Below the pieces are notes generated by a model. The model was given only the letters and a program-made list of their open reading frames with translations, had not been told where the DNA came from and did not search any database. Both the position numbers and the translations under genes were made by a program. This document shows positions 1 through 64,000 of a DNA stretch of 64,000 bases, piece by piece (the stretch's first letter is position 1; each line of letters begins with the position of its first letter). The DNA is taken from contig NZ_LMSO01000009.1 of NCBI RefSeq assembly GCF_001428435.1, positions 5,237 through 69,236 of the forward strand, written 5' to 3'. The stretch is from Arthrobacter sp. Soil782 (GTDB lineage: Bacteria; Actinomycetota; Actinomycetes; Actinomycetales; Micrococcaceae).

Positions 1-1
1 A

Positions 2-1114
2 ACGGCGCGGACACTGCTCACCGCCACCGATCTGGCGCTTTCCGACGTAGCCTTCGCCTCCGGATTCAACAGCATCCGCCAGTTCAATGAGACGGTCCAG
101 GAGATCTACGACCTCTCCCCCTCGCAGCTGCGGCACCGCAGCCGTACTCTTTCCCATGCATCGACGGCGGCCGGCTCCCCGACGTCCCTCAGCCTGACAC
201 TGCCCGCGCGCATGCCCTACGACGACGGCATCTTCTCCTTCCTGCGCGCCCGCGCCGTCAACGGTGTTGAGCAGGGTGATCCGGCAAGTTATGCCCGCCT
301 GCTGCGCCTGCCCGGCGGCGAGGGTTGGTTCAAGGCCGAACCAGGACCGCGCGGACTCGATGTCTCCGTGACGGTGGAGCAGTTGAAGGACCTGCCCATC
401 CTGCTGTCCCGCATCCGACGCCTGTTCGATCTGGACGCTGATCCCGCGGCCATCGACGATATCCTCTCGGCAGACCAGATCCTGGAAACCCGCGTGCAGC
501 AATATCCGGGGATTCGCCTGCCGGGTGCCGTGGATCCGCAGGAGATCCTGATCCGCGCCATGGTTGGCCAGCAGATCACCGTAGCGGCCGCCACCGGTAT
601 CCTGGACACTCTCAGCGTGCTCGGCGAGCCCTCCAGGCTCGGCCGTCCCGGTCATACCCGGCTGTTTCCCACCGCTGCTGCCCTGGCCGATGGGGCGGGC
701 CCGCTGCTGAAGGGACCGGCGCGGCGCCGCTCGAGTCTGCTTGCCGTCTCAGCGGCCCTGGCCGACGGCAGCTTGAGGATCGGCGTGGCTGACACACCCG
801 GTGAACTGGCGGAGAAGCTCCTGCCGTTGCCGGGAATCGGGCCGTGGACTGTCCGCTACGCCGCCATGCGGGTACTTGGTGCTACAGATATCCATCTGGA
901 CAACGACGCCGCGGTCCGCACAGGTTTCGCCCGGTTATCCGGACGCACCGCCGATCCGCGGGAAACAACCGCCTGGTGTGAACAGTTCAGTCCCTGGCGT
1001 TCCTACGCGACCATGCACCTCTGGCGCCTCGCCTCCGAGAAACCGCTCGCCGCTGATCAGCAATCACAAACCCAGGTAGCACCCGATACCCCGAGAAAGG
1101 CGCTGGCATCATGA
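2..1114 (+). CDS. Ada/AlkA-type fusion: AraC HTH plus DNA-3-methyladenine glycosylase II (5' end outside window)
   Basis: The frame is open from base 2, so the gene enters from the left and lacks its N-terminus here. The first ~45 residues are the second helix-turn-helix of an AraC regulator (LSDVAFASGFNSIRQFNETV, then SPSQLR). After a linker, from about base 212, comes an AlkA N-terminal domain and a HhH-GPD glycosylase core with LPGIGPWTVRYAAM and an Asp-containing HLDNDAAV segment. AlkA-type enzymes excise alkylated purines. Actinobacterial Ada proteins often join a Zn/methyl-acceptor domain, this HTH and AlkA; the first domain would lie upstream. The stop codon overlaps the ogt start (ATGA), so the two are translationally coupled. 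An internal ATG at 212 would give only the AlkA part, but the upstream homology argues for the fusion. Confidence 0.9.
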   Translation, partial: TARTLLTATDLALSDVAFASGFNSIRQFNETVQEIYDLSPSQLRHRSRTLSHASTAAGSPTSLSLTLPARMPYDDGIFSFLRARAVNGVEQGDPASYARLLRLPGGEGWFKAEPGPRGLDVSVTVEQLKDLPILLSRIRRLFDLDADPAAIDDILSADQILETRVQQYPGIRLPGAVDPQEILIRAMVGQQITVAAATGILDTLSVLGEPSRLGRPGHTRLFPTAAALADGAGPLLKGPARRRSSLLAVSAALADGSLRIGVADTPGELAEKLLPLPGIGPWTVRYAAMRVLGATDIHLDNDAAVRTGFARLSGRTADPRETTAWCEQFSPWRSYATMHLWRLASEKPLAADQQSQTQVAPDTPRKALAS

Positions 1115-1641
1115 CCACCCAGACCACCACCGTTCCCACTCCCGACGGGCCGTTTACGGTCGTGGAACGGGACGGTGCAGTCCTGGCCTCCGGCTGGACC
1201 GCTGAGCTCTCCGAGTTAACGGGTCAGATTCACCCAACCCTCAGGGCGGAACCTGTTCAGTCTGTACGAAGTCTCGCGTCCATCACGGACGCCGTGTCAG
1301 CCTATTACGACGGCGACCTCGCCGCCATCGAGAGGGTACGGGTGCATCAGCTGTCAGGACCTTTCCGTAACCACGCCTGGGACGTGCTGCGCACCGTTGC
1401 CCCCGGAAGGCCTGTGACCTATTCGGAGTATGCCCGGCTGGCCGGCCGGCCCGCCGCCATCCGTGCCGCCGCCGGAGCCTGCGCCTTCAACGCTGCTGCG
1501 CTGTTTGTTCCGTGCCATCGAGTGATCCGGACGGACGGCAGTCTCGGCGGCTTCCGCTGGGGCGTTGCAGTCAAGACCAGCCTGCTGGCCCGCGAGAAAA
1601 CAGCCTCTCAGTCCGCTGACCCGGTAAGCGTTGCACGGTAG
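1111..1641 (+). CDS. ogt: Methylated-DNA--protein-cysteine S-methyltransferase
   Basis: This 176-residue protein transfers O6-methyl groups from guanine to its own cysteine, a suicide repair reaction. The active-site PCHRV motif is intact (VPCHRVIRTDGSLGGFRWG), preceded by the DNA-binding helix region YSEYARLAGRPAAIRAA. Its ATG overlaps the TGA of the upstream AlkA fusion, so both alkylation-repair activities are made from one message. Its 3' end overlaps the convergent SRPBCC gene by 34 bases. Confidence 0.93.
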   Translation: MTTQTTTVPTPDGPFTVVERDGAVLASGWTAELSELTGQIHPTLRAEPVQSVRSLASITDAVSAYYDGDLAAIERVRVHQLSGPFRNHAWDVLRTVAPGRPVTYSEYARLAGRPAAIRAAAGACAFNAAALFVPCHRVIRTDGSLGGFRWGVAVKTSLLAREKTASQSADPVSVAR

Positions 1642-2474
1642 AAATCTTCGAGCGCGTGCAACTTGCGCATGCTGGTATGCGGCTGGTCGCCGTCCACCGA
1701 CACCGCGACAGCATCCAGATGGGCGTGCCACTGAGCCAGCAGGGCGGGAGCTTCGTCCTGGCCCTCCACGACGTGCCGGACGGCCACCCGGGTACTGCCG
1801 CCGTCCGCAGTGAAATCGACCTCAGCCTGCTCAACCCTCGGCTGTTGTTCGGGATCCGCAGTGAGCGCATCCTTTACGAGCGGCAGGGTGGAAGGGAGGC
1901 GACGGTCGAAATGGACCATGGTGACGCCGTCGTCCGTTTCCACCCATCCCATGGTGTTGGACACGTTGAACTCTTCGGCATAGGCGTCCCGCAGGGCCGC
2001 CCAACCTCCATCGGGCGCCGGTTCCCGGCCGGCGGCGACGTCCTCCAGCGCGGCGAGGATCTGTTGCCAGCCGGCTGCTCCCTCGGTCAGGAAGTCCGGT
2101 GTCTCGGAGCGTGCGCGCAGCTGCAGCAGGGCGCCGCCCCTGCACTCAAGCACGCGCCATTCAAGGATCGATTCGAGACCCAGTGCATCATCCCAGGTGA
2201 TCTGGAGACTGGTGGGCGGATTGAGCTGCAATACCGTACCCGTGGTGACCCCGCCACCCATATCCAGCGAGTATTCCTTCCCCAGTTCCCAGTGGCCGGC
2301 CAGTTCTCCCAGCCATAGGCGCACCTTGCCCGGGTCCGTCAGCAGGTTCCAGATGTATGAGCGCGGGTAATCGAACTGGCGGTCGAAGGCGAGCACGTAG
2401 CCGCCGCTCAAACGCTCGATGCGGCCACGCGGCACCACGGGATGAGCCGCTGATCGATCAACATCCGACGTCAT
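1608..2474 (-). CDS. SRPBCC (AHSA1-like) domain protein
   Basis: Predicted 288 residues. The N-terminal half has the START/AHSA1 pattern: FDRQFDYPRSYIWNLLTDPGKVRLWLGE near residues 30-57, then glycine-rich strands and a WEhR-like strand (ILEWRVLE). The second half (LPLVKDALTADPEQQPRVEQAEVDF onward) looks like another, more diverged helix-grip module that ends in a helix. Such proteins bind hydrophobic ligands or act as HSP90 co-chaperone relatives; the substrate is unknown. I chose the ATG at 2474; an in-frame TTG at 2531 would add 19 residues without homology. It converges on ogt with overlapping ends. Confidence 0.75.
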   Translation of the reverse strand: MTSDVDRSAAHPVVPRGRIERLSGGYVLAFDRQFDYPRSYIWNLLTDPGKVRLWLGELAGHWELGKEYSLDMGGGVTTGTVLQLNPPTSLQITWDDALGLESILEWRVLECRGGALLQLRARSETPDFLTEGAAGWQQILAALEDVAAGREPAPDGGWAALRDAYAEEFNVSNTMGWVETDDGVTMVHFDRRLPSTLPLVKDALTADPEQQPRVEQAEVDFTADGGSTRVAVRHVVEGQDEAPALLAQWHAHLDAVAVSVDGDQPHTSMRKLHALEDFYRATLTGSAD

Positions 2475-2613
2475 GGCGTCTGCCTTTACCTCGTCCTGAA
2501 CCTGCGGTAGTTCTGCTCGCGTGCTTCCCAACTTAGCGCAGTGCCGTGCGCCTGATAAGAGTTGCGCGGCGCAGATCCGAATCTTTCAGACGCTGCGACG
2601 TGCAGCGTAGTCC

Positions 2614-3387
2614 TCAGCCACGCGGCGCCATGGCTGACGGCCAGGGCAGCAGCTCTGGAAGGTCAACGCCGTCCGCCGCGGCGGTCGTGTTCAGCCCGCC
2701 CAGCGGCTTCCGACCTGCCAGCCAGGCGGCGATGTCCTGCAGGAGGCCGGTGACGACGACAGTGCGTGCGGGGGTTCCCGAACCGTTGAGGAGGGTGCGT
2801 GGTTGCTCCCCCAGCGGCTGAAGCTTGAGTGCGGTGCCTGCGGGAACCCGTGCTGTGAGGAACTCGAAAAGGTAGTGGCAGAAGGCGCTGTCCCAGTCGA
2901 GGGAGGTGCGTCGGAGGCCGAGATCGGAGGCGTGAATGACCAATTCCCGCCAGAGCGCGAGCGCGCCGTCGCGTACGGTGCCGTCCCGGTAGGAAATACG
3001 ACTGTCCCACTCGCTGCCGGTCACGCCGGCAAACACCGCCACGGCGGTGCTGACGGCGTCGGTCAGGGTGTTAAGTTGCTCTTCTGCAGCGCGCTGTGCC
3101 CGCCGCTCGATGTCCCGGTTGCGGCCGTCGTGCCCGTCGTCGTAAAAATCGACGGTTTCACCGCGGGCAGCGAATTCGAGCTGACGCGTCATCGCCCGGC
3201 ACACGCCCTCGACGTGGGCGATGACGAAGGCGCGATTCCAGCCCGGGAGGTCAGACGGTTCCGCGAGGGCGACGTCGCTGAGCCCGGCCGCTGTTGCCAG
3301 CAGTTCCCGGCCCGCGTCGGCAAGGAGTCCCGGAAGTCTCCGGGGATCGTGCTGGGGTGCTTCCGGCTGTGACGTGTTCACGGACAT
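2614..3387 (-). CDS. Maleylpyruvate isomerase-family mycothiol-dependent enzyme
   Basis: A 257-residue protein of the DinB/MDMPI family. The N-terminal four-helix part carries the metal-binding pattern (DLPGWNRAFVIAHVEGV, a central Glu, and RELVIHASDLGL); the C-terminal part, from about residue 180, resembles the MDMPI_C sterol-carrier-like domain. Family members use mycothiol as a cofactor, consistent with an actinobacterium. The actual substrate cannot be told from sequence, because many paralogues share this fold without maleylpyruvate activity. The ATG at 3387 is followed by a canonical start, and the gene lies downstream of argH on the same strand. Confidence 0.8.
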   Translation of the reverse strand: MSVNTSQPEAPQHDPRRLPGLLADAGRELLATAAGLSDVALAEPSDLPGWNRAFVIAHVEGVCRAMTRQLEFAARGETVDFYDDGHDGRNRDIERRAQRAAEEQLNTLTDAVSTAVAVFAGVTGSEWDSRISYRDGTVRDGALALWRELVIHASDLGLRRTSLDWDSAFCHYLFEFLTARVPAGTALKLQPLGEQPRTLLNGSGTPARTVVVTGLLQDIAAWLAGRKPLGGLNTTAAADGVDLPELLPWPSAMAPRG

Positions 3388-3421
3388 CCTCGGGATCGGG
3401 ATCGGGTGGTGTGTCCCGAGG
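3388..3421 (-). terminator. Hairpin after argH
   Basis: An 8-bp perfect inverted repeat (CCTCGGGA / TCCCGAGG) with an 18-base loop sits between the argH stop and the next gene's start codon. There is no T-tract. It could end the arginine operon or act in the 5' leader of the isomerase gene. Confidence 0.35.
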
Positions 3422-3458
3422 ATACCCGCAACTTCCAGCGCTGTGCCTGTATCTGGAG

Positions 3459-4919
<1,461 letters not shown>

Positions 4920-6122
4920 TCAGCTTCCTGCGCGCTGATCGCGGCCTGAGGCCACCTTGGAGGACAGCCCGAAGATTTCGATGAAGCCGCGGGCCATCGA
5001 TTGGTCGAAGGTGTCTCCCGTGTCGTAGGTGGCAAGGTTGAAGTCGTAGAGGCCGACGTCGGACCGGCGCCCGGTGACGGTTGCCCGCCCGCCGTGCAGC
5101 TCCATCCGCACGTCGCCGGACACGTAGCGCTGGGTATCGTCGATGAAGGTTTCCAGCGAGCGCTTCAGCGGGGAGAACCACTGGCCGTCATACACCAGCT
5201 CGGTCCAGCGCTGGTCAACGGTCTTCTTGAACCGGGCCTGCTCGCGTTCAACCGTGACGTTCTCCAGCTCGCGATGGGCGGTGATCAGGGCCATGGCTCC
5301 GGGCGCCTCGTAGATCTCGCGGCTCTTGATACCCACCAGGCGGTCTTCGACGATGTCGATCCGGCCTACGCCCTGTGCGCCCGCGCGGCGGTTCAGTTCC
5401 TCGATGGCCTGCAGCGGCGTGACGGCGTGGCCGTCAATCGCCACCGGAATGCCCTCGCGGAAGGAGATGACCACCTCATCGGCCGCCGGTGAGAACTCGG
5501 GCGAATCGGTGTAGTCGTAGACATCCTTGGTGGGGCCGTTCCAGATGTCCTCGAGGAAGCCTGTTTCGACGGCGCGTCCCCAGACGTTCTGGTCGATCGA
5601 GAATGGGTTCTTCTTGGTGGTCTCGATCGGCAGGCCTTTCTCCTCAGCGAAGGCGATGGCCTTGTCGCGGGTGAGTGCGAGGTCACGGACGGGTGCGATG
5701 CACTTCAGATCCGGGCCGAGGGTCTGGATGCCGACCTCGAACCGGACCTGGTCGTTACCCTTGCCGGTGCAGCCGTGCGCAACGGTGGAGGCGCCGAACT
5801 CACGCGCCGCGGCGACGAGGTGCTTGACGATCACCGGCCGGGAGATGGCGGAGACCAGCGGATAGGCGTCCATATACAGGGCGTTCGCACGCAGCGTGGG
5901 CATGCAGTACTCGTTGGCGAACTCATCACGTGCGTCCGCAACGTAGGCTTCCACGGCGCCGCAGCCCAGTGCGCGCTGGCGAATGGTCTCGAGCGATTCC
6001 CCGCCCTGTCCGACGTCGACGGCGACAGCCACCACTTCTGCTCCGGTTGCCTCGGCGATCCAGCCGATGGCCACCGACGTATCCAGTCCGCCTGAGTAGG
6101 CGAGGACAATGCGTTCAGTCAC
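4920..6122 (-). CDS. argG: Argininosuccinate synthase
   Basis: This 400-residue enzyme joins citrulline and aspartate with ATP. The N-terminal PP-loop ([15 protein letters not shown]) binds ATP, and the citrulline/aspartate-binding stretch [14 protein letters not shown] is present. It starts at GTG with a well-placed AGGAG about nine bases upstream. It sits between argR and argH in the arginine operon. Confidence 0.97.
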
Positions 6123-6179
6123 TTGGGTAGCTCCTCTTGTGTGTTGGGGTATTTCGGTGATGTGGAGAAAATCTGGTGT

Positions 6180-8978
<2,799 letters not shown>

Positions 8979-8982
<4 letters not shown>

Positions 8983-9890
8983 AGTGCTCCGTCCTCGTCC
9001 GGCACTACCTGTGTGCCTATTCCGGCGGTCGTGAAAATCTCAAGCAGCATCGAGTGCGGCAATCGTCCGTCGACGATGTGCGCCCGCTCCACTCCCCCGT
9101 CCACGGCCTTGAGGCAGGCGGTCATTTTGGGGATCATCCCCGATTCGAGTTCGGGCAGGAGACCGCGCAGATCGGCTGCGGTCAGTGAGGAAATGAGGCT
9201 GGTGCGGTCCGGCCAGTTGGAGTAGAGACCTTCGACGTCGGTCAGGATGACGAGCTTTGACGCACCGAGCGCTTCGGCGAGCGCTGCGGCGGCGGTGTCG
9301 GCATTGACGTTGAGGACCTGTCCCGTTCCGTTGCCCATGGAGTCGATCTCCGGTGCCACCGTGGAGATGACCGGGATGCGGCCTGCTTCGAGGATGTCGA
9401 GGATGGCGGCCGGGTTGACTCCGACCACTTCGCCGACCAGCCCGAGGTCCACTTCCTCGCCGTCAACCACGGTGCCGGTGCGGACGGCCCGGAGCAGGCC
9501 GCCGTCCTCACCGGAAAGACCAACGGCATAGGGCCCATGGGAGTTGATGAGGCCGACCAGCTCCCGGCTTACCTGGCCGGTCAGCACCATGCGGACAACG
9601 TCCATGGCTTCCGGGGTGGTGACGCGCAGGCCGCCCTTGAATTCGGAAGTGATGCCGAGCCGGTCCAGCATCCCGTTGATCTGGGGGCCGCCGCCATGCA
9701 CCACGACGGGGCGCACCCCGGCGTGGTGGAGGAACACGATGTCCTCGGCGAAGGCGCGGCGCAGCTCATCGTTGACCATGGCGTTGCCGCCGTACTTGAT
9801 GACCATGGTGGTGCCGGCGAACCGCTGGATCCAGGGCAGCGCCTCGATCAGGGTTGCCGCCTTGTCCTGGGCGGCGTTGAGAGTGTTCAT
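8979..9890 (-). CDS. argB: Acetylglutamate kinase
   Basis: A 303-residue amino-acid kinase. It has the glycine-rich ATP loop [12 protein letters not shown], the VHGGGPQIN substrate loop and the [14 protein letters not shown] nucleotide site. It phosphorylates N-acetylglutamate, usually the arginine-inhibited step when the ArgJ cycle operates. I chose ATG 9890, which has a clear AAAGGA six to seven bases upstream; an ATG-like start at 9932 lacks this. It lies 44 bases after argJ. Confidence 0.95.
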
Positions 9891-9934
9891 TTTGTCCTTT
9901 GACTCAGCGTCTTCTGCGTCAGCATCTCGCAAGT

Positions 9935-12182
<2,248 letters not shown>

Positions 12183-12262
12183 GGGTATCGAAGGCCGGAA
12201 TGAGATCACCGTGGGCCCGGTTGCATCGCAGTAAGAGCACACGGATGAGAGGAAGCACTGAC

Positions 12263-13228
12263 ATGCCCATTGCCATTGTCGCTGAGCGCGCCGGAGGACC
12301 CGAGGTCCTCCAACCCGTGTCCATAGAGCGGCCTGCACCGTCCGGTTCGCAACTGCTGGTCAGAATCGCGGCCGTCGGAGTGAACTTCATCGAGACCTAC
12401 CAGCGTGCCGGGATCTATGCCGTTGAGTATCCGTTTATTCCGGGCGGTGAGGCAGCCGGCGAAGTCATCGGAACTGGGCCGGAGGCCCACGGCTTCTCGG
12501 TTGGCGACCGGATAGCGTTCGCCGAGGGTTCCCGGTCCTACGCCGACTACACACTCGTTGATGCGGACAGGGCACTGCCGGTGCCCGACGGCGTGGACCT
12601 TGAGACCGCCGCCGCGCTTCCGCTGCAGGGGATGACGGCGCACTACCTGGTGAATTCCACGTACCCGGTACAGCACGGTGAAACTGTGCTGACCCACGCG
12701 GGGGCCGGCGGAACGGGACTCCTGCTGACGCAGATGCTCAAAGCCAAGGGAGCCCGGGTCATCACCACCGTCTCGACCGACGAGAAGGAAGCGCTGGCGC
12801 GGGAGGCGGGAGCCGACGTCGTACTTCGCTACGAGGGCTTCTCGGAGCGGGTGCGGGAGCTGACCGACGGCGCGGGTGTGGATGTGGTCTATGACGGAGT
12901 GGGCAAGGCGACCTTCGACGGGTCGCTGGAGTCACTGCGCGTGCGCGGGATGCTGGTCCTGTTCGGCGCTGCGTCCGGGCCGGTTCCCGACTTCAATCTG
13001 CAGCGGCTGAACAGCTCCGGTTCGCTCTATGTGACGCGGCCGAGCCTCCCGTTCTATCTGCGGTCCGCCGAGGAGCGGCGCTGGCGGGCAGGGGAGGTCT
13101 TCGGCGCGGTTGCTGACGGATCGCTCACCGTAAGGATCGGTGCACGTTACCCGTTGGCTGACGCCGCGCAGGCGCACGAGGACCTCCAGTCGCGCAGGAC
13201 GACGGGCAAACTTCTCCTCGTCCCCTGA
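12263..13228 (+). CDS. NADPH:quinone oxidoreductase (zeta-crystallin-like)
   Basis: A 321-residue medium-chain dehydrogenase without structural zinc ligands. It has an N-terminal GroES-like domain (VGVNFIETYQRAGIY, PFIPGGEAAGEV), a Rossmann fold with the nucleotide loop AGAGGTGLLLTQ near residue 145, and the QOR signature VYDGVGKATFDGSL. Relatives reduce quinones with one electron or enoyl substrates. I chose ATG 12263; ATG 12244 is an alternative six residues longer, and the purine-rich AGAGGAAG lies between the two. It diverges from argC and its upstream region includes the arginine operators. Confidence 0.85.
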   Translation: MPIAIVAERAGGPEVLQPVSIERPAPSGSQLLVRIAAVGVNFIETYQRAGIYAVEYPFIPGGEAAGEVIGTGPEAHGFSVGDRIAFAEGSRSYADYTLVDADRALPVPDGVDLETAAALPLQGMTAHYLVNSTYPVQHGETVLTHAGAGGTGLLLTQMLKAKGARVITTVSTDEKEALAREAGADVVLRYEGFSERVRELTDGAGVDVVYDGVGKATFDGSLESLRVRGMLVLFGAASGPVPDFNLQRLNSSGSLYVTRPSLPFYLRSAEERRWRAGEVFGAVADGSLTVRIGARYPLADAAQAHEDLQSRRTTGKLLLVP

Positions 13229-13249
13229 GACGCCAGGCTCTTCCGCCCG

Positions 13250-13315
13250 GCGTTGAGTTGTCAGGACACACCCCTTTTGGCTCTCCATAAGGGGTGTGTC
13301 CTGCACATTCAACGC
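13250..13315. terminator. Large two-part hairpin between convergent genes
   Basis: An inner 15-bp perfect stem (CAGGACACACCCCTT / AAGGGGTGTGTCCTG, loop 13277-13288) is flanked by an outer 7-bp stem (GCGTTGA 13250-13256 / TCAACGC 13309-13315). It lies between the stops of the quinone oxidoreductase and pheT, so a bidirectional terminator is the simplest reading. A 13-base near-direct repeat (attcaacgcgggg / attcaacacgggg) follows at 13308-13333. It may instead be a dispersed REP-like element. Confidence 0.6.
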
Positions 13316-13332
13316 GGGGATTCAACACGGGG

Positions 13333-15873
13333 TCAGCGCCGCTGCACGGCTCCGTGGCGCTCAGCTGCGAGGTGTACTGCCTGGTCGCGGGCGGCGCTCG
13401 CCTCATCTGCGGTCAGGGTGCGGTCGGTGGCGCGGAAGCGAAGACCGAAGGCGAGTGACTTCCTGCCGTCGCCAATCCCCTGTCCTGAGTACACATCGAA
13501 CAGGTGCACCTCCTCCAGCAGTTCACCGGCGCCTTCGCGCAGCGTGGCGAGAACCTCATCGGCCGGCAGACCCGCGTCCACCACAAGGGCTACGTCCTGC
13601 GTGGTCGCGGGGAAGGTCGAGAGATGCCGGGCCACGATGACGTCCGGCGCGGCGTCGAACAGCAGGTCTGCGTTGATTTCCAGTGCAACCGTGCGCGGCG
13701 GCAGGTCCTGCGCGGCGACCAGCTTCGGATGCAGTTCTCCCGCGTAGCCGAGCTCCTCACCGCTGCGCAGACTGATGCGTGCGGTGCGTCCGGGATGGAA
13801 GGCCCGGTGCTCACCCTGTTCAATCACGAGGTCGACGCCGACGACGTCAGCCATCAACCGGACGGTGTCGAGGGCGTCCGCCCAGTCCCAGGCACGCGGA
13901 GAGTGGCCGGCTGCAGCCGGTGAGTCCTTGCCGAAGAACACGGCGGCGATAGTCAGCGGCTGCAGCGGGAGGCCGTTGTACAGCGTCTCGAGCGTCGCGT
14001 CGTCGGGCAGGGCTCCGAGCGGCGGGATGGTTGCGGTGCCGAGGGTCTCCTGCGGCAGGAACACCAAACCGGCCTCGAAGAGCGCCAGATCGCGGAAGCC
14101 GCGCGAGGAGTTCCGCTTGGCCACCTCGATCAGGCCGGGAAGGATGGAGCGCCGCAGGTAGCCGAATTCGGCACTCAACGGGTTGGCCAGCTTGACGGCG
14201 GGCCCCGTTCCCTCCGCTGCGCCGAACGTGTCGTTGGCCTCCATTGAAACAAAGGGATAGGACAGCACTTCGGTCAGCCCTGCGCCGGCGAGCGCAGCCA
14301 GAACGCGGCGCCGCTGCTGCTGGGTGCGCGTGAGGCCGCGCCCGGGAGGAGCGACCGGCAGCCGGGACGGGATCTGGTCGTAGCCCACCAACCGGGCAAT
14401 TTCCTCGGCGAGGTCGTCTTTGATGGTCAGGTCCTGACGCCAGCTGGGGGCGGTAACCTGCCAGCCGCCGTCGTACTCCGCCACATCAGCACCGAGGTCG
14501 GTGAGTGCACCGACCACCTGTTCCGGCGCGAAATCCATACCGATCCGTTCCGAGGCATAGCCTGCCGGCAGGTCGATCAGGATGGGTTGGGGCGCGGTTC
14601 CGACGTCGGTGATCGATTCATCGGCGGTACCGCCGGCAAGCCTCACGAGCAGGTCCACGACGCGCTGGGCCGCGACATCGGCAACGTTCCAATCCACCCC
14701 ACGCTCGAAGCGCTTGGACGCCTCCGACGGCAGCTTGTGGCGGCGGCGTGCGCGGGCGATTGACACCTCGTCGAAGTGTGCGGACTCCACGAGAACCTCC
14801 GTGGTGGAGTTCGAGACCTCCGTGGCCGCTCCGCCCATGACGCCGGCGATGCCGATGGCGCCCGAAGCGTCAGTAATGAGGAGATCCTCAGGGTGCAGCT
14901 CACGCTTGCGGTCATCGAGGGTCACGATGGTTTCGCCGGCGTTGGCCCGGCGCACCACAACGTCACCGGTGAGTTTGGCGACGTCGTAGCAGTGCGTCGG
15001 CTGGCCGAGCTCGAGCATGACGTAGTTCGAAATGTCGACCGGCAGCGAGATGGATCGGATGCCCGCCAGGCGTAGCCGGGAGACCATCCACTGCGGCGTC
15101 GGCCGGGTGGCATCCACCCCGCGCACCACGCGGGCCACGAAACGGTCGCAGCCGGCATTCCCGTAAATGGGAGCCTGGTCTTCCAGCCGCACAGGGTACC
15201 CTGCGCCGTCCGCCGGATCGACGACGACGGCGGCAGCCGGGTCGGTGAACGCCGACCCCGTGGCGTGGGCGTACTCACGCGCGATCCCCCGGATCGAGAA
15301 GCAGTAGCTGCGGTCGGGGGTCACATTGATTTCGGCCGCCTGGTCATAGAGTCCCAATAACTCCATGGCATCCGATCCGACCTCCGGGTCCAGCCCGAGA
15401 GTGGACAACACAAGGATGCCGTCGTGGTCCTCACCGATACCCAGTTCACGAACGGAAGCAATCATCCCGGCAGACACATGGCCGTAGGTCTTGCGTGCGG
15501 CAATGCGGAAATCGCCGGGAAGCACGGCGCCGGGAAGGGTGACCACCACCTTGTCACCTTCGACGAAGTTGTGTGCGCCGCACACAATTCCCTGCACGCC
15601 GGACGGATCGATACCGTCCGCGGTCAGGGTCTGCTCAGCGCCCTCGGGCACCACACGGACCTGGCACCAGTTGATGGTCTTACCGTTGGTCTGCGGCTCT
15701 TTCTCGACCGAGAGCACCTGTCCCACCACGATCGGCCCGGAAAGGGTATCGGTGGGACGATGGACGGCCTCTTCCTCCAGGCCGACCTTCACCAGTTCGG
15801 CCATGACGTCTTCGGCGGATGCCTCGCCAGGAACCTGTGCGTACTCACGCAGCCAGGACAGTGGTACTCGCAC
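13333..15873 (-). CDS. pheT: Phenylalanine--tRNA ligase beta subunit
   Basis: An 846-residue subunit with the standard domain order: N-terminal VPLSWLREYA, a tRNA-binding OB fold at about 40-155 (IVVGQVLSVEKEP), B3/B4 editing region, B5 DNA-binding-like domain (GMDFAPEQVVGAL), the catalytic-like core, and the FDX-ACB anticodon domain at the C-terminus (LSTFPATTQDVALVV to LRFRATDRTLTADE). Together with PheS it charges tRNA-Phe as an alpha2-beta2 enzyme. GTG start two bases after the pheS stop. Confidence 0.97.
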   Translation of the reverse strand: MRVPLSWLREYAQVPGEASAEDVMAELVKVGLEEEAVHRPTDTLSGPIVVGQVLSVEKEPQTNGKTINWCQVRVVPEGAEQTLTADGIDPSGVQGIVCGAHNFVEGDKVVVTLPGAVLPGDFRIAARKTYGHVSAGMIASVRELGIGEDHDGILVLSTLGLDPEVGSDAMELLGLYDQAAEINVTPDRSYCFSIRGIAREYAHATGSAFTDPAAAVVVDPADGAGYPVRLEDQAPIYGNAGCDRFVARVVRGVDATRPTPQWMVSRLRLAGIRSISLPVDISNYVMLELGQPTHCYDVAKLTGDVVVRRANAGETIVTLDDRKRELHPEDLLITDASGAIGIAGVMGGAATEVSNSTTEVLVESAHFDEVSIARARRRHKLPSEASKRFERGVDWNVADVAAQRVVDLLVRLAGGTADESITDVGTAPQPILIDLPAGYASERIGMDFAPEQVVGALTDLGADVAEYDGGWQVTAPSWRQDLTIKDDLAEEIARLVGYDQIPSRLPVAPPGRGLTRTQQQRRRVLAALAGAGLTEVLSYPFVSMEANDTFGAAEGTGPAVKLANPLSAEFGYLRRSILPGLIEVAKRNSSRGFRDLALFEAGLVFLPQETLGTATIPPLGALPDDATLETLYNGLPLQPLTIAAVFFGKDSPAAAGHSPRAWDWADALDTVRLMADVVGVDLVIEQGEHRAFHPGRTARISLRSGEELGYAGELHPKLVAAQDLPPRTVALEINADLLFDAAPDVIVARHLSTFPATTQDVALVVDAGLPADEVLATLREGAGELLEEVHLFDVYSGQGIGDGRKSLAFGLRFRATDRTLTADEASAARDQAVHLAAERHGAVQRR

Positions 15874-15875
15874 GG

Positions 15876-16955
15876 TTAGATCTCCATCCCGAAGTGCTCG
15901 CTGAAACGTACGTCGCCCTCAATCATGTCCCGCATGTCGCCTACCTCGTTGCGGAACATGAGGGTGCGCTCGATGCCCATGCCGAACGCGAATCCCGAGT
16001 ACACGTCAGGATCGATACCTGCGGCTCGGAGCACGTTCGGGTGCACCATGCCACAACCGCCCCACTCAATCCACTGGGGGCCGCCCTTGGCACCCGGGTG
16101 CCAGATATCCAGCTCGGCCGAGGGTTCGGTGAAGGGGAAGTAGTTGGGGCGCAGGCGGATGCCGGCATCATCGCCGAACATGAGCCGAGCGAAGTGTTCG
16201 AGCGTTCCGCGCAGGTCCGCCATGCTCAGGCCCTTGTCGATGGCCAGGCCCTCGAACTGGTGGAACACGGGAGTGTGGGTGGCGTCCAGCTCGTCCGTGC
16301 GGAACACCTTGCCGGGGCACAGGACATAGATGGGAACCTCGCGCTCGAGCATCGCTCGCACCTGTACCGGTGAAGTGTGGGTGCGCATCACCAGGTGCGC
16401 CTCGGGCGGCTCAACGAAGAAGGTGTCCTGCATTTCGCGCGCAGGGTGATCTGGTTTGAAATTCAACGCGTCGAAGTTGAACCATTCGGATTCAACCTCG
16501 GGCCCTTCGGCGATTTCCCAACCCATGCCGACGAAGATGTCGCTGACCCGCTCCTGGAGGATGGACAGCGGATGCCGGGCACCAGCACGACGACGGCGCG
16601 GAGCAGCGGTCACGTCGACCGCCTCCTCCACGAGGATGCGCGCGTCGCGCTCAGCTTCCAGCTCGGTTACCCGGGCGGAGAGTGCCTGGTTGATGCGTCC
16701 GCGGGCGGGGCCGATGTTCTTTCCGGCGGCAGCCTTCTGGTCTTTCGCGAGCGAGCCGATCTGCCGGTTCGCGAGGCTCATCGGCGACTTCTCGCCTGTG
16801 TGGGCAAGCCGTACCGATTTGAGCTCGTCGAGGTTCCCTGCGGCGGCGATCTCGCCGAGCGCGCGGTCAACCGCGGCCGCGATGGCGTCGGCGTCCAGGG
16901 GATCCGGGGCGGCGGCGGTGTCCGGTGCGTCCGCGGGTGTGGTGGGTTCAGACAT
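15876..16955 (-). CDS. pheS: Phenylalanine--tRNA ligase alpha subunit
   Basis: A 359-residue class II synthetase subunit. The N-terminal coiled coil covers about residues 30-105. Motif 2 has FRTDELDATHTPVFHQFEG; motif 3 is GFAFGMGIERTLMFR. It binds ATP and phenylalanine. It is the first gene of the pheST operon, and ATG 16955 follows PheS-like N-terminal sequence. The upstream 160 bases are shared with a divergent gene; I see no T-box or leader-peptide attenuator. Confidence 0.97.
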   Translation of the reverse strand: MSEPTTPADAPDTAAAPDPLDADAIAAAVDRALGEIAAAGNLDELKSVRLAHTGEKSPMSLANRQIGSLAKDQKAAAGKNIGPARGRINQALSARVTELEAERDARILVEEAVDVTAAPRRRRAGARHPLSILQERVSDIFVGMGWEIAEGPEVESEWFNFDALNFKPDHPAREMQDTFFVEPPEAHLVMRTHTSPVQVRAMLEREVPIYVLCPGKVFRTDELDATHTPVFHQFEGLAIDKGLSMADLRGTLEHFARLMFGDDAGIRLRPNYFPFTEPSAELDIWHPGAKGGPQWIEWGGCGMVHPNVLRAAGIDPDVYSGFAFGMGIERTLMFRNEVGDMRDMIEGDVRFSEHFGMEI

Positions 16956-17104
16956 GAGTGTGCTTTTACCTTGGTGTCGTGAGCGCGATGGGTGCCGGCG
17001 GCACTGTTGATCCAGTACTCCGGCGGCCTTGCCAGTCTAAAGGACCGTTGGCAGGTGCCCCGAATGCCCCCAACCACGGCCGGGCATGTCCTGCACCATA
17101 TCCT

Positions 17105-17110
17105 TAGACT
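17105..17110 (+). promoter_or_regulatory. Probable -10 for a leaderless gene
   Basis: TAGACT ends seven bases before the ATG at 17118, the TANNNT-N7-ATG layout of leaderless actinobacterial mRNAs. No Shine-Dalgarno is present before the ATG. Confidence 0.5.
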
Positions 17111-17117
17111 TGGGCCT

Positions 17118-17609
17118 ATGCATCGCCGCGACCGCCTGCGCTCGGTACTCAACTGGATGAACGGATCTACGCTGCTCGGCCTGGCCGCCGCGAAGCTGGT
17201 GGGCTGCGAGCTCCGCTCCGCTTCCCGCGGCCTCATCTTCGCGCACCGCTACTCCCCTGGGCTACCGAAGGCGTCTGCGTTCACCGTGGGAAACGTTGTG
17301 CTGTTCCGTGCGGGACCGGAAGTGGTGGCCCTCAGACCGCAGCTCGTCGAACATGAAGCACGCCACTGCACGCAGTACGCATTCTGCCTCGGTCTGCCGT
17401 TCCTGCCGGCCTACTTCCTTGCCGCGGGGGTGTCCTGGCTCCTCACTGGTGATCCGGCGTCGCGCAATGTCTTCGAACGCGGGGCCGGTCTCCAGGAGGG
17501 CGGCTACGTGGAGCGCCCGCTGCGCGCCGCGCTGACCCGGCGTGTCAGTGCTCCGCGCCGGCTGCGATCCTCAGATCCGCTCCGGCGTCGGCACTCGTCC
17601 GGGCAATAA
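17118..17609 (+). CDS. Unrecognised small protein with an HExxH motif and one membrane segment
   Basis: I do not recognise a characterised family. The 163-residue protein has HEARH at residues 79-83, the HExxH zinc-peptidase pattern, followed at once by a hydrophobic stretch (about 88-109) and the well-ordered GDPASRNVFERGAGL. Its C-terminus is Arg-rich. The Glu in NVFERG could be a third metal ligand, as in gluzincins, but this is inference. Start at ATG 17118 is supported by the leaderless promoter; a longer frame from 16992 has low-quality sequence. Its last 65 bases overlap the convergent pcp gene. Confidence 0.7.
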   Translation: MHRRDRLRSVLNWMNGSTLLGLAAAKLVGCELRSASRGLIFAHRYSPGLPKASAFTVGNVVLFRAGPEVVALRPQLVEHEARHCTQYAFCLGLPFLPAYFLAAGVSWLLTGDPASRNVFERGAGLQEGGYVERPLRAALTRRVSAPRRLRSSDPLRRRHSSGQ

Positions 17610-18186
17610 CAACCAGCGCGCGACCCATCTCCGCGATCGGCATCCCGGATGCGCCGTGAGCCTGGGCCTGCTCGGTCGAGAACGGCACATGGATGAAGCC
17701 GCCGCGCGGCGCACTGTCACCGCGGGCCAGTAGATCCATGAGCCCGTAGAAGACGTGGTTACAGACATACGTGCCGGCCGTCTGGGACACCGCCGCGGGC
17801 AGCCCGGCCTCCACCAGCGACCGCAGGCTCCGCTTGAGCGGAAGAGTGCTGAAGTAAGCCGCTGGCCCGCCGGCGCGCACGGCATCGTCCACCGGCTGGT
17901 TGCCCGCATTATCCGGAATCCGGGCATCATCGACATTGATCGCAATCCGCTCGAGGGAGATTTCCGACCGGCCTCCCGCCTGCCCCACGCACAGCACCAG
18001 CCGCGGCTGGTGGACGCGAACGGCATCAGTCAGCACATCGATGCTCGCGCCGAAGACACAGGGCAACCGAACCGCAACCGCGGCCTCGCCTTCGTCCGCC
18101 AGGATGGCTGCGGCCTGCTGGGCCGCCTCCCAGGAGGGATTGACGGTTTCGCCGCCGAAGGGCTCAAAGCCGGTGAGCAGGATCAT
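17545..18186 (-). CDS. pcp: Pyroglutamyl-peptidase I
   Basis: A 213-residue cysteine peptidase that removes N-terminal pyroglutamate. The catalytic triad is visible: Glu79 in ISLERIAIN, Cys142 in TYVCNHVFYGL and His166 in GFIHVPFS. The N-terminus ILLTGFEPFGGETVNPS is diagnostic. Cytosolic, single gene, with its 3' end overlapping the convergent HExxH gene. Confidence 0.95.
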   Translation of the reverse strand: MILLTGFEPFGGETVNPSWEAAQQAAAILADEGEAAVAVRLPCVFGASIDVLTDAVRVHQPRLVLCVGQAGGRSEISLERIAINVDDARIPDNAGNQPVDDAVRAGGPAAYFSTLPLKRSLRSLVEAGLPAAVSQTAGTYVCNHVFYGLMDLLARGDSAPRGGFIHVPFSTEQAQAHGASGMPIAEMGRALVVIARTSADAGADLRIAAGAEH

Positions 18187-18225
18187 CCAACCAGACTAAC
18201 CCCGTGGCCTTCCGCAATTCGATGG

Positions 18226-18237
18226 GAACGTGTGTTC
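18226..18237 (+). promoter_or_regulatory. LexA (SOS) box before the radical SAM gene
   Basis: GAACGTGTGTTC matches the actinobacterial core GAAC-N4-GTTC at all eight fixed positions. It ends ten bases before the ATG at 18248, so bound LexA would block transcription initiation directly. The flanks are G and T rather than the extended TCGAAC..GTTCGA. Confidence 0.7.
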
Positions 18238-18247
18238 TAATAAAAGC

Positions 18248-19306
18248 ATGCGATGGGATGCGCAAAAGATGACGACGACGGTGGCCGCCGCCGGAGAGCC
18301 GGAACCGCTGGTGCCGCTCGCCGGGCTCGTGCGGTCCGTTAGAACCCCCGAGTTCGCGGGCATCACCTTCCACGAGGTGCTTGCCAAATCGGCGCTGAAC
18401 CGCGTCCCGGCAAGTTCGGGAATGCCCTTCTCGTGGACTGTCAACCCCTACCGTGGGTGTTCGCATGCGTGCGTTTACTGCTTCGCGCGCAAGACCCACA
18501 GCTACCTCAACCTGGACACAGGTCTTGACTTCGATTCGGAAGTCGTGGTCAAGACCAACGTCGCCGAGGTCCTCCGGCGCGAGGTAGCCAAACCCTCCTG
18601 GAACTGCGAACACGTGGCGATGGGCACCAACACCGATCCCTACCAGCGGGCCGAAGGACGGTACCGGTTGATGCCGGGCATCGTCCGTGCGCTCGCAGAC
18701 AGCGGTACACCGTTTTCCATTCTCACCAAGGGGACGCTGCTCAGCCGGGACCTTCCGCTACTCAAGCAAGCCGGCACCCGGGTCAGCCTCGGCATGGGAA
18801 TCTCGCTTGCGGTGCTCGATCCCGAGCTTGCCCACACGGTGGAACCGGGAACTCCCACCCCGCGCGCTCGCCTTGACCTGATCACCCGATTGCGGGATGC
18901 GGGTCTGCCCTGCGGCGTCATGGCCATGCCTATCCTGCCGTGGCTGACCGACAGCGATGAAGCCCTGGACGCCTTGTTCGCAGCCCTTGCTGCGGCAGGC
19001 GCCACGGGTGTGTCCGCCGGAGCACTGCACCTGCGTCCGGGAGCCCGTGAATGGTACATGGAATGGCTGGCCAGAAAGCATCCCGCTCTGGTCGGACGCT
19101 ACCGGCGGCTCTATGGCGGAGGCACTTATGCCTCCGGTGAATACCGCACCTGGCTCTCGAAACGCGTGCAGGTGCACCGGCGTCGTCATGGGTTGGCTGC
19201 CGGGGCACGCTTCTTTCGGGAGGAAGCGGGAGCAGGTGGGCACGCGCCGTCGTCGTCGGCATCGCCCGGGCGGGAGGTGTCAGCAGACGAGCCCACACTC
19301 TTCTGA
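18248..19306 (+). CDS. Rv2578c-family radical SAM protein, probably SOS-controlled
   Basis: A 352-residue radical SAM protein. The cluster-binding CX3CX2C is CSHACVYC (Cys71, 75, 78), after the family-typical SWTVNPYRGCSHACVYCFAR. It belongs to the group distantly related to spore photoproduct lyase (Rv2578c-like); the true substrate is not established. I prefer ATG 18248 over GTG 18230, because the GTG lies inside the LexA box. In Mycobacterium tuberculosis Rv2578c is, to my recollection, one of the DNA-damage-induced LexA targets; the intact box here suggests the same control. A DNA or RNA lesion repair role is inference. Confidence 0.85.
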   Translation: MRWDAQKMTTTVAAAGEPEPLVPLAGLVRSVRTPEFAGITFHEVLAKSALNRVPASSGMPFSWTVNPYRGCSHACVYCFARKTHSYLNLDTGLDFDSEVVVKTNVAEVLRREVAKPSWNCEHVAMGTNTDPYQRAEGRYRLMPGIVRALADSGTPFSILTKGTLLSRDLPLLKQAGTRVSLGMGISLAVLDPELAHTVEPGTPTPRARLDLITRLRDAGLPCGVMAMPILPWLTDSDEALDALFAALAAAGATGVSAGALHLRPGAREWYMEWLARKHPALVGRYRRLYGGGTYASGEYRTWLSKRVQVHRRRHGLAAGARFFREEAGAGGHAPSSSASPGREVSADEPTLF

Positions 19307-19328
19307 GTCCGGCTTCCCTCTTCTTCTC

Positions 19329-19778
19329 CTAAGTGAGATCTTCGACCGGAACCACAGTCTTGAGCAGAGCATCGACAATGGGACGGTCCGCAGGGATCCA
19401 CGGAAGATCCCGGAGCTCGCCGGTATCCCTGAGACTGACCCAGCGGAGTTCGTCGTGGTCCTGCAGTGCGGCCGGTATGCCGGCGGTGATGACCGCCAGC
19501 CACACCCGCATTCCTGCTGAGGCATTCAGCGGCCAGCCGTCGGGATCAGGGCCGACGAGTTCAGCCCCGACCTGCACGTCCACGCCCAACTCTTCGCGCA
19601 CTTCACGCTGGACCGCCTCCAAGTCATCTTCGTCCGGCTCAACCTTGCCGCCGGGGAACTCCCACTGCCCGGCGAACTGCTCCGGAGCGCTTCTGCGCGC
19701 TGCGAGCAGTTTGGACGGTGCAGTGAGCGAATCAACAATGGCGGCGCCGACAACTTGTGTGCGCTGAGTATCGGTCAT
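19329..19778 (-). CDS. NUDIX hydrolase, MutT-like
   Basis: A 149-residue protein with a complete Nudix box (GGKVEPDEDDLEAVQREVREELGV, residues about 44-66) and the MutT-like FAGQWEFPGGK lead-in. MutT-type enzymes hydrolyse oxidised or non-canonical nucleoside triphosphates; 8-oxo-dGTP is plausible but not provable here. It ends 22 bases from the convergent radical SAM gene, with no hairpin between. Confidence 0.85.
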   Translation of the reverse strand: MTDTQRTQVVGAAIVDSLTAPSKLLAARRSAPEQFAGQWEFPGGKVEPDEDDLEAVQREVREELGVDVQVGAELVGPDPDGWPLNASAGMRVWLAVITAGIPAALQDHDELRWVSLRDTGELRDLPWIPADRPIVDALLKTVVPVEDLT

Positions 19779-19808
19779 CCAGCCAGTCTAGGGGCGCAGA
19801 ACGACGGC

Positions 19809-21482
19809 TTAGAAGATGGCGTTGATTCCGTTCCAGCCTGAGCCGAGGGGACTGCGCGAAAGGAAGCCGGACCTGCCGTTGCCCGGGTACAGCCAGAGTG
19901 CACCGCTCGAATCACGTGCGGCGATGTCAGCAATTCGGTCACCGTTGAGGTCACCCGTTCCGATGATCGCGGTCATCGAGTTCCAGCCATGCCCGGCACG
20001 GACCCGTGGCAACCATCCGCCCGCACCGTTACCCGGGTAGAGCCAAAGGATGCCCGCGGCATCGCGTGCGAGGACGTCGCTGGTCCGGTCGCCGCTGAAA
20101 TCGCCCGGCGCGATGATCGCGGTTATCGAGTTCCATCCACTTCCCACGAGGACGCGCGGCAGCCAACCACCGGAACCATTCCCCCTATACAGCCACAACG
20201 CACCCGTGGCCCGTTCGCGTGCAAGCAGGTCCACCCGCTGATCGCCGTCGAAATCCCCAGGTGCAGTGATGCTGCTCATTCCATTCCAGCCATGGCCCAC
20301 CTGTACACGCGGCAACCAGCCGCCGGTGCCGTTCCCCCTGTAGAGCCACAGCACCCCGGTAGCTGCTTCGCGACCGATCACATCTGCGGGGCCGTCGCCG
20401 TTGAAGTCGCCGAGTGTCTCCAGCGCGTTGAAGATTCCCCAGCCATTGCCGATCTGGATTCCGGAGTTCAAACGCCCGGCACCGGTTCCCGCATACAGTC
20501 TCAGCTCGCCGGTCGCGCCGACGCGGGCCAGAATGTCATTACGCCAGTCCCCGTTGAACTCGGCGGTGGAGCCGGTCAGTGTAGAGGCCGGGATGGGCAG
20601 CGCAGTGAAGTTATACGGTTCGCACGTGCGGTCATAGTCACGGACATCGTCATACCACTGGGAAATGTAGACACGGCCGGCGGAGAAGCTGGGTGGAAAG
20701 CACCTGTCGAGTGCTTCGGTCGGGTAATCCAGCCTGCCTGCCGTAGCCCAGACAGGTACGCCCGTCAACCGCCATTGGCCAACGATTTCCTGCCAACCGG
20801 CGGTGTAGGAGTAGAAACCATAGGCGAATCCAGCGTCACGCAATCCGCGCATGAGCCCTTCGACGACGTATCTGTTGTCCAACCGCTGGGCGGCGGTTGC
20901 AGCCGGCCAGGGTTGGGCAGGGCGCGGTTCAACATCGATCCACACCACCGGCGGACGGAATCCGATCCGAGTGAGGCTCTGAACGGCGAAGCGGGCCTCC
21001 GAATAGCCCACGTTGGAAAGCCGCCCGGCGTGTGTTGTGGACGACCACGGCCCCTGCCCGCCGTAGGTGGTGAGCTGGGCCGCAGTCGGGTAGGTGGCCA
21101 TGGCGTAGCCGTGGGCCGGCTTGGCGTTGGTGCGCGCCCAGGCTACCTGGTCTGCGAGGCACGGGTTCTCGGTGAAGGCAAGCCCGCGGGTCAGGCCGAT
21201 GATGACAAACTGGGATGCCGGCGGCGGAAGAGGCAGCCCGAAGCCGCCCTGCGCCGTCGAACACTGTGGCCAGGAAACGTCATGACCGAAAAGGGGCGCC
21301 GCGTGAGCCGCGGGAACGGTAGCTCCCAGCATGCCCACAATGAGGCTGAACGTCAGAAGGCAGGTGGTCATCAGCCGGTGGACAGCCGAAGGCGGCGCAG
21401 GCGACCCGTAGTCAGATGATCTCCGGAACGAATACTGAGACGTTCCGGGAGAAATTGCTGGTTCAGGGGATGATCCATCCAT
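19809..21482 (-). CDS. Secreted glycoside-hydrolase-like protein with five FG-GAP/VCBS repeats
   Basis: Predicted 557 residues. A signal peptide lies at about 36-64 (LMTTCLLTFSLIVGMLGATVPAAHAAP) behind an unusually long N-region. Next is a TIM-barrel-like domain of the DUF1906/GH25-like type, starting at PLFGHDVSWPQC, with acidic residues in VVWIDVEP; this suggests a cell-wall or polysaccharide-active fold. From about residue 310 there are five repeats of 50-51 residues with GDFxGDxxxDxxAR, the Asp-rich calcium loops of FG-GAP beta propellers. I chose ATG 21482 (GGAG upstream); TTG 21509 would add nine residues, and ATG 21371 would give a conventional signal peptide. Substrate unknown. Confidence 0.75.
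   Translation of the reverse strand: MDGSSPEPAISPGTSQYSFRRSSDYGSPAPPSAVHRLMTTCLLTFSLIVGMLGATVPAAHAAPLFGHDVSWPQCSTAQGGFGLPLPPPASQFVIIGLTRGLAFTENPCLADQVAWARTNAKPAHGYAMATYPTAAQLTTYGGQGPWSSTTHAGRLSNVGYSEARFAVQSLTRIGFRPPVVWIDVEPRPAQPWPAATAAQRLDNRYVVEGLMRGLRDAGFAYGFYSYTAGWQEIVGQWRLTGVPVWATAGRLDYPTEALDRCFPPSFSAGRVYISQWYDDVRDYDRTCEPYNFTALPIPASTLTGSTAEFNGDWRNDILARVGATGELRLYAGTGAGRLNSGIQIGNGWGIFNALETLGDFNGDGPADVIGREAATGVLWLYRGNGTGGWLPRVQVGHGWNGMSSITAPGDFDGDQRVDLLARERATGALWLYRGNGSGGWLPRVLVGSGWNSITAIIAPGDFSGDRTSDVLARDAAGILWLYPGNGAGGWLPRVRAGHGWNSMTAIIGTGDLNGDRIADIAARDSSGALWLYPGNGRSGFLSRSPLGSGWNGINAIF
19812..20560 (-). repeat. Five in-frame 150-153 bp FG-GAP coding repeats
   Basis: The block encoding GDF.GD..DVLAR...LWLY.GNG.GGWLPRV..G.GWN recurs with a period of 150-153 bases. 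The second, third and fourth copies are closest to each other, the first and last more diverged. This suggests expansion by recombination within one gene. Confidence 0.8.
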
Positions 21483-21664
21483 GGCTCCGCGCTCCTCGTG
21501 CCGGTCCAATTTTAGAGCCGTTTGCCGTACTTTTCACCGCCCGGTACGGGATCTTTTTGGCATCGATCCAATCTCGGACCCGTAAAGTGGAAGGTGAAAG
21601 AAGTCCCTGCTCAACGATGCGCGGCCACATAACCGGCGCCGCTTAGGCGCTTCCCGTCGTCGAA

Positions 21665-22891
21665 ATGAGTCCCGTGCCTGCAATGCCCGCCGAACGACCA
21701 ACGCACACCCTTGTCCTGGCGATTCTCGCCCTGGCGGTGGGTGGCTTCGGGATCGGCACTACCGAGTTCGCCATCATGGGGCTGCTGCCCAACATGGTGG
21801 ATGACCTCGGCGTGGATATCCCTGCGGGCGGGCACGTCATTTCGGCGTACGCGCTCGGCGTCGTCGTTGGTGCTCCCCTGCTCTCAACTCTCGGTGCCCG
21901 GCTCCCGCACAAGCGGGTAGCGCTGGCACTGATGGCCCTCTTCACCGTAGGAAACCTCTCCTCCTACATTGCCCACGACTACGGGTGGCTCCTGGTCTCC
22001 CGATTCATCTCCGGCTTGCCCCACGGGGCCTTCTTCGGAGTAGCCGCGGTCATCGCGGCATCACTGTCCTCGCCGACGCGGCGTGCCCACGCTGTTGCGA
22101 TGGTCATGATGGGACTGAGCATTGCCAACGTTGTGGGAGTGCCTTTTGCGACCTGGCTCGGGCAGCAGTTCGGGTGGCGGACCATGTTCATCCTCGTAGG
22201 GTTCATCGGCTTCCTCACGCTGCTCCTGATCGCCCGCTTTGTACCCCATCAGAACGTGCGCGACGGCGCGAGCATCACCCGGGAGCTGGGGGCACTGAAA
22301 CGGGGACAGGTCTGGATGACCCTGCTGATCGGCACGGTCGGTTTCGGCGGATTCTTCGCTGTGTACACCTACATTGCACCGACCATGACGGAAGTGGCCG
22401 GTGTCTCCGAAGCTGTGCTGCCGATCGTCGTCGCGCTCTATGGTCTTGGCATGGTCGCAGGCAACGTCGTAGGCGGGCGGCTCGCCGATATCTCCGTATT
22501 GGGGACCATCTACTGGGTGATGGGAAGCATCTCGGTGTGCCTTCTGCTTTTCGCCGTGGCGGTGCAGTGGGCACCGACAGCCCTGCTGTTCGTCTTCCTC
22601 GTCGGGGCGATCGGATCGGCTCTGATCCCCTCGCTGCAGGTGCGCCTGATGGATGTCTCCCCGGACGCGCCGTCGCTGGCGTCTTCCATGAACCACGCGG
22701 CGCTCAATACGGCAAATGCGTTGGGCGCGTTTCTCGGCGGCGCGGTGATCGCGCTCGGCTGGGGCTACACGGCACCGGCCCTGGTGGGTGCTGTGCTTGC
22801 GGCCTTCGGTCTGGGAGTGGCGTTGATCAGCGGTCGGATGGACCGCGCCGCCACGGCTCCGGAGAAGCCCTTTCTCGCCGCCGCCCGATGA
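21665..22891 (+). CDS. MFS transporter, AraJ/DHA1 type
   Basis: A 408-residue protein with 12 predicted membrane helices. The N-terminus GGFGIGTTEFAIMGLLPNMVDDLGV and LPHKRVALALMALFTVGNLSS are typical of the AraJ/YdhP drug:proton antiporter group of the DHA1 family. An exporter role for drugs, sugars or metabolites is likely; the substrate is unknown. It is flanked by genes on the opposite strand and is probably transcribed alone. Confidence 0.85.
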   Translation: MSPVPAMPAERPTHTLVLAILALAVGGFGIGTTEFAIMGLLPNMVDDLGVDIPAGGHVISAYALGVVVGAPLLSTLGARLPHKRVALALMALFTVGNLSSYIAHDYGWLLVSRFISGLPHGAFFGVAAVIAASLSSPTRRAHAVAMVMMGLSIANVVGVPFATWLGQQFGWRTMFILVGFIGFLTLLLIARFVPHQNVRDGASITRELGALKRGQVWMTLLIGTVGFGGFFAVYTYIAPTMTEVAGVSEAVLPIVVALYGLGMVAGNVVGGRLADISVLGTIYWVMGSISVCLLLFAVAVQWAPTALLFVFLVGAIGSALIPSLQVRLMDVSPDAPSLASSMNHAALNTANALGAFLGGAVIALGWGYTAPALVGAVLAAFGLGVALISGRMDRAATAPEKPFLAAAR

Positions 22892-22932
22892 GCTTTTGGC
22901 CGCCTCCCGCGGACCCGACGGAAGGAAGCCGT

Positions 22933-23835
22933 CTAACCGCGCTGAGCCCGGGCGGACGCGTAGAGGCACACAGTTGCTGCGGTGCCGACATTCAGGCTCT
23001 CAGCGCTGCCGTAAATGGGTACTGACACCCGGTGGCCGGCTGCCTCCAATACTTCCGGCGCCAATCCCTGCGCCTCGTTGCCGAAAAACCAGGCTGTGGG
23101 GGCCTCCAGTAACGGCTTCCGTGCGTCCTGCTCATTTACACTCAGGGACGACGGCGCCAGCCGCCTGGCCGCACTCGCGTCCTGAAGCTCGTCCAGGTTC
23201 CAGTCGCCGTAGCCGTCGGCCGCCAGCACCGTAACGGAACGACCGGCAAGCGCTGTCAGCAGGTCCCGGGTATCGACGCCGACCACCACGGGCAGATGGA
23301 AGAGGGAACCCACAGTCGACCGGACGGTCTTCGGGTTGTAGACGTCCACGCTTCCGCTGGTTAAAACCACAGCGTCAGCGCCGGCGGAGTCGGCGGCACG
23401 GAGGATAGTCCCGGCATTTCCGGGATCACGAACCTCCACCAGGACGGCAATCAGCCGCGGACTGCGCTCAAGCACTGACGCCAGCGACGAGTCGATGAAA
23501 CGGCAGACTGCGAGGGCACCCTGCGGCGTGACGGTTGAGCTCATAGCCGCAAGCACCTCGGCCGTCACCATCCGCGGCGGAACCACAGCACCGAACTCCG
23601 GGTAGCGCGCCAGGGTCTCAGCGGTCAGATACACGTCCTCCACGACGCCGGCTCCCCCGGCCAGACGGCGGGCCTCGTGGAGGCGCAACGCTTCGCGTAC
23701 AGCCTGCGGACCTTCGGCGAGGAAGGATTCCTGCCGCTGACGCGCCGAACGCCCCGCAAGCTTCGCTACCTCCCGGACCCGATCTGATCGGGGATTGGTC
23801 AGTAGCTGTGCCTGGGGGCGTTCGGATGTATTCAT
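22933..23835 (-). CDS. TrmH/SpoU-family RNA 2'-O-methyltransferase
   Basis: A 300-residue SPOUT enzyme. It has an N-terminal substrate-binding domain, then knot motifs: motif 1 EVRDPGNAGTILRAADSAGA, motif 2 AWFFGNEAQGL and motif 3 VPIYGSAESLNVGTAATVCLYA. It methylates a ribose in rRNA or tRNA using SAM; the exact nucleotide cannot be told. It follows rplT on the same strand with 42 bases between, so it may be co-transcribed with the ribosomal protein genes. Confidence 0.92.
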   Translation of the reverse strand: MNTSERPQAQLLTNPRSDRVREVAKLAGRSARQRQESFLAEGPQAVREALRLHEARRLAGGAGVVEDVYLTAETLARYPEFGAVVPPRMVTAEVLAAMSSTVTPQGALAVCRFIDSSLASVLERSPRLIAVLVEVRDPGNAGTILRAADSAGADAVVLTSGSVDVYNPKTVRSTVGSLFHLPVVVGVDTRDLLTALAGRSVTVLAADGYGDWNLDELQDASAARRLAPSSLSVNEQDARKPLLEAPTAWFFGNEAQGLAPEVLEAAGHRVSVPIYGSAESLNVGTAATVCLYASARAQRG

Positions 23836-23877
23836 GGATTATTTCAACCGGCTCACGGAACCGGCTGGGTGCGCTGC

Positions 23878-24261
23878 CTAGGCGTGGACCGGCGCAGAGG
23901 TGTCGGACGGCAGTGCGTCCTTGGCGATCTGCACGAGGGCCGCGAACGCGTTGGCGTCAGTTACGGCGAGGTCTGCGAGCATGCGGCGGTCCACCTCAAT
24001 GCCGGCAGCCTTCAAGCCCTGGATGAGGCGGTTGTACGTGAGGCCATTGGCACGGGACGCAGCGTTGATGCGCTGGATCCAGAGCCGACGGAAGTCGCCC
24101 TTGCGCTTGCGGCGATCGCCGTAGCTGTAGACGAACGAGTGGAGCAGCTGCTCCTTTGCCTTGCGGTACAGGCGCGAACGCTGCCCCCGGTAGCCTTTGG
24201 CGCGCTCAAGAATAACCCGACGCTTCTTGTGGGCATTGACTGCCCGCTTCACACGTGCCAC
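23878..24261 (-). CDS. rplT: 50S ribosomal protein L20
   Basis: A 127-residue protein with the L20 signature ([36 protein letters not shown], then [21 protein letters not shown]). It binds 23S rRNA early in large-subunit assembly and in other bacteria represses its own operon. Last of infC-rpmI-rplT. Confidence 0.98.
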
Positions 24262-24353
24262 GTGCGTACTCCTTAGATAGATCGTCCGAACAGAGGTTCC
24301 GTGGGCGGCAGTACAGCCGCCTGCGAGGGTGTCCGGAAGTGATAGGGGGTGTG

Positions 24354-24548
24354 TTAGACGCCGAGCATCTTTTTGATGACCTTGGTGTCAGCCTTGGACA
24401 CGATCTGGTCGCTGGCCAGACGGCGCGTCAACGTGGAGGGCTTGTGCTCCAGGTAGTGACGACGGTTGGCCTGCTGGCGCTTGAGCTTTCCGCTGCCGGT
24501 CAGCTTGAAGCGCTTTTTGGCGCCACTGTGGGTCTTCATCTTCGGCAT
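24354..24548 (-). CDS. rpmI: 50S ribosomal protein L35
   Basis: A 64-residue protein with the L35 pattern [21 protein letters not shown] and [15 protein letters not shown]. It is preceded by a GGAG about ten bases upstream and sits between infC and rplT as in most bacteria. Confidence 0.98.
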
Positions 24549-24570
24549 GGAAACCGATCTCCTTTGGTCT

Positions 24571-24591
24571 CCGCCGGCACTTTGCCGGCGG
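24571..24591 (-). terminator. Hairpin in the infC-rpmI spacer
   Basis: A 9-bp perfect stem (CCGCCGGCA / TGCCGGCGG) with a 3-base loop. A second, 6-bp hairpin (CCGCAG / CTGCGG) follows at 24604-24619. They lie between infC and rpmI, so an attenuator or RNA-processing structure that sets gene dosage is more likely than a full stop. Confidence 0.5.
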
Positions 24592-24659
24592 CTCTTGCGA
24601 TCTCCGCAGCGGACTGCGGTGCTTACGTATTGCCTTGCTGCCTGGTGGGCAACCGACTC

Positions 24660-25787
24660 CTAGTTGGAGCCGGACGGCTTCGATCGGCTTGGCGTTCCCT
24701 TTGCCGGGGCGGCCTTGCCGGTTGGTTTTGGTGCAGCCGACGCAGGCCTGGGCTTCGGCGTTGCTGCAGGTTTGGGCGCGGCAGCAGGCTTCGGCGTTGC
24801 GGCAGCAGCGGCAGGCTTGGGCGCTGCAGCCGGAGCGGCAGCCTGCTTCGGTGCGGCTTCCTTCGGCGCGGCCTGCTTGGGCGCAGCTTCCTTCGGTGCG
24901 GCTTCCTTCGGTGCAGCCTGCTTCGGTGCAGCCTGCTTCGGTGCAGCTTTCTTCGGTGCTTCCTCTACCTGCGTGGCCTGAGCAGCCTTCGGCGCATCAG
25001 TAGCAGGCGCATCAACAGCAGACGCTGCGGTCTCAGGTACTGCCGTCACAGGTGCCGGGCTCTCAGCCACAGGAGCCTCAGCCACAGGAGCCTCCGCCAC
25101 AGGAGTCTCAGACGCCGAAGCTGATCCTGCCGTACGCAGTTCCTCGGGCAGCAAGTCTCCGATGCTCTGCGTCATCGGTGCGGAGCCAGAGGTGTCAACC
25201 TTGTCCCTCGACGAATCATTGGCAGCCTTTGACTCGGCGCGCTGGGCAGCACGGCGTGCTTCAGCCTTGGCTTCGGCTTTGTTCTTTACCGGGCCGATAA
25301 CCATCACCATGTTGCGACCGTCAATGCGGGGGGTGGACTCAACCACGCCGACCTCGGACACATCCTCAGCAAACTTCTGCAGGAGGCGGATGCCCATCTC
25401 GGGACGCTGCTGCTCGCGACCGCGGAACTGGATCATGGCCTTGACCTTGTCTCCGGCACCGAGGAAGCGGATAGCGTGGCCCCGCTTGGTCTCGTAATCG
25501 TGGGTATCGATCTTCAGGCGGAACCGGATTTCCTTCAGCACGGTGTTCGTCTGGTTCTTGCGCGCTTCACGCGCCTTCACCGCGGCTTCGTACTTGTACT
25601 TACCGAAGTCCATGAGCTTGGCAACGGGAGGCTTTGCCTGAGGTGCCACCTCAACAAGATCAAGGTCGGACTCAGCAGCGAGGCGGAGGGCGTCTTCGAT
25701 GCGGACGATTCCAACCTGTTCGCCGGCAGGGCCTACCAACCGCACCTCTGGGACGCGGATACGATCATTGATTCTTGGCTCGCTAAT
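24660..25787 (-). CDS. infC: Translation initiation factor IF-3, ATT start, long Ala/Pro/Lys tail
   Basis: IF-3 binds the 30S subunit and checks initiator tRNA and start codon. The fold begins at [19 protein letters not shown]; the C-terminal domain ends near [19 protein letters not shown], around residue 185. I place the start at ATT 25787, since AGGAG lies six bases upstream and no ATG, GTG or TTG fits; infC is the classic ATT-start gene, used for self-repression. About 190 further residues form a low-complexity tail of [10 protein letters not shown] repeats, then PKPA runs, encoded by 15-base units around 24800-24960. Such tails occur in some actinobacterial IF-3s; their role is not known to me. 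Confidence 0.93.
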
Positions 25788-26070
25788 GTGCTGCTCCTGA
25801 TATCCGTTGAAAAACTGAACCGCCTGCAAAAGGAGAAGGCCTCCAACTGCATGCGCAATCGAAGGCCTCGGCATCAGTGCATCAACGGCGCTCCCTACCA
25901 AAGGGAGAGCCAGCGCACCGACCTGAACCCGGCTGCCTGTGGCTGCCTCTGGGGCAACGGCGGCAATCGCGGGTGGGAGAGGACTCCGCTTGCATACTGG
26001 TGATCTTTTCATGCCGTTCCCGGCCACAAAAAATAACGACCCCCAGTTGGTCTGTGACAAGCTTACCAGC
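25788..26070 (-). promoter_or_regulatory. Leader region of infC, shared with a divergent gene
   Basis: This 283-base gap holds the infC promoter and 5' leader on the minus strand and the DUF1844 gene promoter on the plus strand. GAGGCCTTC occurs twice on the minus strand (around 25836 and 25865), with a GGAG..CTCC self-complementary patch nearby. L20 leaders controlling this operon are known in other bacteria, but I cannot fold this one reliably. Open frames running through it (to 26264) have no homology and are treated as non-coding. Confidence 0.4.
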
Positions 26071-26481
26071 ATGAGCACAGCAGACAATAATCCCGACGCC
26101 GCACGCCACACCTTCCAAACGCCGGAGGAAACGCGCGCCGCGTCCGGCAATGCGAACAATCCCGTTCGGGACATTGCGGAAGTCGCCGCCGTCGAGGTGA
26201 TTACGACGTCGGCAGTGCACCTGATGAGCGCAGCTGCCGTCAAGTGCGGACTGGCTGAGGGCACAGACGCCGAAACCTACAAGGACCTCGACGAGGCCCG
26301 CAAGCTGATTACTGCACTCGCCGGCTTCATCACCGCCGCAGCTCCGGAGATCGGCAGCCAGCATGCCGGCCCGTTGCGCGATGGCTTGAGGTCCCTGCAG
26401 CTTGCGTTCAGGGAAGCATCACTCATCCCTGACGCTCCAGGCCAGGGACCGGGCGAGAAGTTCACCGGTCCGGTCAACTGA
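26071..26481 (+). CDS. DUF1844-domain protein
   Basis: A 136-residue protein matching DUF1844: [22 protein letters not shown], then [24 protein letters not shown] and a final helix [15 protein letters not shown]. It is all-helical and small, with no known function. It diverges from infC, a common neighbourhood in Micrococcaceae as far as I recall. I chose ATG 26071; ATG 26011 is an alternative with a weak N-terminus. Confidence 0.8.
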
Positions 26482-26510
26482 CTGTCCTTCGCGGAACGGG
26501 ATCTGAGAGA

Positions 26511-27818
26511 TCAGGCGAAGCGCCGCCGTCGTAGTACCTGTTGTGCTCCCAGACACGCCAGGCTCAGGGCGGCGGCCGCTGCGCCCACTGCGACGAACCC
26601 GCCCCACGGGCCCACGGAGTCGATCATCACGCCTGCCAGCGGCGCGCCCAGTGCCACTCCGGAGGTGAGGGCTGAGCCATACCATCCCATGGCTTCCCCC
26701 CTGCGTTCCTCGGTGACCAGATGAGCAATCCGCTCCGAGGCCGCGGAGAGAACCGGAGCACACAGCAGCCCTGGCGCAATTGAGAGCAACGCAAGAACCA
26801 CCGTGCTGTCCGCAAAGCCCATCGGGATGGTGAGAACCGCCATCAGCAGCAGGAGCACCAGCGGCGAGAGCGGTCGGTGCATGGCACCGTAGACGAGGCC
26901 GCCCACAACGGACGCCGAGCACCAGGCGAGGAAGACCCAGCCCAGCTCGAAGGCCCTCTGATCGGCTTCCAGTACCGCGATGATGCCGACATCCGTTCCG
27001 GCAAGGACAAGGCCGGCACCGGCGGCCACGATCATGACCACGGCCACCGGCAGCGTGAGCCATGCGAAACTGTGCGCCATCCGCGCCCGCGCCCGTTCAG
27101 CACGGGCCGGCCGCGCTCCAGGAACGAGTTCTGCTGACGCTTCACTGACGTGGGCTGGAGCTGATGCCACCAACACTTCCACGGCCGCTGCATCATCCTG
27201 TGCTCCGGACAGCGTGGCACCGACGGCTCCCGGCTGGGTACTGCGTGTCGGCGGGTTGAACCACATGAGGAACAGCCCCGCCACGGCGGTGGAAAAGCCC
27301 ACAACAGTCAGTCCCAGCACCGTGGACACCTGTGTTGCGAGCACAGCCCCTAGCGCCGGTCCGCCCATGAAGATCACCTCAGTGGCCACCGCGTCGAGGG
27401 TGAAAGCCGTCCTCCGGGAGTTTCCGCTCACGAGCACACCCAAAGACTGCCGGACAACGGAGAACACGGGAAGGGTAAAGACGCCGCCAACGAGCGCGGC
27501 CAGCAGCAGCCACTCGTATGACAGGTGGGGCGCCACCGACCAGATCACCGCCTCGGCAATCACCGATGGAATCAGCGCGGCCCGCAACCCTGCTGTATCG
27601 ACACGCCGGCCGCGCCAGGGCGCACCGACGGCGATACCGATGGTCATCACTGCAGCTACGGCGCCCGCCTCGGCATAACCGCGTTCGAGGGTCTGCACCA
27701 CGTGGAGGGTAAGCAGCACCCCTGCGGCAGAGTGGGGAAAACGTGCGATCATTCCGACGATCAGCAGTCGGCGGACCGGGACAATCCTGAGCAGATCCCG
27801 GTAAACGGCAAAATTCAA
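26511..27818 (-). CDS. MFS transporter
   Basis: A 435-residue membrane protein with about 12 helices and a charged cytoplasmic loop after helix 6 (residues about 200-255, rich in Ala/Arg). GWYGSALTSGVALGAPLAGVMID near the C-terminus is typical of actinobacterial MFS efflux proteins. Substrate unknown. The start is TTG 27818; a nearby ATG at 27828 is in another frame. Same strand as the sseB and his genes upstream. Confidence 0.8.
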   Translation of the reverse strand: MNFAVYRDLLRIVPVRRLLIVGMIARFPHSAAGVLLTLHVVQTLERGYAEAGAVAAVMTIGIAVGAPWRGRRVDTAGLRAALIPSVIAEAVIWSVAPHLSYEWLLLAALVGGVFTLPVFSVVRQSLGVLVSGNSRRTAFTLDAVATEVIFMGGPALGAVLATQVSTVLGLTVVGFSTAVAGLFLMWFNPPTRSTQPGAVGATLSGAQDDAAAVEVLVASAPAHVSEASAELVPGARPARAERARARMAHSFAWLTLPVAVVMIVAAGAGLVLAGTDVGIIAVLEADQRAFELGWVFLAWCSASVVGGLVYGAMHRPLSPLVLLLLMAVLTIPMGFADSTVVLALLSIAPGLLCAPVLSAASERIAHLVTEERRGEAMGWYGSALTSGVALGAPLAGVMIDSVGPWGGFVAVGAAAAALSLACLGAQQVLRRRRFA

Positions 27819-27857
27819 CGTTCTTCATCTTTCACGCGGGCCCAACCGCGTGGAAGA

Positions 27858-28724
27858 TCAACGCGTGAGCCGGATTTCGAGCGAGTCCACCCGCTCGACA
27901 AACTCCTGCAGGTTTTGGAGGCGGTCCTGGAACGCCGCCGCTGTGGAGCGGACGTCCTCCTGTGAGAGACCTTCCTCAAGTACGAGGGTCAGACGCAACT
28001 CGGGACCGGCACCGCCGCCTCCAACCACTTTACCGCCAGCTGTGCGGCTTGAAATTCCTCCCCCGGGCGCGATTTCGACCCTGCGAATGCTCCCGCCCGG
28101 AACGACCGCCTTCCCCACGAGGCGGGCCAGGTCCGGATCAGAGTACGACGGCGACCATTGGCCCTGTTGCGCCAGTGCCCAGAGAGCGGGGCGGCGCACG
28201 ACGAATATCACTTCTGCGCCCGGATCGACCACCATGAGTTCAGCTTTCTCGGATACCGCCGCCAGGGCTGCCCGAGAAGCGGAGACCGCAACGGGCCTGG
28301 CCTCCGGATGCCAGCTCTGGAGGTGCGCCGTGGCTGTGAAGACCGGCAGGGCGCACCGCCCGTCCGGCGCCGTGATGGTTACCAGCGCCATGTCGGCTTC
28401 CTTGTCACCTTCATGGTGCCGGTGCCCCGGGCCTGCAGTGACATCATCAGCAGCTTCCGCGCCACCAAGCTGCGCGATCACCGGTACGAAGACCCGGATT
28501 TCCTTCAGCGCCCGCAGCACTGCGGCCTCATCAGCGGCGCCGTGCACCAGAGCCTGCAGGGCCGCGGCGTAAACCGTCGGCACCGCGCCGTCGTCCTTGT
28601 CGAAGGCGTGCAGCGGGTTCCCGCCGCCGGAAAGATCCCTTCCTTCCCAGGCGCGGCCTGCCGAGTCAGCGATGTTACCGCTGAGCGCCGCTTCGATGTG
28701 GGCAGGAAGCCTCCGCTCTGCCAT
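27858..28724 (-). CDS. SseB-family protein
   Basis: A 288-residue protein. The N-terminal SseB domain spans about residues 30-155, with ALVTITAPDGRCALPVFTATAHLQSWHPEARPVAVSA and FVVRRPALWALAQQGQW. The C-terminal third has an LRLTLVLEEGLS strand and a helix resembling the SseB C-terminal enhancer domain. SseB proteins have no settled role. It ends two bases after priA on the same strand, as in other Arthrobacter his loci. Confidence 0.8.
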   Translation of the reverse strand: MAERRLPAHIEAALSGNIADSAGRAWEGRDLSGGGNPLHAFDKDDGAVPTVYAAALQALVHGAADEAAVLRALKEIRVFVPVIAQLGGAEAADDVTAGPGHRHHEGDKEADMALVTITAPDGRCALPVFTATAHLQSWHPEARPVAVSASRAALAAVSEKAELMVVDPGAEVIFVVRRPALWALAQQGQWSPSYSDPDLARLVGKAVVPGGSIRRVEIAPGGGISSRTAGGKVVGGGGAGPELRLTLVLEEGLSQEDVRSTAAAFQDRLQNLQEFVERVDSLEIRLTR

Positions 28725-28726
28725 GG

Positions 28727-29479
28727 CTAGCGCTCCCGGAGCCCCGCGACGTCGAGCGCCTGCGGCAGTGTGAAAGCGCCCGCATAGAGGGCCTTTCCTA
28801 CAATGGCGCCTTCAAGCCCATCGGGGACCAACTGCCGGAGCGCGGCGAGGTCATCCAAACTGGAGATGCCGCCGGATGCCACCACGGGCCGCTCGGTTTT
28901 CTCGAGCACCTCCCGGAGGAGCTGGAGGTTGGGACCCCGAAGCGTTCCGTCTTTTGTCACGTCAGTCACGACATAGCGAGCACAGCCGGCATCATCGAGG
29001 CGGGCGAGTACCTCCCAGAGGTCACCGCCTTCCTCCGTCCAGCCGCGGGCAGCCAGGGTGGTGCCACGAACGTCGAGACCGACCGCCACGGCGTCGCCGT
29101 AGCGGGCAATTGCGCTGGCTGTCCACACGGGATTTTCCAGGGCCGCGGTGCCGAGGTTCACCCGCTCCGCTCCGAGCTCGAGCGCCTGGTCCAGGGACGC
29201 GTCATCCCGGATCCCGCCGGAGAGCTCCACTTTGATGCTCAGTTCCTTGACGACGCGGGCAAGCAAATCGCGATTTGATCCCCGGCCGAAGGCCGCGTCC
29301 AAGTCAACGAGATGGACCCATTCGGCGCCGTCGTTCTGCCATTGCAGTGCGGCATCGAGTGGATCGCCATAACTTGTTTCGCTGCCGGCCGCTCCCTGTA
29401 CCAGCCGGACGGCCTGGCCGTCGGCCACGTCAACCGCAGGGAGCAGTTCGAGGATGGGCGATTCGGTGAAGGGACTCAT
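28727..29479 (-). CDS. priA: Phosphoribosyl isomerase A (HisA, probably also TrpF)
   Basis: A 250-residue TIM barrel. [19 protein letters not shown] carries the first catalytic Asp; [16 protein letters not shown] carries the second and the PriA-type Dx[16 protein letters not shown] binds phosphate. In actinobacteria PriA serves both histidine (ProFAR isomerase) and tryptophan (PRA isomerase). The bifunctional call rests on lineage and on these motifs, not on a test. ATG 29479 follows a good AAGGAAG. Confidence 0.9.
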
Positions 29480-29523
29480 TCGCTTCCTTTGTTCTTAAGA
29501 TCGGTGCCGGCGCAGCCGGACAG

Positions 29524-29679
29524 TCAGGGGGTCAGGGTGAGCAGGTACGCGGCGAGCAGCGCCAGGACGGCGAGAACGCCGAAGCTGATGGTGAGCGCCA
29601 GGGGCATCTGCTGGCGATGGAATGAAACGACGCCGCCGATCAGCAGCCCCGCCAGTCCCATGAGAATCAGGCTCCACAT
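29524..29679 (-). CDS. 51-residue two-helix membrane protein in the his cluster
   Basis: A short ORF, ATG 29679 to TGA 29524, starting MWSLILMGLAGLLIGGVVSF and ending AAYLLTLTP. It has two hydrophobic segments (about 2-19 and 27-49) joined by HRQQMP. It fits between hisH (start of gap at 29682) and priA with three bases and 44 bases spare, on the operon strand. The composition is clearly membrane-like and the frame uses G/C third positions. No function is known to me; confidence rests on position and composition. Confidence 0.7.
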   Translation of the reverse strand: MWSLILMGLAGLLIGGVVSFHRQQMPLALTISFGVLAVLALLAAYLLTLTP

Positions 29680-29682
29680 GGA

Positions 29683-30321
29683 TCAGCGAAGGCTCCCGGT
29701 CCAGTTGCGCAGCAACTGCGCACCGGCGTCGCCGGATTTTTCGGGGTGGAACTGCGTGGCGGAGAGTGGGCCATTCTCCACCGCGGCAATGAACGGGCTG
29801 CCGTGCGTGGACCAGGTGACGAGCGGCGGCCGCATAGCCGGCTGGGTGACGTCGAAGTTCCATTCCTGCACACCGTAGGAGTGAACGAAGTAGAAGCGCT
29901 CTTCAGCAATGCCCTCGAAAAGCACCGACCCGGCTGGGGCGTCGACGGTGTTCCAGCCCATGTGCGGCACAACTTCCGCCTTGAGCCGTTCGACCGTACC
30001 TGGCCACTCCCCCATGCCCTGGGTCCGTACGCCGTGTTCCACGCCCTCCTCAAACAGGATCTGCAACCCGACGCAGATTCCGAGGACGGGGCGACCGCCG
30101 GCAACACGACGGCCGATCATGCGCAGCGCGTCAACCTCTTTCAAGCCCTGCATGACGGCGGCAAACGCTCCCACACCGGGCACGACGAGCCCGTCGGCGT
30201 TGAGGACATCATCAGCCGCTGAACTCAGTGTGACTTCAGCGCCGACGTGTTCCAATGCCCGCACCGCCGAACGAATGTTCCCGGAACCATAGTCGAGAAC
30301 CGTCACTTTCGGCGCGCTCAT
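29683..30321 (-). CDS. hisH: Imidazole glycerol phosphate synthase, glutamine amidotransferase subunit
   Basis: A 212-residue class I amidotransferase. The nucleophile is Cys83 in [13 protein letters not shown]; the His-Glu pair is in [10 protein letters not shown]. It supplies ammonia to HisF for making IGP and AICAR. No hisF is seen in this window. ATGA overlap with the hisB stop. Confidence 0.97.
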
Positions 30322-30935
30322 AGCGCTCCCTTGGTGGAAGGGATTCCGCTCACCCGTGGGTCCGGTTCAACCGCGGCGCGAAGGGCGCGGGCGAAAGCCT
30401 TGAACTGGGCCTCGACGATGTGGTGCGGATCCCGGCCGCCAAGGACCGTCATATGCAGGCAAATCTGGGCGTGCAGGGTAATCGCCTCGAAGACATGGCG
30501 CGTCAGGGATCCCGTGAAATGTCCGCCGATGAGGTGGTACTCCTGGCCTGTCGGTTCACCCGAGTGAACCAGATAGGGGCGCCCGGAAATATCGACGACG
30601 GCATTGGCGAGAGCTTCGTCCAGGGGCACAGTTGCCTCACCGAACCTCCGGATACCTGCCTTGTTGCCGAGAGCCTCACGCAGAACCTCACCGAATGTGA
30701 TTGCTACGTCCTCCACAGTGTGGTGGACATCAATGTGGGTGTCGCCGGTGGCCCTCACCGTGAGATCGATCAATGAGTGCTTCGCCAGGGCCGTCAGCAT
30801 GTGGTCGTAGAACGGCACGGACGTGCTGATCTCCGAGCGTCCGGTGCCGTCTAGATCGACCTCGACGAAAACCGACGACTCACTCGTGGTCCGCTCACGT
30901 CGGGCAGCGCGATTGGCAGTAGCTTCCGCGGTCAT
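30318..30935 (-). CDS. hisB: Imidazoleglycerol-phosphate dehydratase
   Basis: A 205-residue single-domain enzyme with the two duplicated Mn-binding motifs, [21 protein letters not shown] and [29 protein letters not shown]. It makes imidazole-acetol phosphate. No phosphatase domain is fused, so histidinol-phosphatase is elsewhere. Confidence 0.97.
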
Positions 30936-31002
30936 GGATGGTCCTTACGGTTGTTTCGGCAGCGAGACGGGCGGCGGGCCCGCATGTGCGTCCCGGTCCA
31001 GT

Positions 31003-32115
31003 TTAGGAGACACGCGGCCGGATCAAAGATTCGAGGGCTTTCAGGAAGGTTGTGGTCTCTTCCTGCGTTCCGGCAGTCACCCGAAGGTGGCCCGGAATCC
31101 CGACGTCCCGGATAAGCACCCCGGCATCAAGCAGGTCCTGCCAGACGGCGCCCGGATCATCGAGCCCTCCGAACAGCACAAAATTGGAGTCCGAAGGTGC
31201 AACGGGAAGACCCATCCCCGTCAGCCCGGACACAATGCGGTCTCTTTGCCGCTTGATCTCATCCACGTTGGCAAGCAGCTTCGCCGAATGGGTCAGCGCC
31301 GCGACAGCCGTGGCCTGCGTAATCGCCGACAGGTGGTACGGGAGACGCACGAGCCGAAGCGCATCCGCAATTTCCGGCGCTGCGGCCAAGTACCCGAGAC
31401 GGGCTCCGGCCAGCGCAAAGGCTTTACTCATGGTACGCGAGACGATAAGCCGTTCCCTACCGGGCAGGAGCTCCAGCGCACTCGGAGTGCCGGAGTGGGA
31501 AAACTCTGCATACGCCTCGTCCACAATGACGATTGCCTGCGCCGCTTCGCCTGCATCGTAGACCTCGGAAACCACCTCCAGCGGAAGCGCTGTGCCGGTC
31601 GGGTTGTTCGGGCTGCACAGGAAGACAATGTTTGCGCCCGTGGCGGCTACCTCGCTGGCGGTGGTACGAGCGTCCAGGTCGAAGGATTCATCCCTCGAAC
31701 CTGTCAGGTATCCAGTACCGGTGGAGCCTGCGAGCAGCGGATACATCGAGTAAGTGGGAGGAAATCCCAACGCAGTCCGGCCCGGTCCGCCGAACGCGAG
31801 GAGGACGTGCTGCAAAACCTCATTGGATCCATTCGCCGCCCAGATGTTGTCCGCGGTGAGTCCGTGCCCCAGGTACGTGGCGAGATGTTCGCGAAGCACG
31901 GTGAACTCCCGGTCAGGGTAGCGATTCAGCCCCGCCACGGCGCCCTCGACTGCTTCAACTATTGCACTGCGAACATCCTCAGGAACGCCATGGGTGTTCT
32001 CATTGACGTTCAGCAGGATCGGCACATCGATCTGGCGCGCACCGTATGGTCGAAGGCCGCGCAGATTCTCGCGGATCGGCAGTCTGTTCAGGCGTTCTAG
32101 CGGATCGGTCACCAT
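31003..32115 (-). CDS. hisC: Histidinol-phosphate aminotransferase
   Basis: A 370-residue class I/II PLP aminotransferase. VRTMSKAFALAGARLGYL-type sequence (SRTMSKAFALAG) carries the PLP lysine; FLCSPNNPTGTALP and IVIVDEAYAEFS hold the ring. The start may be ATG 32115 or GTG 32112: a TAAACT hexamer (32119-32124) lies six bases before the GTG, the leaderless layout. It lies 117 bases downstream of the SOS-type LysM gene on the same strand and could receive read-through. Confidence 0.95.
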   Translation of the reverse strand: MVTDPLERLNRLPIRENLRGLRPYGARQIDVPILLNVNENTHGVPEDVRSAIVEAVEGAVAGLNRYPDREFTVLREHLATYLGHGLTADNIWAANGSNEVLQHVLLAFGGPGRTALGFPPTYSMYPLLAGSTGTGYLTGSRDESFDLDARTTASEVAATGANIVFLCSPNNPTGTALPLEVVSEVYDAGEAAQAIVIVDEAYAEFSHSGTPSALELLPGRERLIVSRTMSKAFALAGARLGYLAAAPEIADALRLVRLPYHLSAITQATAVAALTHSAKLLANVDEIKRQRDRIVSGLTGMGLPVAPSDSNFVLFGGLDDPGAVWQDLLDAGVLIRDVGIPGHLRVTAGTQEETTTFLKALESLIRPRVS

Positions 32116-32232
32116 GAGAGTTTAAGGCCGCCCCATCCGCCACGAAGAATTCCGCTGAAGCCGGGCGAACTGTTACGAGCCAACCTGTGTCGAGTCAGCG
32201 CGCCTACCGCTGTGCGGAAGCAGATCCGCTCC

Positions 32233-32622
32233 TTATGGATTTCCAACCGGAATATGAAGCGACTGCCCGGCCTGCACGGTCGACGAGCCTAGAACATTCA
32301 GTTCGACGATTTCCTCAACGACGGCTCGCGGATCACGTTCCGGCGCGTACTCGGCAGCAAGAGCCCAGAGTGTCTCGCCCGACGCAACACTGACCCGGAC
32401 AGTGTCCGTGAGGTCACCGCCGGCTGTCGCTGCCTGCGCCTGGGAGGTGAAGAACGAAGCAACCACCAGCAGTACGGCAACAAGCAATGCGACCGGAATT
32501 GCCACCAGAACCACCCAGCCGCGACGGGTGAGATGAAGGCGCGGCGCCGCAGCCGGCCCGTTATTCTCACGGCCCTCTGGGTGAAGTACGGAAGCTGATC
32601 CTGCGATATGGAGCGTAGACAT
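32233..32622 (-). CDS. LysM membrane protein divergent from lexA (YneA/ChiZ-like SOS division inhibitor candidate)
   Basis: Predicted 129 residues: a ~38-residue cytoplasmic N-terminus, one membrane helix (WVVLVAIPVALLVAVLLVVASFF), then an extracellular LysM domain (VRVSVASGETLWALAAEYAPERDP...LNVLGSSTVQAGQSLHIP). YneA of Bacillus and Rv2719c/ChiZ of mycobacteria are LysM proteins made in the SOS response that delay division, and both lie divergent from lexA. Position, architecture and a LexA-like box in its promoter all fit. ATG 32622 has AAAGGTGG eight bases upstream; an earlier start at 32691 crosses the box. Confidence 0.8.
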   Translation of the reverse strand: MSTLHIAGSASVLHPEGRENNGPAAAPRLHLTRRGWVVLVAIPVALLVAVLLVVASFFTSQAQAATAGGDLTDTVRVSVASGETLWALAAEYAPERDPRAVVEEIVELNVLGSSTVQAGQSLHIPVGNP

Positions 32623-32666
32623 GGCGTCCACCTTTCTCGTTGTGTGGATCTCCCACAGCTTTGTTC

Positions 32667-32678
32667 GAAGCTGTGTTC
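32667..32678 (-). promoter_or_regulatory. LexA-like box for the LysM gene
   Basis: On the minus strand GAACACAGCTTC, which matches GAAC-N4-GTTC at seven of eight fixed positions. It lies 45 bases upstream of the LysM ATG and so in its leader or promoter. Confidence 0.5.
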
Positions 32679-32695
32679 TATTCCTCTGCACTTAT

Positions 32696-32717
32696 TATTA
32701 GCACTTGTAAACTAATA
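32696..32717. promoter_or_regulatory. Inverted repeat in the AT-rich lexA intergenic region
   Basis: TATTAG and CTAATA form a perfect 6-bp inverted repeat with a ten-base spacer in the one clearly A/T-rich stretch here. It lies between the two SOS-like boxes. It may be part of the two back-to-back promoters or a site for another regulator. Confidence 0.3.
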
Positions 32718-32731
32718 TTGTCGAGACTCAC

Positions 32732-32747
32732 TCGAACAGATGTTTGA
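32732..32747 (+). promoter_or_regulatory. LexA box for lexA autoregulation
   Basis: TCGAACAGATGTTTGA is a 16-bp palindrome close to the actinobacterial consensus TCGAAC-N4-GTTCGA, with one core mismatch (GTTT). It lies about 130 bases before the chosen lexA start. Confidence 0.7.
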
Positions 32748-32876
32748 AAAGACGTCCCGCCTCCCCTAGCGTTGCTGGCAAGGGTGACGGTCCGGCTGCT
32801 TCACAAACCAGCTCATCACCCGCCACTGACAAAAATGGTTGGCGAGCCGGCAGTCCGGGTCCGGCCGGAGGAAGGG

Positions 32877-33644
32877 ATGCATCTCGTGGCAGATCTCAGT
32901 GCGGCAAAGGACATGGCAGAGGTGCCTTCGCCCGATGCGAAGCGCGGACGCGGAAGGCCGCGCGGCAGGGCCATGCCAAAGGGAATGACAGCACGTCAGA
33001 CAAAAATTCTCGAGACAATTCAGCGCAGCGTAGCTGCGCACGGCTACCCGCCCTCAATGCGCGAGATCGGTGACACCGTAGGGCTTGCGAGTCTGTCCAG
33101 CGTCACGCACCAGCTTTCACAGCTGGAACGCATGGGTTACATCCGCCGCGATCCCAAGCGCCCGCGAGCGATGGAAATCCTGCTTCCTCTCACGCTCGGT
33201 GACAGCACACCACGTGCGCTGCCCTCCTCCGCCGAAAGAGAGGAACCTGCGCGGGCATCGTCGGCCGTCGACGCGGCAATGGTCCCGCTGGTCGGACGGA
33301 TTGCAGCCGGAGGTCCTATTCTGGCGGACCAGGTTGTTGAGGATGTCATGCCACTGCCCCGGCAGCTCGTCGGGCACGGCGATCTGTTCATGTTGCGTGT
33401 TTCAGGTGACTCCATGATTGATGCAGCGATCTGCGACGGAGACTGGGTAGTGGTCCGCCAGCAGAGCACAGCCGAGAACGGGGATGTGGTGGCAGCACTC
33501 CTCGATGATGAGGCCACAGTGAAGACCTTCCGGCAGCGTGACGGTCACACCTGGCTTCTGCCGCAGAACACCAATTACGAGCCGATACTCGGTGACCACG
33601 CCACCATCATGGGCAAAGTTGTCTCGGTGATGCGTGCGCTCTGA
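32877..33644 (+). CDS. lexA: LexA repressor
   Basis: Predicted 255 residues. The winged HTH is [47 protein letters not shown]. The self-cleavage site is Ala144-Gly145 in GRIAAGGP; the catalytic dyad is Ser179 (SGDSMID) and Lys216 (ATVKTF). It represses DNA-damage genes until RecA filaments trigger cleavage. I chose ATG 32877 (GGAGGAAGGG directly upstream); frames open further up to 32772 add a tail without homology. A basic stretch [15 protein letters not shown] precedes the HTH. Confidence 0.96.
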
Positions 33645-33664
33645 CCGAGGCGCTCGGCATGATG

Positions 33665-35686
33665 CTAGGCGCGCTGCGTCTCAGCGAGCCGGGAGAGGAC
33701 CCCGAGCGCCGTTGCGCGGTCCGTCGTCGACCAAAACGGCGGTAGCGCAGCCCTGAGGAAGCCGCCGTAGCCCGCGGTTGCCAGCCGGGAGTCCAGTACT
33801 GCCACCATGCCTCGATCATCGTGGGCGCGGATGAGGCGGCCGGCTCCCTGCGCAAGACGAACGGCCGCATGGGTAGCGGAAACATTCATGAATCCGTTGC
33901 CTCCGGCCTTTGCGACAGCTCGGGTCCGCGCAGTCATGAGCGGATCATCAGGTCGGGGAAACGGTATGCGGTCGATGGTGACAAGCCGGCAGGCAGCTCC
34001 AGGCACATCGACGCCCTGCCACAGCGACATAGTGCCGAACAGGCAGGTGTCGGGCTCCTCTGAAAACTGCTTCACCAGCGCGGACATGGAAGATTCACCC
34101 TGACAGAGAATCTCAACGTCGAGCCGGTCCCTCAATGCGTCAGCAGCGTCCTCCGCCGCACGCCGCGAGGAGAACAGTCCCAGCGCTCCTCCGCGGGAGG
34201 CTTTGATGAGCGCCTCCAGCTCATCCAGTTGTTCCCCGGAAGTCCCGCGGCCCGGTTTGGGCAGGTCCTTGGCAACGTACAAGACACCCTGACGGGGGTA
34301 GTCGAATGGGCTGCCAACGTCCACGCCGGTCCATGACGGCGCTCCCTCGCCCGTCAAACCGAGGGACCCGGCAACCGGTCCGAACTCCGAGCCGATTGCG
34401 AGCGTAGCTGACGTGAGCACAACCGTGTGGTCCTCGAACAATCCCCGCCTCAGACGCCCGGCAACCGACAGCGGCGCAATACTGATCGTGGCAGGCGAGG
34501 AGTCATCAGCCGCAGAGTAACCGGAGCCCGGTGTAAAGGTACTCGGCCGACTCGACCAGAGCACTTCGCCCGCGCCACCTGCTGCGACCATCCGTTCGGA
34601 CAATTCGAGCAATACCAACAGCCGTGAGCGTGCCATCTGGCGGCCACCGTCTGCCGACTGGGAGGACCCGTCCGAACTCGATTCGGACAGCGCCAGGCGG
34701 CATGACTCCCGCAATTGCACGAGCGCGAGTTCCTGCAACTCGTCCAGTCCCCCAGCCATCAGACCCGTGGGCTGAGCGTCGAACGCGTTCTCGAAGGCAT
34801 CCTGTGCGGCCGCCAATGTGTCCGTGTTGGAACCGAGATGGCGCCTCGCCGCTGAGGCCGCAGCGCCGATCAGTGCTCCTGAAAGTTGCCCAGACACCGC
34901 AGACGTGACGCGGTCGTGTAGCTCGTGCGCCTCGTCAATGACCACTACGTCGTGCTCCGGAAGGACCGCCAGCCCCTCGAAAGCGTTGATCGCCAGCAGC
35001 GCATGGTTGGTGATGACAATGTCCGCTTTTCCTGCCCTCTCCCGTGCGCGCTCGCTGAAGCATTCCTCAGCAACGGGACACTTTTGCGCACCAAGGCACT
35101 CCATGCTGGACACCGATACCTGGCGCCAGGCCCGGTCGCTGACACCGGGAAGGAGTTCGTCCCGATCCCCGGTCTCCGTTTCTTCCGCCCACTCCCGCAA
35201 CCGCACGATTTCCCGTCCGAGCGGGGTGGAGGGTCCTGCCGCAGGGTGCGGCGCCGCAGTGTCACCGTCGAGGGAGAAGAGGGCTCCCGAATCATCCTCG
35301 TCGGGGAAACCTCCTGCCGTCTTATGCCTGCAGACATAGTTCCCCCGGCCTTTCAAAAGCGCTACGTCGACCGGCCGAGGAAGCGAACCACGCAGGGTCT
35401 CGAGAAGCTTCGGCAGATCGCGGTTGACGATCTGTGACTGGAGGGCAAGGGTGGCCGTCGAGACGATCGAGGTTGTGTCACCCTTCATGGCATGCGCGAT
35501 GAGCGGAAGCAGATAGGCCAGTGACTTCCCTGTTCCGGTTCCGGCCTGCACCAACAGGTGTGTGCCGTTGCCGATTGCTTCCTCGACCTGGCGTACCATT
35601 TCATGCTGCCCGCTACGCTGCTGCCCGCCCATCGCCGCTACGACGTCATCAAGCAGTCGAAGGGGACTGATGCTTCCCTCAGCCAT
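33665..35686 (-). CDS. DinG/XPD-like ATP-dependent DNA helicase with Fe-S cysteines
   Basis: A 673-residue superfamily 2 helicase. Walker A is AGTGTGKS (48-55) and the DEAH box is 251-254. Four cysteines between them (Cys119, 197, 203, 209) match the iron-sulphur cluster of the XPD/DinG group. Motif VI-like AQGAGRLIRAHDDRG is near the C-terminus. Such enzymes unwind DNA 5'-3' and clear R-loops or G-quadruplexes. It shares eight bases with the end of hflX and converges on lexA. Confidence 0.92.
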   Translation of the reverse strand: MAEGSISPLRLLDDVVAAMGGQQRSGQHEMVRQVEEAIGNGTHLLVQAGTGTGKSLAYLLPLIAHAMKGDTTSIVSTATLALQSQIVNRDLPKLLETLRGSLPRPVDVALLKGRGNYVCRHKTAGGFPDEDDSGALFSLDGDTAAPHPAAGPSTPLGREIVRLREWAEETETGDRDELLPGVSDRAWRQVSVSSMECLGAQKCPVAEECFSERARERAGKADIVITNHALLAINAFEGLAVLPEHDVVVIDEAHELHDRVTSAVSGQLSGALIGAAASAARRHLGSNTDTLAAAQDAFENAFDAQPTGLMAGGLDELQELALVQLRESCRLALSESSSDGSSQSADGGRQMARSRLLVLLELSERMVAAGGAGEVLWSSRPSTFTPGSGYSAADDSSPATISIAPLSVAGRLRRGLFEDHTVVLTSATLAIGSEFGPVAGSLGLTGEGAPSWTGVDVGSPFDYPRQGVLYVAKDLPKPGRGTSGEQLDELEALIKASRGGALGLFSSRRAAEDAADALRDRLDVEILCQGESSMSALVKQFSEEPDTCLFGTMSLWQGVDVPGAACRLVTIDRIPFPRPDDPLMTARTRAVAKAGGNGFMNVSATHAAVRLAQGAGRLIRAHDDRGMVAVLDSRLATAGYGGFLRAALPPFWSTTDRATALGVLSRLAETQRA

Positions 35687-37244
35687 GCGTGATGAACGGC
35701 TCCAGTTCTGCCGCCAGACCTTCCCTGACCATCACTTCCACCCGAGTGCCGTCCTCCACATGTTCCAGACCGAGGATCTCCGCGTCCGGCTGATGCAGGC
35801 GGCTCACGATGTCGCCGCGCTGGTAGGGCACGAGCAGAGTCAGTTTCACGCTTGGACGCGGGATGGACTGGCTGATCAGTTCCAGCAGCTCCTCGATCCC
35901 CTGACCTGTGCGGGCGGAAACAATTGCATGGCGGGGTTCGCGCTGCCTGAGGCGTTCAAGCACAAACGGATCTGCCGCGTCGGCCTTGTTCAGGACGACG
36001 ATCTCAGGCACTTTGCGTGCGTCGACTTCCGTCAGGACGTCGCGAACCGCTGCAATCTGCCCCTCGGGATCCGGATGGGATGCGTCCACGACGTGGAGGA
36101 TCAGGTCCGCGTCAGCGACTTCCTCAAGCGTTGACCGGAAGGCCTCGACGAGCTGGGTGGGAAGCGACCGGACAAAACCGACGGTGTCCGCGAGTGTGAA
36201 CTCGAGGCCGTCAGGCGTCTGTGCCCGGCGGATGGTGGGGTCCAGCGTCGCGAACAGCGCGTTCTCAACGAGCACGCCGGCATCGGTCATCCGATTGAGC
36301 AGGGACGACTTTCCCGCGTTCGTGTACCCGGCAATTGCCACTGATGGGACCTCATGACGACGACGGTTGGCGCGCTTGGTCTCGCGTGCGGGCTTCATGC
36401 CCGCGATTTCGCGCCGCAGCTTGGCCATCCGCGTGCGGATCTTCCGCCGGTCGAGTTCGATCTTGGTTTCACCCGGCCCGCGTGAACCCATACCGGCACC
36501 GGCGCCGCCAACCTGGCCGCCAGCCTGACGGGACATCGAATCGCCCCAGCCGCGCAGCCGCGGAAGGAGGTACTCAAGCTGCGCAAGCTCGACCTGCGCT
36601 TTGCCTTCACGGGACTTTGCATGCTGGGCAAAGATGTCCAGGATGAGCGCCGTCCGGTCGATGACCTTCACCTTGACGATGTCCTCAAGCCCCCGGCGCT
36701 GGGAGGGGGCCAGTTCGCTGTCAACGACAACGGTGTCCGCACCAGTGGCCATCACAATGTTCTTGAGCTCTTCCGCTTTGCCGGCCCCGAGGAACGTTCC
36801 GGGATCCGGCTTCAGGCGCCGCTGGATGATGCCGTCCAGAACTTCCGATCCCGCCGTCTCAGCCAGGGCAGCGAGTTCACGCAGTGAATTTTCAGCGTCA
36901 TCAACCGTCCCTTCGCCCCAGATGCCGGCCAGCACCACCCGCTCAAGGCGAAGTTGGCGATACTCGACTTCGGTGACGTCTTCGAGTTCGGTGGAGAGCC
37001 CGGCCACACGCCTCAGTGCGCGCCGCTCCTCACGATCCTGCTGTTCACCGTCGTAACCCGTGTGCTCTTCGTCGAGATCAGACAGCGCCTGCGCGCGGCC
37101 ACCGGGCCCGCTACCGAAACGCCGTTGGGAACCGTTCGAAGACGAGGCGGGGTCCTTGGCAAGTATCCGATCAATGACGGCCTGGATTTCATCCGGGCCC
37201 ATTTCCGGCTCGGGCGTTGCGGGCGCTCCGTTATGTGTGGTCAT
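35679..37244 (-). CDS. hflX: GTPase HflX
   Basis: A 521-residue ribosome-associated GTPase. The N-terminal HflX domain has GTFLGAGKAEELK and DTVVVDSELAPSQRRGLE; a glycine-rich linker (SRQAGGQVGGAGAGMGSRGPGETKIELDRR) precedes the G domain with G1 GYTNAGKSSLLNR, G3 DTVGF and G4 NKAD. HflX splits stalled ribosomes in stress. The ATG at 37244 is preceded by AAGGGAG. The first 90 residues are acidic and poorly conserved. Confidence 0.94.
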   Translation of the reverse strand: MTTHNGAPATPEPEMGPDEIQAVIDRILAKDPASSSNGSQRRFGSGPGGRAQALSDLDEEHTGYDGEQQDREERRALRRVAGLSTELEDVTEVEYRQLRLERVVLAGIWGEGTVDDAENSLRELAALAETAGSEVLDGIIQRRLKPDPGTFLGAGKAEELKNIVMATGADTVVVDSELAPSQRRGLEDIVKVKVIDRTALILDIFAQHAKSREGKAQVELAQLEYLLPRLRGWGDSMSRQAGGQVGGAGAGMGSRGPGETKIELDRRKIRTRMAKLRREIAGMKPARETKRANRRRHEVPSVAIAGYTNAGKSSLLNRMTDAGVLVENALFATLDPTIRRAQTPDGLEFTLADTVGFVRSLPTQLVEAFRSTLEEVADADLILHVVDASHPDPEGQIAAVRDVLTEVDARKVPEIVVLNKADAADPFVLERLRQREPRHAIVSARTGQGIEELLELISQSIPRPSVKLTLLVPYQRGDIVSRLHQPDAEILGLEHVEDGTRVEVMVREGLAAELEPFITHG

Positions 37245-37389
37245 ACTCTCCCTTGGTGATCGTCTTTCCATGGTAGTCCGTTGCCCCCGCGGCATGGGCA
37301 AGAATTCTCCCAGCGCGGAGGGACAACTCCTGCACAGCCAGCGATCCCCGGCCGCACGGGTACGGCCCGGAGCACTAGGCTGGAGCATT

Positions 37390-38019
37390 ATGGATTCGCA
37401 GCACTACTTCAGCGCCGCCCCCTCCGGACCCGATAAGCGCCGGCCGCTCCGCGTACCCATTGCGGGTCAGGAACGTGACCTCGTCACCTCGGGCGGCATC
37501 TTCAGTCCCGACGGCATCGACAAAGGCACAGCGATCCTGTTGTCGGAGGTGCCTCCCGTCAGCGGTTCCACTCTGCTTGATATTGGTTCCGGCTGGGGCC
37601 CGCTTGCCCTGACCATGGCCGTTCAGGCACCGCACGCCCGGGTCATCGCAATCGATGTGAACGAACGCTCGTTGGAGTTGACGAGGGAGAACGCCCGGAG
37701 GCTGGAGCTGGGCAATGTTGCGGCCATGCTGCCCGACGACGTCAACCCTGAGATTGCCTTCGACACGATCTGGTCCAATCCACCGATTCGGATCGGCAAA
37801 GAGGCGCTTCACGAACTCCTTTTGCGCTGGCTCCCGCGCCTTGCTCCCGGCGGGAGCGCATGGTTGGTAGTCCAGAAGAACCTTGGTGCGGATTCGCTGC
37901 AGCGTTGGCTTGCAGCGCAGCTGCCGCCCGACTATGACGTCGACCGCTCGACAACGTCGAAGTCTTTCCGCATTCTGCGGGTTGAGCGGACCGCACCGGA
38001 AAACGCCCGGAAGGCCTAG
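37390..38019 (+). CDS. RsmC-like class I SAM methyltransferase
   Basis: A 209-residue protein with the MTS (methyltransferase small) fold. Motif I is [13 protein letters not shown]; the N6/N2-methyl NPPY-like motif is [10 protein letters not shown]. Family members methylate guanine N2 in 16S rRNA; the exact target here is inferred. ATG 37390 follows a short GGAG; a longer frame from 37060 overlaps the hflX 5' region and lacks homology. It overlaps dapF by four bases at the 3' end. Confidence 0.85.
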
Positions 38020-38957
38020 CTGAACGTACCTCGGGCCACGAGAACCGCGGGACCGCTGAGATGCACATGCTCTCCCCCCTGTGCGCTGACTGTGAAGCGG
38101 ACGCCGACGATTCCGCCGGGCACTGTCACGCTCCAGACGTCGGGCGCGTCCGCTCCCGCCCAGTAGCGGGTGGCAACTGCAGCGGCGCAGGCTCCGGTTC
38201 CGCAGGAGAGGGTTTCTCCAACCCCCCGTTCGTGCACGCGCATGCTCAGCTGTCCAACGCCGTCGTGCATGAGGGGATCATGCGGGACGACGAATTCCAC
38301 GTTGGTTCCGTGCGGCGGTGACGGGTCCACAGAAGGCGCGTCGAACAGACGCGTGGCGCGAAGCTCCGCGATTTCGGCAAGGGCGACGACCGTGTGTGGA
38401 TTACCCATGCTGATTGACAGGCCGGGCCGGGCGACCTGCAGTCCGTCTGCTTCGACCAGCGAGTCCGTTGCACGCGCGGCCGCGGCTTCCGGGTAGATGA
38501 ACTCCCACGGCCCCATGTCCACGGAGTACCCATCGACTGACCGCTTCACCACTTTGACGCCGCCGCGGGTGCCGATGGCCATCGAGGCGCCATCCGCCAA
38601 CTCAACCAGACCGGATTCCAGGAGGAAATGGACGAAGACGCGGACACCATTGCCGCACATCTCTGATACCGAGCCGTCGCTATTGCGGTAGTCCATGAAC
38701 CATTGCGCTTCAGGAGTGTCCTCAAGCAGGGCCCGTCCTTCGGGAAGGAACGACGACGGCACGGCACGGATCAATCCGTCCGCGCCGATACCCCGGTGGC
38801 GGTCACAGGCGGCAGCCACATCGGCTGCGGTCACATCGACCGAGCCGTTCGGGTCTGCCACCAGAATGAAGTCATTACCGGTACCGTGCCCCTTGGAGAA
38901 GGAGAGTCCCGACAGTCCCGGCCGTGCGGGCAATGCTGATTCGGTGTGTGAAGTCAC
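38016..38957 (-). CDS. dapF: Diaminopimelate epimerase
   Basis: A 313-residue PLP-independent epimerase. The two catalytic cysteines are in [11 protein letters not shown] and [22 protein letters not shown] is at the N-terminus. It makes meso-diaminopimelate for lysine or peptidoglycan. The start GTG 38957 lies one base after the miaA stop; the frame above it is in miaA. dapA and dapB are elsewhere in the window. Confidence 0.95.
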
Positions 38958-38958
38958 G

Positions 38959-39894
38959 TTACCTAGGATAGGGGGCGTGCGCGGCGACGGCGCCCAGCGC
39001 CTTTGTGAGGAGCTCCGGATCACGCCAGTTGAGCCACTGAATCCGCTCGTCGGCCCGGAACCACGTCAGCTGCCGGCGAGCGAACCTGCGGGTAGCCGCA
39101 ACGGTGTCTTCGGCTGCCTCTGCTGCCGACCAGCCGCCGTCGAGCACCCGCAGGAACTGGCTGTATCCCAGGGCCCGGGAAGCCGTGCGGCCGCTTCGCA
39201 GCCCGAGGTCGTCCAGCCTGCGGACCTCCTCCAGCAACCCCCGCTCCACCATTGAGTACACCCGGGTAGCCAGGCTCTCCCTGAGGACGTCCCGATCGAC
39301 CTGCAATCCAATTTGGACGGCAGGCTGGTGATAGATGCGGCGCGGCATGTACGAGCTGAAGGGCCTGCCCGTGATCGTGTGCACCTCAAGGGCACGGATC
39401 ACCCGGCGCTCGTCCCCCAGCCGTTCCGCCGATACCGCGTCGACGGCGGCAAGGCGCTCCCGCAGTGCAGGAAGGCCCACCTTGTCTCTTTCAGCCTCGA
39501 GACCGGCACGAACGACGGCGTCGGTCGGCGGAAATTCAAGCTCGTCGAGCGCCGCACGGACGTACAGGCCTGATCCGCCGACGAGAATGGGCACGTTACC
39601 CCGCACACGCACCTGCGCAATTACCTCGCGGCTGTGCTCCTGATAACGGGCGACACTTGCTTCCTCACGTACATCGAGGATGTCCAACAGGTGGTGGGGA
39701 ACAGCTCTGCGTTCATCGACTGACAGCTTGGCGGTGCCGATGTCCATGCCGCGGTAAAACTGCATGGCGTCGGCATTGATGATCTCACCGCCGAGCGCCT
39801 CGGCGAGCGCGACGCCCAACTCGGACTTCCCCGATCCGGTGGGCCCGACGACGGCGATGACCGGCGTCGCGGGAGCAGCAACAGTGCGGCTCAC
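38959..39894 (-). CDS. miaA: tRNA dimethylallyltransferase
   Basis: A 311-residue enzyme adding a dimethylallyl group to A37 of tRNAs reading UNN codons. P-loop [34 protein letters not shown] and GGSGLYVRA are intact. GTG start one base after the miaB stop, so MiaA and MiaB, acting in series on the same base, are made together. Confidence 0.97.
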
Positions 39895-39895
39895 C

Positions 39896-41437
39896 TCAGT
39901 TGCGGCGGACAGGAAGCGAGGGCATGCCGAGCACTATTGACTTGCCTGCCGCAGCGCCTACACCGGGGGCGGGCACCCCGCACGATTCCGCCTGCGACCG
40001 GTCCCAGGCGTCCCCTGCGCGTGAGCGCCGGAGCCGATAGTCCGACGCCGACGGATCGGCGACGAGGTGGAACGCGGCAGCTCCGGTGACAGTCACCGTC
40101 ACGAGATCGCCGGGCCGCGGAGCGTCTGCTCCTTCGGGCACGGAGAAATGAACGAGCCGCTGGTCGCGCGCCCGGCCACTCAGTCGGTGGGTCTCATGGT
40201 CCTTGCGGCCCTGATGTGCAGTGACGAGCACTTCCACCTGCCGTCCAACCTGTGCCGCGTTCTCTTCGCGGCAGATGCGGTCCTGCAGCGCGGTGAGCCG
40301 CTCATACCGCTCCTGCACCACGGCCTTCGGGAGCTGATCCGGCAGGTCCGCGGCAGGCGTGCCTGGGCGTTTGGAGTACTGGAACGTAAATGCGGTCGCG
40401 AAACGCGCCTGCTCCACGACCCGAAGCGTCTCCTGGAAGTCCTCTTCAGTTTCTCCGGGGAATCCGACGATGATGTCGGTGGAAATCGACGCATGCGGCA
40501 TCCGCGAACGGACCCGGTCAAGGATGCCGAGGAATTTTTCGGAACGGTAGGATCGCCGCATTGCTTTCAGGATCCTGTCCGATCCAGACTGCAGCGGCAT
40601 ATGCAGCTGCGGAGCAACATTCGGGGTCTCCGCCATCGCATCAATGACGTCATCGGTGAAGGCGGCCGGATGGGGGCTCGTAAACCGGACCCTTTCCAAA
40701 CCGTCGATGCTTCCGCAGGAGCGCAGGAGTTTCGCGAACGCACCGCGGTCCCCGAACTCGACACCGTAGGAGTTGACGTTCTGGCCGAGCAGAGTCACTT
40801 CGATAGCGCCGTCCGCCACAAGGGCCTCGATCTCGGCGAGGATGTCCCCGGGGCGTCTGTCCTTTTCCTTGCCGCGCAGCGAGGGCACGATGCAGAAGGT
40901 GCAGGTGTTGTTGCAGCCAACGGAGATCGACACCCAGCCGGAGTACACGGCATCACGTTTGGTCGGCAGGGTGGACGGGAAAACGTCCAGGGATTCGAGG
41001 ATTTCAAGCTGCGCTTCCTCGTTGTGGCGTGCCCGCTCAAGGAGCGCGGGCAAGGCTCCGATGTTGTGTGTGCCGAAAACGGCGTCCACCCACGGCGCCT
41101 TGCGGAGAATTGTTTCGCGATCCTTTTGGGCTAGGCATCCACCGACCGCGATCTGCATTCCCGGCCGTGACTGCTTGACCGGCGCGAGCTGGCCGAGGTT
41201 TCCGTACAGCTTATTGTCCGCGTTCTCGCGGACAGCACAGGTATTGAAGACGACGACGTCGGCCTCGTCGCCGCCGGCGCTCACATACCCGGCGGACTCA
41301 AGCAGCCCGGAGATCCGTTCGGAATCATGGACGTTCATCTGGCAACCGAAGGTGCGCACCTCATAGGTGCGCTGCGTGGCAGAGAGGGGCTCGGCCGGCT
41401 GTGCTGACGGGGAGGGGTAGGCAACTGTGGAACTCAC
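39896..41437 (-). CDS. miaB: tRNA-2-methylthio-N6-dimethylallyladenosine synthase
   Basis: A 513-residue radical SAM methylthiotransferase. The UPF0004 domain has [17 protein letters not shown] and [13 protein letters not shown]; the radical SAM cysteines are CNNTCTFC in [18 protein letters not shown]; a C-terminal TRAM domain ([10 protein letters not shown] onward) binds tRNA. GTG start. The last ~40 residues after TRAM ([19 protein letters not shown]) are an unusual Cys/Gly-containing tail. Confidence 0.96.
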
Positions 41438-41509
41438 TTGTTAAGGGTACGGCCCACCGGGAGCAGCCCCAACCCGGCCAACTACCGCCGGGAAGACGGG
41501 CGGTTGAGA

Positions 41510-42106
41510 TTACTCCTGCTGGTCAAGGACATCCTTGACGATGGAGAACGCGAGTGACGGCGCATAGCCCTTGCGTCCGAGCATTGCCACAAGCCGGCGC
41601 ACCTGCTTGTCACGGGATGCACGGTCACCAGGATCCGCAAGAGCCCTCGCCTTTCTCCGCACAAGGTCCTCGGCCGCTGACCGCTCGTCTTCGTCTGTCC
41701 GCTGGAGCAGTGCGTCCTCGGCCAGCTCTCCAGTGATGCCCTTCTCAGCGAGCTCGCGCTTGATGGCCGACCGCGCAAGCGATCTGGTCTGCGCCCGGCT
41801 TCGTACATACATGCGGGCAAACTCGGCATCATCAATCAGTTGAACTTCCTCGTAGCGATCCAGGATGCCCGCCGCCACCTCTTCTGAGACACCCCGCTCA
41901 CGAAGTTTGGTGTGAAGCTGGTGGCGGCTGCGCGGGGCCATGGAGAGCTGGCGCAGGACGATGGCGCGTGCCACCTCATGGGGATCGGCCTCGGGCGTGA
42001 GATCAGCGGGCGAGCCCGGCGTAGGAGCCCGCTGGCCGCTCTTCCGTGCTGAACGCCGGGCACTGCGCTGCGTTGCTGCACCCGGCGTTCCGGAGAATCC
42101 GTTCAT
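41510..42106 (-). CDS. recX: Regulatory protein RecX
   Basis: A 198-residue RecA modulator. Three tandem helical repeats: ARAIVLRQLSMAPRSRHQLHTKLRERGV, ARMYVRSRAQTRSLARSAIKRELAEKGI and the C-terminal RRLVAMLGRKGYAPSLAFSIVKDVL. It begins six bases after the recA stop. RecX limits RecA filaments. A basic, Ala/Pro-rich 40-residue N-terminus precedes the fold. Confidence 0.93.
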   Translation of the reverse strand: MNGFSGTPGAATQRSARRSARKSGQRAPTPGSPADLTPEADPHEVARAIVLRQLSMAPRSRHQLHTKLRERGVSEEVAAGILDRYEEVQLIDDAEFARMYVRSRAQTRSLARSAIKRELAEKGITGELAEDALLQRTDEDERSAAEDLVRRKARALADPGDRASRDKQVRRLVAMLGRKGYAPSLAFSIVKDVLDQQE

Positions 42107-42112
42107 GGACCG

Positions 42113-43174
42113 CTAGCGGCCCTCGCCGCCGACTGCCTTCAGCTTGGGACCATCCTGTTCCGGTGTCTCCGCCACCGCACCTCCGACGCCGAGCTTCTGC
42201 CGGATCTTCTGTTCGAGCTCGTCCGCCAGGTCCGGGTTGTCGAGCAGGAACTTGCGGGCGTTCTCCTTGCCCTGTCCCAGCTGGTCTCCGTCATAGGTGA
42301 ACCATGCTCCGGACTTCTTCACGAGACCGTTCTCCACGCCAACATCGATCAACCCGCCCTCGCGAGAGATTCCGAAGCCGTAGAGGATGTCGAACTCCGC
42401 CTGTTTGAACGGCGGAGCCATCTTGTTCTTGACGATCTTCGCCCGGGTCCGGTTACCAACCGGATTGGTACCTTCCTTGAGCGTTTCAATGCGCCGCACG
42501 TCGATCCGCACTGATGCGTAGAACTTCAGCGCCTTGCCGCCTGTGGTGGTTTCAGGGCTGCCGAAGAACACACCGATCTTCTCGCGGAGCTGGTTGATAA
42601 AAATGGCAGTCGTCTTGGTCTGGCTCAGACGGCCGGTGATCTTACGCAGCGCCTGGCTCATCAACCGGGCCTGCAGACCCACATGGCTGTCACCCATCTC
42701 TCCCTCGATCTCAGCGCGCGGAACGAGGGCGGCAACGGAGTCGATCACGACGATGTCAATGGAACCAGAGCCCACGAGCATGTCCATGATTTCAAGTGCC
42801 TGCTCACCGGTGTCCGGCTGGGAGACGAGAAGAGCGTCGGTGTCCACCCCAAGCTTCTTGGCGTACTCGGGATCCAGCGCGTGCTCCGCGTCAATGAAGG
42901 CGGCAATGCCGCCGTTGCGTTGGGCGTTGGCCACAGCATGCAAGGCAACGGTGGTTTTACCCGACGATTCCGGACCATAGATTTCCACCACCCGGCCCCG
43001 CGGCAGACCACCGATGCCAAGCGCTGCATCGAGTGCGATCGAACTGGTGGAAATGGTCTCGATAGGAGCGCGGACCTCGTCTCCAAGGCGCATGACTGAG
43101 CCCTTGCCGTATTGCTTGTCAATCTGTGCCAGTGCGGCTTCGAGAGCCTTTTCACGATCGGCTGGTACGGCCAT
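42113..43174 (-). CDS. recA: Recombinase RecA
   Basis: A 353-residue recombinase. Walker A GPESSGKT is at 67-74; Walker B is [12 protein letters not shown]; the L1/L2 loops and the [31 protein letters not shown] signature are complete. Two ATGs are adjacent (43177 and 43174); I choose the second, as GAGGTGA is then about six bases away. A LexA-like box lies at 43351-43366. The last residues are less conserved and basic to acidic. Confidence 0.98.
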
Positions 43175-43350
43175 CATTCACCTCGGTATACTCATGGCCG
43201 CCAGGGCCTGTTTTTCTCTTCCCCTTGACCGTAGCGTCCCCCTCCGACAGTTTGCCCCGCGAGGCATCCGATGTGGACATCCCACTTGAAGCGGCGGGAT
43301 TGTGGAGGACGAATGGCATGGGAATCTTCTGATTCCAGCATAGTCCGGAT

Positions 43351-43366
43351 CCGAACACATATTCGA
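43351..43366 (-). promoter_or_regulatory. LexA box upstream of recA
   Basis: The minus strand reads TCGAATATGTGTTCGG; the core GAAT-N4-GTTC has one mismatch to GAAC-N4-GTTC and the outer C/G pairs match. It is 177 bases from the recA start, in the 219-base gap to the DUF3046 gene. A TATGCT hexamer lies just downstream on the same strand. Confidence 0.6.
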
Positions 43367-43393
43367 TTGATTCGCCCGGCGTGTTTGAACCGG

Positions 43394-43612
43394 CTAGCGC
43401 GGTTTCACATCGCGTCCGAGCCGTCTGTACTCGGGCACGTCCTGCATCTCACAGACCGCCAGCCAGACGGCCTTCGGGTCAGCCCCCGCCTGCAGGGCTG
43501 CAGCCGGCGTGCGGTCGCCGAGCCCGGACAGATGCAGTGTTTGTGCCAGCGTCCTTGAATAGGCCGGCCCGAATTCGTCGTCCATGAGCCGCCAGAAGTC
43601 GCTCGTGCGCAT
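43394..43612 (-). CDS. DUF3046 protein
   Basis: A 72-residue protein with the DUF3046 pattern (MRTSDFWRLMDDEFGPAYSRTLAQTLHL, then W...CEMQDVPEYRRLG). It is a small helical protein of unknown function, habitually found next to recA in actinobacteria. A strong AGGAGG lies six to seven bases before the ATG. It is 219 bases upstream of recA, on the same strand. Confidence 0.88.
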   Translation of the reverse strand: MRTSDFWRLMDDEFGPAYSRTLAQTLHLSGLGDRTPAAALQAGADPKAVWLAVCEMQDVPEYRRLGRDVKPR

Positions 43613-43640
43613 GCTGCATCCTCCTTCTCCAGATAAACCC

Positions 43641-43646
43641 TAGAAT
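43641..43646 (+). promoter_or_regulatory. Probable -10 of the MarR gene
   Basis: TAGAAT ends seven bases before ATG 43654, matching the leaderless pattern. The earlier in-frame ATG at 43645 lies inside this hexamer, which argues for the later start. Confidence 0.55.
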
Positions 43647-43653
43647 GAAACGC

Positions 43654-44127
43654 ATGACTGTTGACCGCCAGGAACCCGATGCTTCCGTCGATGCTGCCGT
43701 GCAGGCGTTGGAACAACAACTCAGTATGCTGTGGCGGCGTGCGCGGTCGAACTCCTACAAGGTTGCGCGGCGGGTCCATCCGGATATGGAACCTGCTGCC
43801 TACGGGCTGCTGGTCATCCTACAGCGGGAGGGCTCCATGCGCCTGACCGATCTGGCCGCCAGCATTGGCGTCGGCAAGCCCTCCGTCAGCCGCCAGATCG
43901 CCATGCTCGAACACCTGGGCCTGGTTCAGAAAACCGCAGATCCGCTGGACGGCCGCGCCCAGTCGATCAGCCTCACCGCGGCTGGACTGACGCAGCTGTC
44001 CACAGCACAGGAAGCGCGCAAGGAGGCGTTCCATCAGCTGATGGAGGACTGGAGCCTTTCGGATCTCACGACACTCGGGGAGCTCATTTCCCAGCTGAAC
44101 CAGACCTATACGAGAGACAACTGGTAG
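43654..44127 (+). CDS. MarR-family transcriptional regulator
   Basis: A 157-residue winged-helix regulator. The DNA-binding part is MRLTDLAASIGVGKPSVSRQIAMLEHLGLVQKTADPLDGRAQSISLTAAG, with the wing Asp-Arg pair DGR. N- and C-terminal helices dimerise. Target and ligand are unknown; the neighbouring genes give no obvious efflux partner. I prefer ATG 43654 on promoter spacing; ATG 43645 would add three residues. Confidence 0.85.
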   Translation: MTVDRQEPDASVDAAVQALEQQLSMLWRRARSNSYKVARRVHPDMEPAAYGLLVILQREGSMRLTDLAASIGVGKPSVSRQIAMLEHLGLVQKTADPLDGRAQSISLTAAGLTQLSTAQEARKEAFHQLMEDWSLSDLTTLGELISQLNQTYTRDNW

Positions 44128-44141
44128 CCGCAGACCAGAAA

Positions 44142-44167
44142 GAGGCCCGCCGCATTCGGCGGACCTC
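44142..44167. terminator. Bidirectional hairpin between MarR and clgR genes
   Basis: An 11-bp inverted repeat with one mismatch (GAGGCCCGCCG / CGGCGGACCTC) and a four-base loop lies between the two convergent stop codons. It lacks a T-tract, as is usual for actinobacterial terminators. Confidence 0.7.
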
Positions 44168-44193
44168 CCTGTGGAATGTGGGTTGTGCCGGTA

Positions 44194-44541
44194 TCAGTTC
44201 TTGGTGACTGCCAGTCCCCTGCTGAAACCACCGGTGAAATCCTCCGGCATGTCCCCGCCGAACTGCTGGGCAAACTCCTGCGGGACTGTGTCAGGGACAG
44301 CAACACCTTCGGCCTCGGCCAGCCGGTCACTGACCTCCCTAAGCATCATCGACAGCGGTACATCGAGAGCAGAGCAGATAGAGGACAGCAGTTCCGAGGA
44401 CGCTTCCTTTTGGCCCCGCTCCACCTCGCTGAGGTAACCGAGGGAGACCCGGGCGCTATGCGACACTTCCCTGAGTGTGCGGCCCTGGCGCTGGCGGACG
44501 TCACGCAGGACGTCCCCGATCTCGTGGCGTAAAACGACCAT
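44194..44541 (-). CDS. clgR: ClgR-like XRE-family regulator of clp genes
   Basis: A 115-residue HTH protein: [75 protein letters not shown] is the ClgR HTH core. ClgR activates clp protease genes after protein or membrane stress in actinobacteria, and its gene lies near recA, cinA, pgsA and ftsK there, as here. I chose ATG 44541 (AAGGAG six bases upstream) over the longer frame from 44634. The C-terminus ends in AVTKN without obvious degron. Confidence 0.85.
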
Positions 44542-44728
44542 TTTGCGCTCCTTCGGCTTACGTTGCGGATCTTCTGCCAACCCCACATCCCGCCAACGGA
44601 TGACACCGTTCACGGATACGGGTTGCTTTACCATGTGTATCGCCTAACTCCCTTGTGCTGGCCGCTTTCGCTGCCGTCTGATTTAAGCCTAGCCCGTCTT
44701 GCTTCTCCGTGCTGGACACTATTGATAA

Positions 44729-45262
44729 CTATTGCGGAACTCCGTTTGTTCCCGCGGACTCAAGCTCAAGCGCCTCCGTGAGCAGCATCACCGCAGCCGA
44801 ACAGGATGCTTCCCGAATCTGGCTCCTGCTTCCCCGGAAGCGATATTCCCGAACCAGGTTGACAGATACCGCCACCACGCTGATGAACACAGTACCCACC
44901 GCTTTTCCATCGTGCGGTTCGGGGCCCGCCACTCCTGTGGTGGACACGCCGATGTCTGCGCCACAGCTATCTCTGGCACCAAGAGCCATTTGCCGTGCTA
45001 CCTCCGCGTCAACAGCGCCCGCACGTTCCAGAAGTTCTGGTTCAACACCGAGCAAGGCCGCCTTCACGTCCCGGTGATAGGACACGACGCCGCCCCGAAG
45101 CACAGTCGAAGCCCCAGGAACCGAAGCAAGCGCGGCCGCAACCATCCCGGCGGTCAGCGATTCTCCGGTAGCTATGGTGAGCCCGCGCTCCTGTGCGAGG
45201 AGTACAACCCGATCAAGGGCGGCCCTGCCCAACCCGCCTGACACCCCAGCGGCAGCTGTCAC
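44729..45262 (-). CDS. cinA: CinA-family nicotinamide-nucleotide amidase
   Basis: A 177-residue protein holding only the C-terminal CinA (PncC) domain: ATGESLTAGMVAAALASVPGASTVLRGGVVSYHRDVKAALLGV and GVAGPEPHDGKAVGTVFI. PncC deamidates NMN to nicotinate mononucleotide. The N-terminal COG1058 domain of full CinA is absent, which is common. GTG overlaps the pgsA stop. Confidence 0.9.
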   Translation of the reverse strand: MTAAAGVSGGLGRAALDRVVLLAQERGLTIATGESLTAGMVAAALASVPGASTVLRGGVVSYHRDVKAALLGVEPELLERAGAVDAEVARQMALGARDSCGADIGVSTTGVAGPEPHDGKAVGTVFISVVAVSVNLVREYRFRGSRSQIREASCSAAVMLLTEALELESAGTNGVPQ

Positions 45263-45849
45263 AGTGCGGTGTTACGTGCTGAGCGCCGCAGCCGGAGCGC
45301 CTGCATGACATAATCTGCGCCGGTCACCACGGTAATGGCCAGGGCAGCCATCATGACGACGACGGCGGGCCACCACGCCCAGTCGCCGAGAGCCGGCACC
45401 AGCAGGTAGAGGAAAATAGCCAGCGTCTGAACGACAGTCTTCAACTTCCCACCGCGGGAGGCAGGCATGACTCCATAACGGATGACCGCGAACCTGAGCA
45501 GGGTAATGCCAAGCTCGCGGGCAAGGATGACGATGGTCACCCACCACCAGAGCTCGCCCAGTACGGACAGAAGTATCAAAGCGGAACCGATGAGCAGCTT
45601 GTCCGCGATCGGGTCTGCAATCTTCCCGAAATTTGTGATGAGACCACGGCTGCGCGCCAGGTCACCATCGAGCTTGTCGGTATAGATAGCCACTGCGAAC
45701 GTGGCTACCGCGAGCCAGCGTAAAAGCCCGCCCTCGCCGGAGTCGGCCAGCAGGAACCAGACGAAAAACGGTACCAGCAGGATTCTCACGACCGTCAGCA
45801 CATTCGCGACGTTCAGGACTGGCACCGCTCCAGCGTCAGAATTACTCAC
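45259..45849 (-). CDS. pgsA: CDP-diacylglycerol--glycerol-3-phosphate 3-phosphatidyltransferase
   Basis: A 196-residue membrane enzyme of phosphatidylglycerol synthesis, with about five helices. The CDP-alcohol phosphotransferase motif is complete in DKLDGDLARSRGLITNFGKIADPIADK (D-x2-DG-x2-AR-x8-G-x3-D-x3-D). GTG start, ten bases after ftsK. Confidence 0.94.
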   Translation of the reverse strand: MSNSDAGAVPVLNVANVLTVVRILLVPFFVWFLLADSGEGGLLRWLAVATFAVAIYTDKLDGDLARSRGLITNFGKIADPIADKLLIGSALILLSVLGELWWWVTIVILARELGITLLRFAVIRYGVMPASRGGKLKTVVQTLAIFLYLLVPALGDWAWWPAVVVMMAALAITVVTGADYVMQALRLRRSARNTAL

Positions 45850-45858
45850 TGCTCAAGG

Positions 45859-48705
45859 CTACCTGCCTGTCAGCTCCCAGGCGTCTTCACCGCCGTCGTC
45901 ATCATCATCGTTGTAGTCCACGGCCTGCGGACGCGAGTCCAGGTCCTCCGCCACCAGGTCCGCGGTGCCCGGCTGGTAGCGCGACTGATCAACCTCCGGC
46001 GATGCGGCCGGCGCCGGCGGGTCATCGCCACGCATAGCTGCGAGAACGGGACCGAGGTCATCAGGCTTCACCAGGACGTCACGCGCCTTCGATCCCTCCG
46101 ACGGCCCAACCACTCCCCTGGACTCCAGCAGATCCATCAGGCGGCCGGCCTTCGCAAATCCCACGCGCAGTTTGCGCTGAAGCATGGAGGTGGAACCGAA
46201 CTGCGTCGTGACAACAAGCTCGGTCGCCTGCAGCAGGACCTCGAGATCGTCCCCGATGTCGTCGTCGATCTGCTTTTTGGGTGCTTCCACCGCCACATCA
46301 TCGCGATAGACGGCTTTCAACTGTTCCTTGACGTGTTCCACCACTCGGTGGATCTCAGACTCGGTCACCCAGGCACCCTGGACGCGCATGGGCTTCGACG
46401 CACCCATGGGCAGGAAGAGCGCGTCGCCCTGGCCAATCAGTTTCTCAGCGCCCGGCTGGTCAAGGACCACCCGGGAGTCGGTCACCGACGAAGTGGCGAA
46501 TGCCATGCGGGAGGGCACATTGGCCTTGATCAGACCTGTCACAACGTCCACAGACGGCCGCTGGGTAGCGAGCACCAGGTGAATACCCGCTGCCCGGGCC
46601 AGCTGGGTGATGCGGACGATGGAGTCCTCGACGTCCCGCGGCGCGACCATCATCAGATCCGCCAGCTCGTCGACCATCACGAGCAGGTACGGGTACGGCC
46701 GCACCACGCGCTTGGAGTCCGGTGGAGGAACCACCTTGCCGTTACGAACTGCCTTGTTGAAATCATCGATGTGCTTGTAACCGTAATTGGCGAGGTCGTC
46801 GTAGCGGGTGTCCATCTCACGGACCACCCATTGGAGCGCTTCCGCCGCCTTCTTGGCGTTGGTGATGATCGGTGTGATCAGGTGCGGGACGCCCTCGTAG
46901 GCAGTAAGTTCCACCCGCTTGGGGTCGATCATGATCATGCGCACCTCATCCGGGGTGGCCCGCATGAGGATGGACGTGATCATCGAGTTCACAAAGGAGG
47001 ACTTACCAGCACCGGTGGCACCCGCGACGAGCAGGTGCGGCATCTTGGCGAGATTCGCGACCACGAATCCGCCCTCGACGTCCTTTCCTACGCCCATGAC
47101 CATCGGGTGATCCGTCTTGCGGGCGTTGCCGGATCGAAGTACGTCGCCCAGCGACACAGTCTCGCGGTCTGTGTTCGGAATCTCGATGCCGATCGCGGAC
47201 TTGCCCGGAATCGGCGAAAGGATGCGCACGTCCGAGCTGGCGACCGCGTAGGAGATGTTCTTGGACAGCGCGGTTACACGCTCCACCTTGGTTCCCGACG
47301 CCAGTTCGATCTCGTAGCGCGTCACCGTCGGTCCGCGTGAGAAGCCGGTGACCTTTGCGTCGACGTTGAACTGCTCCAGGGTGTGGGTGAGGGCGGCGAC
47401 GACCGCGTCGTTGGCCTCCGACCGTTCCTTGGGCGGAGTCCCCGGCGGCAGGTAGTCCGAGGGCGGCAGCGTGTAGGTCACGTCTCCGGCGAGGGACAGT
47501 TGCTCAGTGCGCTGCGGGATCGGCGTAACGGGCGCCTGGGGCTGAACCGGATTGGACGGGACCGGAACGGGTTGGGCGGCCGGTGCGCTTGCAGGCGGAA
47601 GCACCGCCATGGCTTCGGTTGCAGGTTCTGTCTCCCCGAGCCCCTGGTTGCGCTTGATCCTTTCGGTGGCAAGCTCCTGCTGGGTGGGACGGCGCACGCC
47701 CGGTCGGACGGCCGGCGACGGGGACGTTGTGCCGCCGTCGTCGTTCCCCTCGTCGTCGTCGAGCACTGCGCGTTCGAAGGCTTCATCGCCGACATAGCCG
47801 TCCAGGTCATCATCCTGATCGGTGTTCTTCTTCTTTCTACCGAACAGGCCGGACTTCTTCCTGGGCTTGGCCGCCGCGCGCTCGCGGTCGGACAGGTAGC
47901 TCTGATCGTGAGCGTCGCCGTCCGCGCTGCCCTCGTGCAGGTCCTGTCCCATGAGGTGCTCATAGAGCTGGCGTAGCCGAGACGGAATATGGCGGAACGG
48001 AGTAGCCGTGATGATCAGGATGCTCACGAAGACGAGGAAGGTGAGTACAGCGGCAACCGGCCACACCGAGAGAATTGCAGCGACGGGTCCGGCAACGAGG
48101 TAACCGATGACACCGCCTGCCCGCCACAGCGCATCAAGTCCGGCGGCGAGCTCGGGCCGGCCGCCCACCAGATGGGCAATGCCCGCGCCCGCGAAAGTCA
48201 GGACGGTGAGCCCGATGCCGATACGGTTGTTGGCACGTGGATTTTCCGGATACCGGAACAACCGGACCGCGCCAATCAGTAGGACGAAGGGCAGCAGCAG
48301 CGCCATCCAGCCCACAGAACCTCCGGCCACAGCATGCACGACACCTGCAACCGGCCCGGGCAGCGCCCACCACTCAACCGTGGCGACGGCTGCCGCGCAC
48401 AGGAAAAGGAAAAAGCCCGTACCGTCCCTGCGGAGGTCCTTTTGCGGCTGGACATCGTGGCCGAATTTGCGGATAGCGCCGGCCACCAGGTGTGCCAGGC
48501 CCATCCAGAAGCCACGGACGGCGCGCAGCGGCAGCGGCAGCTTTTCCTCGGCTGCCGGCAACGGTTGGGTCTTGCTTGTGCCTCGCGCGGTTGAGCCGCG
48601 GCCGGCCGCGGAGGTGCTGCCGGTGCGCGACTGCTGGGATCCTCGCGGCTTCGGAGCTCGCGGCTGTGAACCTCGCGGCGCTGTGGGGGAAGTACGAGTC
48701 GCCAT
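45859..48705 (-). CDS. ftsK: DNA translocase FtsK
   Basis: A 948-residue septal DNA pump. The N-terminal 55 residues are Ser/Gly/Arg-rich; five hydrophobic segments follow between about 95 and 240; a long Pro/Gln linker runs to about 430; the motor has Walker A GATGAGKSSFVN near 563 and Walker B YLLVMVDELADLM; the C-terminal gamma winged helix (TTQFGSTSMLQRKLRVGFAKAGRLMDLLESRGVVGPSEGSKARDVLV) reads chromosome polarity. A ~60-residue acidic tail with DNDDDDDGGEDAWELTGR follows gamma, which is longer than usual. Confidence 0.97.
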   Translation of the reverse strand: MATRTSPTAPRGSQPRAPKPRGSQQSRTGSTSAAGRGSTARGTSKTQPLPAAEEKLPLPLRAVRGFWMGLAHLVAGAIRKFGHDVQPQKDLRRDGTGFFLFLCAAAVATVEWWALPGPVAGVVHAVAGGSVGWMALLLPFVLLIGAVRLFRYPENPRANNRIGIGLTVLTFAGAGIAHLVGGRPELAAGLDALWRAGGVIGYLVAGPVAAILSVWPVAAVLTFLVFVSILIITATPFRHIPSRLRQLYEHLMGQDLHEGSADGDAHDQSYLSDRERAAAKPRKKSGLFGRKKKNTDQDDDLDGYVGDEAFERAVLDDDEGNDDGGTTSPSPAVRPGVRRPTQQELATERIKRNQGLGETEPATEAMAVLPPASAPAAQPVPVPSNPVQPQAPVTPIPQRTEQLSLAGDVTYTLPPSDYLPPGTPPKERSEANDAVVAALTHTLEQFNVDAKVTGFSRGPTVTRYEIELASGTKVERVTALSKNISYAVASSDVRILSPIPGKSAIGIEIPNTDRETVSLGDVLRSGNARKTDHPMVMGVGKDVEGGFVVANLAKMPHLLVAGATGAGKSSFVNSMITSILMRATPDEVRMIMIDPKRVELTAYEGVPHLITPIITNAKKAAEALQWVVREMDTRYDDLANYGYKHIDDFNKAVRNGKVVPPPDSKRVVRPYPYLLVMVDELADLMMVAPRDVEDSIVRITQLARAAGIHLVLATQRPSVDVVTGLIKANVPSRMAFATSSVTDSRVVLDQPGAEKLIGQGDALFLPMGASKPMRVQGAWVTESEIHRVVEHVKEQLKAVYRDDVAVEAPKKQIDDDIGDDLEVLLQATELVVTTQFGSTSMLQRKLRVGFAKAGRLMDLLESRGVVGPSEGSKARDVLVKPDDLGPVLAAMRGDDPPAPAASPEVDQSRYQPGTADLVAEDLDSRPQAVDYNDDDDDGGEDAWELTGR

Positions 48706-48756
48706 ACCCGCTACGCTACCGGACAGCGCCCGCCGTTCCCGGGATTAGCGCGCCCG

Positions 48757-50448
48757 TCAGGCTTCAAGCACAACCGGAATGATCATCGGGCGACGCCGGT
48801 AGCGGCGGTTTACCCAGGTCCCTACGACGCGGCGAACGACCTGCTGCAGCTGATGCGCTGTGTGGTCCTTGTTGCTCATGACAGCTTCTGCCAGTGCGGT
48901 GCTGATCCTGGGTTTGATGTCATCGAAGACGGAGTCATCCTCGGCGAATCCGCGCGCGTGGATGTCCGGACCGGAAACGATTGTCCCGGTGCTGCGGTTG
49001 ACTACCGTGATGATCGAGATGAAGCCTTCCTCACCGAGGATGCGCCGGTCCTTCAGATCAGCATCGGTGATCTCGCCGATGCTGGAGCCGTCCACATAAA
49101 CGTAGCCGCACTCGACTGCACCAACGATCCGGGCGACGCCGTCCGACAAATCCACCACTGAGCCGTCGTCGGTCTGGAGCACGTTTTCCGCCGGGACGCC
49201 CGTCTGGATTGCGAGTTTTCCGTTGGCTATAAGGTGGCGGGTTTCGCCGTGGACAGGCATGACGTTCTTCGGCTTGAGGATGTTGTAGCAGTAGAGCAAT
49301 TCACCGGCAGCGGCATGACCGGATACGTGTACCCGGGCATTGCCCTTGTGGATGACGTCGGCGCCCAGTTTGAGAAGTCCGTTGATGACGCGGAAGACGG
49401 CGTTCTCATTTCCGGGGATGAGCGAGGAGGCAAGGATGACCGTATCTCCCTTTCCGACGGTGATCTGATGGTCCCCGTTGGCCATGCGTGAAAGCGCTGC
49501 CATCGGCTCACCCTGTGAGCCCGTGGACATCAGCACCACCCGGTCATCGGGAAGGCTATCCACGTTCTTGACGTCGACGAGGATTCCATCGGGTACGCGC
49601 AGGTATCCCAGCTTGGCGGCAATTGTCATGTTGCGCACCATGGAGCGCCCGGCAAAGCAGACGAACCGGCCGTGGGCCTCCGCCGCGTCGAGCACCTGCT
49701 GAACCCGGTGGATATGCGAGGAGAAGGACGCGACGATGACGCGCTTGCTCACCTGGCCGAAGAGCCGGTCCAATTCCGGACCGATCTCACGCTCGGCGGT
49801 GGTGAAGCCTGGAACATCGGCGTTGGTGGAGTCAACCATGAACAGGTCGACGCCCTCTTCTCCCAGCCGCGAGAATGCACGAAGGTCGGTGATACGACCG
49901 TCGAGCGGCAACTGATCCATCTTGAAATCGCCCGTGTGGAGGACAGTGCCGGCCGCAGTGCGGATAAAGACGGCAAGCGCGTCAGGGATGGAGTGGTTGA
50001 CTGCAATGAACTCGCATTCGAAGGGCCCGAACTGCTCAATCTGGCCCTCGGCGACGGTGAGCGTGAACGGCTTGATCCGGTGTTCCTGGAGCTTCGCCTC
50101 GATCAATGCGAGCGTCAGCTGGGATCCAATCAACGGGATGTCGTTCTTGAGACGCAGGAGGTACGGCACTGCACCGATGTGATCCTCGTGTCCGTGAGTA
50201 AGCACCAAGCCCACGATGTCATCCAGACGATCCTCGATGTAGGAGAAATCAGGCAAGATCAGGTCTACACCGGGCTGGGTCTCCTCCGGGAACAAGACTC
50301 CGCAGTCAACGATCAGCAGCTTCCCGCCGATCTCGAAAACCGCCATATTCCGGCCGATCTCACCGAGGCCGCCAAGCGGAACAATCCGGAGCGTTCCCTC
50401 GGCGAGCGGTGGAGGCGAAACGAGTGCGCTTCCTGCGGGTTCTGTCAT
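48757..50448 (-). CDS. rnj: Ribonuclease J
   Basis: A 563-residue metallo-beta-lactamase/beta-CASP ribonuclease. The HxHxDH zinc motif is HGHEDH (85-90) in LVLTHGHEDHIGAV; further His and Asp ligands lie in ILHTGDFKMD, and motif C is in VSGHAAAGEL. It degrades and matures RNA, with 5' exo- and endonuclease activity. It follows dapA by 18 bases; this dapA-rnj order is usual in actinobacteria. Confidence 0.96.
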   Translation of the reverse strand: MTEPAGSALVSPPPLAEGTLRIVPLGGLGEIGRNMAVFEIGGKLLIVDCGVLFPEETQPGVDLILPDFSYIEDRLDDIVGLVLTHGHEDHIGAVPYLLRLKNDIPLIGSQLTLALIEAKLQEHRIKPFTLTVAEGQIEQFGPFECEFIAVNHSIPDALAVFIRTAAGTVLHTGDFKMDQLPLDGRITDLRAFSRLGEEGVDLFMVDSTNADVPGFTTAEREIGPELDRLFGQVSKRVIVASFSSHIHRVQQVLDAAEAHGRFVCFAGRSMVRNMTIAAKLGYLRVPDGILVDVKNVDSLPDDRVVLMSTGSQGEPMAALSRMANGDHQITVGKGDTVILASSLIPGNENAVFRVINGLLKLGADVIHKGNARVHVSGHAAAGELLYCYNILKPKNVMPVHGETRHLIANGKLAIQTGVPAENVLQTDDGSVVDLSDGVARIVGAVECGYVYVDGSSIGEITDADLKDRRILGEEGFISIITVVNRSTGTIVSGPDIHARGFAEDDSVFDDIKPRISTALAEAVMSNKDHTAHQLQQVVRRVVGTWVNRRYRRRPMIIPVVLEA

Positions 50449-50466
50449 GGATTGGCCTTTCAGATG

Positions 50467-51390
50467 CTATCGGGTGGTGCCCGCAGAGAAGTCCCAACCC
50501 GCTTCCGCGAGGTCGGCGAGTACCGGCTCCATTTCGACGGCGGTGGGCTCGACCAGCGGCAGCCTCACCACGGAGTTGGCCAACACACCTTGCATCCGAA
50601 GGATGTGCTTGGCTGAAATTGCGCCGGGGATGTGCGTCATGACGGCACGTACAACGGGGTCAAGCTCGAAGTGGATCTTGCGCGCCATGGCGAGGTCACC
50701 GGCGGCCAGTGCGTCCACGAGGGACCGGAACTGGACCGTGGCGACGTGGGCGCTGACGCTGACGACGCCGACGGCCCCCGCTGCCATCCACGGCAGAGTC
50801 AGCCCGTCGTCGCCGGCGTAGACATCCAGGGCAGTGTTGGCTAGCACACGCGTCACCGCTGCGTAGTCTGCTTTTGCATCTTTCAGTGCGAGAATTTTCG
50901 GGTTGTCCGCCAGTCGAATCATTGTTTCCGTGCTGATCGGGATCCCGGTCCGGCCCGGAATGTCATAGATCATGATGGGCAGGTCCGACGCAGCGGCAAC
51001 GGCGTCGAAGTGCGCGAGGACGCCGGCCTGGGTTGGCTTGTTGTAGTAGGGGGTCACGACAAGCTGCGCATCCGCGCCGGCGCGCTGCGCGCGTTGCGCC
51101 ATTTCGACGGAGTGCGAGGTGTGGTTGGTGCCGGTGCCGGCGATCACCTTTGCACGGCCGCCGACGGCTTCTGCGACCACGCGGAAAAGGTCTTCCTTTT
51201 CCTGGTCCTCCAGGGTGGATGTCTCACCGGTAGTACCCGATACGACGAGGCCGTCGCAGCCATCCTCGACAAGCCGGACAGCCAAGGCAGCCGTGGCATC
51301 GAAGTCCACAGCGCCGTCAGCGGTGAACGGTGTCACCATCGCCGTGACGAGGGAACCGAATGGGAGCGGGCGAATGTCGGAGGCAGCCAT
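50467..51390 (-). CDS. dapA: 4-hydroxy-tetrahydrodipicolinate synthase
   Basis: A 307-residue TIM-barrel aldolase condensing pyruvate and aspartate semialdehyde. Signatures GLVVSGTTGETSTLEDQEK and YDIPGRTGIPIS (catalytic Tyr), and ILALKDAKAD (Schiff-base Lys) are present. First committed enzyme of the lysine/DAP branch. The ATG 51390 has a leaderless-type promoter and no Shine-Dalgarno. Confidence 0.96.
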   Translation of the reverse strand: MAASDIRPLPFGSLVTAMVTPFTADGAVDFDATAALAVRLVEDGCDGLVVSGTTGETSTLEDQEKEDLFRVVAEAVGGRAKVIAGTGTNHTSHSVEMAQRAQRAGADAQLVVTPYYNKPTQAGVLAHFDAVAAASDLPIMIYDIPGRTGIPISTETMIRLADNPKILALKDAKADYAAVTRVLANTALDVYAGDDGLTLPWMAAGAVGVVSVSAHVATVQFRSLVDALAAGDLAMARKIHFELDPVVRAVMTHIPGAISAKHILRMQGVLANSVVRLPLVEPTAVEMEPVLADLAEAGWDFSAGTTR

Positions 51391-51396
51391 GGGTCA

Positions 51397-51402
51397 AACT
51401 TA
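51397..51402 (-). promoter_or_regulatory. Probable -10 of dapA
   Basis: TAAGTT on the minus strand is followed by six bases and the dapA ATG. The whole gap to the divergent membrane-protein gene is only 43 bases, so the two promoters must overlap heavily. Confidence 0.5.
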
Positions 51403-51433
51403 CCCGCTGCGGCAGGCGTGAGAACATTCCATC

Positions 51434-52615
51434 ATGGCCATCACACAAACCCCGGGCCGGCTCAGCGGCATAGACGCGGCCAGGGGCATCGCCCTCTTCG
51501 GCATGATGTCCACCCACGTATTTCCGCTCTATGTGGAGGGGACCTCGGACGCGTCCTGGATAGGCGCCACCTTCTCCGGACGATCCTCGGCCCTGTTCGC
51601 GCTCGTCGCAGGAATAGGGTTGGCGTTGCTCAGCGGCGGTAGCAGGATGCACGACCGCGCCGGAATCTCCCGCGACCGGCGCGGAATCGCGGCTCGGGCC
51701 GTCGTGATCGCGATGGTCGGGCTGATGCTGGGAGGACTGGAAACCAACATCGCAGTGATCCTCTTCCATTACGGCATCCTGTTCCTGATGGCGCTGCCGT
51801 TCATCGGGATGCCGTTGCGCAGGCTCTGCTGGTGGGCGGCCGGGTGGACCCTGGCCTCTCCGGTGGCGGCTTTCCTCCTGCGCCCCTGGGTTGGAACCAA
51901 CATCAATCCCTCCGACCTCGACGGTAACCCTGCGCTTGAGCATTTCGCCCAGCCCGCGACCCTGCTCGCGGACATCCTCGTGACCGGCTACTACCCGGCG
52001 CTCCAGTGGCTGAGCTACCTGCTCCTGGGCATCCTGATCGGCAGGCTGAACCTGAGGTCGTTCGGGGTGCAGGCCGGACTGATTGTTGCGGGCGTCGGGC
52101 TCGCCGGGCTGTCCAAGTTCGTCAGCGCATTCCTGCTGGGACCGCTGGGTGGGCTGGCCGTCCTACTCGAAACTCCGCAGGGCCGGCGTTACGACATTGA
52201 GGCCATGCTGCCGGCGAGCCTTACCGGCATTGACCAGACCGGAACGTGGTGGTGGCTGGCGGTCAGCGCACCGCACTCCGGGACGCCGCTCGATCTGATG
52301 CATACCGCAGGAACGGCCGCCGCCGTCGTCGGGCTCTGCCTCTTGACGACCAGGCGGCTGCAGTGGCTGCTTCTGCCGCTCTCGGCGCCCGGCGCCATAA
52401 CGCTGTCCCTGTACTCACTGCATATCTGGATCATGAGCATCGTCGACCAGCAGGAGATCCCGCTGGATCCGGCGCCGGTCTACTGGGCCCAGGCCGCTGT
52501 CTTCATTGCGATCGGGCTGCTGCTGCGGAAGCTGGGTGCCCGCGGTCCGCTGGAGTATGTGGCGGCCGGCGCAAGCGACGTTGCGCGGTCAGCAGGGGCT
52601 GTTTCGAAGCGTTAG
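51434..52615 (+). CDS. DUF418/YeiB-like membrane protein with an N-terminal acyltransferase-type (HGSNAT-like) region
   Basis: A 393-residue protein with about ten membrane helices. GIDAARGIALFGMMSTHVFPLY at the N-terminus, with a membrane His, is the DUF1624/HGSNAT pattern shared by acetyl-transferring membrane proteins; the C-terminal GAITLSLYSLHIWIMSI fits DUF418. Members are thought to modify cell-surface sugars or peptides; no substrate can be named. It is divergent from dapA with a 43-base gap and abuts the convergent next gene. Confidence 0.75.
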   Translation: MAITQTPGRLSGIDAARGIALFGMMSTHVFPLYVEGTSDASWIGATFSGRSSALFALVAGIGLALLSGGSRMHDRAGISRDRRGIAARAVVIAMVGLMLGGLETNIAVILFHYGILFLMALPFIGMPLRRLCWWAAGWTLASPVAAFLLRPWVGTNINPSDLDGNPALEHFAQPATLLADILVTGYYPALQWLSYLLLGILIGRLNLRSFGVQAGLIVAGVGLAGLSKFVSAFLLGPLGGLAVLLETPQGRRYDIEAMLPASLTGIDQTGTWWWLAVSAPHSGTPLDLMHTAGTAAAVVGLCLLTTRRLQWLLLPLSAPGAITLSLYSLHIWIMSIVDQQEIPLDPAPVYWAQAAVFIAIGLLLRKLGARGPLEYVAAGASDVARSAGAVSKR

Positions 52616-54284
<1,669 letters not shown>

Positions 54285-54295
<11 letters not shown>

Positions 54296-54767
54296 GACTT
54301 CCCTCCAGTTGTGCGCAGATGTGATCGAGGATGGGTTCCAGCACGTCCAGGCCGTCCTGGACTGCTTTCGGTGAACCCGGAAGATTGATGACGAAGGTGC
54401 CCTCCGAGACGCCCGCGTGACCGCGGCTCAACGCCGCCATGGGTGTCTTCGCAGCGCCGGCCCGGCGCACTGCTTCCATGATCCCCGGTAGGGATCGGGT
54501 AAGGAAGGGCTCGGTAAGCTCGGGGGTCACGTCATCGGCGCTCAGTCCGGTACCTCCGCTGGTGATGAGCACCGAAGGTGTTCCAGCGAGGCAGGCGGCC
54601 AGCGCTTCCCGTACGGCATCACCGTCCGGAACCACTTCGGCCAGCTGCACGGCATACCCTTTCCCGACCAGCCATCGCTGAATCATGGGCCCGCACTCGT
54701 CCTGGTAGACGCCCGCCGCCGCGCGGGTCGACGCAATGATCAGCGCCGCGGTCCGTTGCTTGCTCAT
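54285..54767 (-). CDS. MogA/MoaB-family molybdopterin adenylyltransferase
   Basis: A 160-residue protein with [37 protein letters not shown], the MPT-binding signature with catalytic Asp. It activates molybdopterin by adenylation before metal insertion by MoeA. MogA and MoaB of this group cannot be separated from sequence alone. ATGA overlap with moaC. Confidence 0.93.
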
Positions 54768-55243
54768 GCGACCCAGTCTCCGCTCTTGCCGCCTGATTTC
54801 GCCAACACCTCGATGTCCGTGATGACTGCGTGCTTATCTACGGCCTTGATCATGTCGTACAGCGTGAGGGCAGCAACTGACGCTGCTGTCAGCGCCTCCA
54901 TCTCCACGCCGGTCACTGAAGTGGTTTTCACCGTTGCCTGAATAACGACGGCGGCACCTTCCGGTGCGAAGTCGACCGTCACCTTGCTTAACGGCAGCGG
55001 ATGGCACAGCGGTATGAGCGCCGACGTCTGCTTCGCCGCCATGATCCCCGCTACCCGGGCAACAGCCAGTGCGTCCCCCTTCGGAAGATCCGCATCAGCA
55101 ATCAGCGCAAGAACCTGCGGCGTTGTCCGCAGGATGCTCTGCGCAGTGGCTTGGCGGGCGGTGACCGCCTTCTCCGATACATCGACCATATGTGCCGAGC
55201 CGTCCTCACGGACGTGTGTCAATGCGGGATCAGGTGTGGTCAT
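54764..55243 (-). CDS. moaC: Cyclic pyranopterin monophosphate synthase
   Basis: A 159-residue enzyme making precursor Z with Moa[18 protein letters not shown] holds the catalytic His; [26 protein letters not shown] is the second signature. Overlaps moeA and mogA by four bases each. Confidence 0.96.
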
Positions 55244-56553
55244 GTCAGCGCCTCTCTAGTGGGGTTGCCGGGATGGAGGGGTTGCGCACCCTGGCGCAGT
55301 TCGCCCAGCAGCCACACGGCGACCGGCGTCCCCGCCTCCACCGTCCCCGTGCCAGCCGGCAGGTGTACGAGGGCGTTGGATGCAGCGAGGGCGTGCAGCA
55401 GGTGGGAGCCCGGCCCGCCAAGCAGTGTGACGTCTCCGATCCCCTCCCCCTGACCCGACCGGTCCGTATACAGGCCGCGACGGACCTGGTGCTTACCTTC
55501 GGGTGACTGAACGTCCTCGGTGAGCCGCGCCGGCAGGCAGACGCGGTTCCCCGGGAGCCCCGTCACCGTACCGAGTGCCGGGCGCAGGAACATTTCGAAG
55601 GAGACCAGTGCGCTTACCGGGTTGCCCGGGAATCCAAGGAACGGCACGCCGTTGATGGTGCCGATGGCCTGCGGCCCGCCCGGCTGCATCGCCACTGAAA
55701 GGAACTCCACGCTGCTGTCCGCCAGGGCCTGCTTCACAACCTCGTAGGCACCCTGGCTGATTCCTCCGGTACTGAGGATGAGGTTGACCTGCCCGCCGAT
55801 CTCCTGGAGGGCGCTTCTCAGCTCCTCCGGATTGTCAGCCACCACACTGTGCCGCTGCACGTGCGCGCCCGCTTCTTCCAGCGCAGTCGTCAGTAGTGTG
55901 GTGTTGGCATCGAAAATCCGCCCGGGCGTCAGTTCGGTTCCGGGTTCCTGAACCTCGTCTCCGGTGCTGAGCAGCAGGACACGGAACCGCGGGCGCACCG
56001 GCACCGTAGCCAGCCCGCAGGCAGCGAGGAGTCCTAGCTGGGAGGGGCCCAACAGGGTTCCGGCAACAAGCGCAACGCTCCCCGCTTCGAGATCGCTGCC
56101 GGTACGCCGGATGAACGAGCCCTCCTGGGCCACGGGCAACTCGACGGTGAGGCCCTCCTCCCCGCGGTACTGCCCCGTGGTGGGAAACTGCGGCGGCACT
56201 GCCTTCTCGATAGGCACGACGGCGGCTGCACCTTCCGGAATCATGGCTCCCGTCATGATCGGAGCAGCGTGGCCCGGCTCCAAAGCAGCAGGCTCCCCAC
56301 CAGCCGGCACCGGCGGCGCGACCGCAAGGTGGAGGGGCGAGCTCCCGTCCAGATCATCGCCGTGGACCGCGTAGCCGTCCATCTGGGAGTTGTCGAACGG
56401 AGGCAGGTTCACCGGGGAGAGGAGGTCCTCAGCGAGCACCCGGCCACGGGCTGCTGCCAGCGGCAGTATTTCGGGCGCGCCGTCGGCGAAGGCGCTGCTG
56501 TAGCGCAGCAGCCCGAGCACGGCCTGCTGGTGTTCCTCTACTGATCGTGTCAT
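55240..56553 (-). CDS. moeA: Molybdopterin molybdenumtransferase
   Basis: A 437-residue enzyme that inserts molybdate into adenylated molybdopterin. [40 protein letters not shown] and [19 protein letters not shown] are typical; the C-terminal MoeA-C domain follows [22 protein letters not shown]. Start ATG 56553 with a GGGG five bases upstream; frames open to 56727 run over the moaA promoter and lack homology. It diverges from moaA. Confidence 0.94.
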
Positions 56554-56686
56554 TACGCCCCGTTGTATCAACCCGCCCTGACATTTGTGCTGCGGCATCA
56601 CTGCCGCAGCTAACAGCCTAGCCGCGTGGGCGTGCAGGATGCGCCCGGAATGTGGACCGCTGATGGAGGCACCGAGGCGGAGGGCG

Positions 56687-56692
56687 TAACCT
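56687..56692 (+). promoter_or_regulatory. Probable -10 of moaA
   Basis: TAACCT is followed by six bases and the moaA ATG at 56699, without any Shine-Dalgarno. Leaderless transcription is likely. Confidence 0.5.
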
Positions 56693-56698
56693 CGGACT

Positions 56699-57769
56699 AT
56701 GGGAATCCCACTCGGCACACCGCGCATCGGCGCTCCGGCACCTGCTGACGGGCTGCTCGACTCCTACGGCCGCCGGGCCACGGACATGCGGCTATCGCTG
56801 ACGGACAAGTGCAACCTTCGCTGTACCTACTGCATGCCCGCTGAAGGGCTGCAATGGCTGCAAAAAGACCAGGTGCTCTCCCGCGAAGAGATCGTGCGCC
56901 TTGTAGGAATCGGCGTCAATCGCCTAGGAATACGCGAGTTGCGTCTGACGGGAGGCGAGCCGCTGGTAAGGGCTGACCTGCTCGACATCATCGCGGAAAT
57001 CCGGGCAAGCCACCCGGACCTGCCCATATCGCTCACCACCAACGCACTGGGCCTGGACAAAAAGGCGCAACAGCTCAAGGATGCAGGCCTGACCCGCATC
57101 AACGTTTCAATGGACTCGCTCCACCCCGACACCTTCGCGCAGTTGACGCGTCGACCCTTCCTTGATCGGGTGCTCCGGGGCATTGAAGCGGCTGCGGCGG
57201 TCGGGCTTGGCCTCGTGAAGATCAATGCGGTGCTGATGCGCGGCATCAATGACCATGAGGCGCCGGATCTGCTGGAGTGGGCAGTGTCCCGCGGCTTCGA
57301 GCTGCGGTTCATCGAGCAAATGCCCCTCGATGCCGATCACGGGTGGACCCGCGAGGGAATGATCACTGCAGCAGAAGTCCGTGAGCGGCTCAGCGAACGG
57401 TTCGTCCTCACTCCCGACCCACGAAACCGTGACGGTGCTCCGGCTGAACGGTGGGAAGTTCGCAGGCCGGAGGCGCCCGACGTCGTCCTTGGCACCGTGG
57501 GCATCATTGCCTCCGTCACGGAGCCGTTCTGCGCCGATTGCAGGCGGACCCGCGTCACTGCCGAGGGCAAGATCATGAGCTGCCTTTTCTCCCGCGAGGA
57601 AACTGACCTGAGAAACCTGCTCCGCTCAGACGCCGACGACGCCACCGTAGCGCTGCGCTGGCAGGAGGCTATGTGGGCCAAGCCCAAGGCGCACGGCATG
57701 GACCATACGGGACTCGGGGCTGCGGATTTCGTGCAACCTGACCGCTCCATGAGCGCGATCGGCGGCTGA
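56699..57769 (+). CDS. moaA: GTP 3',8-cyclase
   Basis: A 356-residue radical SAM enzyme. The N-terminal cluster is CNLRCTYC (Cys38, 42, 45), and the C-terminal cluster is CADCRRTRVTAEGKIMSC. It starts Mo-cofactor synthesis from GTP; MoaC completes the pyranopterin. LTGGEPLVRADLLDI binds SAM. The partner moaD begins one base after its stop. Confidence 0.96.
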   Translation: MGIPLGTPRIGAPAPADGLLDSYGRRATDMRLSLTDKCNLRCTYCMPAEGLQWLQKDQVLSREEIVRLVGIGVNRLGIRELRLTGGEPLVRADLLDIIAEIRASHPDLPISLTTNALGLDKKAQQLKDAGLTRINVSMDSLHPDTFAQLTRRPFLDRVLRGIEAAAAVGLGLVKINAVLMRGINDHEAPDLLEWAVSRGFELRFIEQMPLDADHGWTREGMITAAEVRERLSERFVLTPDPRNRDGAPAERWEVRRPEAPDVVLGTVGIIASVTEPFCADCRRTRVTAEGKIMSCLFSREETDLRNLLRSDADDATVALRWQEAMWAKPKAHGMDHTGLGAADFVQPDRSMSAIGG

Positions 57770-57770
57770 G

Positions 57771-58022
57771 GTGCTGGTTCGATACTTCGGCGCAGCACAG
57801 GCTGCCGCCGGCGTTCCTGAAGAGCGCCTTGAGCTGGACGGCGCTTCCCTGGAGGAAGCGCTCGGAAAAATACGTTCGCTGCATCCCGCTGGCGAACCAT
57901 CCATGGCCCGCGTACTCGATCGAAGCAGCTTCCTGCTCAATGAAGTGGCGCTACGCGACCGCAACGCGCCCATCCGGCGCAGCGATGTGCTCGACATCCT
58001 GCCGCCGTTCGCCGGAGGTTAG
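57771..58022 (+). CDS. moaD: MoaD/ThiS-family sulphur carrier (molybdopterin synthase small subunit)
   Basis: An 83-residue ubiquitin-like protein ending LPPFAGG; the C-terminal Gly-Gly is thiocarboxylated to deliver sulphur to MoaE. VRYFGAAQAAAGVPEERLEL is the MoaD start. GTG 57771 one base after moaA. MoaD is preferred over ThiS by context. Confidence 0.92.
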   Translation: MLVRYFGAAQAAAGVPEERLELDGASLEEALGKIRSLHPAGEPSMARVLDRSSFLLNEVALRDRNAPIRRSDVLDILPPFAGG

Positions 58023-58043
58023 GGCGGCAGGATACTGAGCAAG

Positions 58044-59411
58044 CTACAGTCCCAGCTCGGCTTCGCTGTCGAACGGACCGACAACCGTGATGGTGCGCGG
58101 AGCGTCCGCCAGTTGCCGGGCAAGGTGCTGCACCTGCGCGGCAGTTACTGCCCTGACCCGCTCAAGGGTCAGATCCAGCCCGAGGAACTCGCCGCTGACC
58201 AATTCCGCGCGGCCGAGCCTGGACATCCGGGAACCGCTGTCCTCGAGGGACAGGACCATTCCGCCGGACAACTGCCCCACGGCGCGATGCAGCTCCTCAT
58301 CACTGACCGGCTCCGACGCCAGACGCTCCAGCTCTGCGCTGAGCAGGCTGATGACCTGGCCTGTCTTGGCCGGGCTGCAACCTGCGTACATCGCGAAGTA
58401 ACCGGCGTCGGCATACGACGCTGAGAAAGAGTAGGTCGAGTACGCAAGTCCGCGTTTTTCGCGGATCTCCTGGAAGAGCCGGGAGGACATTCCTCCACCG
58501 AGCACCGCGTTGAGCACGCTCATCACGAACCGCCGGTCATCAGTGGCAATCAGTGCCGGGCACCCGACCAGGACGTTGGCCTGCTCGACGGCGCGGCGGA
58601 TAACCTGCACTCCTCCGGCTTCTTCGAGGACGGCCGGAACCGGCACGCGCCTCGGCACCGGCGCCGCATCGTCCGCAAGTTCCCACCCGGCCCGTTGCAG
58701 GGCTTGAACGACGAGCGCGCAGACAACCTCATGGTCGAGCCCGCCGGCAGCGGTGACTACAAGCTCCTCCGGGCGGTAATAGCGGCGATAGTGCTGCAGC
58801 ACCGATTCCCGCGCAATCTCCTTGATGGCCTCAGGGGTACCGCCGATGGGGCGACCGAGCGGATGGGAGCCCAATACCGCTTCCACGAACTTCTCGTGCG
58901 CAACGTCGGATGGATCATCGCTGTCCATGGCGATCTCTTCCAGAATGACGTGCCGTTCCTGCTCGAGTTCTTCAGGGTCTATGACAGCCGAGGTCACCAT
59001 GTCGGCGATGACGTCGATAGCCATGGGCAGGTCGGTGTCGAGGACCCTGGCGTAGTAGCAGGTATTCTCCTTCGCGGTCGCTGCGTTGGATTCTCCACCC
59101 ACCTCATCGAAGGCCGCCGCGATGTCCAGCGCGGTCCGTCGCTTCGTTCCCTTGAAGAGCAGGTGCTCAAGGAAGTGTGTGGACCCGTGCTCGCCGTCCG
59201 CCTCATCCCGGGATCCGACTCCCACCCAAAAACCGATGCTTGCCGATCGCTGGCCCGGCATGGCCTCCGTGAGCACACGCACCCCTCCCGGAAGTACGGA
59301 GCGACGGACTACTGCTCCTCCGGAGGTTCCAGCAACGAGCATGGACTTGCTGTCCGGTCCGCTCGGTGTCAATGGCAACAGCACGGGTGTGCCCTGTCCT
59401 GTCTCAGTCAT
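58044..59411 (-). CDS. M16-family zinc peptidase
   Basis: A 455-residue pitrilysin/insulinase-type peptidase. The inverted zinc motif HxxEH is HFLEH (79-83) in HGSTHFLEHLLFKGTKRR, and the distal Glu lies about 75 residues later in EEIAMDSDDPSD. The second half is the non-catalytic domain. Relatives are mitochondrial processing peptidase-like; the bacterial substrate is unknown. Location next to pnp is widespread in Gram-positives. ATG 59411 has GAGGAGAG upstream. Confidence 0.93.
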   Translation of the reverse strand: MTETGQGTPVLLPLTPSGPDSKSMLVAGTSGGAVVRRSVLPGGVRVLTEAMPGQRSASIGFWVGVGSRDEADGEHGSTHFLEHLLFKGTKRRTALDIAAAFDEVGGESNAATAKENTCYYARVLDTDLPMAIDVIADMVTSAVIDPEELEQERHVILEEIAMDSDDPSDVAHEKFVEAVLGSHPLGRPIGGTPEAIKEIARESVLQHYRRYYRPEELVVTAAGGLDHEVVCALVVQALQRAGWELADDAAPVPRRVPVPAVLEEAGGVQVIRRAVEQANVLVGCPALIATDDRRFVMSVLNAVLGGGMSSRLFQEIREKRGLAYSTYSFSASYADAGYFAMYAGCSPAKTGQVISLLSAELERLASEPVSDEELHRAVGQLSGGMVLSLEDSGSRMSRLGRAELVSGEFLGLDLTLERVRAVTAAQVQHLARQLADAPRTITVVGPFDSEAELGL

Positions 59412-59431
59412 TCATTCTCTCCTCAACGCCA

Positions 59432-59470
59432 GCGGCTCCGCGGCGAACATAAGTTTCGCCGCGGAGCCGC
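59432..59470 (-). terminator. Strong hairpin after pnp
   Basis: A perfect 16-bp stem (GCGGCTCCGCGGCGAA / TTCGCCGCGGAGCCGC) with a 7-base loop lies between the pnp stop and the M16 peptidase start. It is the most stable hairpin in the window and probably ends the pnp transcript or protects its 3' end. Confidence 0.75.
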
Positions 59471-59514
59471 CGGTTTGTACTTTGAGCGTGAGCCCAACAG
59501 CTGGTTGTTGGCGC

Positions 59515-61788
59515 CTAGTTGTTGTCGTCGCCCTCAGCGGAATCCTGTGCGTTTGAATTCGGAGCATTGTCCGAATCCGCTTCGCCGGCTTCCTCTGCAA
59601 CTACAGGCGAGAGGGAGAGCTTGCCGCGGTCATCGATCTTGGTGATCTCGACCTGGACCTTCTGGCCCACGGAGACGACGTCATCGACGTTATCCACCCG
59701 CTTGCCGCCGGCGAGCTTACGCAGCTCCGAGATGTGGAGCAGGCCGTCCTTGCCCGGCGTGAGCGAGACAAACGCACCGAAGGTGGTGGTCTTGACAACC
59801 GTGCCCACGTAGCGCTCGCCGATTTCGGGGACCTGCGGGTTGGCGATGGCGTTCACAGCTGCCCGTGCCGCCTCGGCGGAGGAACCGTCCGTGGCCCCGA
59901 TCAGGACCGTGCCGTCATCTTCGATCGAGATGTCCGCACCGGTATCTTCCTGGATCTGGTTGATCATCTTGCCCTTGGGACCGATGACCTCGCCGATCTT
60001 GTCCACAGGGATCTTCACCGAAATGATGCGCGGCGCGAATTCCGACAGTTCATCCGGGGTGTCGATTGCTGCCTCAAGCACACCGAGGATGTGCAGGCGC
60101 GCTTCCCGGGCCTGCTTCAGCGCTGCAGCGAGCACCGATGCGGGAATCCCGTCAAGCTTGGTGTCCAGCTGGATGGCAGTGACGAATTCCGAGGTACCTG
60201 CAACCTTGAAGTCCATATCTCCGAAGGCGTCTTCCGCACCCAGGATGTCGGTCAGCGCAGCGTAGCGGGTCTGTCCGTCAACCTCATCGGATACAAGACC
60301 CATGGCGATGCCGGCAACCGGAGCCTTCAGCGGCACACCGGCATTGAGCAGGGACAGCGTCGAAGCGCAGACAGAACCCATCGAGGTGGAGCCGTTGGAG
60401 CTGAGGGCCTCCGAGACCTGGCGGATGGCGTACGGGAACTCCTCCCGGCTCGGAAGCACTGGAACGAGCGCACGCTCGGCAAGGGCGCCGTGGCCGATCT
60501 CGCGGCGCTTCGGGGAACCGACGCGGCCGGTCTCACCGGTGGAGTACGGCGGGAAGTTGTAGTTGTGCATGTAGCGCTTGCGCGTAACCGGGGACAGTGA
60601 GTCGATCTGCTGTTCCATCTTCAGCATGTTCAGCGTAGTGACACCCATGATCTGGGTCTCGCCACGCTCGAAGATAGCCGAGCCGTGCACGCGGGGAAGG
60701 ACCTCGACCTCGGCGGTGAGCTTGCGGATGTCACTCAGGCCGCGGCCGTCAATGCGGACCTGGTCGCGGAGAATCCGCTGGCGGACAACGTTCTTGGTGA
60801 CCGAGTTGAAGGCACCTGCGATTTCCTTCTCGCGGCCTTCGAACTGACCGGAGAGGGATTCGATGGTTTCCGTGCGGTAGGCGTTGGCGGTCTCTTCGCG
60901 CTCCTGCTTGTCAGCAATCGTGAAGATCTCCGCCAGGCGTGAACCGGCAGCACCCTCAACGGCAGCGAAGACGTCGTCCTGGTAATCCTTGAACACGGGG
61001 AATTCAACGGTCGGCTTTGCCGCCCGGCCCGCGAGGTCAGCCTGAGCTTCGCACAGTGCGCGGATGAAGGGCTTTGCAGCCTCGAGGCCGTCAGCGACAA
61101 CTTCCTCGGTAGGTGCGGTAGCGCCGTCGTCCTTGATGAGCGACCAGGAGTTGTCGGTAGCTTCGGCCTCGACCATCATGATGGCAACGTCGTCACCGAC
61201 GACGCGTCCGGCTACGACCATGTCGAAGACGGAGTTCTGGAGCTCGGAGTGCTTCGGGAAGGCGATCCACTGGTCTTCGCCGGAGCCATCGGACACGAGC
61301 GCAACGCGTACGCCGCCGATCGGCCCGGAGAACGGCAGACCCGAAAGCTGCGTGGACATTGACGCAGCGTTGATCGCGACAACGTCATAGCGTACGTCCG
61401 GGTTGATGGCCAGCACCGTAACGACGATCTGGACCTCGTTGCGCAGACCCTTGACGAAAGCGGGACGCAGCGGACGGTCCATCAGGCGGCAGGCGAGGAT
61501 GGCTTCGGTGGACGGGCGGCCTTCACGGCGGAAGAACGAGCCCGGGATGCGGCCGGCCGCGTACATACGCTCCTCGACGTCCACGGTCAGCGGGAAGAAA
61601 TCAAAGCCTTCACGCGGAGATTTTCCGGCGGTAGTGGCGGAGAGGAGCGCGGTGTCCTCGTCGATGTAAACCATGGCAGCGCCTGCGGCCTGCTGGGCGA
61701 CGCGCCCGGTTTCGAAGCGAACAGTGCGCTGGCCGAACCGCCCGTTGTCAATGACGGCTTCGGCGAACTGGATTTCGGGACCCTCCAA
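59515..61788 (-). CDS. pnp: Polyribonucleotide nucleotidyltransferase
   Basis: A 757-residue 3'-5' phosphorolytic exoribonuclease. Two RNase PH domains ([19 protein letters not shown]... and [21 protein letters not shown]), an all-helical linker, KH domain ([34 protein letters not shown]) and S1 domain ([31 protein letters not shown]). The start is TTG 61788, eight bases after GGAGG and giving the family N-terminus MEGPEIQF; a longer frame to 61902 is non-homologous. Acidic C-terminal tail. Confidence 0.96.
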
Positions 61789-62044
61789 GAGAGTCACCTC
61801 CGTTTCTTTGGTGGCGGAGGCAGGCGGCGTTTTGCTGATCAACGCCGTTAGGACGGGTTGTGGCACCCGGTCTTCGATCGAGGTCCACGGGAAATCCATC
61901 ACACGATGGTTTCCCGGAGACCACTACCGAGGACCGCGAATGCCTGCGTGTCCGCCTGGCTCCTGGTTATGAACTTCGTACTTCTTTGCATCCGCGCTGC
62001 GAATGCAGCCTTCAGGGGCACCGAGAGGAACCCATAAAGATTGA
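61789..62044 (-). promoter_or_regulatory. pnp leader and promoter region
   Basis: A 256-base non-coding stretch upstream of the TTG start of pnp. It includes GGAGGTGA (Shine-Dalgarno) and no ORF that looks real on either strand. In other bacteria this leader is an RNase III/PNPase autoregulation site; I can support only its position. Confidence 0.4.
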
Positions 62045-62076
62045 AGGCGGCCCCTTCCCGAAGGAAGGCGCCGCCT
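62045..62076 (-). terminator. Hairpin after rpsO
   Basis: A 14-bp stem with one mismatch (AGGCGGCCCCTTCC / GGAAGGCGCCGCCT) and the loop CGAA, ten bases after the rpsO stop on the minus strand. It may only partly stop transcription into pnp. Confidence 0.65.
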
Positions 62077-62086
62077 CACAGTCTAA

Positions 62087-62356
62087 CTAACGGCGCAGGC
62101 CGAGGCGCTCGATGAGCGTACGGTAGCGCGTGATGTCGGTGTCGCGCAGGTAATCCAGCAGACGACGACGGCGACCCACCAGCAGCAGCAGGCCACGACG
62201 GGTGTGGTGGTCATGCTTGTGCATCTTGAGGTGTTCGGTCAGGTCGAGAATGCGGCGGGAAAGCATTGCAATTTGCACCTCGGGCGAACCGGTGTCACCC
62301 TCGGAAGTTGCGTACTGCTTGATGATTTCCTGCTTCAGAGCGGCGTCAAGTGCCAC
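62087..62356 (-). CDS. rpsO: 30S ribosomal protein S15
   Basis: An 89-residue protein with the S15 pattern [50 protein letters not shown]. It binds the central domain of 16S rRNA. GTG start with AGGAG six bases upstream. Lies upstream of pnp in the usual rpsO-pnp order. Confidence 0.98.
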
Positions 62357-62471
62357 AAATAACTCCTATGAGTTGTACCGTGAACAAAGTAGATGCCGGT
62401 TCCCCTCGCAAGCGAGCGGAGCTCCGGCGGTGGCCCAGCAACCACGGACTGCAGCAGGACCGCAGTCAACT

Positions 62472-63464
62472 TTACCCGTACGTGCGCTGTTCTGTCGAAA
62501 GCACAGTGCGGGTCTGGTTGACGTCCAGCCGCATCTGTTCGATCAGCGCTTCCGGCCCGCGGTAGGCAACCATTCCGCGAAGTCTTCGGACAAATTCCAC
62601 GATGACGGTCTGCCCGTACAGGTCGAAGACGTCAACTTCCTCCTGGGGTCTGTCGATGACGTGAGCCTCGACCTGTCTGCTGACTCCCTCGAACGTCGGG
62701 TTGGACCCGACGGAGATCGCGGCGGGCCAGCGGACCTGGCTGCTGTCAATGAGCCAGCCGGCGTAAATTCCATCTGCGGGGATGAAACCGGTTGAGTCCG
62801 GCGACAGGTTTGCCGTAGGAAACCCAAGCGCCCGCCCGCGCGCCGCGCCGTGAACTACAACGCCGCGCATGCGGTGCGGCCGGCCCAGGATGCGGGCGGC
62901 AGTGGTGACATCGCCGTCGACCAAAGCCTCACGCACCCAGGTCGAGGAACAGCGTCGTTCCCCGGCTGCCGCCGTCGTGCTCTGTAGGCTGGAGCCGTAG
63001 TCATCGATGACAATCACGTCAAAACCCAGTTGCCCGCCGAGTGTCCGCATGGTGGAGAGGTCACCGGAATTGCCGCGTCCGAACCGCACGTCATGACCAA
63101 TGACGACCGCTTTCGCCCGCAGTCCGTCTACCAGGACGGATTGAACGAACTCCTCCGGGGTGAGTGCGGCAAGCTCGAGGGTGTAGTGCATCATCAGCAG
63201 TCCGTCGATGCCGGTGTCGGCAAGGGTTTCGACCCTGTCCTGCAGGCCCATGATGAGTTCCGGAGCACTTTCCGGGCGGTGCACCTGCGCGGGATGCGGC
63301 TCAAAGGAGATGACGACGGCGGCTGCGTCGCGTTCCCGGGCGGCGGCAACAAGCTGCCCCAGCACGCTCTGGTGGCCTCGGTGCACGCCGTCGAAGTTTC
63401 CGATGGTGATGACTGCGGGACCGAAACCTTCCGGCACGTCGGCCAGGTCTCTCCAGTAGAACAC
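62472..63464 (-). CDS. ribF: Bifunctional riboflavin kinase / FAD synthetase
   Basis: A 330-residue enzyme turning riboflavin into FMN and FAD. The N-terminal nucleotidyltransferase has VITIGNFDGVHRGHQ; the C-terminal kinase has GRPHRMRGVVVHGAARGRALGFPTANL. GTG start. It precedes rpsO by 115 bases on the same strand. No FMN riboswitch is visible. The truB/rbfA genes often found upstream are absent from this window. Confidence 0.95.
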   Translation of the reverse strand: MFYWRDLADVPEGFGPAVITIGNFDGVHRGHQSVLGQLVAAARERDAAAVVISFEPHPAQVHRPESAPELIMGLQDRVETLADTGIDGLLMMHYTLELAALTPEEFVQSVLVDGLRAKAVVIGHDVRFGRGNSGDLSTMRTLGGQLGFDVIVIDDYGSSLQSTTAAAGERRCSSTWVREALVDGDVTTAARILGRPHRMRGVVVHGAARGRALGFPTANLSPDSTGFIPADGIYAGWLIDSSQVRWPAAISVGSNPTFEGVSRQVEAHVIDRPQEEVDVFDLYGQTVIVEFVRRLRGMVAYRGPEALIEQMRLDVNQTRTVLSTEQRTYG

Positions 63465-63720
63465 GCATCTCCCTTTAGCGGTTGGACGGGCAGCAGGAGC
63501 CCTTCGTCGTTCCTCTCATTATGGCCGATGGTTGCGGGCGGTCTCGACGTCGCGCCAGAGGAACTGTCACTGTTCCTCCACATCGCGGTTCGATCAGGCC
63601 ACTTGCGCACATAGCCGGCTCAGTCCCGTTCAGTGTTGTTTGGAAGGACCAGTGTTGGTTCCTGTGCGCTGCTCTGCCGGCTTCGGCGCCGCCCTGAAAC
63701 CTGCGATCTGGAGGACATCC

Positions 63721-64000
63721 GTGCAACTTTTCTCATCTCTTTTCCTGCGTTTGCGCTTGCTGCCGGCGGGTGGTCTCGTGCTACTCATCGCGGTGCTCCT
63801 CCTGGTTCCGCAGGTCCCGCCGTCGCAGGCCGCTCCGGCCGGATCAGACTGGTCCCGGGCTGCCGGCATACACGCGGCCGAGCATTTCGTAGGCCAATAC
63901 AAGGATGCCGACGGCCAGGTGGCCTACTGCACCGACTTCGAACGGCTGTCCCCGGAAAACTCCGGCGGCTACGGTGACGGCAAATCAGGTGGCTTTGTGC
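63721..64000 (+). CDS. Secreted protein, 3' end outside window
   Basis: The frame is open from GTG 63721 to the window end (93 codons). GGAGG seven bases upstream supports the start. The N-terminus is a signal peptide of about 40 residues (basic LRLRLLPAGG, then GLVLLIAVLLLVPQVPPSQAAPA), then a mature part with AEHFVGQYKDADGQVAYCTDFERLSPENSGGYGDGKSGG. The AYCxDFxxxSP phrase recurs in actinobacterial surface proteins, but I cannot assign a family from this fragment. It points away from ribF. Confidence 0.7.
   Translation, partial: MQLFSSLFLRLRLLPAGGLVLLIAVLLLVPQVPPSQAAPAGSDWSRAAGIHAAEHFVGQYKDADGQVAYCTDFERLSPENSGGYGDGKSGGFV

Follow-up and report, generated by a model that had tools for sequence, protein, structure and literature searches.

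Arthrobacter sp. Soil782 carries a perfect LexA core box directly before a gene for a radical SAM protein, which raises the question of whether this gene belongs to the SOS response and, if so, on what its product acts. We examined the locus within a 64-kb stretch of contig NZ_LMSO01000009.1 (64,000 nucleotides, here called the window; Table 1) and compared it with relatives in other genomes. It seems fairly probable from these comparisons that the gene encodes an SOS-induced radical SAM enzyme that would process a DNA lesion at the replication clamp.

Table 1. Features of the radical SAM locus and of the lexA locus in the window
Feature	Position	Strand	Remarks
Pyroglutamyl-peptidase I, divergent neighbour	17545-18186	-	Homologue in 26 of 70 Micrococcaceae loci
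LexA (SOS) box GAACGTGTGTTC	18226-18237	+	From sequence; in register with family orthologues
-10-like TCTAAT	18236-18241	+	Overlaps right half of box; ends 6 nt before ATG
Rv2578c-family radical SAM protein, 352 aa	18248-19306	+	NF038135, PF04055
N-terminal Met-Arg-Trp	18248-18256	+	34/34 aligned; 98/98 orthologues
CX3CX2C cluster motif, residues 71-78	18458-18481	+	34/34 and 76/76 aligned
C-terminal tail, residues 326-352	19223-19303	+	pLDDT <50 at residues 326-349
Pentapeptide EPTLF	19289-19303	+	Counterpart of clamp-binding-like QPTLF/QLTLL/QLSLF in relatives
Nudix hydrolase, MutT-like, convergent neighbour	19329-19778	-	Below NCBIfam cut-offs
SOS-like box GAAGCTGTGTTC upstream of lexA	32667-32678		7/8
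SOS-like box GAACAGATGTTT upstream of lexA	32734-32745		7/8
lexA	32886-33644	+	TIGR00498, 226.9 bits (cut-off 110.95); same window

The SOS box and promoter of the radical SAM gene

The box GAACGTGTGTTC matches all eight fixed bases of GAAC-N4-GTTC and stands ten bases 5′ of the ATG at 18248, just as a sequence-only reading of this DNA had described it. Its outer flanks (GG...TA) do not fit the tC...Ga of the consensus given for S. venezuelae LexA, tCGAAC-N4-GNNCGa (PMC9380542). The window contains three perfect boxes versus 0.97 expected (at least three were found in 6 of 100 shuffles), and genome-wide there are 86 versus 58 for the reversed pattern. The box count by itself is thus near chance and, taken alone, is weak evidence; we judge the box to be real because it is conserved and in register among orthologues.

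The radical SAM gene is present in 74 of 120 Micrococcaceae genomes, and 70 of the loci were read (those of G029, G016, G012 and G042 were left out). Within the 100 bases preceding the start, the best-matching 12-mer agrees at all eight fixed bases in 22 loci, at seven in 45 and at six in three, and the box begins at -21 to -23 in 68 of the 70. At least seven fixed bases are matched within 60 bases of the start in 67 of the 70 orthologues, compared with 4 of 70 upstream and none of 70 coding control stretches of equal length, and mean pairwise identity within the Micrococcaceae is 0.53 in the box region versus 0.28 in the flank. The same level of match is seen in 27 of 28 loci from other Actinomycetia (0/28 in both upstream and coding controls), so the conservation among orthologues that the earlier reading had put forward as a check is present in both groups. 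In Streptomyces-like loci the box lies farther upstream, mostly near -44, with a Shine-Dalgarno-like leader behind it. At the level of the phylum, 140 genomes were matched, from which 30 loci were taken (including two duplicates), with a further 40 picked to span families; a perfect upstream box is present in 26 of these 40 further Actinomycetota loci and absent from 14, including the 11 of lowest identity (L231-L241).

In an alignment anchored on the ATG, the box's right half merges into TCGAAT or TCTAAT, mostly six to seven bases 5′ of the start. A -10-like hexamer occurs in 67 of the 70 Micrococcaceae loci and both hexamers in 49, against five and none in a control scan 60 bases upstream; the -10 words use bases of the box, and the two signals are therefore not independent. 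A Shine-Dalgarno-like word is found in two of the 70 loci, and no -35 sequence is recognisable in the Soil782 copy. This arrangement suggests that the transcript is leaderless and that LexA would cover the -10. Assignment of the start to the ATG at 18248 is supported by the presence of Met-Arg-Trp at the aligned N-terminus of all 98 orthologues examined. We note that these residues are constant despite the variable linker that follows, which may point to a separate role for the N-terminus.

The near-chance box count in the window, the imperfect outer flanks and the unrecognisable -35 of the Soil782 copy would all be compatible with GAACGTGTGTTC being a fortuitous match and the gene lying outside SOS control, but the in-register conservation through the Micrococcaceae and beyond makes this extremely unlikely. 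The gene has a promoter LexA box that is conserved among its orthologues, as a member of the LexA regulon should, and both LexA binding and induction by DNA damage are predicted. A separate feature of the window is the lexA gene, which shares a region containing the two SOS-like boxes with a divergent small gene whose product has a LysM-like end, as judged by eye (32215-33644).

The radical SAM protein and spore photoproduct lyase

The Soil782 protein scores 524.8 bits on NF038135 (Rv2578c family), above the curated cut-off of 430, and its radical SAM domain scores 59.2 bits on PF04055 (cut-off 29.5). The cluster motif recognised in the earlier reading is present as C71-X3-C75-X2-C78, and is invariant in 34 of 34 aligned Rv2578c proteins and in 76 of 76 sequences of a mixed alignment with PA0069-type proteins. 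Its assignment of the protein to the radical SAM enzymes stands, with the correction that there is a named family, Rv2578c, into which the gene falls.

In six Micrococcaceae genomes (L102-L105, G012 and G042) the gene is matched as two pieces, which in five of the six run from residue 1 or 2 to residue 83 or 84, and then from residues 72-77 onward. This is the pattern that would be expected from an intein at the cluster motif, and an NCBIfam intein form (NF038136) exists. A search of viral contigs gave 14 pattern matches, with zero relatives among them.

In a structure model the closest fold is that of spore photoproduct lyase (PDB 4fhc and 4fhf), by a clear margin. The match to the lyase profile is weak (E 0.021) and lies around the cluster and EPGT motifs, and TIGR04070 (spore photoproduct lyase) is absent from the NCBIfam matches of the Soil782 protein at E 0.001. 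The distant relation to the lyase that had been proposed from the sequence is therefore confirmed by fold and is weak by sequence. We take C140/C141 of spore photoproduct lyase to be the hydrogen-donor Cys, to which C120 of the Soil782 protein, 42 residues past C78, would presumably be close in spacing. However, C120 is found in one of the 34 Rv2578c proteins, and its column holds Cys in 35 of the 76 sequences of the mixed alignment. We therefore rejected C120, the position of which is equated by spacing only, as a lyase-type donor, and since this candidate is not conserved the chemistry of the enzyme is probably unlike that of spore photoproduct lyase. These observations bear on one alternative, in which LexA control is real and the enzyme is a true lyase-type protein that directly reverses UV thymine lesions. 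The fold and the profile match at the cluster and EPGT motifs are in its favour, but given the sparse occurrence of C120 and the lack of a TIGR04070 match at E 0.001 we consider it quite unlikely.

The C-terminal tail and the PA0069 sister family

The alignment shows a core that ends near residue 320, followed by a linker of variable length and then by conserved last residues. Gln occupies position -5 in 66 of 98 actinobacterial proteins, and a hydrophobic pair stands at the end or no more than two residues from it in 92 of the 98. A C-terminal QL(S/D)LF or QLxLF is described as the bacterial clamp-binding motif in a review (PMC9690074) and in experimental work (PMC4549789). Using the rule Q[LM]x[LMF] or Qxx[LM][FLI] within the last 16 residues, matches were found in all 80 PA0069-type proteins (the best 80 of 595 loci) and, for the Rv2578c type, in 24 of 28 from other Actinomycetia and 44 of 70 from Micrococcaceae; among the 40 further Actinomycetota proteins, 31 match when the last 12 residues are scanned. 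Other open reading frames of at least 150 residues in the same loci match in 3 of 322 and 0 of 165 cases, and Fisher values for these counts overstate independence because the sequences are related. At the level of the family, the C-terminus thus appears to be of the clamp-binding QLxLF type. Among open-licence PMC texts we found none that connects the sliding clamp to radical SAM proteins of this kind, and none for Rv2578c or PA0069 with a clamp-binding motif.

There are departures from this pattern. The Soil782 copy has EPTLF, with Glu in place of Gln, as does its nearest relative in the genus (80% identical), and the four other genus members retain Gln (QTSLF, QASLF twice, and QAPLF); the Gln rule fails in 26 of the 70 Micrococcaceae proteins. 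It also fails in all three Y-family polymerase frames of the genome (487, 364 and 588 residues, stop-to-stop), which consequently provide no positive control for the rule in this genome. Relatives on Bacillota plasmids are mixed, with L249 ending in QLGF, L250 in QLSFF and L252 in QQSLFD, and no such motif in L251, L254 and L255 (annotated ends) or in L253; no plausible frame was readable in L256. None of these eight plasmid loci has a GAACN4GTTC box with at least seven of eight bases (starts were guessed for three). The tail motif is therefore not limited to members with an SOS box, and its presence in some Clostridia relatives that have no such box suggests that clamp docking, if real, may predate SOS control. 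One of the plasmid relatives, in Staphylococcus saprophyticus (L254:1338-4612), is a shorter relative of the radical SAM family, and its neighbours are annotated as a 2OG-Fe(II) oxygenase, a DNA glycosylase, an Ada metal-binding protein and a methylated-DNA methyltransferase, which hints at alkylation repair.

The Soil782 protein also matches NF033668 (PA0069 family) at 220.1 bits, below the cut-off of 360. PA0069-type loci were collected by scanning genome contigs with a mixed alignment headed by an Aeromonas protein, and the best 80 of 595, mostly Pseudomonadota by title, were analysed. Three proteins of this type, one from the Aeromonas plasmid and two from genome loci, were tested against NF033668, and all pass its cut-off. 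Within these best 80, a LexA box of the local type lies in the 250 bases upstream of the match in 57 and within 150 bases in 45. By class (assigned from titles), the 250-base stretch contains GTTCN7GTTC in 25 of 27 alpha loci, and a box in 22 of 35 gamma loci, in 8 of 12 beta loci and in 2 of 6 that are unclassified. Reversing the half-sites gave no match in any of the 80 loci, and other spacings gave two in all in the 150-base stretch. Of 39 plasmid records 21 were fetched, and among the plasmid copies GTTCN7GTTC is present in six of seven alpha loci and CTGTATATATAAACAG in Aeromonas. As sequence matches, these PA0069-type SOS boxes are predicted sites. We note that a Nitrosomonadales relative (L135) has an actinobacterial-type box, GAACGTTCGTTC, 51 bases 5′ of the point (2862) at which its match begins. 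Recurrent neighbours among the best 80 of 595 loci include the clusters of L174 and L166, which resemble RNase HII (10 of 80) and a CcrM-type DNA methyltransferase (7 of 80), with one sequence of each cluster read.

Genomic context, proposed mechanism and known systems

A direct search found a homologue of the Nudix hydrolase in 59 of the 70 Micrococcaceae loci, making it a conserved neighbour of the radical SAM gene. No repair operon was seen among the commonest neighbour clusters of the 70 Micrococcaceae and best 80 of 595 PA0069-type loci, for which one member of each cluster was read. Beyond the Nudix gene, positions 19809-21509 of the window encode a protein with repeated segments in its C-terminal half that are FG-GAP/VCBS-like by eye. 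This context bears on the suggestion that the enzyme is SOS-induced and has a target other than DNA (a protein, a tRNA or a nucleotide), with the tail binding another partner. Radical SAM folds are common to many chemistries, the commonest neighbours include no repair operon, the MutT-like Nudix protein is a possible nucleotide-pool enzyme, and Gln is missing from more than a third of the Micrococcaceae tails. However, the published clamp consensus is fitted by all of the best 80 of 595 PA0069-type proteins, across different LexA box types, and we regard a non-DNA target as unlikely, if not negligibly so.

Another perfect box, TTCGAACGCGTGTTCGAT, is located elsewhere in the genome (at 3556-3567 in L257:1149-4339). 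It is flanked by an SRAP peptidase gene and, on the opposite side, by the start of a frame that leads to an ImuB-like polymerase (IMS domain). An ImuB match at E 1e-50 was found in 22 of the 120 genomes, and every one of these belongs to the 74 with the radical SAM gene. The enzyme could thus be envisaged as part of the ImuA′-ImuB-DnaE2 mutagenic translesion machinery at the clamp, with its gene present in every ImuB genome and an ImuB-like gene behind an SOS box in Soil782 too. But of the 74 genomes with the radical SAM gene 52 lack an ImuB match at E 1e-50, which argues that the enzyme does not depend on the ImuB machinery and is not a required part of it, and relatedness among the genomes keeps the association from counting as independent evidence; we view this role as very unlikely.

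The reading that we prefer, of lesion processing at the clamp, draws on the overlap of box and promoter, the cluster motif, the lyase-like fold model and the clamp-like tail of most relatives, all of them features of the sequences themselves. In Soil782, LexA would repress the gene from an operator overlapping the -10, with the transcript starting at or beside the ATG. DNA damage would activate RecA, LexA would be cleaved and the enzyme made, as the conserved sequences suggest. Its spore-photoproduct-lyase-like core would bind a 4Fe-4S cluster and SAM, and the 5′-deoxyadenosyl radical may be used on a DNA lesion. The flexible tail would dock the enzyme on the beta sliding clamp at stalled forks, a step that is weaker for the EPTLF copy. 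That ending, the Micrococcaceae proteins that depart from the Gln rule (26 of 70) and the further loci with no perfect box (14 of 40) are points against the clamp and SOS reading. So are the failure of the rule in the Soil782 Y-family polymerases, the Clostridia relatives in which the tail comes with no such box, and the inactivated or disrupted family genes of S. ambofaciens and M. tuberculosis described below.

Could the two families form one class? We suggest tentatively, at slightly less than an even chance, that Rv2578c and PA0069 are a single SOS-induced, clamp-docked class in the Actinomycetota and Pseudomonadota that removes or rewrites a replication-blocking lesion by radical chemistry, under three LexA codes. 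We take Rv2578c to be included in the LexA regulon of M. tuberculosis, and PA0069 in that of P. aeruginosa, a link with LexA for which we found none among open-licence PMC texts. PMC8565304 describes COG1533 SplB proteins under SOS control in several species and, for SplB, cites a P. aeruginosa study (its reference 57). Since it is in print, the regulatory link as such is not new, and the regulatory part extends existing knowledge; what we consider new, with moderate confidence, is the clamp-like tail and the way it is coupled with LexA boxes of three types. SOS control of SplB-like radical SAM proteins has been published with no function shown in the literature that we found, and the tail motif would place the work of the enzyme on DnaN. 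If true, the bacterial SOS response would have a branch in which radical chemistry is delivered by the clamp.

Published accounts of the family include a Streptomyces phage attachment site in an Rv2578c-family gene, which is inactivated in an S. ambofaciens strain and for which the authors call a DNA-repair link speculative (PMC12924846). In an M. tuberculosis outbreak strain a deletion disrupts Rv2578c (PMC3031603), and the gene is therefore dispensable there. The S. venezuelae radical SAM gene vnz_31145 is bound by LexA, shows a 19.97-fold RNA change on mitomycin C, and is described as similar to enzymes repairing UV thymine cross-links (PMC9380542). Like the Soil782 gene by prediction, it is a LexA-controlled actinomycete radical SAM gene, but its listed box differs from that of the sampled Rv2578c orthologues. 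In one strand arrangement with a gap of 30-60, the listed box precedes ATGCG in 7 of 392 Streptomyces genomes; it never stands before an Rv2578c-family start, with none of the seven matches continuing as Met-Arg-Trp and five of them encoding one identical peptide, MRRRPWMN....

Comparison with the known proteins places the Soil782 enzyme at different distances. It shares 13% identity with spore photoproduct lyase (4fhc/4fhf). Within the Rv2578c family it covers profile positions 1-316 of 317 and shares with its relatives the same box and a similar promoter layout, departing from the Gln form at its C-terminal end, and nothing excludes its membership. The PA0069-type proteins differ in carrying an RGA...DDGW segment at the N-terminus and, near FGxRM, an insertion, both absent from the Soil782 protein, whereas their core is homologous to it and they too combine SOS boxes, of their local type, with a clamp-like C-terminus.
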